Source: a virus
DNA: 31,123 bases
Direction: 5' to 3' (one strand)
IMG/VR virus record: IMGVR_UViG_3300025168_000387
Location: 1 to 31,123 of that record
Made by a program: the position numbers and the translations under genes
Part shown: piece by piece, positions 1-31,123 of the stretch
How positions within the stretch are numbered: position 1 is the stretch's first letter
Layout of the letters: the number at the start of each line of letters is the position of its first letter
Notes under the pieces: generated by a model
What the model was told of the DNA's origin: nothing
Database searches by the model: none
The model's input: only the letters and a program-made list of their open reading frames with translations

Positions 1-581
1 TGCTCACTCTTATAGAGGTCGTACAGGTCGGATGCGAGAGACATAACCTCCTCGAAGGTCTTGGTTTCAGCCATCCGCGTAACGTACTGCTGTTCATCAG
101 CAGTGAACGGGATAGTCTCAAGACCGAACAGTCCAATCTTAAAGTGAAGATTGAGACGGTCGATGAGAGGCATATCGAGATTGATATCACGCTCGGCGAG
201 TTCGAACATATCCTGCCCGTGCAATTTCGCATAAGCATTGGCAAAGTCACGCTTTAGGCCTGGGAACTTGTCCTTGATAAGACGCTCAATTCGAGCATCC
301 TCAACGACATTCAGGAACATCTGGCGCGTACCATTCTTATTGACGAAATCACTCCAACCATCGGCAGGAGTGTGCAGGGCGTGACTCACTTCGTGACCCA
401 CAAGCATATCGTAAACGGAGTTGTCCATATCCTTCCACACGGGAAGTCCAAGGACACGGTTCTTCACATCGAAATATGCGGAAGGCGCGTCGGCGCGATG
501 CTCGACACGAATATCTTCCTCAGCCATCGCTCGGGCGAGGATGTCTTTCGAAGCGGTTTTGATTGGAGTTTTCTGACTCAT
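1..581 (-). CDS. MoxR-partner protein with HExxH metal site (CobT/VWA-type), C-terminus beyond window
   Basis: The minus-strand reading frame is open from an ATG at 581 to the left window edge (about 193 codons), so only the N-terminal part is seen. It contains a zinc-metallopeptidase-like HEVSH motif, in the context MLVGHEVSHALHTPADGW near residue 65, and a later VVEDARIERL segment that could supply the third ligand. Proteins of this kind in T4-like marine phages carry a C-terminal von Willebrand A (MIDAS) domain and stand next to a MoxR AAA+ ATPase; the VWA part would lie outside the window. The divergent neighbour at 967 is exactly such an ATPase. By analogy with RavA/ViaA, NorQ/NorD and CbbQ/CbbO, the pair is expected to remodel or activate a target protein, but the target is unknown. 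No Shine-Dalgarno precedes the ATG, and the promoter lies only a few bases upstream. An in-frame ATG at 599 falls inside the promoter and is less likely. Confidence 0.7.
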   Translation of the reverse strand, partial: MSQKTPIKTASKDILARAMAEEDIRVEHRADAPSAYFDVKNRVLGLPVWKDMDNSVYDMLVGHEVSHALHTPADGWSDFVNKNGTRQMFLNVVEDARIERLIKDKFPGLKRDFANAYAKLHGQDMFELAERDINLDMPLIDRLNLHFKIGLFGLETIPFTADEQQYVTRMAETKTFEEVMSLASDLYDLYKSE

Positions 582-589
582 ATGCGTAT

Positions 590-617
590 ATTGTACCATA
601 ATGAGGCACCACCGCAA
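590..617 (-). promoter_or_regulatory. Sigma70-type promoter, leftward
   Basis: Reading the minus strand there is TTGCGG (617-612), a 16-nt spacer and TACAAT (595-590). The start of transcription should fall near 583, which puts the ATG at 581 almost at the RNA 5' end. The element lies in one arm of the 45-bp inverted repeat that it shares with the rightward promoter at 875. Confidence 0.6.
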
Positions 618-737
618 CCACTATAGTAGACGTTTTTACCCCTTTTTCGAAGAAAATCGTCATAAATCCTTTGTTTTCAGGGGTTTATGCGAATAAATTC
701 AATTTAAAATAGTTATTGAGAATCCGTCTCAATTGAG

Positions 738-757
738 TTATCCACAAGTTATCCACA
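738..757 (+). promoter_or_regulatory. Two direct DnaA boxes
   Basis: TTATCCACA occurs at 738-746 and again at 749-757, separated by AG. Both copies match the strict bacterial DnaA box consensus. They lie near the centre of the divergent promoter region and could recruit host DnaA for initiation or for transcriptional control. Confidence 0.6.
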
Positions 758-874
758 ATTGGTTATCGGACATCAAAACAATTCCAGATAAATCTTCAAA
801 CGGCTAAATGCTGGATTGGCAGGGGTTTACGTCAAAAATGTCCCAAATTCCGCCCAAATCGTCTACTATAGTGG

Positions 875-902
875 TTGCAGTGGAGCCTGGTTGTGGTACA
901 AT
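875..902 (+). promoter_or_regulatory. Sigma70-type promoter, rightward, for the MoxR gene
   Basis: TTGCAG (875-880), a 16-nt spacer and TACAAT (897-902). It is embedded in the second arm of the 45-bp inverted repeat. The invariant block TCTACTATAGTGGTTGC (862-878) precedes and overlaps the -35 element in both copies and may be an activator or repressor site. Predicted transcription starts near 909, leaving a leader of about 58 nt before the ATG at 967. Confidence 0.6.
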
Positions 903-966
903 ATACATTCACGAGTGGGGAAAAACCCGCTCGAATCGTGAAACTCAGTCTAGGAGACTTATTCAA

Positions 967-2154
967 ATGAAATCCCGTCAAATGCAACTTGTTGATGCCT
1001 TAAAGGCCGCAGGATGCACTTCACCCGTTACCCGTCAAGATATTGTGGATGCGTGTGCCGCCTCTGGTGCGTATGCGTGTCCTCCGTCCTGGCTTACTCA
1101 AGATTCTGCCCGCAAGGTAGGACGTGGTCTTTATGACTGCCCCGAACTTGCGAGTGCGAGTGGCGATACTTCGCCTGCTCCTGTTGCAGAACCCGTTCCT
1201 GCTCCTGCCCCTGTGGTTGGTTCAGTTGAAACGGTACAGAGTAATGCCCAGGCCGCTCTTGCTATGGGTATGACTGGTGGTGAACGTGCTACTCTTGTTC
1301 CCGAACGCTTCGGTGGTTATGTCGCTTGGGGTCACTTTAGTGATGTCGAGCAAATTGTCCGCTCTAAGCAGTTCTACCCCATTTTCGTTACTGGTTTGTC
1401 TGGTAACGGTAAGACCTTGATGGTAGAGCAGTGTTGCGCCAAGTTGAAGCGGGAATGCTACCGCGTCAATATCACTCGTCAGACCGATGAGGATGACCTG
1501 CTTGGTGGTTTCCGTCTTATCAACGGTAATACCGTGTGGCAAGACGGTCCTGTCGTTTCCGCTATGAAGAACGGTGGCGTCCTGCTCTTGGACGAAATCG
1601 ACCTTGGTGGTGCGAATATGATGTGCCTTCAGCCTGTGCTTGAAGGTAAGGGTGTCTTCCTCAAGAAGACCAACCAGTGGGTCAAGCCCGCGCCTGGTTT
1701 TACCGTGTTCGCCACTGCGAATACCAAGGGTAAAGGTTCTGATGACGGCCGATTCGTCGGTACGGGTATTATGAACGAAGCGATGCTTGACCGTTTCCCG
1801 ATTACTCTGGAACAGCCGTACGCTACTCGCGCCACTGAGAAGAAGATTCTCGTCAAGGCGGGATGCGACGATGTTGACTTCGCTGACCATCTCACGAAGT
1901 GGGCTGAGATTATTCGAAAGTCCTTCTATGAGGGTGCGGTTGACGAAATCGTCTCCACTCGCCGTCTGGTGGACATCGTGAAGGCGTTCGGTATCTTCGC
2001 TGATAAGACCAAGGCGATTGGTTTCTGCCTTGCTCGTTTCGACGATGATACGAAGGAAGCGTTCCTGAATCTCTACTCCAAGGTTGATGCCGATATGGCT
2101 CCTGCCGCGGACGAGGCTACTGCCTCCGCCGAGAATTCGGAGTGTCCTTGGTGA
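967..2154 (+). CDS. MoxR-family AAA+ ATPase with N-terminal winged-helix-like domain
   Basis: This 395-residue protein is a MoxR/CbbQ-type AAA+ chaperone ATPase. Walker A is GLSGNGKT (residues 143-150), Walker B is LLLDEID (206-212), sensor 1 is FATANT (248-253), a candidate arginine finger is in AMLDRF (R276), and the sensor 2 region is STRRLV (330-335). Residues 1-60 form a separate, probably winged-helix domain. It resembles the free-standing protein encoded at 3028 and is joined to the ATPase by an Ala/Pro-rich linker (about 63-90). The frame is open from 808, but the promoter at 875-902 lies inside that extension and AGGAG stands 10 nt before the ATG at 967, so 967 is the start. The divergent HExxH protein is its likely partner. 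The family is well recognised; the substrate is unknown. Confidence 0.88.
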   Translation: MKSRQMQLVDALKAAGCTSPVTRQDIVDACAASGAYACPPSWLTQDSARKVGRGLYDCPELASASGDTSPAPVAEPVPAPAPVVGSVETVQSNAQAALAMGMTGGERATLVPERFGGYVAWGHFSDVEQIVRSKQFYPIFVTGLSGNGKTLMVEQCCAKLKRECYRVNITRQTDEDDLLGGFRLINGNTVWQDGPVVSAMKNGGVLLLDEIDLGGANMMCLQPVLEGKGVFLKKTNQWVKPAPGFTVFATANTKGKGSDDGRFVGTGIMNEAMLDRFPITLEQPYATRATEKKILVKAGCDDVDFADHLTKWAEIIRKSFYEGAVDEIVSTRRLVDIVKAFGIFADKTKAIGFCLARFDDDTKEAFLNLYSKVDADMAPAADEATASAENSECPW

Positions 2155-2624
2155 AGAAGCGTGAACTGACTAAATTCCGAGAATCCTATACTCCGTGGCT
2201 GTACGAATGTCCAGCCGAGGGATTGAAGTTGGCTGTTCACTTCGATGAGAAGGAACAGGTTAAGCAACTTGGTGCCAGGTGGAATCCCGACCCGAGTGGT
2301 AAGGGTGGATACTGGTGGATGCCTCAGTCGAGATGTACAGATGAGCGCCTCGTTTATCTGAATGACCAGAAGATGATTCTGGGGCTTCACGGCTCTATCG
2401 AAGCCACAGCGGCTGAAGAGATTACTGCCGAGATGCATTCTGAGAGGTTCATTCTGAGCGATGGCGCCAGCGAGTATGCCGTTATGCGGTTCGCCGATAT
2501 TGGCTTGGTTCGTTTCAAGGAAGCGATGAGTGGTGCCACGTGGTATAGCGAGGTTGAAGGAAAAGCCGAATGGGAAAATCTCGTCGGGGCAGGTTTTTAC
2601 CGATTGTCGGAAGAAAGTGTTTGA
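2151..2624 (+). CDS. DUF5710-like protein
   Basis: A protein of about 157 residues. Near residues 25-55 it contains a module in which L-x-V-x-F-x-E-K-x-x-x-K-x-L-G-A-R-W-N-P is followed by GYWWMP. This resembles the DUF5710 domain, a small fold found in phage and plasmid proteins, often next to primase- or helicase-related domains. The rest is unrecognised. A GTG at 2151, overlapping the stop of the ATPase gene by 4 nt, is preferred over the GTG at 2142, because GGAG at 2138-2141 is correctly spaced for 2151. The overlap implies translational coupling to the MoxR gene. The exact function is unknown. Confidence 0.6.
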   Translation: MKKRELTKFRESYTPWLYECPAEGLKLAVHFDEKEQVKQLGARWNPDPSGKGGYWWMPQSRCTDERLVYLNDQKMILGLHGSIEATAAEEITAEMHSERFILSDGASEYAVMRFADIGLVRFKEAMSGATWYSEVEGKAEWENLVGAGFYRLSEESV

Positions 2625-2648
2625 CTTTAGCCCATACGGGGCTATAAT
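2621..2648 (+). promoter_or_regulatory. Sigma70-type promoter
   Basis: TTGACT (2621-2626), a 16-nt spacer and TATAAT (2643-2648). It overlaps the stop codon of the preceding gene and would transcribe the small genes that follow. Confidence 0.65.
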
Positions 2649-2660
2649 TAAAGGATACCA

Positions 2661-2822
2661 ATGGGACAAATGAAAGCGTATGCAATGTGGCTGGAAGAGC
2701 AAGGGTATGTGGAGTATGTGGATACTCCCGATGGCGGATATGTCGCTACCGATAAGCACCCTGGCGAGAACGAAGCATTGACCGAGTATATGGAGAACCG
2801 CGATGCCCGCAGAACTGGATGA
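2661..2822 (+). CDS. Small hypothetical protein (53 aa)
   Basis: ATG at 2661 follows AAGGA (2651-2655) and a strong promoter that ends 12 nt upstream. The product (53 residues, beginning MGQMKAYAMWLEEQGY) is acidic and soluble and is not recognised. It overlaps the next gene by 20 nt, which is common in this gene cluster. Confidence 0.6.
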   Translation: MGQMKAYAMWLEEQGYVEYVDTPDGGYVATDKHPGENEALTEYMENRDARRTG

Positions 2823-3015
2823 TTTCTTGTGCGAAACCCAGTGTGAAGAGTTTTATGGGGAAGACCCTGAAACTGAAGAAGAGGAAGAGTGGCCAGACCG
2901 CGACTCCCTTCCCGAAAGTGATGAGGACAGTATTCTCATCGATGAAAATGGTGGATTGACCGCCGAAGGTTACGAAATGTTGGCGCAACTTGATGCCGCC
3001 GGCTACTTTGTCTGA
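2803..3015 (+). CDS. Small acidic hypothetical protein (70 aa)
   Basis: The product is very acidic (runs such as EDPETEEEEEWPDRD) and has two cysteines near the N-terminus. GGAG about 10 nt upstream supports the ATG at 2803, inside the end of the preceding gene. Short, highly acidic phage proteins sometimes mimic DNA or bind basic host proteins, but nothing more specific can be seen. Confidence 0.6.
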   Translation: MPAELDDFLCETQCEEFYGEDPETEEEEEWPDRDSLPESDEDSILIDENGGLTAEGYEMLAQLDAAGYFV

Positions 3016-3027
3016 AGGAGACAACAA

Positions 3028-3366
3028 ATGATGTATAATGAACTTAGCAACCGACAGAAGTCGTATATTGATGCAATCGTTACAGAGGCCCCTGCTCTGG
3101 GTATCAACACTAACAAGGGTACATTCTCCCGTGCGGAGTTGCGCCAGGTGTCTATGGCTACCAAGGGTAAGAAGTGGATTCCGAACTGGATTACCCACGA
3201 TGTCTCACGCCGTGCAGATAGGGGTGTGTTTACCATCCCTGAAGTGATGGATAGTATGGACGCTGTGGCAGTACAGCCTGGACAGGGTGTTGATGGTGAT
3301 GAACTCGCCGATACCAACACCACTGTAGTGATGGAGCAAGAAGATGTGGTGATGGTAACCGCGTAA
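3028..3366 (+). CDS. Winged-helix-like protein related to the N-terminus of the MoxR ATPase
   Basis: The product is 112 residues; AAGGAG stands before the ATG at 3028. Residues about 8-72 resemble residues 5-60 of the AAA+ protein at 967: both have a helix of the type Q-x-x-x-x-D-A, then a T/S-R-x-(D/E)-(I/L) helix, a P-x-W-(I/L)-T-x-D segment, an R-x-(A/G)-R-G turn and a final strand. This suggests a small nucleic-acid- or protein-binding domain present both free and fused to an AAA+ motor. The C-terminal 40 residues are acidic and low-complexity. Function is unknown; possibly a regulator or a competitor of the ATPase. Confidence 0.6.
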   Translation: MMYNELSNRQKSYIDAIVTEAPALGINTNKGTFSRAELRQVSMATKGKKWIPNWITHDVSRRADRGVFTIPEVMDSMDAVAVQPGQGVDGDELADTNTTVVMEQEDVVMVTA

Positions 3367-3401
3367 TAGGATAGTTAATACACTAGGATATAATTTATTA
3401 T

Positions 3402-3509
3402 GTGTCAGGTGGCATCCCTATGGGGAGACTCGAAACGCCACCCGTGCTTGACACCGTTCTCACGCAAACGAACGACGTTAAGGTGCAATGGGGGAAACCC
3501 CGTTGTCAC
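3402..3509 (+). ncRNA. Structured RNA of unknown class
   Basis: Between two genes lies a segment with strong predicted pairing. P1 is GTGTCA (3402-3407) with TGACAC (3449-3454). P2 is GGTGGC (3408-3413) with GCCACC (3437-3442). P3 is TCCC with GGGA (3415-3418/3423-3426). A separate hairpin at 3483-3509 has 11 pairs, one bulge and a GAAA tetraloop. A TATAAT at 3389-3394, without a good -35, could start this RNA at its first helix. The next gene begins 31 nt downstream, so it may be a cis-regulatory leader or an independent small RNA. I do not recognise a known riboswitch or ribozyme consensus. Confidence 0.5.
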
Positions 3510-3540
3510 TAATTTTAACTCTCTTCAAGGAAACAATATA

Positions 3541-3789
3541 ATGCACGATACTACTACCACTACACTGAGTGATTCTCTCGAAGCCATTCGTATACTCACT
3601 GAACAACTCGAAGATGCGGACTGGATGCCCGTTGAACAACTGAATGAATTCGTTACGACTGGTATCATTCTGGTCCATCGTATTCAGAAGTATGACATTG
3701 GTGCGTTCACTGACGACGAAGTTATGGAAATCAACGAATGTGCTGATTTGCTGAATCACCACACGCGAGAGATGTTCACGAACGAATAG
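3541..3789 (+). CDS. Small hypothetical protein (82 aa)
   Basis: The ATG at 3541 follows AAGGAA. The frame is open further upstream through the structured RNA, but that extension lacks a ribosome site and is not used here. The product begins MHDTTTTTLSDSLEAIRI and is acidic and probably helical. No family is recognised. Its expression may be controlled by the structured RNA in front of it. Confidence 0.6.
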   Translation: MHDTTTTTLSDSLEAIRILTEQLEDADWMPVEQLNEFVTTGIILVHRIQKYDIGAFTDDEVMEINECADLLNHHTREMFTNE

Positions 3790-3886
3790 TCAGATTCGAA
3801 ATAACAGTGCCACGCAAAAAAGGTGGTGCCATTTTTTCGAGGGCAATACGCCGCTGGCAAAAACACTAAAAAAGGACGAATATAAA

Positions 3887-4195
3887 ATGCCGTACAAAAC
3901 AAAGAAATGTGAACGATGCAAGAAAGCAAAGCCAATCAAGACAGGCTTTAACCCCCATAAGCAAACAATTGACGGACACTGCCACATATGCAAAACCTGT
4001 CATTCAAAGGCATTGTTGAAGGGTAACGGGTACAAGCAGAAGCAAGCAGTACGAACCAGTAAGATGTGCAATGAAGATTGTATTGTCCTAGAGATTGACA
4101 ATCAGATAAAACTGCTCCAGAATAAGAAGGCGAAATACCTTCGTTCGAAGACAATCCCCGCAACATTCATTCGAAAGATAATCGAGCAACTATGA
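3887..4195 (+). CDS. Zinc-finger protein (102 aa)
   Basis: Lysine-rich product with a cysteine cluster: C8-x-x-C11, then C32-x-x-C35-x-x-C38 in the context HCHICKTCH. This resembles the zinc-ribbon stub found at the N-terminus of many phage HNH endonucleases and as free small proteins. Residues 65-102 are basic and helical, which fits nucleic-acid binding. No HNH catalytic motif is seen, so an active nuclease is unlikely. AGGA precedes the ATG at 3887. The gene ends in an ATGA overlap with the next one. Confidence 0.6.
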   Translation: MPYKTKKCERCKKAKPIKTGFNPHKQTIDGHCHICKTCHSKALLKGNGYKQKQAVRTSKMCNEDCIVLEIDNQIKLLQNKKAKYLRSKTIPATFIRKIIEQL

Positions 4196-4734
4196 ATCCA
4201 GACTACTACAAGACACACGAAGAAGACATCTACGACCACGAACTCGAACGCATCAACAAGATGGACGATGACGCACTGGAAGTCCGCTACAACAAGATGA
4301 AGGTTCCCAAGAAGATTGAAGCCTTCTACGAAGCACTGGTTGACCAAGACCGTGCGTCTCGCATTCGAAAGCGTATCGAGAAAGACGGAAGCGTTCCCCC
4401 TGCAAAGAAGGAAGAACCAATGAAATTTGTTAAAGTGTTTCGAGATGAAAGCATTCCAAGCGGACGTATTCTCCGTCAAGCAATCTTCACACACAATAAT
4501 AGGTTCTTCCTGTATTCGTACAGTAAGCAACCAGACAATAACGTCGATGAGACGATGGTGTTTCGTTGTGATGCAGAAGGTGACCACGATGGTCGTGAAC
4601 TGTTTTTCGGACACGGTTACATACATAGCAAGGACGCAATGATTGGTACACAGGCGAATATCGGTAAGCACCTCACTACTGAAATTGCAGAGTTTGCAAC
4701 AATGACACCGAACAACTACGCACTGGAAGCATAG
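4192..4734 (+). CDS. Hypothetical protein (180 aa)
   Basis: Coupled to the preceding gene through ATGA. The first 80 residues are highly charged and helical (KMDDDALEVRYNKMK region); the second half looks like a compact alpha/beta domain (FVKVFRDESIPSGRILRQ region). Not recognised. A long reverse frame at 4102-4737 mirrors this gene and is taken as a shadow. Confidence 0.65.
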   Translation: MNPDYYKTHEEDIYDHELERINKMDDDALEVRYNKMKVPKKIEAFYEALVDQDRASRIRKRIEKDGSVPPAKKEEPMKFVKVFRDESIPSGRILRQAIFTHNNRFFLYSYSKQPDNNVDETMVFRCDAEGDHDGRELFFGHGYIHSKDAMIGTQANIGKHLTTEIAEFATMTPNNYALEA

Positions 4735-4736
4735 CA

Positions 4737-5024
4737 ATGATGAGACTACTAGTAGAAGAAGAGTATGGCTTTAAGTATTGGCAATGGGAAGTCGATGCAC
4801 AATGGAATGAAATTACAGACCTACTCGACGAAAAGATTAACCGCTCATTCTGGTATTCTTCCGACCTTCCTTCCCAATTTCCCGATGGGGAATGGACTGA
4901 ACTTGAGTGGGAAGACTACAGAGAACTTCTTTTTGGCGAGGAGTTCGATGCTTGGTGCCACTTACATACACACGAAGATTCGAAGTATGCTCTTCGAGAA
5001 CAAATGGAGATTCACGATGAATGA
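4737..5024 (+). CDS. Acidic hypothetical protein (95 aa)
   Basis: Begins two bases after the previous stop. The product is acidic and very rich in tryptophan and tyrosine (KYWQWEVDAQWNE). It overlaps the next gene by 8 nt (5017-5024). Not recognised. Confidence 0.6.
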   Translation: MMRLLVEEEYGFKYWQWEVDAQWNEITDLLDEKINRSFWYSSDLPSQFPDGEWTELEWEDYRELLFGEEFDAWCHLHTHEDSKYALREQMEIHDE

Positions 5025-5199
5025 AGAAAAAGTCTTCGTGTTTCTCGATAAACTTCGAAAGTCTGGCAAAACCAATATGTATGGCGCCAGTCCGTATATT
5101 CGAGAAGAATTCGCGTGTACTCGATATGAAGCGAACCGCCTTCTGGTGAAGTGGATGGAAAATTTCGGCGAGAGTCTGAAGCGTACTGGTGACCCTTGA
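5017..5199 (+). CDS. Small helical protein of T4-like marine phages (60 aa)
   Basis: The ATG at 5017 lies inside the end of the upstream gene. The product has the pattern F-L-x-x-L-x-x-S-G-x-T-N-M-x-G-A-x-P-Y-I, followed by a helix with R-Y-E-A-x-R-x-L-(L/V)-x-W-M. I recall this pattern as a small conserved protein of unknown function in cyanophages and related T4-like phages. It may be a minimal helix-turn-helix, but this is inference. A longer in-frame extension back to 4765 overlaps the previous gene and is rejected. Confidence 0.65.
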   Translation: MNEEKVFVFLDKLRKSGKTNMYGASPYIREEFACTRYEANRLLVKWMENFGESLKRTGDP

Positions 5200-5231
5200 A
5201 AAAATCGCGGTAAAAAATCGTGATTTGAGAG

Positions 5232-5260
5232 TTGACGCGGAGACGTATAGAGACTACAAT
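5232..5260 (+). promoter_or_regulatory. Sigma70-type promoter
   Basis: TTGACG (5232-5237), a 17-nt spacer and TACAAT (5255-5260). It shows that the frame open from 5189 does not start there and that the small membrane protein at 5285 begins a new transcription unit. Confidence 0.6.
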
Positions 5261-5284
5261 ATGTGGAAACAAACGGAGTTTATT

Positions 5285-5407
5285 ATGAACGAAAAAACAG
5301 TAGATAAGAATCATCCCCTATACATTCTCGGAATGTGTATTGGCGTATTCGTTCTCGCTTTCTGTGCGGGATGCGGCTGGATGACTGCTTTGAGTCTTTT
5401 TAACTAA
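5285..5407 (+). CDS. Small single-pass membrane protein (40 aa)
   Basis: The ATG at 5285 follows GGAG and the promoter at 5232-5260. After a charged N-terminus (MNEKTVDKNH) comes one hydrophobic segment of about 25 residues with three cysteines (ILGMCIGVFVLAFCAGCGW). The product is probably in the inner membrane. It could be a holin-like or host-takeover peptide, but there is no direct evidence. The glycine-zipper lipoprotein gene follows 7 nt later, so the two are co-transcribed. Confidence 0.6.
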   Translation: MNEKTVDKNHPLYILGMCIGVFVLAFCAGCGWMTALSLFN

Positions 5408-5414
5408 GGAAAAT

Positions 5415-5831
5415 ATGATGCGTAAAACAACAACAGTAATTCTACTTGGTTCCGCCCTTTCAATGCAGGGTTGCGGAACACTCGTAGGCGGAGGAATCGG
5501 CGCACTGATTGGTCAGGGTATTGGTGGAAACACCACCGCGACTTTGATTGGTGCGGGAGTTGGTGCAGGTGCAGGTCTGATTGTCGATGGTATTGAGAAC
5601 GACAAGAAGCAAAAGCAGATTGCATACGAACGACAGGTAGAGCAGGATGAGAAGATGCGTTACGAAGCGTGGAGACGCGAAGAGCATATCCGTGCAGAGC
5701 GTCGAGGTATGACCACGAAGCGTGTTGAAACTCGCCGTATTCTGAATCCTGATGGAACTGTTACCGAAACTGGTACAGAGACAATTACGTCCGAGCAGGA
5801 ACTCGGCGGATACTCGGGGTTGCCACGATGA
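5415..5831 (+). CDS. Glycine-zipper lipoprotein
   Basis: The product (138 residues) has a lipoprotein signal peptide ending in MQGC, so the mature protein should be lipid-anchored in the envelope. It is followed by a glycine-zipper region (LVGGGIGALIGQGIGG and GAGVGAGAGLIVDGI) of the kind that packs membrane helices in bacterial YmgG/OmpA-associated lipoproteins. Residues 60-110 are highly charged and likely helical, and the C-terminus is Thr/Glu-rich. Two adjacent ATGs (5415, 5418) are possible. Phage lipoproteins often act in superinfection exclusion or lysis; which applies here is unknown. Confidence 0.75.
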   Translation: MMRKTTTVILLGSALSMQGCGTLVGGGIGALIGQGIGGNTTATLIGAGVGAGAGLIVDGIENDKKQKQIAYERQVEQDEKMRYEAWRREEHIRAERRGMTTKRVETRRILNPDGTVTETGTETITSEQELGGYSGLPR

Positions 5832-6319
5832 GTGATAGAGGAAGTGGATATATGATTAATGTTGGAGATAGGATTATCTCTAGAGATGGTGAAAAACTGA
5901 CCGAAGGAATTTTGGTTAAAATTGATATGGAAGGCTTTATGGATACTATGCAACTAGACAATGGCGAAACGACTCAGGTAGACCGAGGTACAATTTACCC
6001 CGCAAACATTCAAGAGATTTATTCTTTCAAGACGATGAAAGCAGAACTGAACAAGGGTATCTGTGAAGTTACCTTTACGAAGAAGAATGGCGAAGAGCGA
6101 GTGATGCCTTGCACATTGATGTTTGACAGCATTCCCGAAGAACATCAGCCGAAGGGTACGGGTTCTGCTCACCAGTCCCAAGAAACCATTGCGGTTTGGT
6201 GTATGAACAAGGAAGCGTGGCGTTCGTTCCGCGTTGATTCTGTTACGAAGTTTGAACGTCTTACTGGTCTTGGTAAGGGCGAAAAGATTAAAGTAAATCT
6301 CGACGGGATTTTTAAGTGA
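5828..6319 (+). CDS. SH3-like beta-barrel phage protein
   Basis: Begins in an ATGA overlap with the lipoprotein gene. The first 60 residues look like an SH3/KOW-type strand set (INVGDRIISRDGEKL...NGETTQVDRG). Residues about 70-155 match my memory of the SH3-barrel proteins of T4-like cyanophages: a first half with EVTFTKKNGEERVMPCTL, then IAVWCMNKEAWRSFRVDSV. The family's function is unknown. A second start at 5852 is possible. Confidence 0.7.
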   Translation: MSDRGSGYMINVGDRIISRDGEKLTEGILVKIDMEGFMDTMQLDNGETTQVDRGTIYPANIQEIYSFKTMKAELNKGICEVTFTKKNGEERVMPCTLMFDSIPEEHQPKGTGSAHQSQETIAVWCMNKEAWRSFRVDSVTKFERLTGLGKGEKIKVNLDGIFK

Positions 6320-6597
6320 TGGACGAACTGAATTTAGAAAGTATTAAAATGGATGATGTTGAATTCGACGATAATGGTTATCCGATGCAACCGCTTCTTA
6401 ATTTCCATCCCAATTCAGATGAACAGATGTGTGTCACTCTGTGGGGCTGGGATACACAAGAATCGTTCGACGGATATACTCCAGAAGATATCACTGACCT
6501 AATTACATCTCTACAAGAAGCAAGAGATTTCCTTCTAAATAATGATGTTAATCAAGGTGAGTTTGACTTTGAAATTGAAGGAGATGACGATGCATAA
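6319..6597 (+). CDS. Acidic hypothetical protein (92 aa)
   Basis: The ATG at 6319 shares its A with the stop codon of the upstream gene; a GTG directly before it is an alternative. The acidic product ends in a run of Asp and Glu and has no recognised motif. It overlaps the next gene by 8 nt, continuing the coupled cluster. Confidence 0.6.
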   Translation: MDELNLESIKMDDVEFDDNGYPMQPLLNFHPNSDEQMCVTLWGWDTQESFDGYTPEDITDLITSLQEARDFLLNNDVNQGEFDFEIEGDDDA

Positions 6598-6796
6598 TAT
6601 TGGCGAAAGTGTAGTCAACGCAGAAAATATGAAAACGGGCAATGTCGTTGAGATTCGTGAGAATGACGGTATGGTTCAGATTTCGTATCAGGACGGTATG
6701 ACAGAATGGGTTGATTCGAATCAAGTCAAGAAACTACTGATTGAAACCGACCCTTCACCGCCAAACTATGATGGTTGGCAAAACCTAAACGGTTAA
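6590..6796 (+). CDS. Small SH3/KOW-like protein (68 aa)
   Basis: GGAG at 6579-6582 supports the ATG at 6590. The sequence has the strand-turn-strand rhythm of a small SH3-like barrel (GNVVEIRENDGMVQISYQDG followed by EWVDSNQVKKL). Similar modules occur in the proteins at 5828, 19792 and 26823 (minus). The gene ends 4 nt before tRNA-Gly. Confidence 0.55.
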   Translation: MHNIGESVVNAENMKTGNVVEIRENDGMVQISYQDGMTEWVDSNQVKKLLIETDPSPPNYDGWQNLNG

Positions 6797-6800
6797 AATC

Positions 6801-6873
6801 GTGGGTATCGTATAACGGCTTATTACCTTAGATTTCCAATCTAATGATGAGAGTTCGATTCTCTCTACCCGCT
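6801..6873 (+). tRNA. tRNA-Gly (UCC)
   Basis: Acceptor GTGGGTA (6801-6807) pairs with TACCCGC (6866-6872). The anticodon arm is TTAGA/TCTAA with loop TTTCCAA and anticodon TCC at 6835-6837. The T arm has TTCGATT. CCA is not encoded. Confidence 0.9.
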
Positions 6874-6884
6874 TTGGAGATATT

Positions 6885-7133
6885 ATGTACAGATTGCACA
6901 TTGACATTCCACTAGGCACAGATGAAGAAACTGCTATGAAGATGGCAAACAGCCTTATGGAATGGACTTTTAAAGATGTAGATTGTAAGACGAAGTTGAA
7001 GATGCTCACCAGTGGTGGAATTGAGCAAGTGAACTATCGTCTTGGTCACGACGAAGACCGCCAAAAGTCCAACTATCTACAGAAGAACGAAAACGGACAT
7101 TGCACAAATAAGAAAACGAAGATATCGATATAA
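6885..7133 (+). CDS. Hypothetical protein (82 aa)
   Basis: GGAG stands 9 nt before the ATG at 6885. The product starts with a strand-helix unit (MYRLHIDIPLGTDEETAMKM, then AMEW-like helix) and ends with a polar, basic tail. It resembles small proteins of T4-like marine phages in general style only; no function is assigned. It lies between tRNA-Gly and tRNA-Ile. Confidence 0.6.
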   Translation: MYRLHIDIPLGTDEETAMKMANSLMEWTFKDVDCKTKLKMLTSGGIEQVNYRLGHDEDRQKSNYLQKNENGHCTNKKTKISI

Positions 7134-7140
7134 GGCTTTA

Positions 7141-7213
7141 GGGCCTGAGGCGGATGGCATTAGCAGTACCGCTTATAACGGTATCTTCGCGGGTTCGAGT
7201 CCCGCCAGGCTCA
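7141..7213 (+). tRNA. tRNA-Ile (UAU)
   Basis: Acceptor GGGCCTG (7141-7147) pairs with CAGGCTC (7206-7212). The anticodon stem is TACCG/CGGTA, the loop CTTATAA, and the anticodon TAT is at 7174-7176. The T arm is GCGGG-TTCGAGT-CCCGC. Most bacteria read AUA with a lysidine-modified CAU tRNA, so a UAU tRNA is a phage-type supplement. Confidence 0.88.
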
Positions 7214-7229
7214 TTACGAATGGAAACAA

Positions 7230-7430
7230 ATGGTAGCGAATCAATGGGTGATGAGAAAATTTTGGGATGACTCTAGAGTAATATTCGTAAATTCTGGTTG
7301 TTATGATATTGACTCCGCTGAATTAGGGAGTATAATAGACAAAGAAATGGAACGACTAGAATACCAGAAGCAGAGATGGCTGGAACTGAAAAAACTGCGT
7401 GAGGAACACAATGAAAAAAGTACAGATTGA
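7230..7430 (+). CDS. Small hypothetical protein (66 aa)
   Basis: Starts 16 nt after tRNA-Ile with no strong Shine-Dalgarno. The second half (KEMERLEYQKQRWLELKKL) is a clear amphipathic or coiled-coil helix. It overlaps the next gene by 20 nt. Not recognised. Confidence 0.5.
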   Translation: MVANQWVMRKFWDDSRVIFVNSGCYDIDSAELGSIIDKEMERLEYQKQRWLELKKLREEHNEKSTD

Positions 7431-7692
7431 ATATGATGGCTCGATGAAGCAGAAGCAAGTGACCAAGAAGGTCAAGGCTAAAGGTAGTACTAAGGGATAT
7501 ATGACTGAACGTCAAATGGTTCCCGTACAAGACCCCAAGTGTTGGGAAATCATCACGATTGAGAATTCTATTCTCTATTCGCCAGGTCAGCGTTTGACCA
7601 AGAGGCAAGTAGAGTCGTTGTGTCGCGGAAACAAGTACGAAGTTGTAATTGGCGGAACTGGTCAATTCACACCCCACAGAAGTAGATATTGA
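7411..7692 (+). CDS. Hypothetical protein (93 aa)
   Basis: The ATG at 7411 is preceded by GAGGAA. The product begins MKKVQIEYDGSMKQKQVTKK and is strongly basic, with no known motif. The frame is open from a GTG at 7399, but the ATG fits the ribosome site better. Confidence 0.55.
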   Translation: MKKVQIEYDGSMKQKQVTKKVKAKGSTKGYMTERQMVPVQDPKCWEIITIENSILYSPGQRLTKRQVESLCRGNKYEVVIGGTGQFTPHRSRY

Positions 7693-7693
7693 T

Positions 7694-7876
7694 ATGGCGA
7701 AGCGAGTGATTGACCACCTCGACCTTGAGGCGGAACGTGAAGGTAACGCAATCAAGGGACACACTGTCATCCGTAGAGGATGGGGTAAAGGTATCACCAA
7801 GCAACGCAATATGCATAAGCGTGGTGATGAGATTCAAACGAGTCGTGTTGTAAAGCGACTAGGAGTATTCAAGTGA
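7694..7876 (+). CDS. Small basic protein (60 aa)
   Basis: The product starts MAKRVIDHLDLEAEREGN and is rich in Lys and Arg. It may bind nucleic acid, but this is inference. The start is uncertain: no ribosome site is visible at 7694, and a TTG at 7649 is in frame. It is coupled to the next gene by a 4-nt overlap. Confidence 0.45.
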   Translation: MAKRVIDHLDLEAEREGNAIKGHTVIRRGWGKGITKQRNMHKRGDEIQTSRVVKRLGVFK

Positions 7877-8082
7877 ATTGTTTCGATTGTGGTAATGATA
7901 TTTCGCCCGTTCGTATGCAGGCGATGCCAGATACAGAATACTGCGTGGGTTGTGCGGATAAGCACACTGAACCAATTGTCGGTAGAATGATTTATAGTCA
8001 TAAGACTGCGGGTGAACTTGTCTTCGCAAGAGGCAAGGAGAATGTACGCAGACTAAATAGAGAATATGCGAGGTCACGCTGA
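7873..8082 (+). CDS. DksA/TraR-type C4 zinc-finger protein
   Basis: A 69-residue protein starting at GTG 7873. Cysteines at 3, 6, 24 and 27 form the C-x-x-C...Y-C-x-x-C zinc finger of the TraR/DksA family (FDCGNDISPVRMQAMP...EYCVGCADKH). TraR-like phage and plasmid proteins bind the secondary channel of RNA polymerase and alter promoter choice. Here the finger sits at the very N-terminus and the long N-terminal helices of DksA are absent, so RNA polymerase binding is plausible but unproven. Confidence 0.65.
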   Translation: MNCFDCGNDISPVRMQAMPDTEYCVGCADKHTEPIVGRMIYSHKTAGELVFARGKENVRRLNREYARSR

Positions 8083-8177
8083 TGTCACATTGGTGGTTTA
8101 CTGGATTCGTAATTTGGGTTGGATTTGTATGTTTGGTTATTATGTTTATACAGGGAGCAAGTTGTGAAGATTCTTGA
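8082..8177 (+). CDS. Tiny membrane protein (31 aa)
   Basis: The ATG at 8082 overlaps the previous stop. The product is almost entirely one hydrophobic segment (WWFTGFVIWVGFVCLVIMF) with a short polar end. Its stop lies inside the start of the GMP reductase gene, giving a 14-nt overlap. It is probably a real small membrane peptide, but it may only serve to couple translation. Confidence 0.45.
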   Translation: MSHWWFTGFVIWVGFVCLVIMFIQGASCEDS

Positions 8178-9207
8178 TGATGTGAAACTTGATTATTCTG
8201 ATGTACTAATTCGACCTAAGCGTTCGATTCTGACATCACGCAAGGAAGTGAATCTAGAAAGAACATTCTACTTCCGAAATCACAAAGACTGGACTGGTGT
8301 TCCAATCGCCGCGGCGAATATGGATACCATCGGTACTATCGAAATGGCAAGAGAACTTTCCAAGCACAATATGCTGACCTGTCTGAGTAAGCATATTGAG
8401 AGTTGGGAAACCGACAAAGACTTCTACGATAGAAATATGGCAGTAACTTTTGGAATGGGCCAAGCAGACGAAGAAAGATTGCTTTCCGCCGCTGGTAAAA
8501 TGACTACAAGCGAATGGATGGGACACAAGGACTTTATTTGTATCGATGTTGCGAACGGATATAGTCAGCGATTCGTTGATTATATTAAGAACATTCGTGA
8601 TAACTGGCCAGAAAAGATTATCATTGCAGGAAATGTTGTAACGGCAGAAATGACCGAAGCACTTTACCTTGCTGGTGCGGACATTGTGAAAGTTGGTATT
8701 GGACCAGGCAGTGTATGTACGACAAGAAAGGTAGCGGGTGTTGGTTACCCACAACTTTCAGCAGTGATTGAATGTGCCGATGCCGCACACGGTCTCGGCG
8801 GTTATATTATGGCTGACGGTGGATGCGTTAGCCCAGGCGATGTATCTAAGGCGTTCGGTGCAGGAGCCGACTTCGTGATGTTAGGCGGTATGCTTGCAGG
8901 ACACGATGAGTGTGCAGGAGATATCGTCACAGACGAGCAGGGAACGTCCCACAAGGTGTTCTATGGAATGTCCAGTACCACCGCTATGGAAAAGCACAGT
9001 GGTGGTGTAGCGACTTACAGAGCGTCTGAGGGAAAGACGGTAAAGGTGCCGTATCGAGGTCCTGTATGTGACACGATTCAGCAGATTCTAGGTGGTGTCC
9101 GAAGTGCCTGTACATATACTGGTGCTAGAGTCATCAAGCAACTTCCTAAGTGTACGACCTTCGTGCGATGCAACCGCCAGTTGAACACTGTATTTGGAGA
9201 TAGTTAA
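8164..9207 (+). CDS. guaC: GMP reductase
   Basis: NADPH-dependent reductive deamination of GMP to IMP. From the GTG at 8164 (GGGAG upstream) the product is 347 residues, the same length as Escherichia coli GuaC, which it resembles throughout: DVLIRPKRS near residue 13, AANMDT near 50, FICIDVANGYS near 124 and ALYLAGADIVKVGIGPGSVCTTR near 166. The catalytic cysteine is C185. IMP dehydrogenase is excluded because there is no CBS insertion and the active-site surroundings are of the GuaC type. In infection it would move guanine nucleotides toward IMP and adenine nucleotides. It sits among small phage genes and next to the DUF4406 protein. The frame is open from 8119, but that start overlaps the small membrane gene and lacks a ribosome site. 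Confidence 0.93.
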   Translation: MKILDDVKLDYSDVLIRPKRSILTSRKEVNLERTFYFRNHKDWTGVPIAAANMDTIGTIEMARELSKHNMLTCLSKHIESWETDKDFYDRNMAVTFGMGQADEERLLSAAGKMTTSEWMGHKDFICIDVANGYSQRFVDYIKNIRDNWPEKIIIAGNVVTAEMTEALYLAGADIVKVGIGPGSVCTTRKVAGVGYPQLSAVIECADAAHGLGGYIMADGGCVSPGDVSKAFGAGADFVMLGGMLAGHDECAGDIVTDEQGTSHKVFYGMSSTTAMEKHSGGVATYRASEGKTVKVPYRGPVCDTIQQILGGVRSACTYTGARVIKQLPKCTTFVRCNRQLNTVFGDS

Positions 9208-9452
9208 TGGACTGGATTTTGATAATTTCTTTTAGCCTTATTGTAAGTATTTGCTTGTTTAATCTGATTCAGAATGTATTATATAGAGAGTCAATTATAA
9301 GACTTGAACGAACGATTGAAGAACTAAGAAATTGTAACGCTAATCTCTCGAAGATTATTCAAGAAGACATCGAGAAGAAAACAGCATCCGTTGCGGGTAG
9401 AGAAGAAGCAAACTACCACAATGAAAAATGGAGAGCATATCACAATATGTGA
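9207..9452 (+). CDS. Membrane-anchored coiled-coil protein (81 aa)
   Basis: The ATG overlaps the last base of the guaC stop. One N-terminal hydrophobic segment (WILIISFSLIVSICLFNLI) is followed by a charged helix with heptad character (SIIRLERTIEELRNCNANL). Rz-like spanins have this arrangement, but here no lipoprotein partner overlaps it, so a spanin call is only speculative. Confidence 0.55.
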   Translation: MDWILIISFSLIVSICLFNLIQNVLYRESIIRLERTIEELRNCNANLSKIIQEDIEKKTASVAGREEANYHNEKWRAYHNM

Positions 9453-9843
9453 TACAGTACTTATGGATAGAGAACCAACCATTTACATTGCAGGTCCGAT
9501 GCGTGGGTACGAAGAAGGAAACTTCCCCGCGTTCGACCGTCAAGCAAAGATTCTTGAAGAACAAGGATGGCGAGTTATCAATCCCGCCGAGATGGATAGA
9601 ACCGAAGGTGAACCACCAAACGGTCATCTGGATTTTCATCCAACCACTGACTACGAAGACCAAGAATTTATGCGTGAAGCATTACGAAGAGATTTGATTG
9701 TGATTTGCGAAGACTGTACTGCAATCTATATGATGAGCGGCTGGGAAGACAGTCGTGGTGCTAAAGCAGAGTGGCATACCGCGAAGGCATTAGGACTGAA
9801 TATATATTATGAAGCACCGCTACCAGTAGTACCCAAACACTGA
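9421..9843 (+). CDS. DUF4406 / nucleoside 2-deoxyribosyltransferase-like protein
   Basis: The core begins with TIYIAGPMRGYEEGNFPAF, the signature of DUF4406 proteins, which belong to the nucleoside 2-deoxyribosyltransferase-like superfamily. It continues with VINPAEMD, then LRRDLIVICEDCTAIYMM and GAKAEWHTAKALGLNIYY. The family binds nucleotides or nucleosides; phage members are thought to act on nucleotide pools, but the substrate is not known. The start is unclear: ATG at 9421 (140 residues, weak purine-rich site) is chosen; ATG at 9463 would give a more typical N-terminus. Confidence 0.75.
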   Translation: MKNGEHITICDTVLMDREPTIYIAGPMRGYEEGNFPAFDRQAKILEEQGWRVINPAEMDRTEGEPPNGHLDFHPTTDYEDQEFMREALRRDLIVICEDCTAIYMMSGWEDSRGAKAEWHTAKALGLNIYYEAPLPVVPKH

Positions 9844-9850
9844 CCCCGAG

Positions 9851-9923
9851 GGGTCGGTAACTCAGTTGGTAGAGTAGCGGTCTTTTAAACCGTTCGTCGC
9901 GGGTTCGAGTCCCGCCCGACCCA
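9851..9923 (+). tRNA. tRNA-Lys (UUU)
   Basis: Acceptor GGGTCGG (9851-9857) pairs with CCGACCC (9916-9922). The anticodon stem is GCGGT/ACCGT, with loop CTTTTAA and anticodon TTT at 9884-9886. The T arm is GCGGG-TTCGAGT-CCCGC. The gene begins 7 nt after the upstream stop; CCA is not encoded. Confidence 0.93.
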
Positions 9924-9954
9924 TTATGAACTTTAGTTATTAAGGAAGAAAACA

Positions 9955-10524
9955 GTGAGCGAAAAAAAGAATAAACCCGAATTGCTTTACATCACCAATC
10001 CAAATTGCGGATGGTGTAAGAAAGCAGACCCCGTAGTTAAGACATTGATTGAAGAAGGTTACAAAATTGTAACTCTTGATATGTCGAAGCCAGAAGAAGC
10101 GAAGAAGGCAAATGAAGTAAAGGCAAAGTTCAACGCAAGTTGTGGTACGCCTCTCTTCCTTGATTCTTCAGACGGAAATATGGTATGTGGTTTCAATGAA
10201 GACAACGTGAAGAAGTGGGTCGATGGAGAAAAGATTCCACCACCACCCCCGCGAAAACCACAGCCTCCGCAACAGCCTCAAAACCGACCAGGCGCTCCTG
10301 TCCAATCGACAGAAAAAATGGAGTTTGCATTCTCGGTATGGCAAGAAGCAAAGCAGGCTCTTCAGGATAAGTACTACGCCGATTTTGAAGTGTGGAACAA
10401 CTGGAATTTCTCTGACAACAATATGGTTGGCGAATGTCCCATTAAGGAACGACCAGAATTTCCGACCACTGTTCAGATTACAGTAGAGGCTCAAAAACTT
10501 TTTCACTTTTGTGCAACAAAGTAA
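9955..10524 (+). CDS. Thioredoxin/glutaredoxin-like protein with C-terminal extension
   Basis: The GTG start at 9955 follows AAGGA. Residues 8-95 have a thioredoxin fold with C18-G-W-C21 as redox centre and GTPLF as the cis-proline loop. A proline-rich linker (about 94-115) joins it to an unrecognised C-terminal domain of about 70 residues rich in aromatic residues. A phage thioredoxin-like protein could reduce ribonucleotide reductase; the class II enzyme at 29179 needs such a thiol donor at its C-terminal cysteine pair. That pairing is inference. Confidence 0.75.
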   Translation: MSEKKNKPELLYITNPNCGWCKKADPVVKTLIEEGYKIVTLDMSKPEEAKKANEVKAKFNASCGTPLFLDSSDGNMVCGFNEDNVKKWVDGEKIPPPPPRKPQPPQQPQNRPGAPVQSTEKMEFAFSVWQEAKQALQDKYYADFEVWNNWNFSDNNMVGECPIKERPEFPTTVQITVEAQKLFHFCATK

Positions 10525-10553
10525 TTGACTTCGGTTAGATTTGCAAGTACAAT
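10525..10553 (+). promoter_or_regulatory. Sigma70-type promoter
   Basis: TTGACT (10525-10530), a 17-nt spacer and TACAAT (10548-10553). It drives the small helix-turn-helix gene at 10642 after a leader of about 80 nt. Confidence 0.65.
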
Positions 10554-10641
10554 ACTTGTATAACAATAAAGGTTTGGGTGTGAGCGACAGCAACCAGAAT
10601 ACCTTTTCAAGTGAATGTCGCAATTTGAAATGGAGTACATT

Positions 10642-10911
10642 ATGAGTACTATGATGACTAAGCGCCAGCGAGTTCTTAACTGCCTCGCAAACGGTAACGG
10701 CCTCACCGCAAACGAAGCCAAGTCCCGATTCAGTGTCGGTAACCTCCGAGCCACTATCAGCGACATCAAGTCGCAGGTTGAAGCATTCGGTAACTGGGAA
10801 ATCGTTAGCGAAGAGACTGCTACTGGCAAGACTCGCTACTTTATGAACGACACTCACCCTGGCGTTCGTACCTACGGTTACGACAAGTTCGGTAGCCGTT
10901 ACGCTCTCTGA
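10642..10911 (+). CDS. Small winged-helix protein of T4-like phages (89 aa)
   Basis: GGAG at 10632 supports the ATG at 10642 rather than an in-frame ATG at 10615. Residues 6-50 read like a helix-turn-helix (KRQRVLNCLANGNGLTANEA followed by RFSVGNLRATISDI), and the C-terminus adds a wing (WEIVSEE...KTRYFMND). I know similar small proteins from T4-like cyanophages. It has its own promoter and a terminator directly after it, so it is a single-gene unit, probably a regulator. Confidence 0.75.
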   Translation: MSTMMTKRQRVLNCLANGNGLTANEAKSRFSVGNLRATISDIKSQVEAFGNWEIVSEETATGKTRYFMNDTHPGVRTYGYDKFGSRYAL

Positions 10912-10936
10912 TTCTTAATTGAATCTACCCTTCCGC

Positions 10937-10969
10937 TACGGGGGAGGTTAAAGTCCTCCGTAGTTTTTT
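10937..10969 (+). terminator. Rho-independent terminator
   Basis: Stem CTAC...GGAGG (from 10937) pairs with CCTCCGTAG, followed by six T residues. It closes the single-gene unit at 10642. Confidence 0.8.
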
Positions 10970-10971
10970 GT

Positions 10972-11371
10972 TTGACAAGTGAATAATATGTGTGGGAATT
11001 AATTACTCCCACATAGGACGGTGACAGAATGTTTTTTGTTATTGAGAATAATGTATGCGATTCCCTGTAGTGGGGTGTGAATGCTCAAATGAGTGTAGCA
11101 GAGTTTGACTGACTCAAGCGTAGTGCGAGTAGGGAATAATCAACTAGATGACCCTGAAAGTTGAAGGTAAATGTTAATCCTTCCCGTCCACCAATTTTCG
11201 TTCCTTCCAGTACCAAGCCTTTGGTGACATCACGATGCATCCCAACGCGGAACGCACACGATGTGAAGATGAAGTAAGATTCATTAGGATTTAGATGACT
11301 GGCTCTCATCAGGAACGTATCACAAGGGTAGTGAGTCGAGTCTCAAAAAGATTCCTCACTACCCTTTTTTT
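10972..11371 (+). ncRNA. About 400-nt non-coding transcription unit of unknown role
   Basis: The stretch 10970-11374 lies between two terminators and holds no convincing gene. It begins with a perfect -35 (TTGACA, 10972-10977), though no good -10 is seen, and ends at a strong terminator (11324-11371). Internal pairing includes TGTGGGA with TCCCACA (about 10990-11013) and ATTCCCT (near 11059) with AGGGAAT (near 11133) enclosing smaller hairpins. Motifs of RNase P RNA, 6S RNA and SRP RNA were looked for by eye and not found. A 74-codon reverse frame (11085-11309) exists inside. It could be a long regulatory RNA or a decayed gene. Confidence 0.4.
11324..11371 (+). terminator. Strong rho-independent terminator
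   Basis: AAGGGTAGTGAG (11324-11335) pairs perfectly with CTCACTACCCTT (11355-11366) and is followed by a run of T residues to 11371. Confidence 0.9.
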
Positions 11372-11374
11372 GTT

Positions 11375-11402
11375 TTGACTTCCGATGAATATGATGTACA
11401 AT
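11375..11402 (+). promoter_or_regulatory. Sigma70-type promoter for the tRNA pair
   Basis: TTGACT (11375-11380), a 16-nt spacer and TACAAT (11397-11402). tRNA-Leu begins 22 nt downstream. Confidence 0.65.
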
Positions 11403-11423
11403 ATGACTATGAAGATTCGAACT

Positions 11424-11497
11424 GCGAGTGTAGCCCAATCGGCAGAGGCAACAGACTTAAAATCTGTCAAGTGCGGGTTCGAGTCCCGCCACTCGTA
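11424..11497 (+). tRNA. tRNA with UAA anticodon (Leu), short variable loop
   Basis: Acceptor GCGAGTG (11424-11430) pairs with CACTCGT (11490-11496). The anticodon stem is ACAGA/TCTGT with loop CTTAAAA and anticodon TAA. The T arm is GCGGG-TTCGAGT-CCCGC. The variable region is only CAAGT, five nucleotides, whereas bacterial tRNA-Leu normally carries a long variable arm. The identity is therefore predicted from the anticodon alone. Confidence 0.85.
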
Positions 11498-11501
11498 CTA
11501 T

Positions 11502-11574
11502 GCGCCTGTAACTCAGTGGATAGAGTATCGGATTTCTAATCCGGCTGTCGCAGGTTCGAGTCCTGCCAGGCGTG
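11502..11574 (+). tRNA. tRNA-Arg (UCU)
   Basis: Acceptor GCGCCTG (11502-11508) pairs with CAGGCGT (11567-11573), the first pair being G-U. The anticodon loop is TTTCTAA with anticodon TCT. The T arm is GCAGG-TTCGAGT-CCTGC. It lies 4 nt after tRNA-Leu and shares its promoter. Confidence 0.9.
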
Positions 11575-11592
11575 CTTGTTGAAAGGAACAAA

Positions 11593-12012
11593 ATGAAGTA
11601 TAAAGGTAAAGCACCATTGAATCATAGGATGAGATATTTTATTTGGAATATCAATCGAAGATGTAGGGAATGGGGCAAGAAGGGTAGTAAGCCAGACCAT
11701 ATGTTGGTGACGGACATCGATTGTGATTTCCTAGAAGAACTATGGGAACGACAGAATGGTTGTGATGTATATCAACCAACCAAGAAATTAATTCTTCCTG
11801 ATTATCCCAAGTCTGGTGGGACTCAACACTGGGGTTCTGATTCGGCGCGTAATGCATCTTTGGATAGAATTAATTCAGAGATAGGCTACCTGAAATCAAA
11901 TGTGCAATTTGTCACCAAAGTCAACAATGGAGCGAAGATGCAGATAGAACAGAGGAAGTCTTCTCGTCCACTAGCACACAAAATGATGTTGGAGTATCAC
12001 CAAAATGATTGA
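11593..12012 (+). CDS. HNH-type endonuclease-like protein
   Basis: AAAGGAAC precedes the ATG at 11593. The protein (139 residues, basic N-terminus) contains LEELWERQNGCDVYQ near residue 47 and SLDRINSEIGYLKSNVQFV at 89-107. That is the typical H-N-H-like arrangement in which an S-(L/V)-D-R-I-(D/N) strand leads to G-Y-x-x-x-N-V-Q. The first half of the motif lacks the usual cysteines and histidine, so activity is uncertain. Such small nucleases often sit beside tRNA genes in large phages and behave as free-standing homing endonucleases; this one directly follows the tRNA pair. Confidence 0.65.
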   Translation: MKYKGKAPLNHRMRYFIWNINRRCREWGKKGSKPDHMLVTDIDCDFLEELWERQNGCDVYQPTKKLILPDYPKSGGTQHWGSDSARNASLDRINSEIGYLKSNVQFVTKVNNGAKMQIEQRKSSRPLAHKMMLEYHQND

Positions 12013-12175
12013 CGCACTAGTAAAGGCACTGCCACTAATCTCCGCACTACTCTACTTCATTGTAGGCATCGGTTACTTTATGAAGAAAGAATATGCGTGG
12101 AGTCTTGTTTGGATTTCTTACGCACTTGCAAACATTGGATTGGTATTGGCTGCCAGTGGGGAAGTTATTAAATGA
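12005..12175 (+). CDS. Small two-pass membrane protein (56 aa)
   Basis: The ATG at 12005 overlaps the end of the nuclease gene, and its stop overlaps the next start through ATGA. Two hydrophobic segments (LISALLYFIVGIGYF and LVWISYALANIGLVLAA) flank a short charged loop (MKKEYAW). The size and topology recall a small holin, but no lysin gene is adjacent. The function is unknown. Confidence 0.6.
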   Translation: MIDALVKALPLISALLYFIVGIGYFMKKEYAWSLVWISYALANIGLVLAASGEVIK

Positions 12176-12528
12176 AGATTTATGTTCACGGTGGAAAGAA
12201 GCATCACAAGGATATCACTCGAAGCGTAATCGAATGGTGTTTGGACTTTTTCAATCTTACTGAGAAGATGAAAATCTCTGTGGACCTTATCGAGACTCGA
12301 AAGGATATTGATTGTTGGGGTGAGTGCGAAGAGGGAAAGAACAAGCACGAATACAATATCAAGATTGTTTACGACCAGCCACTCAGAGATTTTATGGCAA
12401 CTATCACTCACGAACTGGTTCACGTTAAGCAATGGGAAAGTGGTGAGTGGGAAGGTGACGGGGAAAAGGAAGCAGAAATGTTTCAGTACATTCTTGCTGA
12501 CCAAATCTGGAGAAAGGTAAAACTCTAG
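12172..12528 (+). CDS. SprT-like zinc metallopeptidase (118 aa)
   Basis: A short phage metallopeptidase with the zinc motif ITHELVHVKQ (H80, E81, H84) and acidic residues 15-20 positions later (GEWEGDGEKEAEMF) that may supply the third ligand. The spacing resembles SprT/WLM-like minimal gluzincins, which are frequent in large phages. The cellular substrate is unknown. It starts in an ATGA overlap with the membrane peptide gene and is the last gene before the tmRNA. Confidence 0.75.
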   Translation: MKIYVHGGKKHHKDITRSVIEWCLDFFNLTEKMKISVDLIETRKDIDCWGECEEGKNKHEYNIKIVYDQPLRDFMATITHELVHVKQWESGEWEGDGEKEAEMFQYILADQIWRKVKL

Positions 12529-12539
12529 TATACATAATT

Positions 12540-12848
12540 TGGTATCGTTGATATCGGAGTAAAAGTTATTGAACACGGGAGTTCGAATCTCCCCGCCTCC
12601 ACCAGAGGCATCCTAGCCTAGTTATATTCTTACATAACACATTAATTTTCAGAAAGATTAGGTACACAATGCTAGGGTGTCTCTGATGGGGGCGAATGGA
12701 ATCGATTTGATAGCAAGTAACGAAGAAGTAGATACCCAAGGTTGGCAACGAGGCTTGACAAAAGCGTTGCAAAAACTTAACTGACAACAGTTATTCAATG
12801 GCCGCTTGAGCGGCTACGGACCCTTGGATGGGGGTAACCTCATTCAAG
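12540..12848 (+). ncRNA. ssrA: Circularly permuted two-piece tmRNA
   Basis: The acceptor piece comes first. It ends with T-arm GGGAG-TTCGAAT-CTCCC, then CGCCTCC and ACCA at 12601-12604; CCA is encoded. An intervening segment (12605-12687) forms a 13-bp helix, 12605-12617 with 12671-12683. The coding piece starts at 12688 with GGGGGCG, which pairs over 7 bp with CGCCTCC, followed by the D-like segment ATGGAATCGATTTGATAG. Helix 2 (CAA-G-TAAC with GTTATTG) links the pieces. A PK1-like stem (GCAAC/GTTGC with GCTT/AAGC) precedes a tag frame at about 12780-12809 that reads (T)DNSYSMAA then TGA, compare DENYALAA of E. coli. The stop lies in the hairpin GCCGC-TTGA-GCGGC. A 12-bp hairpin with a GTAA tetraloop (12821-12848) ends it. 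The 5' end of the acceptor piece is approximate. Confidence 0.88.
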
Positions 12849-12869
12849 GCATTTAAAAGGAGACTTATT

Positions 12870-13082
12870 ATGAGTGAATATCACCACACCAAGATTAGCG
12901 TAGACAATGTTCCAGTTGACCTTCTTCTCACAGAGGATGAAGTAAAGGAAGCCGCAGAACGAGCAATCGTCGAAGCGGAACACGTTCCTTCCGATTCAAA
13001 TTCAGCGTGGCCTGTAGAATGCAGAAACACCAAATGTGGATTGCTCAAGTGGATTATGGGCAAGTGCTGTGATTGCAAATGA
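12870..13082 (+). CDS. Small cysteine-containing protein (70 aa)
   Basis: AAGGAG precedes the ATG at 12870. A longer frame from 12828 would start inside the terminal hairpin of the tmRNA and is rejected. The N-terminal half is acidic (LLLTEDEVKEAAERAIVEAE). The C-terminus has a cysteine cluster (VECRNTKCGLLKWIMGKCCDCK) that may bind metal. Unrecognised. Confidence 0.6.
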   Translation: MSEYHHTKISVDNVPVDLLLTEDEVKEAAERAIVEAEHVPSDSNSAWPVECRNTKCGLLKWIMGKCCDCK

Positions 13083-13261
13083 GTAGCAAACACGGTGCAG
13101 GTAAAGGCGATAGGTATCGTAAAGTAGACCAGAAAAAGTACGCCGAGAATTACGAAAAGGCATTTCCCAAAAAGAAGAATCCCAAAAAGGGATTGATGCA
13201 ACCAGGCGGAATTATCGATTATACGGATATCCCTCCCAGAGATGATAGAAAACAAGATTGA
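13079..13261 (+). CDS. Small basic protein (60 aa)
   Basis: The ATG overlaps the preceding stop (ATGA). The product begins MSSKHGAGKGDRYRKVDQKK and is lysine-rich. I have seen similar small basic proteins in T4-like phages, but cannot name a function. It overlaps the next gene by 20 nt. Confidence 0.55.
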   Translation: MSSKHGAGKGDRYRKVDQKKYAENYEKAFPKKKNPKKGLMQPGGIIDYTDIPPRDDRKQD

Positions 13262-13607
13262 TAAACTGACTAGTGTTGCTCTTCCCGTATCTCTAGAAAT
13301 TCCACGACCGAAGAAGCACGTTTCTCTCATCGTTCGAAAGAACGAGATTGTTTCTGTGGGCACGAATAACTTTCGGACGCATCCGCTGGCGAAGAAGTAT
13401 GGATATAGATTTGACGAAGTGCATTCAGAGTTGGATGCACTTCTTCGTTATAGAGGACCAAAGGATAATCTGGTCCTCGTAAACTATCGCTTTAATCGCT
13501 TCGGTGATATGCGAATGAGCAAACCGTGTTGTGTTTGTTTACCTTGGTGTACTGCCGTCTTTGATAAAATTTGGTATAGTACCAATGATGGTATCAGGTT
13601 ATTTTAA
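13242..13607 (+). CDS. Cytidine/deoxycytidylate deaminase-like protein
   Basis: The protein (121 residues) has the two-part zinc site of the deaminase superfamily: H61-S-E63 at the start of a helix (VHSELDALLRY) and P95-C96-C-V-C99 after a central strand (NLVLVNYRFNRFG...MSKPCCVC). The spacing fits a compact deaminase domain. The substrate cannot be read from the sequence; dCMP, a nucleoside or a nucleic-acid base are possible. It is the last gene of the long rightward block and overlaps the leftward fibre gene by 14 nt at their 3' ends. Confidence 0.65.
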   Translation: MIENKIDKLTSVALPVSLEIPRPKKHVSLIVRKNEIVSVGTNNFRTHPLAKKYGYRFDEVHSELDALLRYRGPKDNLVLVNYRFNRFGDMRMSKPCCVCLPWCTAVFDKIWYSTNDGIRLF

Positions 13608-14283
13608 CGAATCCAGCAGTACCCGCACTTGGCGAGGGGTTTTGGGTTCCCCCTAAACCAAATGAACCAGTCGATGCAACTGAAGCGCCGCCTGCTCCAC
13701 CAGAGTTCGTCCCTGCGGCAACCCCATTGTTTCCTGCTGTGACTGTTGCACCACTTCCACTTCCTGCACCACCCGCACTATCGGGAGCATCTCCAGCGGA
13801 ATCACCGCCACCTGCTCCAGCGTTACCACCACCTGCGGTGTATGTAACACCACTGTGAGTCAGAGTTGTGTCTGCACCATCGGTTGCTCTGCCGCCAGAT
13901 TGGGAAGCGTGTGTTCCTGCGGCACCAGCAGTAGCAACATTGAAAGTTAAAACTGCGCCTGGTGTTACTTCTGCTAATGTAACGACAACCTTCGCACCAG
14001 AACCACCACCACCACCGTGTGCTGTTGCTGATTTAGCCCGTTTACCTCCACCGCCTCCACCACCGACCATCTCGACGGTCAATGTATCGACACCTTTAGG
14101 AACGGTGTAGGTTTGTGAACCAGTGGCAGTGATTGTGGTTGGGTCTAAGCCTAGGTCAGTTGGTGAAACGTCGTAGTTGGCGAACAACTGCGGGGTTCTT
14201 CGCTTTCTTCTAATTGCCTTGGATTGTGGTGGTATTTTAAACTTACCCTTACCGCCACCTTTTCCGTCTTTAAATTTACTCAT
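13594..14283 (-). CDS. Glycine-rich fibre or adhesin protein
   Basis: The protein (229 residues) begins with a Lys-rich segment, then a beta-strand region (SQTYTVPKGVDTLTVEMVGG). From residue about 75 to the end it is dominated by glycine-rich repeats, including GGGGGGG, GGGGGSG and GGAGGAS. This is the style of phage tail-fibre tip adhesins (gp38-like glycine-rich domains that fold as polyglycine helices) and of the Gly-rich domain that follows a T-(F/Y)-x-V-P-x-G strand in phage virion proteins. It is probably on the virion and may contact the host. It is the last gene of a three-gene leftward operon. Confidence 0.7.
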   Translation of the reverse strand: MSKFKDGKGGGKGKFKIPPQSKAIRRKRRTPQLFANYDVSPTDLGLDPTTITATGSQTYTVPKGVDTLTVEMVGGGGGGGKRAKSATAHGGGGGSGAKVVVTLAEVTPGAVLTFNVATAGAAGTHASQSGGRATDGADTTLTHSGVTYTAGGGNAGAGGGDSAGDAPDSAGGAGSGSGATVTAGNNGVAAGTNSGGAGGASVASTGSFGLGGTQNPSPSAGTAGFVKIT

Positions 14284-14286
14284 ATC

Positions 14287-14691
14287 TTACCTCGCGTAGT
14301 AAACTAATTCGCCCTGCTGGAAGGACGTGCCTGTTTCTTTTATCCAAACATCTCTTAAGTTGCGGACTGCGATAAACACTTCTTCGCCACCTTCGAGTTG
14401 AAAACCAGCACCACCCGTTGTGCCAACTTCTGTGTCGGAATTGTATGTTGCAATATTTACTTTGAAACTCGCCGCAATTCCTTTGTGTTTGATAGTAACA
14501 CCAACCTCCAGTGTAAGACCAGCAGGGGCTAATCGTTGGTAATTACTGCTGGTAATGTCCTCTCGGTGGTCAGTTTTCAGTGGAGCATAAGTTTGCCACG
14601 AACGAATGTCCATAGCGTTCATTCGATAAGACGCGGCTGGACGGTCGCCATATTTGGCATTACCCGAGTCGTGGATATTTTGAAATACCAT
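14287..14691 (-). CDS. Virion-type protein, paralogue B
   Basis: The 134-residue product starts MVFQNIHDSGNAKYGDR and is related to the next upstream gene (MTFQDIHDSGSATYGGP). Shared segments include the MDIRS/TDIRS block and the block with SDTEVGTTGGAGFQLEGGEE versus ADTETGTTAGSGFQLEDREE. It is rich in beta-strands and probably a small virion or fibre component. Four bases separate its stop from the start of the glycine-rich protein. Confidence 0.65.
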   Translation of the reverse strand: MVFQNIHDSGNAKYGDRPAASYRMNAMDIRSWQTYAPLKTDHREDITSSNYQRLAPAGLTLEVGVTIKHKGIAASFKVNIATYNSDTEVGTTGGAGFQLEGGEEVFIAVRNLRDVWIKETGTSFQQGELVYYAR

Positions 14692-14702
14692 ATTTTACTA
14701 CC

Positions 14703-15101
14703 TCAACTTGCGATGTATGAAATTGATGCGCCACTGCCTTTAACTCTAACATCGGTGAGATATCGAACTTCAAGGAAAAGTTCTTCTCTATCTTCGAGTT
14801 GGAATCCAGAACCAGCAGTTGTACCTGTTTCGGTATCTGCGTGGTAATAGCCAACATTTACCGCAGTGGTATTGATGTTCTTGATTCTTACTCCGTTTTC
14901 TAGAGTATTACCAGTTGCGTGAGTAAGAGTTAATTGTTGCCAGTTAGCGTTACTGGCGAGTGTCATTTGAGTAGCAACAACGGGGTCATAAATTACCATA
15001 GAACGAATATCGGTAGCGTTTTGGCGAGTTGGGCCTGTTCCGCCGCGATTGGGTCCGCCGTATGTTGCACTACCTGAGTCGTGGATGTCTTGGAATGTCA
15101 T
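14703..15101 (-). CDS. Virion-type protein, paralogue A
   Basis: The 132-residue product is the first gene of the leftward operon; GAAAAGGAAAC precedes the ATG. It is a tandem paralogue of the gene at 14287-14691, with the same start, TDIRS block and GFQLE block. The predicted fold is beta-rich. A TATA-type element (15126-15137) lies 25 nt upstream. Confidence 0.65.
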   Translation of the reverse strand: MTFQDIHDSGSATYGGPNRGGTGPTRQNATDIRSMVIYDPVVATQMTLASNANWQQLTLTHATGNTLENGVRIKNINTTAVNVGYYHADTETGTTAGSGFQLEDREELFLEVRYLTDVRVKGSGASISYIAS

Positions 15102-15125
15102 AATAGTTTCCTTTTCAGATTACCT

Positions 15126-15137
15126 TATATGTATAAA
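15126..15137 (-). promoter_or_regulatory. Possible late promoter element TTTATACATATA
   Basis: On the minus strand TTTATACATATA lies 25 nt before the start of the structural operon. The same 12 bases occur 33 nt before the gene at 26823-27536. No -35 element accompanies it, which is the expected form of a T4-type late promoter, although the T4 sequence is TATAAATA. Confidence 0.4.
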
Positions 15138-15169
15138 AGCATATATACTATGTATAATAAGGATGCCAA

Positions 15170-16381
15170 ATGAAGTCAATTTCCCAGTACATTCCAGAGT
15201 CAAAGAATACTCACTTAGAGCATATCGAAGACTCCGTGTGGAACGAAGGTTCAGCAGGTGTTGAATCTGCTCTGGCTTTTCTAGAGTCAGTAGCAGATAT
15301 GCTAAACGGAAACTCCAAAGCAAAGGTAAACGTCACCGTCAAATGGGACGGCGCTCCCGCTATCTTTGCAGGTATTCATCCTGAAACTCGGAAATTCTTT
15401 GTTGGTACAAAATCTATCTTTAATCTTAATCCCAAGATTAATTACACGAACGCAGACATTGACAAGAACCACGGTGATGCGCCAGGACTCGTTCCTAAAC
15501 TAAAGGCGTCATTGAAGTATCTCGGTAAACTAGGAATTCGCGGAATTCTTCAGGGAGATATTATGTTCACTAAGGGAGACACCTCAACAGAAACTATTGA
15601 TGGTGTCAAGTATATCACGTTCCAGCCAAACACAATCACATATGCGGTTCCCGCAGATTCTGATTTGGCAAAGGAAATAACTAATGCACAGATAGGAGTA
15701 GTATGGCATACAAATTACACAGGAAAAACGCTTAAGGATTCGAAGGCATCATTCAACCCGCAAGTAAATAAACTTGCAAGGACTAGGGATGTTTGGTTTA
15801 GTGATGCTGATTTTAAAGACACATCAGGCACAGCAACATTTACGAAATCCGAAACAGCCAACATACAAAAAATAATTAATGAGGTACGGAAGATTGCTAC
15901 CAAGCACAAGAAGTTTATTAATGAACTTCAAGGAAAGACCGCAATCATCTCGGAACTCAAAATCTTTGGCAACAGTCTCATCCGTCAGGGAGCCGGCGGG
16001 ACAGAATCTGTGGAGGGGTTCATAACACACTTGAACTCCAAGATGCAGAAAGCCATTGACTCAGTAAAGACAGAAACCGCAAAAAAGCGTAAAGAATCTC
16101 AATTCAAAGAACTAGTTACATATTTGAGTAATAACTCTACCAAACTGGATTCCTTGTTCGCAATGCGACAGTCTTTAGTGAGCATCAAAATTATGATGAT
16201 AAATAAATTAAAGTCCGTGAAAGGAATTGGTACATTTATCAAAACCGACAACGGTTTTAAAGTTACTGCCCCAGAAGGTTTCGTTGCAGTCGATAGACTG
16301 TCAAACAAAGCACTCAAACTGGTGGACAGATTAGAGTTTTCAATGCAGAACTTTACTGCAACAAAGAACTGGGACAAATAG
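15170..16381 (+). CDS. DUF6267-like protein with KxDG motif
   Basis: AAGGA precedes the ATG at 15170. The 403-residue product looks like the large conserved protein of T4-like cyanophages and pelagiphages annotated as DUF6267. It contains TVKWDGAPAIFAG (K58, D60, G61), the form of motif I in ATP-dependent ligases and capping nucleotidyltransferases. Later come FFVGTKSIFN, LQGDIMF and ELKIFGNSLI, which could play the role of later ligase motifs. The C-terminal half is helical and Lys-rich. A DNA/RNA ligase-like nucleotidyl transfer is a hypothesis from motif I; the remaining motifs are not a clean match. The genes that follow encode a membrane peptide and a second nucleotidyltransferase. Confidence 0.65.
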   Translation: MKSISQYIPESKNTHLEHIEDSVWNEGSAGVESALAFLESVADMLNGNSKAKVNVTVKWDGAPAIFAGIHPETRKFFVGTKSIFNLNPKINYTNADIDKNHGDAPGLVPKLKASLKYLGKLGIRGILQGDIMFTKGDTSTETIDGVKYITFQPNTITYAVPADSDLAKEITNAQIGVVWHTNYTGKTLKDSKASFNPQVNKLARTRDVWFSDADFKDTSGTATFTKSETANIQKIINEVRKIATKHKKFINELQGKTAIISELKIFGNSLIRQGAGGTESVEGFITHLNSKMQKAIDSVKTETAKKRKESQFKELVTYLSNNSTKLDSLFAMRQSLVSIKIMMINKLKSVKGIGTFIKTDNGFKVTAPEGFVAVDRLSNKALKLVDRLEFSMQNFTATKNWDK

Positions 16382-16393
16382 AAGGAGAACCCA

Positions 16394-16522
16394 ATGACAT
16401 TAGCATTTTTAAGCGAAACTTTAGGCACCGTTTGGTGGAGCATTCTCTGCTTCGGTGTCGGCGCACTTATCGGTGTGCCCCTATTCAACTGGCTCCGCTC
16501 CAAGGCACCTTGGAATAAATGA
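16394..16522 (+). CDS. Small membrane protein (42 aa)
   Basis: AAGGAG lies 7 nt before the ATG at 16394. The product has one hydrophobic segment (WWSILCFGVGALIGVPLF) and a basic tail (NWLRSKAPWNK). Its stop overlaps the next start through ATGA, so it is translationally coupled to the nucleotidyltransferase fusion. The role is unknown. Confidence 0.6.
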   Translation: MTLAFLSETLGTVWWSILCFGVGALIGVPLFNWLRSKAPWNK

Positions 16523-18576
16523 GCAAATCAGTCAGAACATTTCTGAATGAAGAAACGAAGGCTATCGTTGTAACCTTCGGACGATTCCAACCACCCACGA
16601 TTGGTCATAAAAAACTAATCGATGCGGTGGTGGGAGTCGCTCGTAAGGAAAGAGCAGAGCATCGAATCTATCCTAGTCGCAGTAACGATAAGAAAAAGAA
16701 TCCGTTACAGCCAAAGGATAAGGTACGCTTTATGAAGAAAATGTTTAAGGGAGCGAACATCATTGATGATGATTCGATTAAAAATCCCTTTGCAATGATG
16801 AAGCAACTATCCGACGAAGGATACAAGAAGGTTATCCTCGTTGTCGGTGGTGATAGAGTCAGTGCATTCGACAAACAGATTCGACCATACATCGGACACA
16901 AAGACCCAAAGAAACGATACGAGTTTGACGAATTTAAAGTGGTAAGTGCAGGAGAGCGTGACCCCGATGCAGAAGGTATCGAGGGTATGTCCGCCTCCAA
17001 GATGAGAGCGGCAGTTGAAGCGGGAGACTTTGAAAGTTTCCAAGGCGGTGTTGGCAACAAAGCAGTTGCCAAACAATTATACAACGCACTCAAGAAAGCA
17101 ATGGGTATTCGAGAATCATTGCAAGTAGACTGGTCGATGTTGACGTTGCTAGAAGAAAAAACATCCACACCCACTCTCGTTGCACTCACTAAGTCATCTT
17201 CGTCCGATGAAAAATCAGACACTATTGTTCGAATCGAAGAAGCCTGCGAAAAGCGTGGTGTAACTTTCTTTCCCATTCATACAGACCACGCATTTGTTGT
17301 AGATAAAGATTTAGATGACAACGAACTCGTCGTACATAATTACAATGGCAAAGGTAAGAACATTCGTCTCACGACAGACAACACAATCTGTTTAGTTCGT
17401 GGTGGTGCGTTGGTTGACAATGCAGGAATGGCTCTAGTTAAGATTTTCCAAGAGTCGGGAATGTTTACAGTCAACGACTTAGAGGCGATGAAGTTCTGCC
17501 AGAACAAACTAAGCACTGCCCTGGCACTTGAGCAAAATCAAATCTCTTCTCCTAGAACAGCCTTTGTAAACAACGAAGATTCCATCGACATTGCATTGGA
17601 TAAAATCGGCGGTCAGTTCCCTGTCATCGTCAAGACAATCACGGGTGCGGAAGGTATCGGAGTGATGAAGATAGACTCTCAGGAGTCCCTCAAGAGCGTC
17701 CTACAGACTCTCTGGAAGCAGGACACAGAGGTTATCATTCAGGAGTATATCGAGATTAAATACGATGTACGCACCCTTGTACTGGACGGTAAAATCATCG
17801 CCTCAGTGAAGCGTATCAAAGGCGGCAAAGACTTCCGCACAAACAAGGCTCTTGGTAACGACTCCGAACCATATAAACTCAGTAAAGCCGAACGTGATTT
17901 AGTAATCCAAGCCTACAAGATGTCAGGCTGTTACTTCGCTGGTGTTGACCATATCACCAACAAAGGAACTCACTATATTCTTGAAGTGAATGGTTCGCCA
18001 GGTTCTGGTGCCGCTCCCTATCACGGATATGAGCCAGATAGAAAACTTAGCAGTGGTGCTTTGATTAGGATTCTTCTTGACCACATTCTCAACAAAGAGA
18101 ACTGGAAGTACACGGCAAAAGAAATTGGCTTTGTTGAATATATTACAATTGATGGTGTCGGAAAACTAAAGGCAAAGATTGATACTGGAAACGGAACAGT
18201 CAATGCAATCGGAGCAACCGATATCAAGAAAGAAGGAAAGAGCGTTTCCTTCAAGATTCTTGGCAAGAAGTTTACCAAGCCAATTATTCAAACACAAAAC
18301 ATCAACATTGGTTCTGGTGTAGACGAAGATAGATACATCGTAGAATTTGATGTGAAGTTTGGAAGAAAAGAATACAAGAACATAAGATTCAATTTAGCAG
18401 ATAGAACTGAAAACAACTATCTCGTTCTTGTTGGAAAGAGTTTCCTAGAGAAACTAAACTACAGTGTGAATGTCGCAAAAACATTTACTCTTGGAGAAGA
18501 AAAGAAACCCATACTTGAAGCCGTCGATGTTAACTTTGGCTTTGAGTTAATTGATATAAATATTATGGAGAAATAA
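16519..18576 (+). CDS. Three-domain fusion: nucleotidyltransferase, RimK-like ATP-grasp ligase, RimB-like protease
   Basis: The product is 685 residues. Residues 14-195 are a cytidylyltransferase/NMN-adenylyltransferase-type domain: GRFQPPTIGH (21-30) is the H-x-G-H-type site, GGDRVS (110-115) and GMSASKMR (156-163) the other conserved loops. This domain occurs alone in T4-like cyanophages. Residues about 235-525 form a RimK-like ATP-grasp domain with an active-site loop GAEGIGV (376-382) and metal-binding ILEVNGSPG (487-495). RimK adds glutamates to ribosomal protein S6. Residues about 535-660 resemble the RimB-like aspartyl-type peptidase fold: KIDTGNGT (553-560), which in relatives is D-T-G-A, and a late LVGKSFLEKL. 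The acceptor substrate and the chemistry of the fusion are unknown. The gene is coupled to the preceding small membrane gene. Confidence 0.85.
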   Translation: MSKSVRTFLNEETKAIVVTFGRFQPPTIGHKKLIDAVVGVARKERAEHRIYPSRSNDKKKNPLQPKDKVRFMKKMFKGANIIDDDSIKNPFAMMKQLSDEGYKKVILVVGGDRVSAFDKQIRPYIGHKDPKKRYEFDEFKVVSAGERDPDAEGIEGMSASKMRAAVEAGDFESFQGGVGNKAVAKQLYNALKKAMGIRESLQVDWSMLTLLEEKTSTPTLVALTKSSSSDEKSDTIVRIEEACEKRGVTFFPIHTDHAFVVDKDLDDNELVVHNYNGKGKNIRLTTDNTICLVRGGALVDNAGMALVKIFQESGMFTVNDLEAMKFCQNKLSTALALEQNQISSPRTAFVNNEDSIDIALDKIGGQFPVIVKTITGAEGIGVMKIDSQESLKSVLQTLWKQDTEVIIQEYIEIKYDVRTLVLDGKIIASVKRIKGGKDFRTNKALGNDSEPYKLSKAERDLVIQAYKMSGCYFAGVDHITNKGTHYILEVNGSPGSGAAPYHGYEPDRKLSSGALIRILLDHILNKENWKYTAKEIGFVEYITIDGVGKLKAKIDTGNGTVNAIGATDIKKEGKSVSFKILGKKFTKPIIQTQNINIGSGVDEDRYIVEFDVKFGRKEYKNIRFNLADRTENNYLVLVGKSFLEKLNYSVNVAKTFTLGEEKKPILEAVDVNFGFELIDINIMEK
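18555..18562 (+). promoter_or_regulatory. T4-type late promoter match TATAAATA
   Basis: An exact TATAAATA lies 15 nt before the ATG at 18578, inside the last codons of the upstream gene. It may start transcription of the following structural-type genes. A single 8-bp match in AT-rich DNA is weak evidence. Confidence 0.35.
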
Positions 18577-18577
18577 T

Positions 18578-18865
18578 ATGAACCCATTTTCAAATAAACC
18601 CGACAAAGTAACAAATGACATTGCAGATATTCTAAACAAACATCAGCAAGATAAGTTTGATTCTATTCCAGACTCATTGAAGAATGCGGCGAAAGCGGCA
18701 GGTGATGAACTCAGAGGAATGGGAAATCAACAACCGTTGGAAACTAGAACTTCTGTATATAATAAACACCTATCAAAGGCTGTTGGTGATGGTACTGTGA
18801 CGCCTGATACGAGACAAAGTTTCGAAACAATGGCAGACCAGGAATTCAACAGCAGTCCAGAATGA
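18578..18865 (+). CDS. Hypothetical phage protein (95 aa)
   Basis: GGAG precedes the ATG at 18578. The protein is polar and helical, starting MNPFSNKPDKVTNDIADIL and containing a KNAAKAAGDELRGMG stretch. No function is recognised. It overlaps the next gene by 4 nt. Confidence 0.6.
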   Translation: MNPFSNKPDKVTNDIADILNKHQQDKFDSIPDSLKNAAKAAGDELRGMGNQQPLETRTSVYNKHLSKAVGDGTVTPDTRQSFETMADQEFNSSPE

Positions 18866-19251
18866 TTTGTATGACAGTGAAACCTTTGAATAATGACAAC
18901 TTTGTTTTATTTGCGATGAAGCATTATGATAATCCTCAGTGTGTAAACATTGATGAGTTTCACGATGATTTAAACCGAACGAAATACTTAAAACGATTAT
19001 TCAAGAAATACGAGAACAGCGGAATACTAAAAGAAAGACTAATACTCAACCACCTCATAATTCTTAACAATGTATTTGGGGTAGAGAACTCAGCGAGAAT
19101 ATTATTCTTTAAAATAGAAGAAGATTACCATTCATTACTGAAGACATTTTTAGTGTATCTAAATTGTCTTCCAGAAACAGAAATACCAGAGGCGGACTTG
19201 ATTACAATTCGTCTCAACTTTGATGCGATGCATATACTAAGGGAAGTTTAA
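18862..19251 (+). CDS. Conserved T4-like phage protein (129 aa)
   Basis: The product contains PLNNDNFVLFAMKHYDNPQC near residue 7 and is otherwise helical. I associate this N-terminal phrase with a small conserved protein of unknown function in T4-like cyanophages. The start codon shares its bases with the preceding stop. There is an in-frame ATG at 18871 (MTVKPLNND), which may be the real start. The next gene begins at the last base of this one. Confidence 0.6.
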   Translation: MICMTVKPLNNDNFVLFAMKHYDNPQCVNIDEFHDDLNRTKYLKRLFKKYENSGILKERLILNHLIILNNVFGVENSARILFFKIEEDYHSLLKTFLVYLNCLPETEIPEADLITIRLNFDAMHILREV

Positions 19252-19805
19252 TGGGCTTAGGACTAGTTGACACATACTTGGCTTACAAGTTTATCAAAAT
19301 GCTTGCGACTCCGTGGAAGAAAATGGAGGCGTATAAGTTAGGCATTATTGATGAAAAAGGAAAGCGTATCCGCTCAGAGAAGGCAGATGACGCCGCTCGT
19401 AATGCAGGTAAAAAGTATACCAACATTCATAAAGTTATCATCAACATTAAACGATTGGTAGCGATGGTGCCAGGTGGTAAGACTCGACTTGGTGGTGCGG
19501 CTGCCGCTATTTGGTTGCTTAGAGAAGAAGCAAAACAGATGAATGTCGAAAGTGAAAACATCATCGAAGAAACATTCTTGGAATGGTTGAAAGACAATGA
19601 CTCAGAACTTGATGATGGAATGAACGAATCATTTGGCAAAGTCAATCTAGTCGTAATAAAAGGCGACTATATTCTAAACGGAAAAAAGGTAACAGTCAAA
19701 GAGAACACAGAATCATTCGACTCCGTTCTTGGAGTACCTCTCTTCAGGGTAAATGATACCGTGTGTTCTTGGTACGACTTGGAGAAAAGCAATGAAACAA
19801 TTTAA
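19251..19805 (+). CDS. Conserved T4-like phage structural-region protein (184 aa)
   Basis: The N-terminus (GLGLVDTYLAYKFIKMLATPWKKMEAYKLGI) is familiar from a conserved protein near structural genes of T4-like marine phages. The middle contains a basic, then acidic helical region (EEAKQMNVESENIIEETFLEWLK). The function is unknown; a virion or assembly role is inferred from genomic company only. The gene ends inside the start of the next (14-nt overlap). Confidence 0.6.
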   Translation: MGLGLVDTYLAYKFIKMLATPWKKMEAYKLGIIDEKGKRIRSEKADDAARNAGKKYTNIHKVIINIKRLVAMVPGGKTRLGGAAAAIWLLREEAKQMNVESENIIEETFLEWLKDNDSELDDGMNESFGKVNLVVIKGDYILNGKKVTVKENTESFDSVLGVPLFRVNDTVCSWYDLEKSNETI

Positions 19806-20325
19806 CGAATACATTGCAGAGGGTGGTATTCTACTTGGAAAAAGTGTTCAGATGGGTGACCGAAGAGGAAGAATCATCCAGACAGTTATAAGTGGCGAAA
19901 CTAGTCGCTACGATGACACCTATCTTGTTAAGTTCCAAGACGGAACCAAAGTCCAAATGCACGATGTACAGATTCGTCCCTTCCTAGAATCCGTTGATGA
20001 AGACGTACCCGCCAATGCAGTCGGTGGAGGTATGTCTCCCCACTTCGGCAACGAAGGAGAAGTTCAGGGAATGGACGGTGGTTTAACTGCCGACAAGGAA
20101 CAACAGGACGAACAGTTTGCGGGTGTCGAAGTGTTCGACCTTTCCCCCGACGAATACCAGTACTGTATAAACGGTCGTGACAAATATGAAAGATGGTCCA
20201 GAAAGTTGAATATGGAAGATGGTTCAAATCAGGGCATCCGAAGATATTCACACAGAAATCCAGACAAGGATATCATTGTTCGAGATTCAAGAACGGGAAT
20301 GATGGCTTATCTGAAAAGGAAGTAA
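19792..20325 (+). CDS. Conserved protein with SH3-like N-terminal module (177 aa)
   Basis: GGAG supports the ATG at 19792; the frame continues upstream to 19753 but that part overlaps the previous gene. The first 60 residues (GILLGKSVQMGDRRGRIIQT then TYLVKFQDGTKVQMHDVQI) have an SH3/KOW-type pattern similar to the minus-strand protein at 26823. The remainder is acidic, then basic. Probably a virion-associated protein, with function unknown. Confidence 0.6.
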   Translation: MKQFNEYIAEGGILLGKSVQMGDRRGRIIQTVISGETSRYDDTYLVKFQDGTKVQMHDVQIRPFLESVDEDVPANAVGGGMSPHFGNEGEVQGMDGGLTADKEQQDEQFAGVEVFDLSPDEYQYCINGRDKYERWSRKLNMEDGSNQGIRRYSHRNPDKDIIVRDSRTGMMAYLKRK

Positions 20326-20326
20326 T

Positions 20327-21208
20327 ATGAAAAATTTAGTTATGGCTTTTGTTTTGATTACCTTAACTGGTTGTGAAGCGATACAAGAAATCAATCGTCC
20401 AGATAATACAGCCTCCACTGTTGTTGACAGTGTACGAGAGCAGAACGAACAAACAGAAGAGATTACAGATGCTTCAGACTCCATAGGAGGGACGCTGAGA
20501 GACATCAACAGCGATGCTGATTCCATCCTCGATGATATCGCACTCGCTCCAGACAGCAATCTAGACCCCACTCTCGACAGCATCGAAGACTCAGCCGAAT
20601 CTATCAAAGAACGAGTTGATGAGGCACAACTGGAACAGGTACGAATAGAAGAGGCACTTGAAGACTTAGAGTCTGCAAACGCCAGAGTATCCGCCGCAGT
20701 TGGTCAGATAGAACAACTCGAAGATTTAGTCAAAGAGTACGAACAGTCTGATAGAGAAGTTCGGAAAGAAGCACTCGAAAATTTACACAGTTACATCACC
20801 CTGTTCTTCGTGATAGGGTTTGGTATGCTAGTGGGTGGTGCATTCCTAACCTTTTGGGTGAATGCAAAACTCGGTGGTGTTGTATTGGCGATTGGCGTTC
20901 TTACTGTAGGTTTCGCTGCCGCTTCGCAATACTACCTTGAAGAAATTGCAATCGTAGGATTAGTTGTTCTTATTGTAGGTTTCTTGGCTACTATTGGTGT
21001 TGTCGGTTGGATGTTACTCCAAGCCAGTAACAACGAAAAGGCAATGAAAGAAATTGTTGGTCTTATCGAAGCGATGAAAGACCATCTGACTCCAGAAGAG
21101 CGTAAAAAAATCTTCGGAGTGGATGGAATCGCCTCCACACTCACCAGTGATTTGACCAAAGAGATTATTGCTAAACTCAAAATTAGAAATGGCTTTAAGC
21201 GAGTGTGA
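20327..21208 (+). CDS. Coiled-coil lipoprotein with three transmembrane segments
   Basis: The product is 293 residues. A lipoprotein signal peptide ends in LTGC (C16). Residues 30-140 form a long acidic coiled coil. Three hydrophobic segments follow at about 155-177, 182-202 and 206-231, and the C-terminal 60 residues are amphipathic and charged (KAMKEIVGLIEAMKDHLTPE). If the lipobox is processed, the N-terminus would be lipid-anchored outside the inner membrane and the rest would re-enter the membrane, an unusual topology. It could act in lysis (spanin-like), in superinfection exclusion or as a surface scaffold. It starts directly after a structural-type gene and precedes two dockerin proteins. 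The family is unknown. Confidence 0.7.
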   Translation: MKNLVMAFVLITLTGCEAIQEINRPDNTASTVVDSVREQNEQTEEITDASDSIGGTLRDINSDADSILDDIALAPDSNLDPTLDSIEDSAESIKERVDEAQLEQVRIEEALEDLESANARVSAAVGQIEQLEDLVKEYEQSDREVRKEALENLHSYITLFFVIGFGMLVGGAFLTFWVNAKLGGVVLAIGVLTVGFAAASQYYLEEIAIVGLVVLIVGFLATIGVVGWMLLQASNNEKAMKEIVGLIEAMKDHLTPEERKKIFGVDGIASTLTSDLTKEIIAKLKIRNGFKRV

Positions 21209-21287
21209 TATCTGGCATATATAATAATGCCCGCGTAGTTTGGGCCTCAAGGCGAGAACTATAAAATCTTACATAAGGAGAATACCA
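21209..21287 (+). other. Short leader with hairpin before the beta-helix gene
   Basis: The 79-nt gap has TAGTT (21236-21240) pairing with AACTA (21257-21261) around an inner GCC-TCAA-GGC hairpin. AAGGAG stands at 21275-21280. A leader or processing site is possible; no -35/-10 pair is obvious, though CATATATAATAATG (from 21216) could serve as a late-type element. Confidence 0.35.
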
Positions 21288-23096
21288 ATGATTGATATTC
21301 TTCTCGCAGTTGCCACGATGCAACAAAATGACTTTTCTTATACCCCAGAAGAAGAACCCCCTATTGCATACTTCGATGTTGTTCCACAACAGGATGTGAC
21401 AGGGGTTTTTGAATTGGGAGCAGTTGCCTACCATTTGGAAGGCATAGACCGTGTAGAGTACACGGTGACCCGAGAGGGTTTCGTTGGTGATTGGAATCAC
21501 GACGGAGTTACAGACGGGCTAGACCTTAGCATCCTCCTCGAAAGATGGGGACAAGGTGTAAGTGGTCGAGAAGTATCTCGTCTACTAGGCGCGTGGGGAC
21601 AATCTGTCTCACACAGACCACAAGTTATCACCGTCACAGAACAGACCTTGAATCCTCGCACGAACGAGTTGGAGTATTGGTTTGCTCTTGATACTCGTTC
21701 ACATCCAGACACGAAGATTACGGTATCGGCAGAAGTGTTCGGTACAATGGGTCCAAGTGTTATTCTCGACCGCGATGTGTGGGACGAGAATTATCCATTA
21801 CCTCAGTATAGTGGGGTAAATCTATTCAGTACCAACACGGGTAATCTCTGGCAGAAAAGAGAACTTTACATTTCCCCCAATGGTAATGATGAGACTGGTG
21901 ACGGTACGCGGGACAACCCATTGAAGGGACTCCACGCGGCACTTCGTTACGGTCTGCAACAACCATACGCTGAGATTGGTGGAACCATTGTCTACCTACT
22001 CGAAGGCGAACACACTATCGATGCAAGCGGCGGATGGCCACTTCGTTCGTTCCGTCAGAGTGATGGAAGGTACGTTACAATTACACCTGCACCCGGCGTT
22101 GCATCGGCAGACTGTAAGATTGTTGCAAGTGAAGCGACCACACTCCTGAACAGTGGTCTGACTCGATTCCGAGATGTGTTTGTTGAAACCGACCAAGAGA
22201 ATATCTTGAAAGGTGGAACAAACCGCTATGGTGGACGATGGTACGATGGTTGTATCATCAAGGGACACGATTACACCGAAGACTTTGACCCTATATTTGT
22301 TACAGGTAAGGGTGGTTTCCAGTGGTACACTGATGTTCTACATACATTTACCCAAGAAGGTACGACTGGGTTGATTATGCGTAATTGCGTTCTTGACCAC
22401 GTTTCGTGTGATGTTCTAGAGTTGCACTATGCACAGTTGCTTTTAAGTATTGAAGTGACTAATCATAATCCAAATGCATTACTTGACCCTTCTGGATGTC
22501 ATACTGATTATATGCAATATAACAGCATCGATTATATTCACCAGAATGTAATTCTTCGTGACATCTATGCAAACGATAGTTGTATGCAACAGGGTGTACA
22601 CTCTTGTCCTGGCCAGGGTGGTGTTCATAACTCTGCGTGGGTAAACGTACAAATCTCGAATACGGGTGGTAACGGTTTACCTGAGTGTGATATCTCCGCT
22701 CTTATCTGGAGATGGTGTGGTCCTGCCAAGAATAACTTGTTCAAGAGTTGTATGTTCCAACAGAAGCAGAGCAATCTAGGCGATAGGCACAGTACATTTA
22801 TATGGGACAAATTCAACGAGGACGGTACACGGAACGAAGACGGACCGTGGACCTGGGATGAAGACAGAGGAATCTTTAAGTTTGTCAATGTCAAGATTGA
22901 AGACTGTTTCGAGAATTGGGAAAGAACTCAACCTCTTTTCCCAGCACCTACTGCTGGAATGCCGTGGACGTACTATGGTCCCGATGAGTTGATGTGGGAT
23001 TCTGATATGAACGATGGGATTCAGGAGAATCCTTTCGGACCTAACGACCCGTGGTTATGTCAAATCACTGGCGTTTACTATACACAAACGGAGTAG
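21288..23096 (+). CDS. Beta-helix protein with dockerin-like repeat
   Basis: The product is 602 residues, start supported by AAGGAG. Residues 66-104 contain a dockerin-type unit: GDWNHDGVTDGLDLSILLERWG has the calcium-loop D-x-N-x-D-G-x-x-D, followed by a degenerate second half without acidic loop residues (EVSRLLGAWG). From residue 193, LYISPNGNDETGDGTRDNPLKG opens a right-handed beta-helix of the pectate-lyase/tail-spike type (S-P-x-G-x-D-x-x-G-x-G-(T/S)-x-x-x-P). The short hydrophobic start (MIDILLAVAT) is not a clear signal peptide, so it could be a virion tail-spike or a secreted enzyme. The catalytic residues are not assigned. The adjacent gene also has dockerin repeats. Confidence 0.75.
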   Translation: MIDILLAVATMQQNDFSYTPEEEPPIAYFDVVPQQDVTGVFELGAVAYHLEGIDRVEYTVTREGFVGDWNHDGVTDGLDLSILLERWGQGVSGREVSRLLGAWGQSVSHRPQVITVTEQTLNPRTNELEYWFALDTRSHPDTKITVSAEVFGTMGPSVILDRDVWDENYPLPQYSGVNLFSTNTGNLWQKRELYISPNGNDETGDGTRDNPLKGLHAALRYGLQQPYAEIGGTIVYLLEGEHTIDASGGWPLRSFRQSDGRYVTITPAPGVASADCKIVASEATTLLNSGLTRFRDVFVETDQENILKGGTNRYGGRWYDGCIIKGHDYTEDFDPIFVTGKGGFQWYTDVLHTFTQEGTTGLIMRNCVLDHVSCDVLELHYAQLLLSIEVTNHNPNALLDPSGCHTDYMQYNSIDYIHQNVILRDIYANDSCMQQGVHSCPGQGGVHNSAWVNVQISNTGGNGLPECDISALIWRWCGPAKNNLFKSCMFQQKQSNLGDRHSTFIWDKFNEDGTRNEDGPWTWDEDRGIFKFVNVKIEDCFENWERTQPLFPAPTAGMPWTYYGPDELMWDSDMNDGIQENPFGPNDPWLCQITGVYYTQTE

Positions 23097-23099
23097 AAT

Positions 23100-23687
23100 T
23101 TGAAGCAATTCATTTACGGACTCGTGGCAGCCTTCTGCGTCACTTCGGTGGCGCAGGAGGTTTGTCGTCCCCCATTAGTTTCCTTTGACGTTCACCGCGA
23201 ACAACTGAAAGATGGTTGGTTGTACACCACAGGTGGAACAGCATATGAAACAAGAGTTACACAAGTTGATTACTATGACAATCGACGTATTGTTGATACT
23301 TTATTTTCATCACAAGGACAAGTTACACTCACAAATGTATCATCGACTTCTCGTATCATAAAGTATAGGCATCGTGTGTCTATCAAGAGAGGCACTTATA
23401 CTATATCACAAGACTCTACGGACTATGAAGTGTGTGTCGATGATGGACAGGTAATATTCTATTACGAATCTCCAGCATTACAGATTGGTGTTCCATATGT
23501 GCAGGAGTGGACGTACTCAGTAGAGATACAACCGTATGGTGACTTCAACAATGACGGAGATATCAATGGTAGTGATTTAGGAATGATGTTTGCCAACTGG
23601 GGGATGGTTGGTGTAACAGATATCAATAATGATGAAATCACTGATGGTATTGATTTAGGAATTCTATTAGAAAATTGGACTGGTTAG
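23100..23687 (+). CDS. Secreted protein with C-terminal dockerin domain
   Basis: The product has 195 residues and starts with TTG at 23100, with GGAG 6-7 nt upstream. Residues 1-19 form a signal peptide (MKQFIYGLVAAFCVTSVAQ). Residues 20-140 are beta-rich and unrecognised. Residues 146-195 carry two dockerin-type calcium repeats: GDFNNDGDINGSDLGMMFANW and DINNDEITDGIDLGILLENW, both with D-x-N-x-D-x-x-x-x-x-D-L spacing. This layout, ending after the second repeat, is common in secreted planctomycete proteins. Its partner would be a cohesin-like protein that is not visible here. It overlaps a converging gene by 4 nt. Confidence 0.78.
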   Translation: MKQFIYGLVAAFCVTSVAQEVCRPPLVSFDVHREQLKDGWLYTTGGTAYETRVTQVDYYDNRRIVDTLFSSQGQVTLTNVSSTSRIIKYRHRVSIKRGTYTISQDSTDYEVCVDDGQVIFYYESPALQIGVPYVQEWTYSVEIQPYGDFNNDGDINGSDLGMMFANWGMVGVTDINNDEITDGIDLGILLENWTG

Positions 23688-24118
23688 GAAAACCAACGGC
23701 TCATAATATTTGAGTTGTAATATTCTCTGTTACCATCTTCTAACAGAGCGGTGAGTACATCGTTCTTGATTTGGTACTCTACTTCGGAGAAGGTAAGTTC
23801 ACCTTTGGTCTTGCATAATTTCAGGACTTCAAAGGTGAACTTGTCCTTCCCCAGTTCTTTTATTTCTTTGTTGAGGTTATCACAGGAACCAGTGTATTCT
23901 CGCCACTTGGATTCAGTGACTACTCGTTTTCGGTTCTTTCTTCCTGCGACTTTCTTTCTTCGATAGGAATGGATTTGCTTTTTTCCGATGTACTTTCTTC
24001 CTGTGTCTTTACGAGTAATTCGATAGACAAAACCAAACCAATCGTCAGGGTTGAAGTCAGGAGGTAAACTATTCCAATGTCCATAAGTTTCTTTCATATA
24101 GTATTTATTCAGATTCAT
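23684..24118 (-). CDS. GIY-YIG-type endonuclease
   Basis: Phage nuclease of 144 residues. The motif begins FGFVYRITRKDTGRKYIGKK (residues 28-47), with the GIY part altered to F-V-Y and YIG intact. A basic stretch follows (KKVAGRKNRKRVV), then SEVEYQ with the likely metal-binding glutamate and N-S-N near the end. This arrangement matches the Seg-like free nucleases of T4-like phages, which recombine or spread as homing elements. It faces the dockerin genes convergently and lies directly downstream of the protease gene. The start at 24118 is the first ATG; one at 24097 is also possible. Confidence 0.75.
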   Translation of the reverse strand: MNLNKYYMKETYGHWNSLPPDFNPDDWFGFVYRITRKDTGRKYIGKKQIHSYRRKKVAGRKNRKRVVTESKWREYTGSCDNLNKEIKELGKDKFTFEVLKLCKTKGELTFSEVEYQIKNDVLTALLEDGNREYYNSNIMSRWFS

Positions 24119-24157
24119 CGAGGGGGAAGAAAATGAGGATTAGGAATATTAAGAGTA

Positions 24158-24883
24158 TCAGGAAGTCTTCGATTCCACTATCCCTTCAATCCAGGTCTTA
24201 TAATATTCGATGCTTGCACAACCATTTTCGTAAATCTTGCCAGAACGAGTTGCCTGGAAGTACGACATAATTCCTACTAGTTTGTTGTCGAGGGTGAACA
24301 CTCCGCCACCAGAATCACCGAACCACATAGTTCCTTCAAGTGGCAACATAATCATAAATTGAGGTGTTCCTATGAGTCTACCATAGTACCAGAACACTCC
24401 GTAGTTACTGAATCGTTTTTTCCCTGTTCCGTAACCTGCGGTAACCAATTTCATTCGTTTGAATGTAGTCTCTACAAACTCAACTGGTTGTTCGTCTGAT
24501 TCGGTTTCAAGTACGACGATTGCAATGTCGTGTCTAATAGTTTCAGGAATATAATTTGGATAGTAGATTACTTCTTTCACACAGTGTTCATCGCCATCAT
24601 ATTCGACAAACTTTAAATCTTCTCTTCCTTCGGTAACGTGTGCGGCAGTAAGAAGAATGTTTGGTGCAATTACAACTGCACTTCCTATCAGTGTACCATC
24701 TGAATGACTGATAGCACCCACGAAAGGATATGGGTCGAACGGAAACTCATCCAGATAAGTGTGAGTTGCTGGTTCTTTTTTTATTATTTCATTTTGTGTT
24801 GAGGGAGGAGCAGTTAGAGTTGCAGTGCAACTTGCTAAACATAATATAGTTGCTAAAAAATACGTTAATTGTACTACTCTCAT
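24158..24883 (-). CDS. Secreted trypsin-like serine protease lipoprotein
   Basis: The product is 241 residues. A signal peptide ends in LASC (C19), predicting a lipid-anchored protein exported across the inner membrane. The rest is a chymotrypsin-fold S1 protease. The catalytic triad is visible: H82 in LLTAAH, D119 in RHDIAIV and S191 in GDSGGG. No zymogen propeptide or PDZ domain is seen. Such proteases are very rare in phages and suggest proteolysis of host surface or envelope proteins or maturation of the neighbouring dockerin proteins. It is upstream of the GIY-YIG gene in the same orientation. The substrate is not known. Confidence 0.85.
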   Translation of the reverse strand: MRVVQLTYFLATILCLASCTATLTAPPSTQNEIIKKEPATHTYLDEFPFDPYPFVGAISHSDGTLIGSAVVIAPNILLTAAHVTEGREDLKFVEYDGDEHCVKEVIYYPNYIPETIRHDIAIVVLETESDEQPVEFVETTFKRMKLVTAGYGTGKKRFSNYGVFWYYGRLIGTPQFMIMLPLEGTMWFGDSGGGVFTLDNKLVGIMSYFQATRSGKIYENGCASIEYYKTWIEGIVESKTS

Positions 24884-25021
24884 ACCATAGAATATTTATA
24901 AGAGAAGTGGCTGTTATTTGCAATAAAAATAAAATATTAGCCACTTCTTCTTTTACCTACATATTGTAATATATCATTTATCGTTTGAACGAAACAAACA
25001 CCATTCATCAGGAGAGAATAA
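24884..25021. other. Divergent intergenic region with inverted repeats
   Basis: AGAAGTGGCT (24903-24912) and AGCCACTTCT (24939-24948) form a perfect 10-bp inverted repeat around a 26-nt AT-rich spacer. A second small inverted repeat, TCGTT-TG-AACGA, lies at 24981-24992. A TATAAATA occurs on the minus strand at 24893-24900, but it would leave almost no leader for the protease gene. AGGAGAG precedes the ATG at 25022. Confidence 0.45.
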
Positions 25022-26746
25022 ATGGGACAAATTTACTATTGGAAAGGCCAAAAGGGATTGACAGGCACGTCAACCAACACCCTAAATCTTGGTCTAAACC
25101 ACGGACACAAAAATTTTGTTGGTAAACAAAACAACTGGAATGTTGCGGCCAACTGGGCAGTGGACGCCGGCGGAACTGGTGGATACAACGATGATTATGA
25201 CCAAGGCGGAGAAAGCGGCGACGGACACGACGGCGCGGTTGCGGGATACTACATCACACCTGCAACTTGGCCAAAGGCAGGAGACAGTGCAATTTTCGAC
25301 AAAATCGAAAATGCATTCCTAGACGGAGCGTCTGGAATGTCTGGTGAAACTTGGCCATACACAGAATGTCTTTATGGTGGAACAACTGGTGACAATAAAT
25401 GGTTCGATGGTAGTAGCACCGCAGGTAAGTTGGAAAGACTTACAATCGGCGAAGGATATGGCGATGTATTGTTTGCGAAAAACCGAGAAGGCTCGGACAA
25501 CCAGTCATCGTCCCGAGGAACTGGCGCTAGACTTGGTATCAATATGGTAAGTGGACACGTTTCGACTTACGGTGCTTCTGGTCCAAACGAAGGACTGGGA
25601 CTGTATGTAGCAGAATATATTGATAATTGTCCTTGCGTTAGAATTCCTGAAGTTCACACCAATTCTTGGAACTTTTATGACTGGATGAGAAGCAGAGACT
25701 TTAGTACAAATACTCACTTTGATAATATGACTATTAATGGTGCAGGTAACTATAAATTCTACCAAGACGAATTGAAGAGAGGGTGTACTATTACTAACCT
25801 CTACTTAAACAGAAATCCCGATTGGTCACAATTTGGAAACGTATATAAGGAACGGGCTTATTTCACAATGGTTGGTGATACAAATCACTATAGCATCAAT
25901 TTGTTTAAGGATACTTGTAGTAAACTGACACAGACATTTATTACTTCAAGAACAACAATTCCAAACGTAATTGTCGGTTCTGGAGAAAGAATCAGGAGTT
26001 ATAACGAACCAGCATTAACAATTGCTGCCCACGTTGGTAAGTTGCGTTCATACCCTTCTGATACTTCAGCGAAGGTGTTATCGAATGATGGCTCCACTGG
26101 ATATGGCCCATCTATTCCAGGCTTCTGGTTGGGACCCATACCGTGGGCATATGGATATGGTGAATATAAAGGCAGAGCCGCTACCGTCGTCAGGGGTTAT
26201 GTAGATGGTGTTTCTGGTGCTTCTGGACCTGGAATTGGTACTATTAGTGGAATCTCTCTTGGTATTGTTCAAATGGATGATGTAAATCCATTCTTCCCGA
26301 ACGCAGGAACCGCCGCTGGTGGAACTGGACAAGATGCTAAGGACTTCAATACTATTATGCTAGACCTTGCGGCAGTACCAGCAAATGCTGGAGCAACTAT
26401 TGCCCAACTTAAGGGTTATTCTGGATTCCTCTATTCAGATTGTAAGGGATTGACTGGAAATATTCCTTATCGAATCCTTACGGGAGAAATCAATAACAAG
26501 ATTGTTGTCCAAGGTTTCGATTACGAAAATGAACCTTGGATTGGTTTCGAAATTGGTGGACACACCTTGGGTATTGTTGGTTCGGGTACATCAAGAAACG
26601 GACTCAAGCAACTTGCAAACGATTGCGATGTTCGTTTGGTACGGGGTGCGAGAATATCCACTACCACTGCCAAGGCAGACCAAGATGCCATCTTCACGCA
26701 GATTTCGCCTTCCTTTAACTCAGCACCTAGCAAGGGTGGTGGATGA
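25022..26746 (+). CDS. Large virion-type protein with NWNxAANW motif
   Basis: The product is 574 residues, has no signal peptide and is rich in Gly, Asn and Thr. Near the N-terminus, NNWNVAANW followed by WPKAGDSAIFD recalls the W-x-x-x-x-N-W...G-D-x-A-x-F pattern found in beta-rich surface proteins of bacteria and phages. The middle contains repeated strand-turn patterns compatible with a beta-helix, and the end has short Gly-rich segments. It is likely to be a virion fibre or decoration protein; an enzymatic role is not visible. A strong terminator follows. Confidence 0.65.
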   Translation: MGQIYYWKGQKGLTGTSTNTLNLGLNHGHKNFVGKQNNWNVAANWAVDAGGTGGYNDDYDQGGESGDGHDGAVAGYYITPATWPKAGDSAIFDKIENAFLDGASGMSGETWPYTECLYGGTTGDNKWFDGSSTAGKLERLTIGEGYGDVLFAKNREGSDNQSSSRGTGARLGINMVSGHVSTYGASGPNEGLGLYVAEYIDNCPCVRIPEVHTNSWNFYDWMRSRDFSTNTHFDNMTINGAGNYKFYQDELKRGCTITNLYLNRNPDWSQFGNVYKERAYFTMVGDTNHYSINLFKDTCSKLTQTFITSRTTIPNVIVGSGERIRSYNEPALTIAAHVGKLRSYPSDTSAKVLSNDGSTGYGPSIPGFWLGPIPWAYGYGEYKGRAATVVRGYVDGVSGASGPGIGTISGISLGIVQMDDVNPFFPNAGTAAGGTGQDAKDFNTIMLDLAAVPANAGATIAQLKGYSGFLYSDCKGLTGNIPYRILTGEINNKIVVQGFDYENEPWIGFEIGGHTLGIVGSGTSRNGLKQLANDCDVRLVRGARISTTTAKADQDAIFTQISPSFNSAPSKGGG

Positions 26747-26774
26747 TAGGATAGAGAAAACTATAAACATAAAG

Positions 26775-26804
26775 AAAGCCCCCTTTTCGGAGGGGGCTTT
26801 TTTT
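26775..26804. terminator. Bidirectional terminator between converging genes
   Basis: AAAGCCCCC (26775-26783) pairs with GGGGGCTTT (26792-26800) around TTTTCGGA. A T-run follows on the plus strand. On the minus strand the U-tract is shorter. It lies between the genes ending at 26746 and 26823. Confidence 0.88.
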
Positions 26805-26822
26805 ATTGAAATGTTTTTTTGA

Positions 26823-27536
26823 TTAGTTGAGGTTGTTCATCTTCTCAAACTTCTTACGACTTTTCTCGTCCTTGAACTTGATGTCTACGGTAAACTTCTT
26901 GTAGTCACCAACAGCACCACCTTTAGCAACTAGACCTTTGGACATTGCGTGTGTGACATCATTCATTAGACGCTCATATCCTTTTTTGTCTTTTGCTTTG
27001 TACTGTGCTTCATCTAAGTTTAATGTCTCGTTTTTTTTTAAAACGGACTCGAAGTGTGCAAGTTCCGCTGGAGAGAAGGATTCTTTCTTCTCTTTCTTTC
27101 CTTTGAAGTTCTTGTCGATGTAGTTAAAGAATTCCTTCTTGTCCTCTTCGGACTTGAAGTCGCCTGGGTCTTCTACACCAAACTTCTTGAGTGCGGCTTT
27201 GAAGAAGGTATCGTAATCAGCAGATTCTTCTTCTTCCTCTGGAGCGCCATACTCATCGATTTGCTCAGTCTCTTCAGCCTGAATATCATCAGATGGTTCA
27301 CCTTCGCCTGCATCAGCGTCTGCAATCTGAACTTCGTGTTGTCCTACTTCGACAACAGTTCCGTCTTCGAGTTCGACTTCATAACGCTCACCAGTCTTGT
27401 CACTTTCGACTTGTTTGGTTACTTTGCCAACCTTTTCGCCAACGAGAACATTTAGTCCAAGTAGGTGTACTTCGTTGACTTCTTCTTGTGGTAATCTCTG
27501 GATTCTTGCTGCCCAGATTCGGTTCTGTAGTGTCAT
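26823..27536 (-). CDS. Conserved T4-like phage structural-region protein (237 aa)
   Basis: An SH3/KOW-type module (GLNVLVGEKVGKVTKQ then VELEDGTVVEVGQHEVQI, about residues 27-70) is followed by an acidic linker. Next comes a block FFKAALKKFGVEDPGDFKSE (about 112-131) with EFFNYIDKNFK. I know this block from conserved proteins near the structural genes of cyanophages and pelagiphages; its function is not established. The C-terminus (KGLVAKGGAVGDYKKFTVDIK) is basic. AAGGAG precedes the ATG, and TTTATACATATA lies 33 nt upstream. Confidence 0.65.
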   Translation of the reverse strand: MTLQNRIWAARIQRLPQEEVNEVHLLGLNVLVGEKVGKVTKQVESDKTGERYEVELEDGTVVEVGQHEVQIADADAGEGEPSDDIQAEETEQIDEYGAPEEEEESADYDTFFKAALKKFGVEDPGDFKSEEDKKEFFNYIDKNFKGKKEKKESFSPAELAHFESVLKKNETLNLDEAQYKAKDKKGYERLMNDVTHAMSKGLVAKGGAVGDYKKFTVDIKFKDEKSRKKFEKMNNLN

Positions 27537-27568
27537 TTTTAAACTCCTTGAATTGAGTGATTAAGTAC

Positions 27569-27580
27569 TATATGTATAAA
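27569..27580 (-). promoter_or_regulatory. Possible late promoter element TTTATACATATA
   Basis: The same 12-base minus-strand element as at 15126-15137, 33 nt before the ATG at 27536. It directly overlaps the T-tract of the preceding terminator. Confidence 0.4.
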
Positions 27581-27611
27581 AAAACAACCTCCCGCAGTAC
27601 GGGAGGCTGTT
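27577..27611 (-). terminator. Terminator of the porin gene
   Basis: On the minus strand CCTCCCG (27606-27600) pairs with CGGGAGG (27594-27588), extended by ACA/TGT-type pairs, and ends in a T-run (27584-27577). Confidence 0.85.
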
Positions 27612-27637
27612 TCACGTTCGAGAATTGAATCTCGGTA

Positions 27638-28750
27638 TCAGAAAGAAATCTGAATTTGGGTGCGTAGAACGTACTCACCTGAGTCGCCTGAACGCCATCC
27701 AGTCTCACCCAAGTCCCAAGCACCGTTAATGCCATTAAGTGCATAACCGAGGTCGGTTGTCCACTTGACATTATCATTGATGAAGTAGTTTCCACCAACG
27801 GTAAATGTGCTTAGATTCTCGTCGAAACCTTCAAGTTCACCGTACTCATATGCAACGAAACCTTGGAAGTTCTCGAAGCAGAAGTATCCTGCCTGAACAG
27901 TTGCACCCCAGTTGTCGCCAGCGTCTCCGCTAGTTGCAACATAAGCCGCAGTCAGGTCAAGACCACCTGTAGATACCTTGGTATCGAGGGTGTATGTGGT
28001 GTAGTCAGAATCAACCAAATCGTTGTACGAAATGGCTGCACCAACATTCCACCAGTCGAGTACATCGACACCAAAACGAGCAGTAAAAGCCTGTCCGTTC
28101 TGAACGCCTGCACCATTGGCAGTGTTGAACCCATCAGTATATGCACCAGCAAAATCGAATCGACCGAAGTCACGACTCCACTGAATACCCTGTGAACGTC
28201 CCTGTCCAAACGTATTTGCTACGATTGAACGGTCAGTCATAAGGGTGTCCTGTTGTGCAACAAGGACTTCACGCATAAAGGGTGATTTGAACTGTCCTAC
28301 GCGGAAAGTTCCACCGAAAAGACCTCCTTGTGCATACGCATCCTTGAGGTCGAAAGTGTTTGTGCTGTCACTCCATTGACCGCTTACCTTATACTCCCAG
28401 TCGTAAATATCACCAGAAAGAATAAGTCTTGCACGGGGAACATTGAAACCGTGATTGGATTCAAGTCCACCGCCACCGCTATACGAATAGCGAGTCTGTA
28501 GGAACCCACCAAGGTTTACAGTTACGGGAGAGTTGCTCCCCTGAAACATTGTGCGGGTTTCGGCATCAGCGAGAACTTCACGAACGAGAGCCTTTGTGTA
28601 CTCTGCTCGTTGTTCTGCTTGCTCCATACGGTCTGCTCTTGCACGAAGTTGTGCAGGAGTCATATCATCTGCAAATGCAGGTGCGGCGAAAGTAATCGCC
28701 ACCAGTGCGGCAACGATGCCGCCATAAATTGTCATCTTCTTCTTACTCAT
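27638..28750 (-). CDS. Outer-membrane porin, OprO/OprP-like
   Basis: The product is 370 residues. Residues 1-27 are a signal peptide ending in APAFA. Residues 30-62 form a charged helix, probably a coiled coil for trimerisation or cell-wall contact. The rest alternates beta-strands with short turns (NLGGFLQTRYSYSGG, DIYDWEYKVSGQW, GGTFRVGQFKSPFMRE) and ends in phenylalanine (QIQISF), the assembly signal of outer-membrane beta-barrels. The pattern NLGG-F-x-Q-x-R-Y and the GQFK-x-P motif fit the phosphate-selective porin O/P family. Its presence in a phage suggests a change of host permeability or surface. It follows a small membrane gene, with a terminator-like hairpin between them. GGAG precedes the ATG. 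Confidence 0.85.
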   Translation of the reverse strand: MSKKKMTIYGGIVAALVAITFAAPAFADDMTPAQLRARADRMEQAEQRAEYTKALVREVLADAETRTMFQGSNSPVTVNLGGFLQTRYSYSGGGGLESNHGFNVPRARLILSGDIYDWEYKVSGQWSDSTNTFDLKDAYAQGGLFGGTFRVGQFKSPFMREVLVAQQDTLMTDRSIVANTFGQGRSQGIQWSRDFGRFDFAGAYTDGFNTANGAGVQNGQAFTARFGVDVLDWWNVGAAISYNDLVDSDYTTYTLDTKVSTGGLDLTAAYVATSGDAGDNWGATVQAGYFCFENFQGFVAYEYGELEGFDENLSTFTVGGNYFINDNVKWTTDLGYALNGINGAWDLGETGWRSGDSGEYVLRTQIQISF

Positions 28751-28770
28751 AGTAATCTCCTTAAGTCATA

Positions 28771-28801
28771 AAAAGATAGAGAAGGCAAGAATACCTTCTC
28801 T
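28771..28801 (-). terminator. Terminator-like hairpin between the small gene and the porin
   Basis: On the minus strand AGAGAAGG (28801-28794) pairs with CCTTCTCT (28785-28778), followed by a short T-rich tract (28777-28771). It may reduce read-through into the porin gene or stabilise the upstream message. Confidence 0.6.
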
Positions 28802-28819
28802 AGTTATTTCGAGTTTAAA

Positions 28820-29005
28820 TCAGTTGACTGCGTTAGTTACCAAGCCCCAGATGGACTGTAGTGCCTGACCAACCCAAACGACGCCATCCCAAGCGAATGG
28901 AACGAGAGCGAGGGTGATGAGCATTGAGCGGCAGATGCCAATCTTACCGAGGGCGGAAGTAACTACGTCGTTACCACACTGGACTTCACATTTAGAATTA
29001 GCCAT
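28820..29005 (-). CDS. Small membrane protein (61 aa)
   Basis: AAAAGGAG precedes the ATG. The product begins with two cysteines (SKCEVQCGNDVV), then one hydrophobic segment (SMLITLALVPFAWDGVVWVG) and a short amphipathic tail. It is the first gene behind the consensus promoter at 29135-29162 and is co-oriented with the porin. Strong promoter and structured leader suggest high expression. The function is unknown; a holin-like or envelope peptide is possible. Confidence 0.6.
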   Translation of the reverse strand: MANSKCEVQCGNDVVTSALGKIGICRSMLITLALVPFAWDGVVWVGQALQSIWGLVTNAVN

Positions 29006-29134
29006 AACTTTTTCTCCTTTTGATTAAGTCAAACCGTTGGCTAGAACGGGTGGTGCGAAAGCACCGTGGAGTCTACTCCGACTCCGTTAGAATATGTCTC
29101 TTATGTAGACATACTCGTTGTTAGTTAATCGTTC
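29006..29134 (-). promoter_or_regulatory. Structured 5' leader with three hairpins
   Basis: The leader of the small gene and porin unit is predicted to carry three consecutive hairpins: TATGTCT/AGACATA (29093-29113), GGAGTC/GACTCC (29068-29085) and GGTGC/GCACC (29052-29065, GAAA in the plus sense). Such compact stems near an RNA 5' end often protect messages from decay. Confidence 0.5.
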
Positions 29135-29162
29135 ATTATACAGTAATAAACGCTTGTGTCAA
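29135..29162 (-). promoter_or_regulatory. Consensus sigma70 promoter
   Basis: On the minus strand TTGACA (29162-29157), a 16-nt spacer and TATAAT (29140-29135), both perfect hexamers. It transcribes the small membrane gene and, past a hairpin, the porin. It is the strongest promoter match in the window. Confidence 0.85.
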
Positions 29163-29178
29163 ATTAAATTTGTTTTTT

Positions 29179-31101
29179 TTACCTGATTGGGCAGGCGCCA
29201 CTTTCACATTCTAGTTCATTTAATACATCACCAGCGGAAACACTCACCATTGGCTTTAGTTTAGAAGCCATTTTTTCGTATTCTTCTTTGGTGATTTCTT
29301 CATATGGTGCTTGGTCAAATCCGTGGTCGTTATGAAGAAGAAAACTTACAGTCTTGAGAGAGTTTTCGTAATGCTTCTCCATCCACGCTTTGATTTCGTC
29401 TAGTTCTTCTAGGCGATAATATACAGTGACGGATACTGAATTATCCGACCACTTTGTTTGTAATTCTTTGACAAGTTCAAGTTGCTTAACTGCACTCATA
29501 TCCTTGGCGAGAATAGTATCTCCATTGATATGACAGGGGAATTCAATAACAACAGTACCTCTATCTTCTGTACCATCAAACTGTCGTGCATATTCAACGT
29601 GATAATTTGATTCTCTGCAACTATCAACAAGTGCATCATCACTTGACATACGAACCCGACGAATAAAGTAATTCGCATATGCGGGGTGTACGCCAGGTGT
29701 GCTACCCGACAGAAGAGAAAGCGTACCAGAAGGCTTCACTGTTGTGAGGCGAATGCTTTCGGGATATCCCTTCTTGTCTGACCACTTCTTATCAAAATCA
29801 CGAAGTGAATCATAACATTCCTCCAACCAGTCTAACTTGTCTAGAGACTGGCAGATACCAGTAACACCCACACCGATTCGCATATTCTTGTGAACGACTT
29901 CTTCAGTCTGCTTGTGAATGAATGGCAAGGCACAAATTGCTTTCTGTGTCTTATACAGAAGTTTTGCACAATCCTTTAGTTCTGCCTTTGAATCGATATT
30001 GTTTAGATACATCTCAGATAGGTTGCAACATTCGTGCGACTCAAGAAGAATCTCTGCACAGGGGTTTACAATTTCACATTTGTCTTTTCTCTTGTCCTGT
30101 AGTCTTCCGTACTTCTGTGCAAGTGGCAGATTAAAGAAACCATAAGGTTCTCCCGAACCATCATAACCCTTCCATACAGTTTCGCTAATGTGGTCATACG
30201 AATCTGCATAGATTGTGTTGTTTGACATTGCACGCCAGTTCGGAACATTCCCCAAGTCCCAACGCTTTGCACGAAGGAACAGATAGTCATCGGGGTCACC
30301 GACAGCAATCTCAGCCGAACGACGAACATTTCCTGCGACCACAACAGAACCAATAATGTTACAGATGTCAAGAACATCAAGTGAGCGAAGTTTCTTTCCT
30401 TCACGCTCGCGGATTACTTCACCAATCTTTTCAATTCCTTCAATGAGAATGGCAGGACCAGATGCTTTACCACCAAATCCCTTAATACCTTCACCAGAAG
30501 AACGAACAAGAATAGTGGAGTAAGTGAACGATTCACCAGTATAGAAGTAGGACTTCAGGCACTTCTTGAGAAGTTTCACCCAACCTTCACGGGAATCTGG
30601 AACAATGTAATCTGCATCGTTTGTCTTTTGGTGAGTTACAGTCACATCCTCTTTGACACGGGGAAGGTCGTGTACGTCTTCCTTACGAATGGAAAATCCA
30701 ACACCACCACCAAGCATCAAGTTTTCAAAGATGAAACAAAAGTCATCGATGTCCCGAATACAAACACCCCAACAATTTAGGAGAGAGTTTGCACCAAAAC
30801 GGTCAACGGTTGTAGTGCCCAACTGCCAAAGCATTCGACCTGCAAAATTACATTTGAGGTTGAAGATGTAATCATAAAGTTGTTGTGCTTCCTTATTTGT
30901 GTAGTCGGCACCAATCTTCTGTGCGCCATTGATACACCTTGCGATAGTCTCCCACCATTCTTCATTTGTCCCATCCTCCTTTAGTCGAGAATATGTCCGC
31001 TTATAGACAATCTCACCAAGACCATTATAGCCCCAGTTTGGTTTCTTGGTTTTGTACTTTGATAGGAATTCCTCTGGAAGAATGTCACTGATGTATTGCA
31101 T
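29179..31101 (-). CDS. nrdJ: Adenosylcobalamin-dependent ribonucleoside-triphosphate reductase (class II)
   Basis: The product is 640 residues and complete; AAAGGAAAAAG precedes the ATG at 31101. It makes deoxyribonucleotides from ribonucleoside triphosphates with vitamin B12 as radical source. Conserved residues match the monomeric class II enzyme of Lactobacillus leichmannii: C110 in NCW (C119 there), C348 in NPCAEI with E350 (C408/E410, radical cysteine) and C359 in CNL (C419, exactly 11 residues later). The C-terminal pair is C632-x4-C637 (C731/C736). It is shorter than the roughly 740-residue Lactobacillus protein. Class II reductases are common in marine phages. It needs a thioredoxin-like reductant; the protein at 9955 is a candidate. 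Confidence 0.93.
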   Translation of the reverse strand: MQYISDILPEEFLSKYKTKKPNWGYNGLGEIVYKRTYSRLKEDGTNEEWWETIARCINGAQKIGADYTNKEAQQLYDYIFNLKCNFAGRMLWQLGTTTVDRFGANSLLNCWGVCIRDIDDFCFIFENLMLGGGVGFSIRKEDVHDLPRVKEDVTVTHQKTNDADYIVPDSREGWVKLLKKCLKSYFYTGESFTYSTILVRSSGEGIKGFGGKASGPAILIEGIEKIGEVIREREGKKLRSLDVLDICNIIGSVVVAGNVRRSAEIAVGDPDDYLFLRAKRWDLGNVPNWRAMSNNTIYADSYDHISETVWKGYDGSGEPYGFFNLPLAQKYGRLQDKRKDKCEIVNPCAEILLESHECCNLSEMYLNNIDSKAELKDCAKLLYKTQKAICALPFIHKQTEEVVHKNMRIGVGVTGICQSLDKLDWLEECYDSLRDFDKKWSDKKGYPESIRLTTVKPSGTLSLLSGSTPGVHPAYANYFIRRVRMSSDDALVDSCRESNYHVEYARQFDGTEDRGTVVIEFPCHINGDTILAKDMSAVKQLELVKELQTKWSDNSVSVTVYYRLEELDEIKAWMEKHYENSLKTVSFLLHNDHGFDQAPYEEITKEEYEKMASKLKPMVSVSAGDVLNELECESGACPIR

Positions 31102-31123
31102 AATCTACTTTTTCCTTTTTCGA

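Follow-up and report, generated by a model that had tools for sequence, protein, structure and literature searches.

The locus considered here raises the question of whether a phage gene in which the acceptor end precedes the coding part is a genuine two-piece tmRNA and, if so, how it came by its degradation tag. The window, that is, the whole stretch of 31,123 nucleotides that was analysed (IMG/VR record IMGVR_UViG_3300025168_000387), is a 31-kb viral fragment, and a reading of its sequence alone had proposed a circularly permuted tmRNA in it. We consider it probable that the gene is a working, phage-encoded tmRNA of this kind, and that within its phage group the tag and 3′ end were exchanged together as one module.

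Identity and anatomy of the gene

Positions 12541-12809 (+) matched the Rfam family RF04321 (tmRNA_permuted) over the full model (1-213) with 64.8 bits against a gathering threshold of 47 (E 1.5e-10, computed over 31 kb versus 4227 families). Independently, ARAGORN called a permuted tmRNA (tmRNA*) with the tag DNSYSMAA on the window, and de novo folding of the precursor gave the permuted tmRNA arrangement. The proposal of a circularly permuted, two-piece tmRNA gene in a phage was thus confirmed. The gene extends over 12541-12850 (+), its conserved 3′ part ending at about 12850. RF04321 merges the alpha (RF01849), beta (RF01850) and cyano (RF01851) types, and the window gene shares with it the tRNA-like domain, the order of acceptor piece, spacer and coding piece, and every other membership feature that could be tested. 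The alpha-type and cyanobacterial models, to which the sequence-only reading had looked for a match, failed together with the beta model: none reached its cut-off on the window, the best being beta with 29.2 bits against 84. The window gene also differs from these subtypes in its 8-aa tag with a GAC resume codon and in a 3′ GNRA hairpin.

All parts lie on the plus strand. The acceptor piece (12541..12604, delimited by the RF04321 alignment; 94-100% identity to the window in six relatives) begins with the 3′ strand of P2 (12541-12546; P2 is GGTATC/GATACC). It continues with the T arm (12577-12581/12589-12593, stem GGGAG/CTCCC), whose loop TTCGAAT fits TTCRANY, and the acceptor 3′ strand CGCCTCC (12594-12600); the discriminator A (12601) and an encoded CCA (12602-12604), placed by sequence and the same alignment, complete it. 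An intervening spacer of 83 nt (12605..12687) is followed by the 5′ part of the coding piece (12688..12736, RF04321 alignment), carrying the acceptor 5′ strand GGGGGCG, a D-loop-like segment and the P2 5′ strand GATACC (12731-12736). The ends that had been read from the sequence were correct, the CCA finishing at 12604 and GGGGGCG beginning at 12688, and the third pair of GGGGGCG/CGCCTCC is a G-U (G3-U70).

An H-type pseudoknot, PK1 (12737..12770), precedes the tag, with stem 1 CAAG/CTTG at 12737-12740/12754-12757 and stem 2 GCAACG/CGTTGC at 12745-12750/12765-12770. The tag frame called by ARAGORN (12783..12809, GAC AAC AGT TAT TCA ATG GCC GCT TGA) ends in AA and a stop, the stop codon lying in the loop of a hairpin (12801-12805/12810-12814) that is kept in relatives. 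A further hairpin of 12 bp with the GNRA loop GTAA (12822..12849), identified by folding and by pairing in relatives, closes the gene. The acceptor stem, T arm, PK1-like stem and stop hairpin of the earlier reading were all recovered, and P2 was found in addition. Its tag, written as (T)DNSYSMAA, stood as regards DNSYSMAA; the resume codon GAC (12783-12785) is most likely where the tag begins, with the spacing UAACU/GAC as ARAGORN has it, and the leading (T) therefore probably lies outside. In tagging, the charged alanine enters first, before the tag residues. At 12778-12793, UAACUG-ACAA-CAGUUA is able to pair as a hairpin across the resume codon; it is kept in the relatives of tag class B (see below) and has a larger loop in contig L126, and it may be a mere reflection of the codons.

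Conservation of the structure in phages

The spacer folded with -25.0 kcal/mol (z -4.3), and none of 200 shuffles folded equally well. The 13-bp stem that had been noticed in it (12605-12617/12671-12683) was paired in 100% of the cells among ten viral sequences, with changes on both sides at 6 of the 13 pairs, so that this element was substantiated as well. In the same ten sequences all pairs of the P2, T, acceptor and spacer stems were retained, with compensatory changes also in P2. The covariation score was 0.272 versus 0.141 after shuffling and at most 0.079 in slid controls; these sequences are kin, which inflates the base-pair statistics and means that the shuffle counts cannot be read as probabilities; the slid controls agree in direction. 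In L041 and L044 the strands of PK1 are different yet still complementary, with unchanged spacing (TGAG/CTCA, GCGACC/GGTTGC), and L134 likewise shows such a replacement. The stop hairpin showed a change from C-G to U-A in 4 of 8 relatives. The 3′ hairpin was 100% paired in eight relatives, with double changes at two pairs and the loops GTAA, GCAA and GCGA, which brings the two hairpins to three double-change pairs in total.

The two-piece phage tmRNA as such is not the novelty for which it had been taken: a 2022 study (PMC9004378) reported it for the ssrA of phage Melnitz and counted two-piece forms in 53 of 133 tmRNA structures from phages, so the class was already known, and many more were seen in IMG/VR. 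The carrier phage is a marine, T4-like relative of Melnitz and HTVC008M. Its DUF6267 protein has Methylophilales phage Melnitz and Pelagibacter phage HTVC008M as nearest isolates, both of which carry permuted tmRNAs (RF04321 113.4 and 90.6 bits) and, like the window, no SmpB gene that could be found. They differ from the window in their tags (ANDNYVPVDYALAA in Melnitz and ANFNEYALAA in HTVC008M), in an AACAGAA-type 3′ end in place of the GNRA hairpin, and in spacers of 142 nt (Melnitz) and 49 nt (HTVC008M). A DNA similarity search in annotated phages returned the CCA end only and no full relative. The lower RF04321 score of the window compared with Melnitz (113 bits) and HTVC008M (91) is what might speak for a decaying relic or a chance match; nevertheless, the compensatory changes, the retention of all pairs across viral relatives and the intact frame make such an origin extremely improbable. 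The two-piece tmRNA of the window is real and conserved, judging from these patterns, and it probably works.

Tag classes and probable block replacement of the tag module

A search of IMG/VR with the T arm of the window found 13 contigs and two tag classes. Class B comprises DNSYSMAA (window, L114, L116), DNSYAMAA (L117, L121), DNSYSLAA (L041, L044, L062, L106, L118) and GNSFKLAA (L243, read by eye where ARAGORN gave no call), and class A comprises GETQYALAA (L244), GANNYALAA (L069) and GANNFALAA (L095). In IMG/VR, every contig matched by the class-B 3′ module, ACGGACCCTTGG..GNRA..AAGGCATT, belonged to class B. Most of the phage relatives that were read have, after the tag, a 3′ end of the CAACAGAA type, an element containing (C)AACAGAA; it is present in L069, L095, L244, L126, Melnitz and HTVC008M and absent in the window, which has its GNRA-capped hairpin at that place. 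The window gene is, then, a conserved permuted tmRNA without the CAACAGAA-type end that these other phages have.

One comparison was with L244, a syntenic orthologue in which tRNAs for Gly, Ile, Lys, Leu and Arg are followed by a 118-aa ORF, the tmRNA, a small Cys-rich ORF and DUF6267 (65% identity); the order tRNA-Leu/Arg, 118-aa ORF, tmRNA and small Cys-rich ORF is common to the relatives. About 2 kb upstream of its tmRNA, L244 also carries a manA RNA motif (RF01745, 67.4 bits, 4842-5046). Between the window and L244, identity was 95% in the acceptor piece, 67% in the 5′ part of the coding piece and 29% in the tag and 3′ region. Between the window and L118 the corresponding values were 59%, 56% and 70%, and the tag-plus-3′ hairpin module of the window also occurs in more distant phages whose acceptor pieces are 59-70% alike. 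PK1 is alike in L244/L069/L095 and L041/L118, and the window group therefore has its own PK1. A backbone tree in which one split separates the two tag classes was not rejected (AU p 0.34), so one replacement event suffices; two flanking-protein trees placed L244 differently.

The simplest reading of these sequences is that the tag-plus-3′ module was replaced as a block by recombination, possibly in either direction. Fast divergence under selection could have produced the same differences, as tags and PK1 change quickly across phage tmRNAs and the AU test allows a single split. Nevertheless, divergence is an unlikely cause: within one and the same gene, identity is 95% in the acceptor piece and 29% in the tag and 3′ region, and phages whose acceptor pieces are just 59-70% alike have almost the same 3′ hairpin. 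The earlier suggestion that the phage has its own degradation tag finds support at the level of sequence, the tag module differing block-wise between sister phages. The novelty appears to lie in this modular exchange, in which the tag-encoding part seems to have been swapped between otherwise near-identical virus genes; of all the findings, it is this swap between orthologous phage loci that merits further work. With their differences concentrated in PK1, the tag and the 3′ end, these orthologous tmRNAs amount to a natural swap experiment, which could test the matching of degrons to host proteases and adaptors, the differential marking of stalled phage and host proteins, or the evasion of host recognition.

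Origin of the tag, predicted activity and carrier phage

In a search of 84,980 species of bacteria and archaea, TAACTGACAAY..TAY..AA, the tag context, occurred only in standard one-piece tmRNAs, carried by Clostridia, Flavobacteriales and one gene in two MAGs (Spirochaetes and Latescibacterota). No permuted bacterial tmRNA had the tag context of the window in these species, and a degenerate form of the tag pattern, spaced for 8 aa, matched no bacterial genome. ADNSYAMAA and GENNYALAA-like forms are found among the one-piece tags of Bacteroidota, and a permuted tmRNA was present in 0 of 148 sampled Bacteroidota genomes. The phage tags thus suggest a resemblance to those of one-piece hosts, although short tags converge easily. 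Across its DNYSYAMAA tag, the permuted tmRNA of phage contig L126 shares 34 identical nt with the bacterial one-piece tmRNA L208; the latter stands in two MAGs, one labelled Spirochaetes and the other Latescibacterota, so that one of its two copies is probably misbinned.

It is conceivable, albeit doubtful, that the phages swap the tag and 3′ end as a degron cassette, grafting tags like those of one-piece hosts onto a permuted backbone; if true, the two-piece design would be usable in bacteria whose own lineages never possessed it. Alternatively, a one-piece tmRNA of a host could have been circularly permuted independently, without descent from the alpha, beta or cyano types, which would constitute a further two-piece origin. 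Such an event would fit the context TAACTGACAAC...TAY in the one-piece tmRNAs listed above and in no permuted bacterial one, the 34 nt shared around the tag by L126 and the Spirochaetes/Latescibacterota gene, and the failure of every subtype model on the window. This origin is improbable, since on the same backbone L069, L095 and L244 bear the CAACAGAA-type end together with tags that begin with G, AACAGAA stands at that place in Melnitz and HTVC008M, and L126 does pass RF01849 (alpha_tmRNA), if barely (50.2 bits, cut-off 50); a DN start could also have arisen by the loss of two codons from an ANDN tag.

Another phage-borne permuted tmRNA was found in Maribacter phage Panino (PP540027, 27590-27798, equivalent to L275:17591-17799; RF04321 62-64 bits), whose RNR is 50% identical to that of the window. 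Unlike the window gene, it has a 5′ segment, GGATTTGACAGCA, resembling Flavobacteriales one-piece tmRNAs, with the predicted tag GKVMNVSFAPTVRQFA, and an independent permutation is possible in this case. Panino suggests that permuted tmRNA reached phages of Bacteroidota, the phylum in which no sampled genome had one.

The window gene likely functions in trans-translation with the SmpB of the host. No SmpB was found in 14 records (the window and relatives), and host SmpB would therefore have to serve. A single transcript would start just before 12541, probably from a late-type promoter. A T4-late-promoter-like -10 element, TATACATA (12529..12536, +), is the putative promoter, 4 bp before the acceptor piece, and L095 has an exact TATAAATA at the equivalent position; L244 and the L041-type relatives have sigma-70-type TTGAC-/TATAAT promoters there instead. 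The window holds six TATAAATA/TATACATA sites, a count not above chance, the other five each preceding an ORF start by no more than about 50 bp. Late expression is what this motif would imply; by contrast, an early promoter and a glutamine riboswitch were described for Melnitz ssrA (PMC9004378).

In the folded transcript the spacer stem would stack near the acceptor stem, tRNA-processing enzymes would cleave after the CCA (12604) and before GGGGGCG (12688), and the spacer would presumably be removed, leaving two RNAs that the acceptor stem and P2 keep together. This two-piece tmRNA would be charged by host AlaRS via G3-U70 and brought by host SmpB to stalled ribosomes, where Ala-DNSYSMAA, a short C-terminal degron, would be added to the stalled chains; the phages of the group would exchange such degrons on one tRNA-like backbone. 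Alternatively, the chief role of the tRNA-like part might be to block trans-translation in the host as a decoy, the tag being secondary, as the phage tmRNA of DS6A, which has no CDS, inhibits endogenous tmRNA in E. coli (summarised in PMC11915505). A decoy is quite unlikely here, given that every relative read has an open tag frame, that this frame ends in AA, that the stop is kept in a covarying hairpin and that the tag changes as an intact unit.

Besides the tmRNA, the carrier encodes DUF6267, a cobS-like ATPase, a nucleotidyltransferase/RimK fusion, a class II RNR, a GMP reductase and five tRNAs. The indications as to its host are mixed. Shine-Dalgarno sites preceded 13 of 27 window genes versus 2 in the background and 0 of 15 in Panino. 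A Bacteroidota host, hinted at by DNSYAMAA/ADNSYAMAA-like tags and the Maribacter-phage RNR, is disfavoured by this use of Shine-Dalgarno sites, which Panino lacks. Planctomycetota are at most a tentative candidate for the host, in view of the porin and the dockerin-like repeats. No counterpart of the porin-like protein (27638-28750, -) was found among 50,697 phage records; bacterial porins on plasmids matched it weakly, and L118 has a 36% relative. Two adjoining ORFs (21240-23687, +) contain the dockerin-like repeats (e.g., DFNNDGDINGSDLGMMFANWG), the second with a Pfam Dockerin_1 match below threshold. Additionally, one phage protein (16519-18576, +) fuses cytidylyltransferase-like, RimK-type ATP-grasp and Zn_protease/RloA-like domains.
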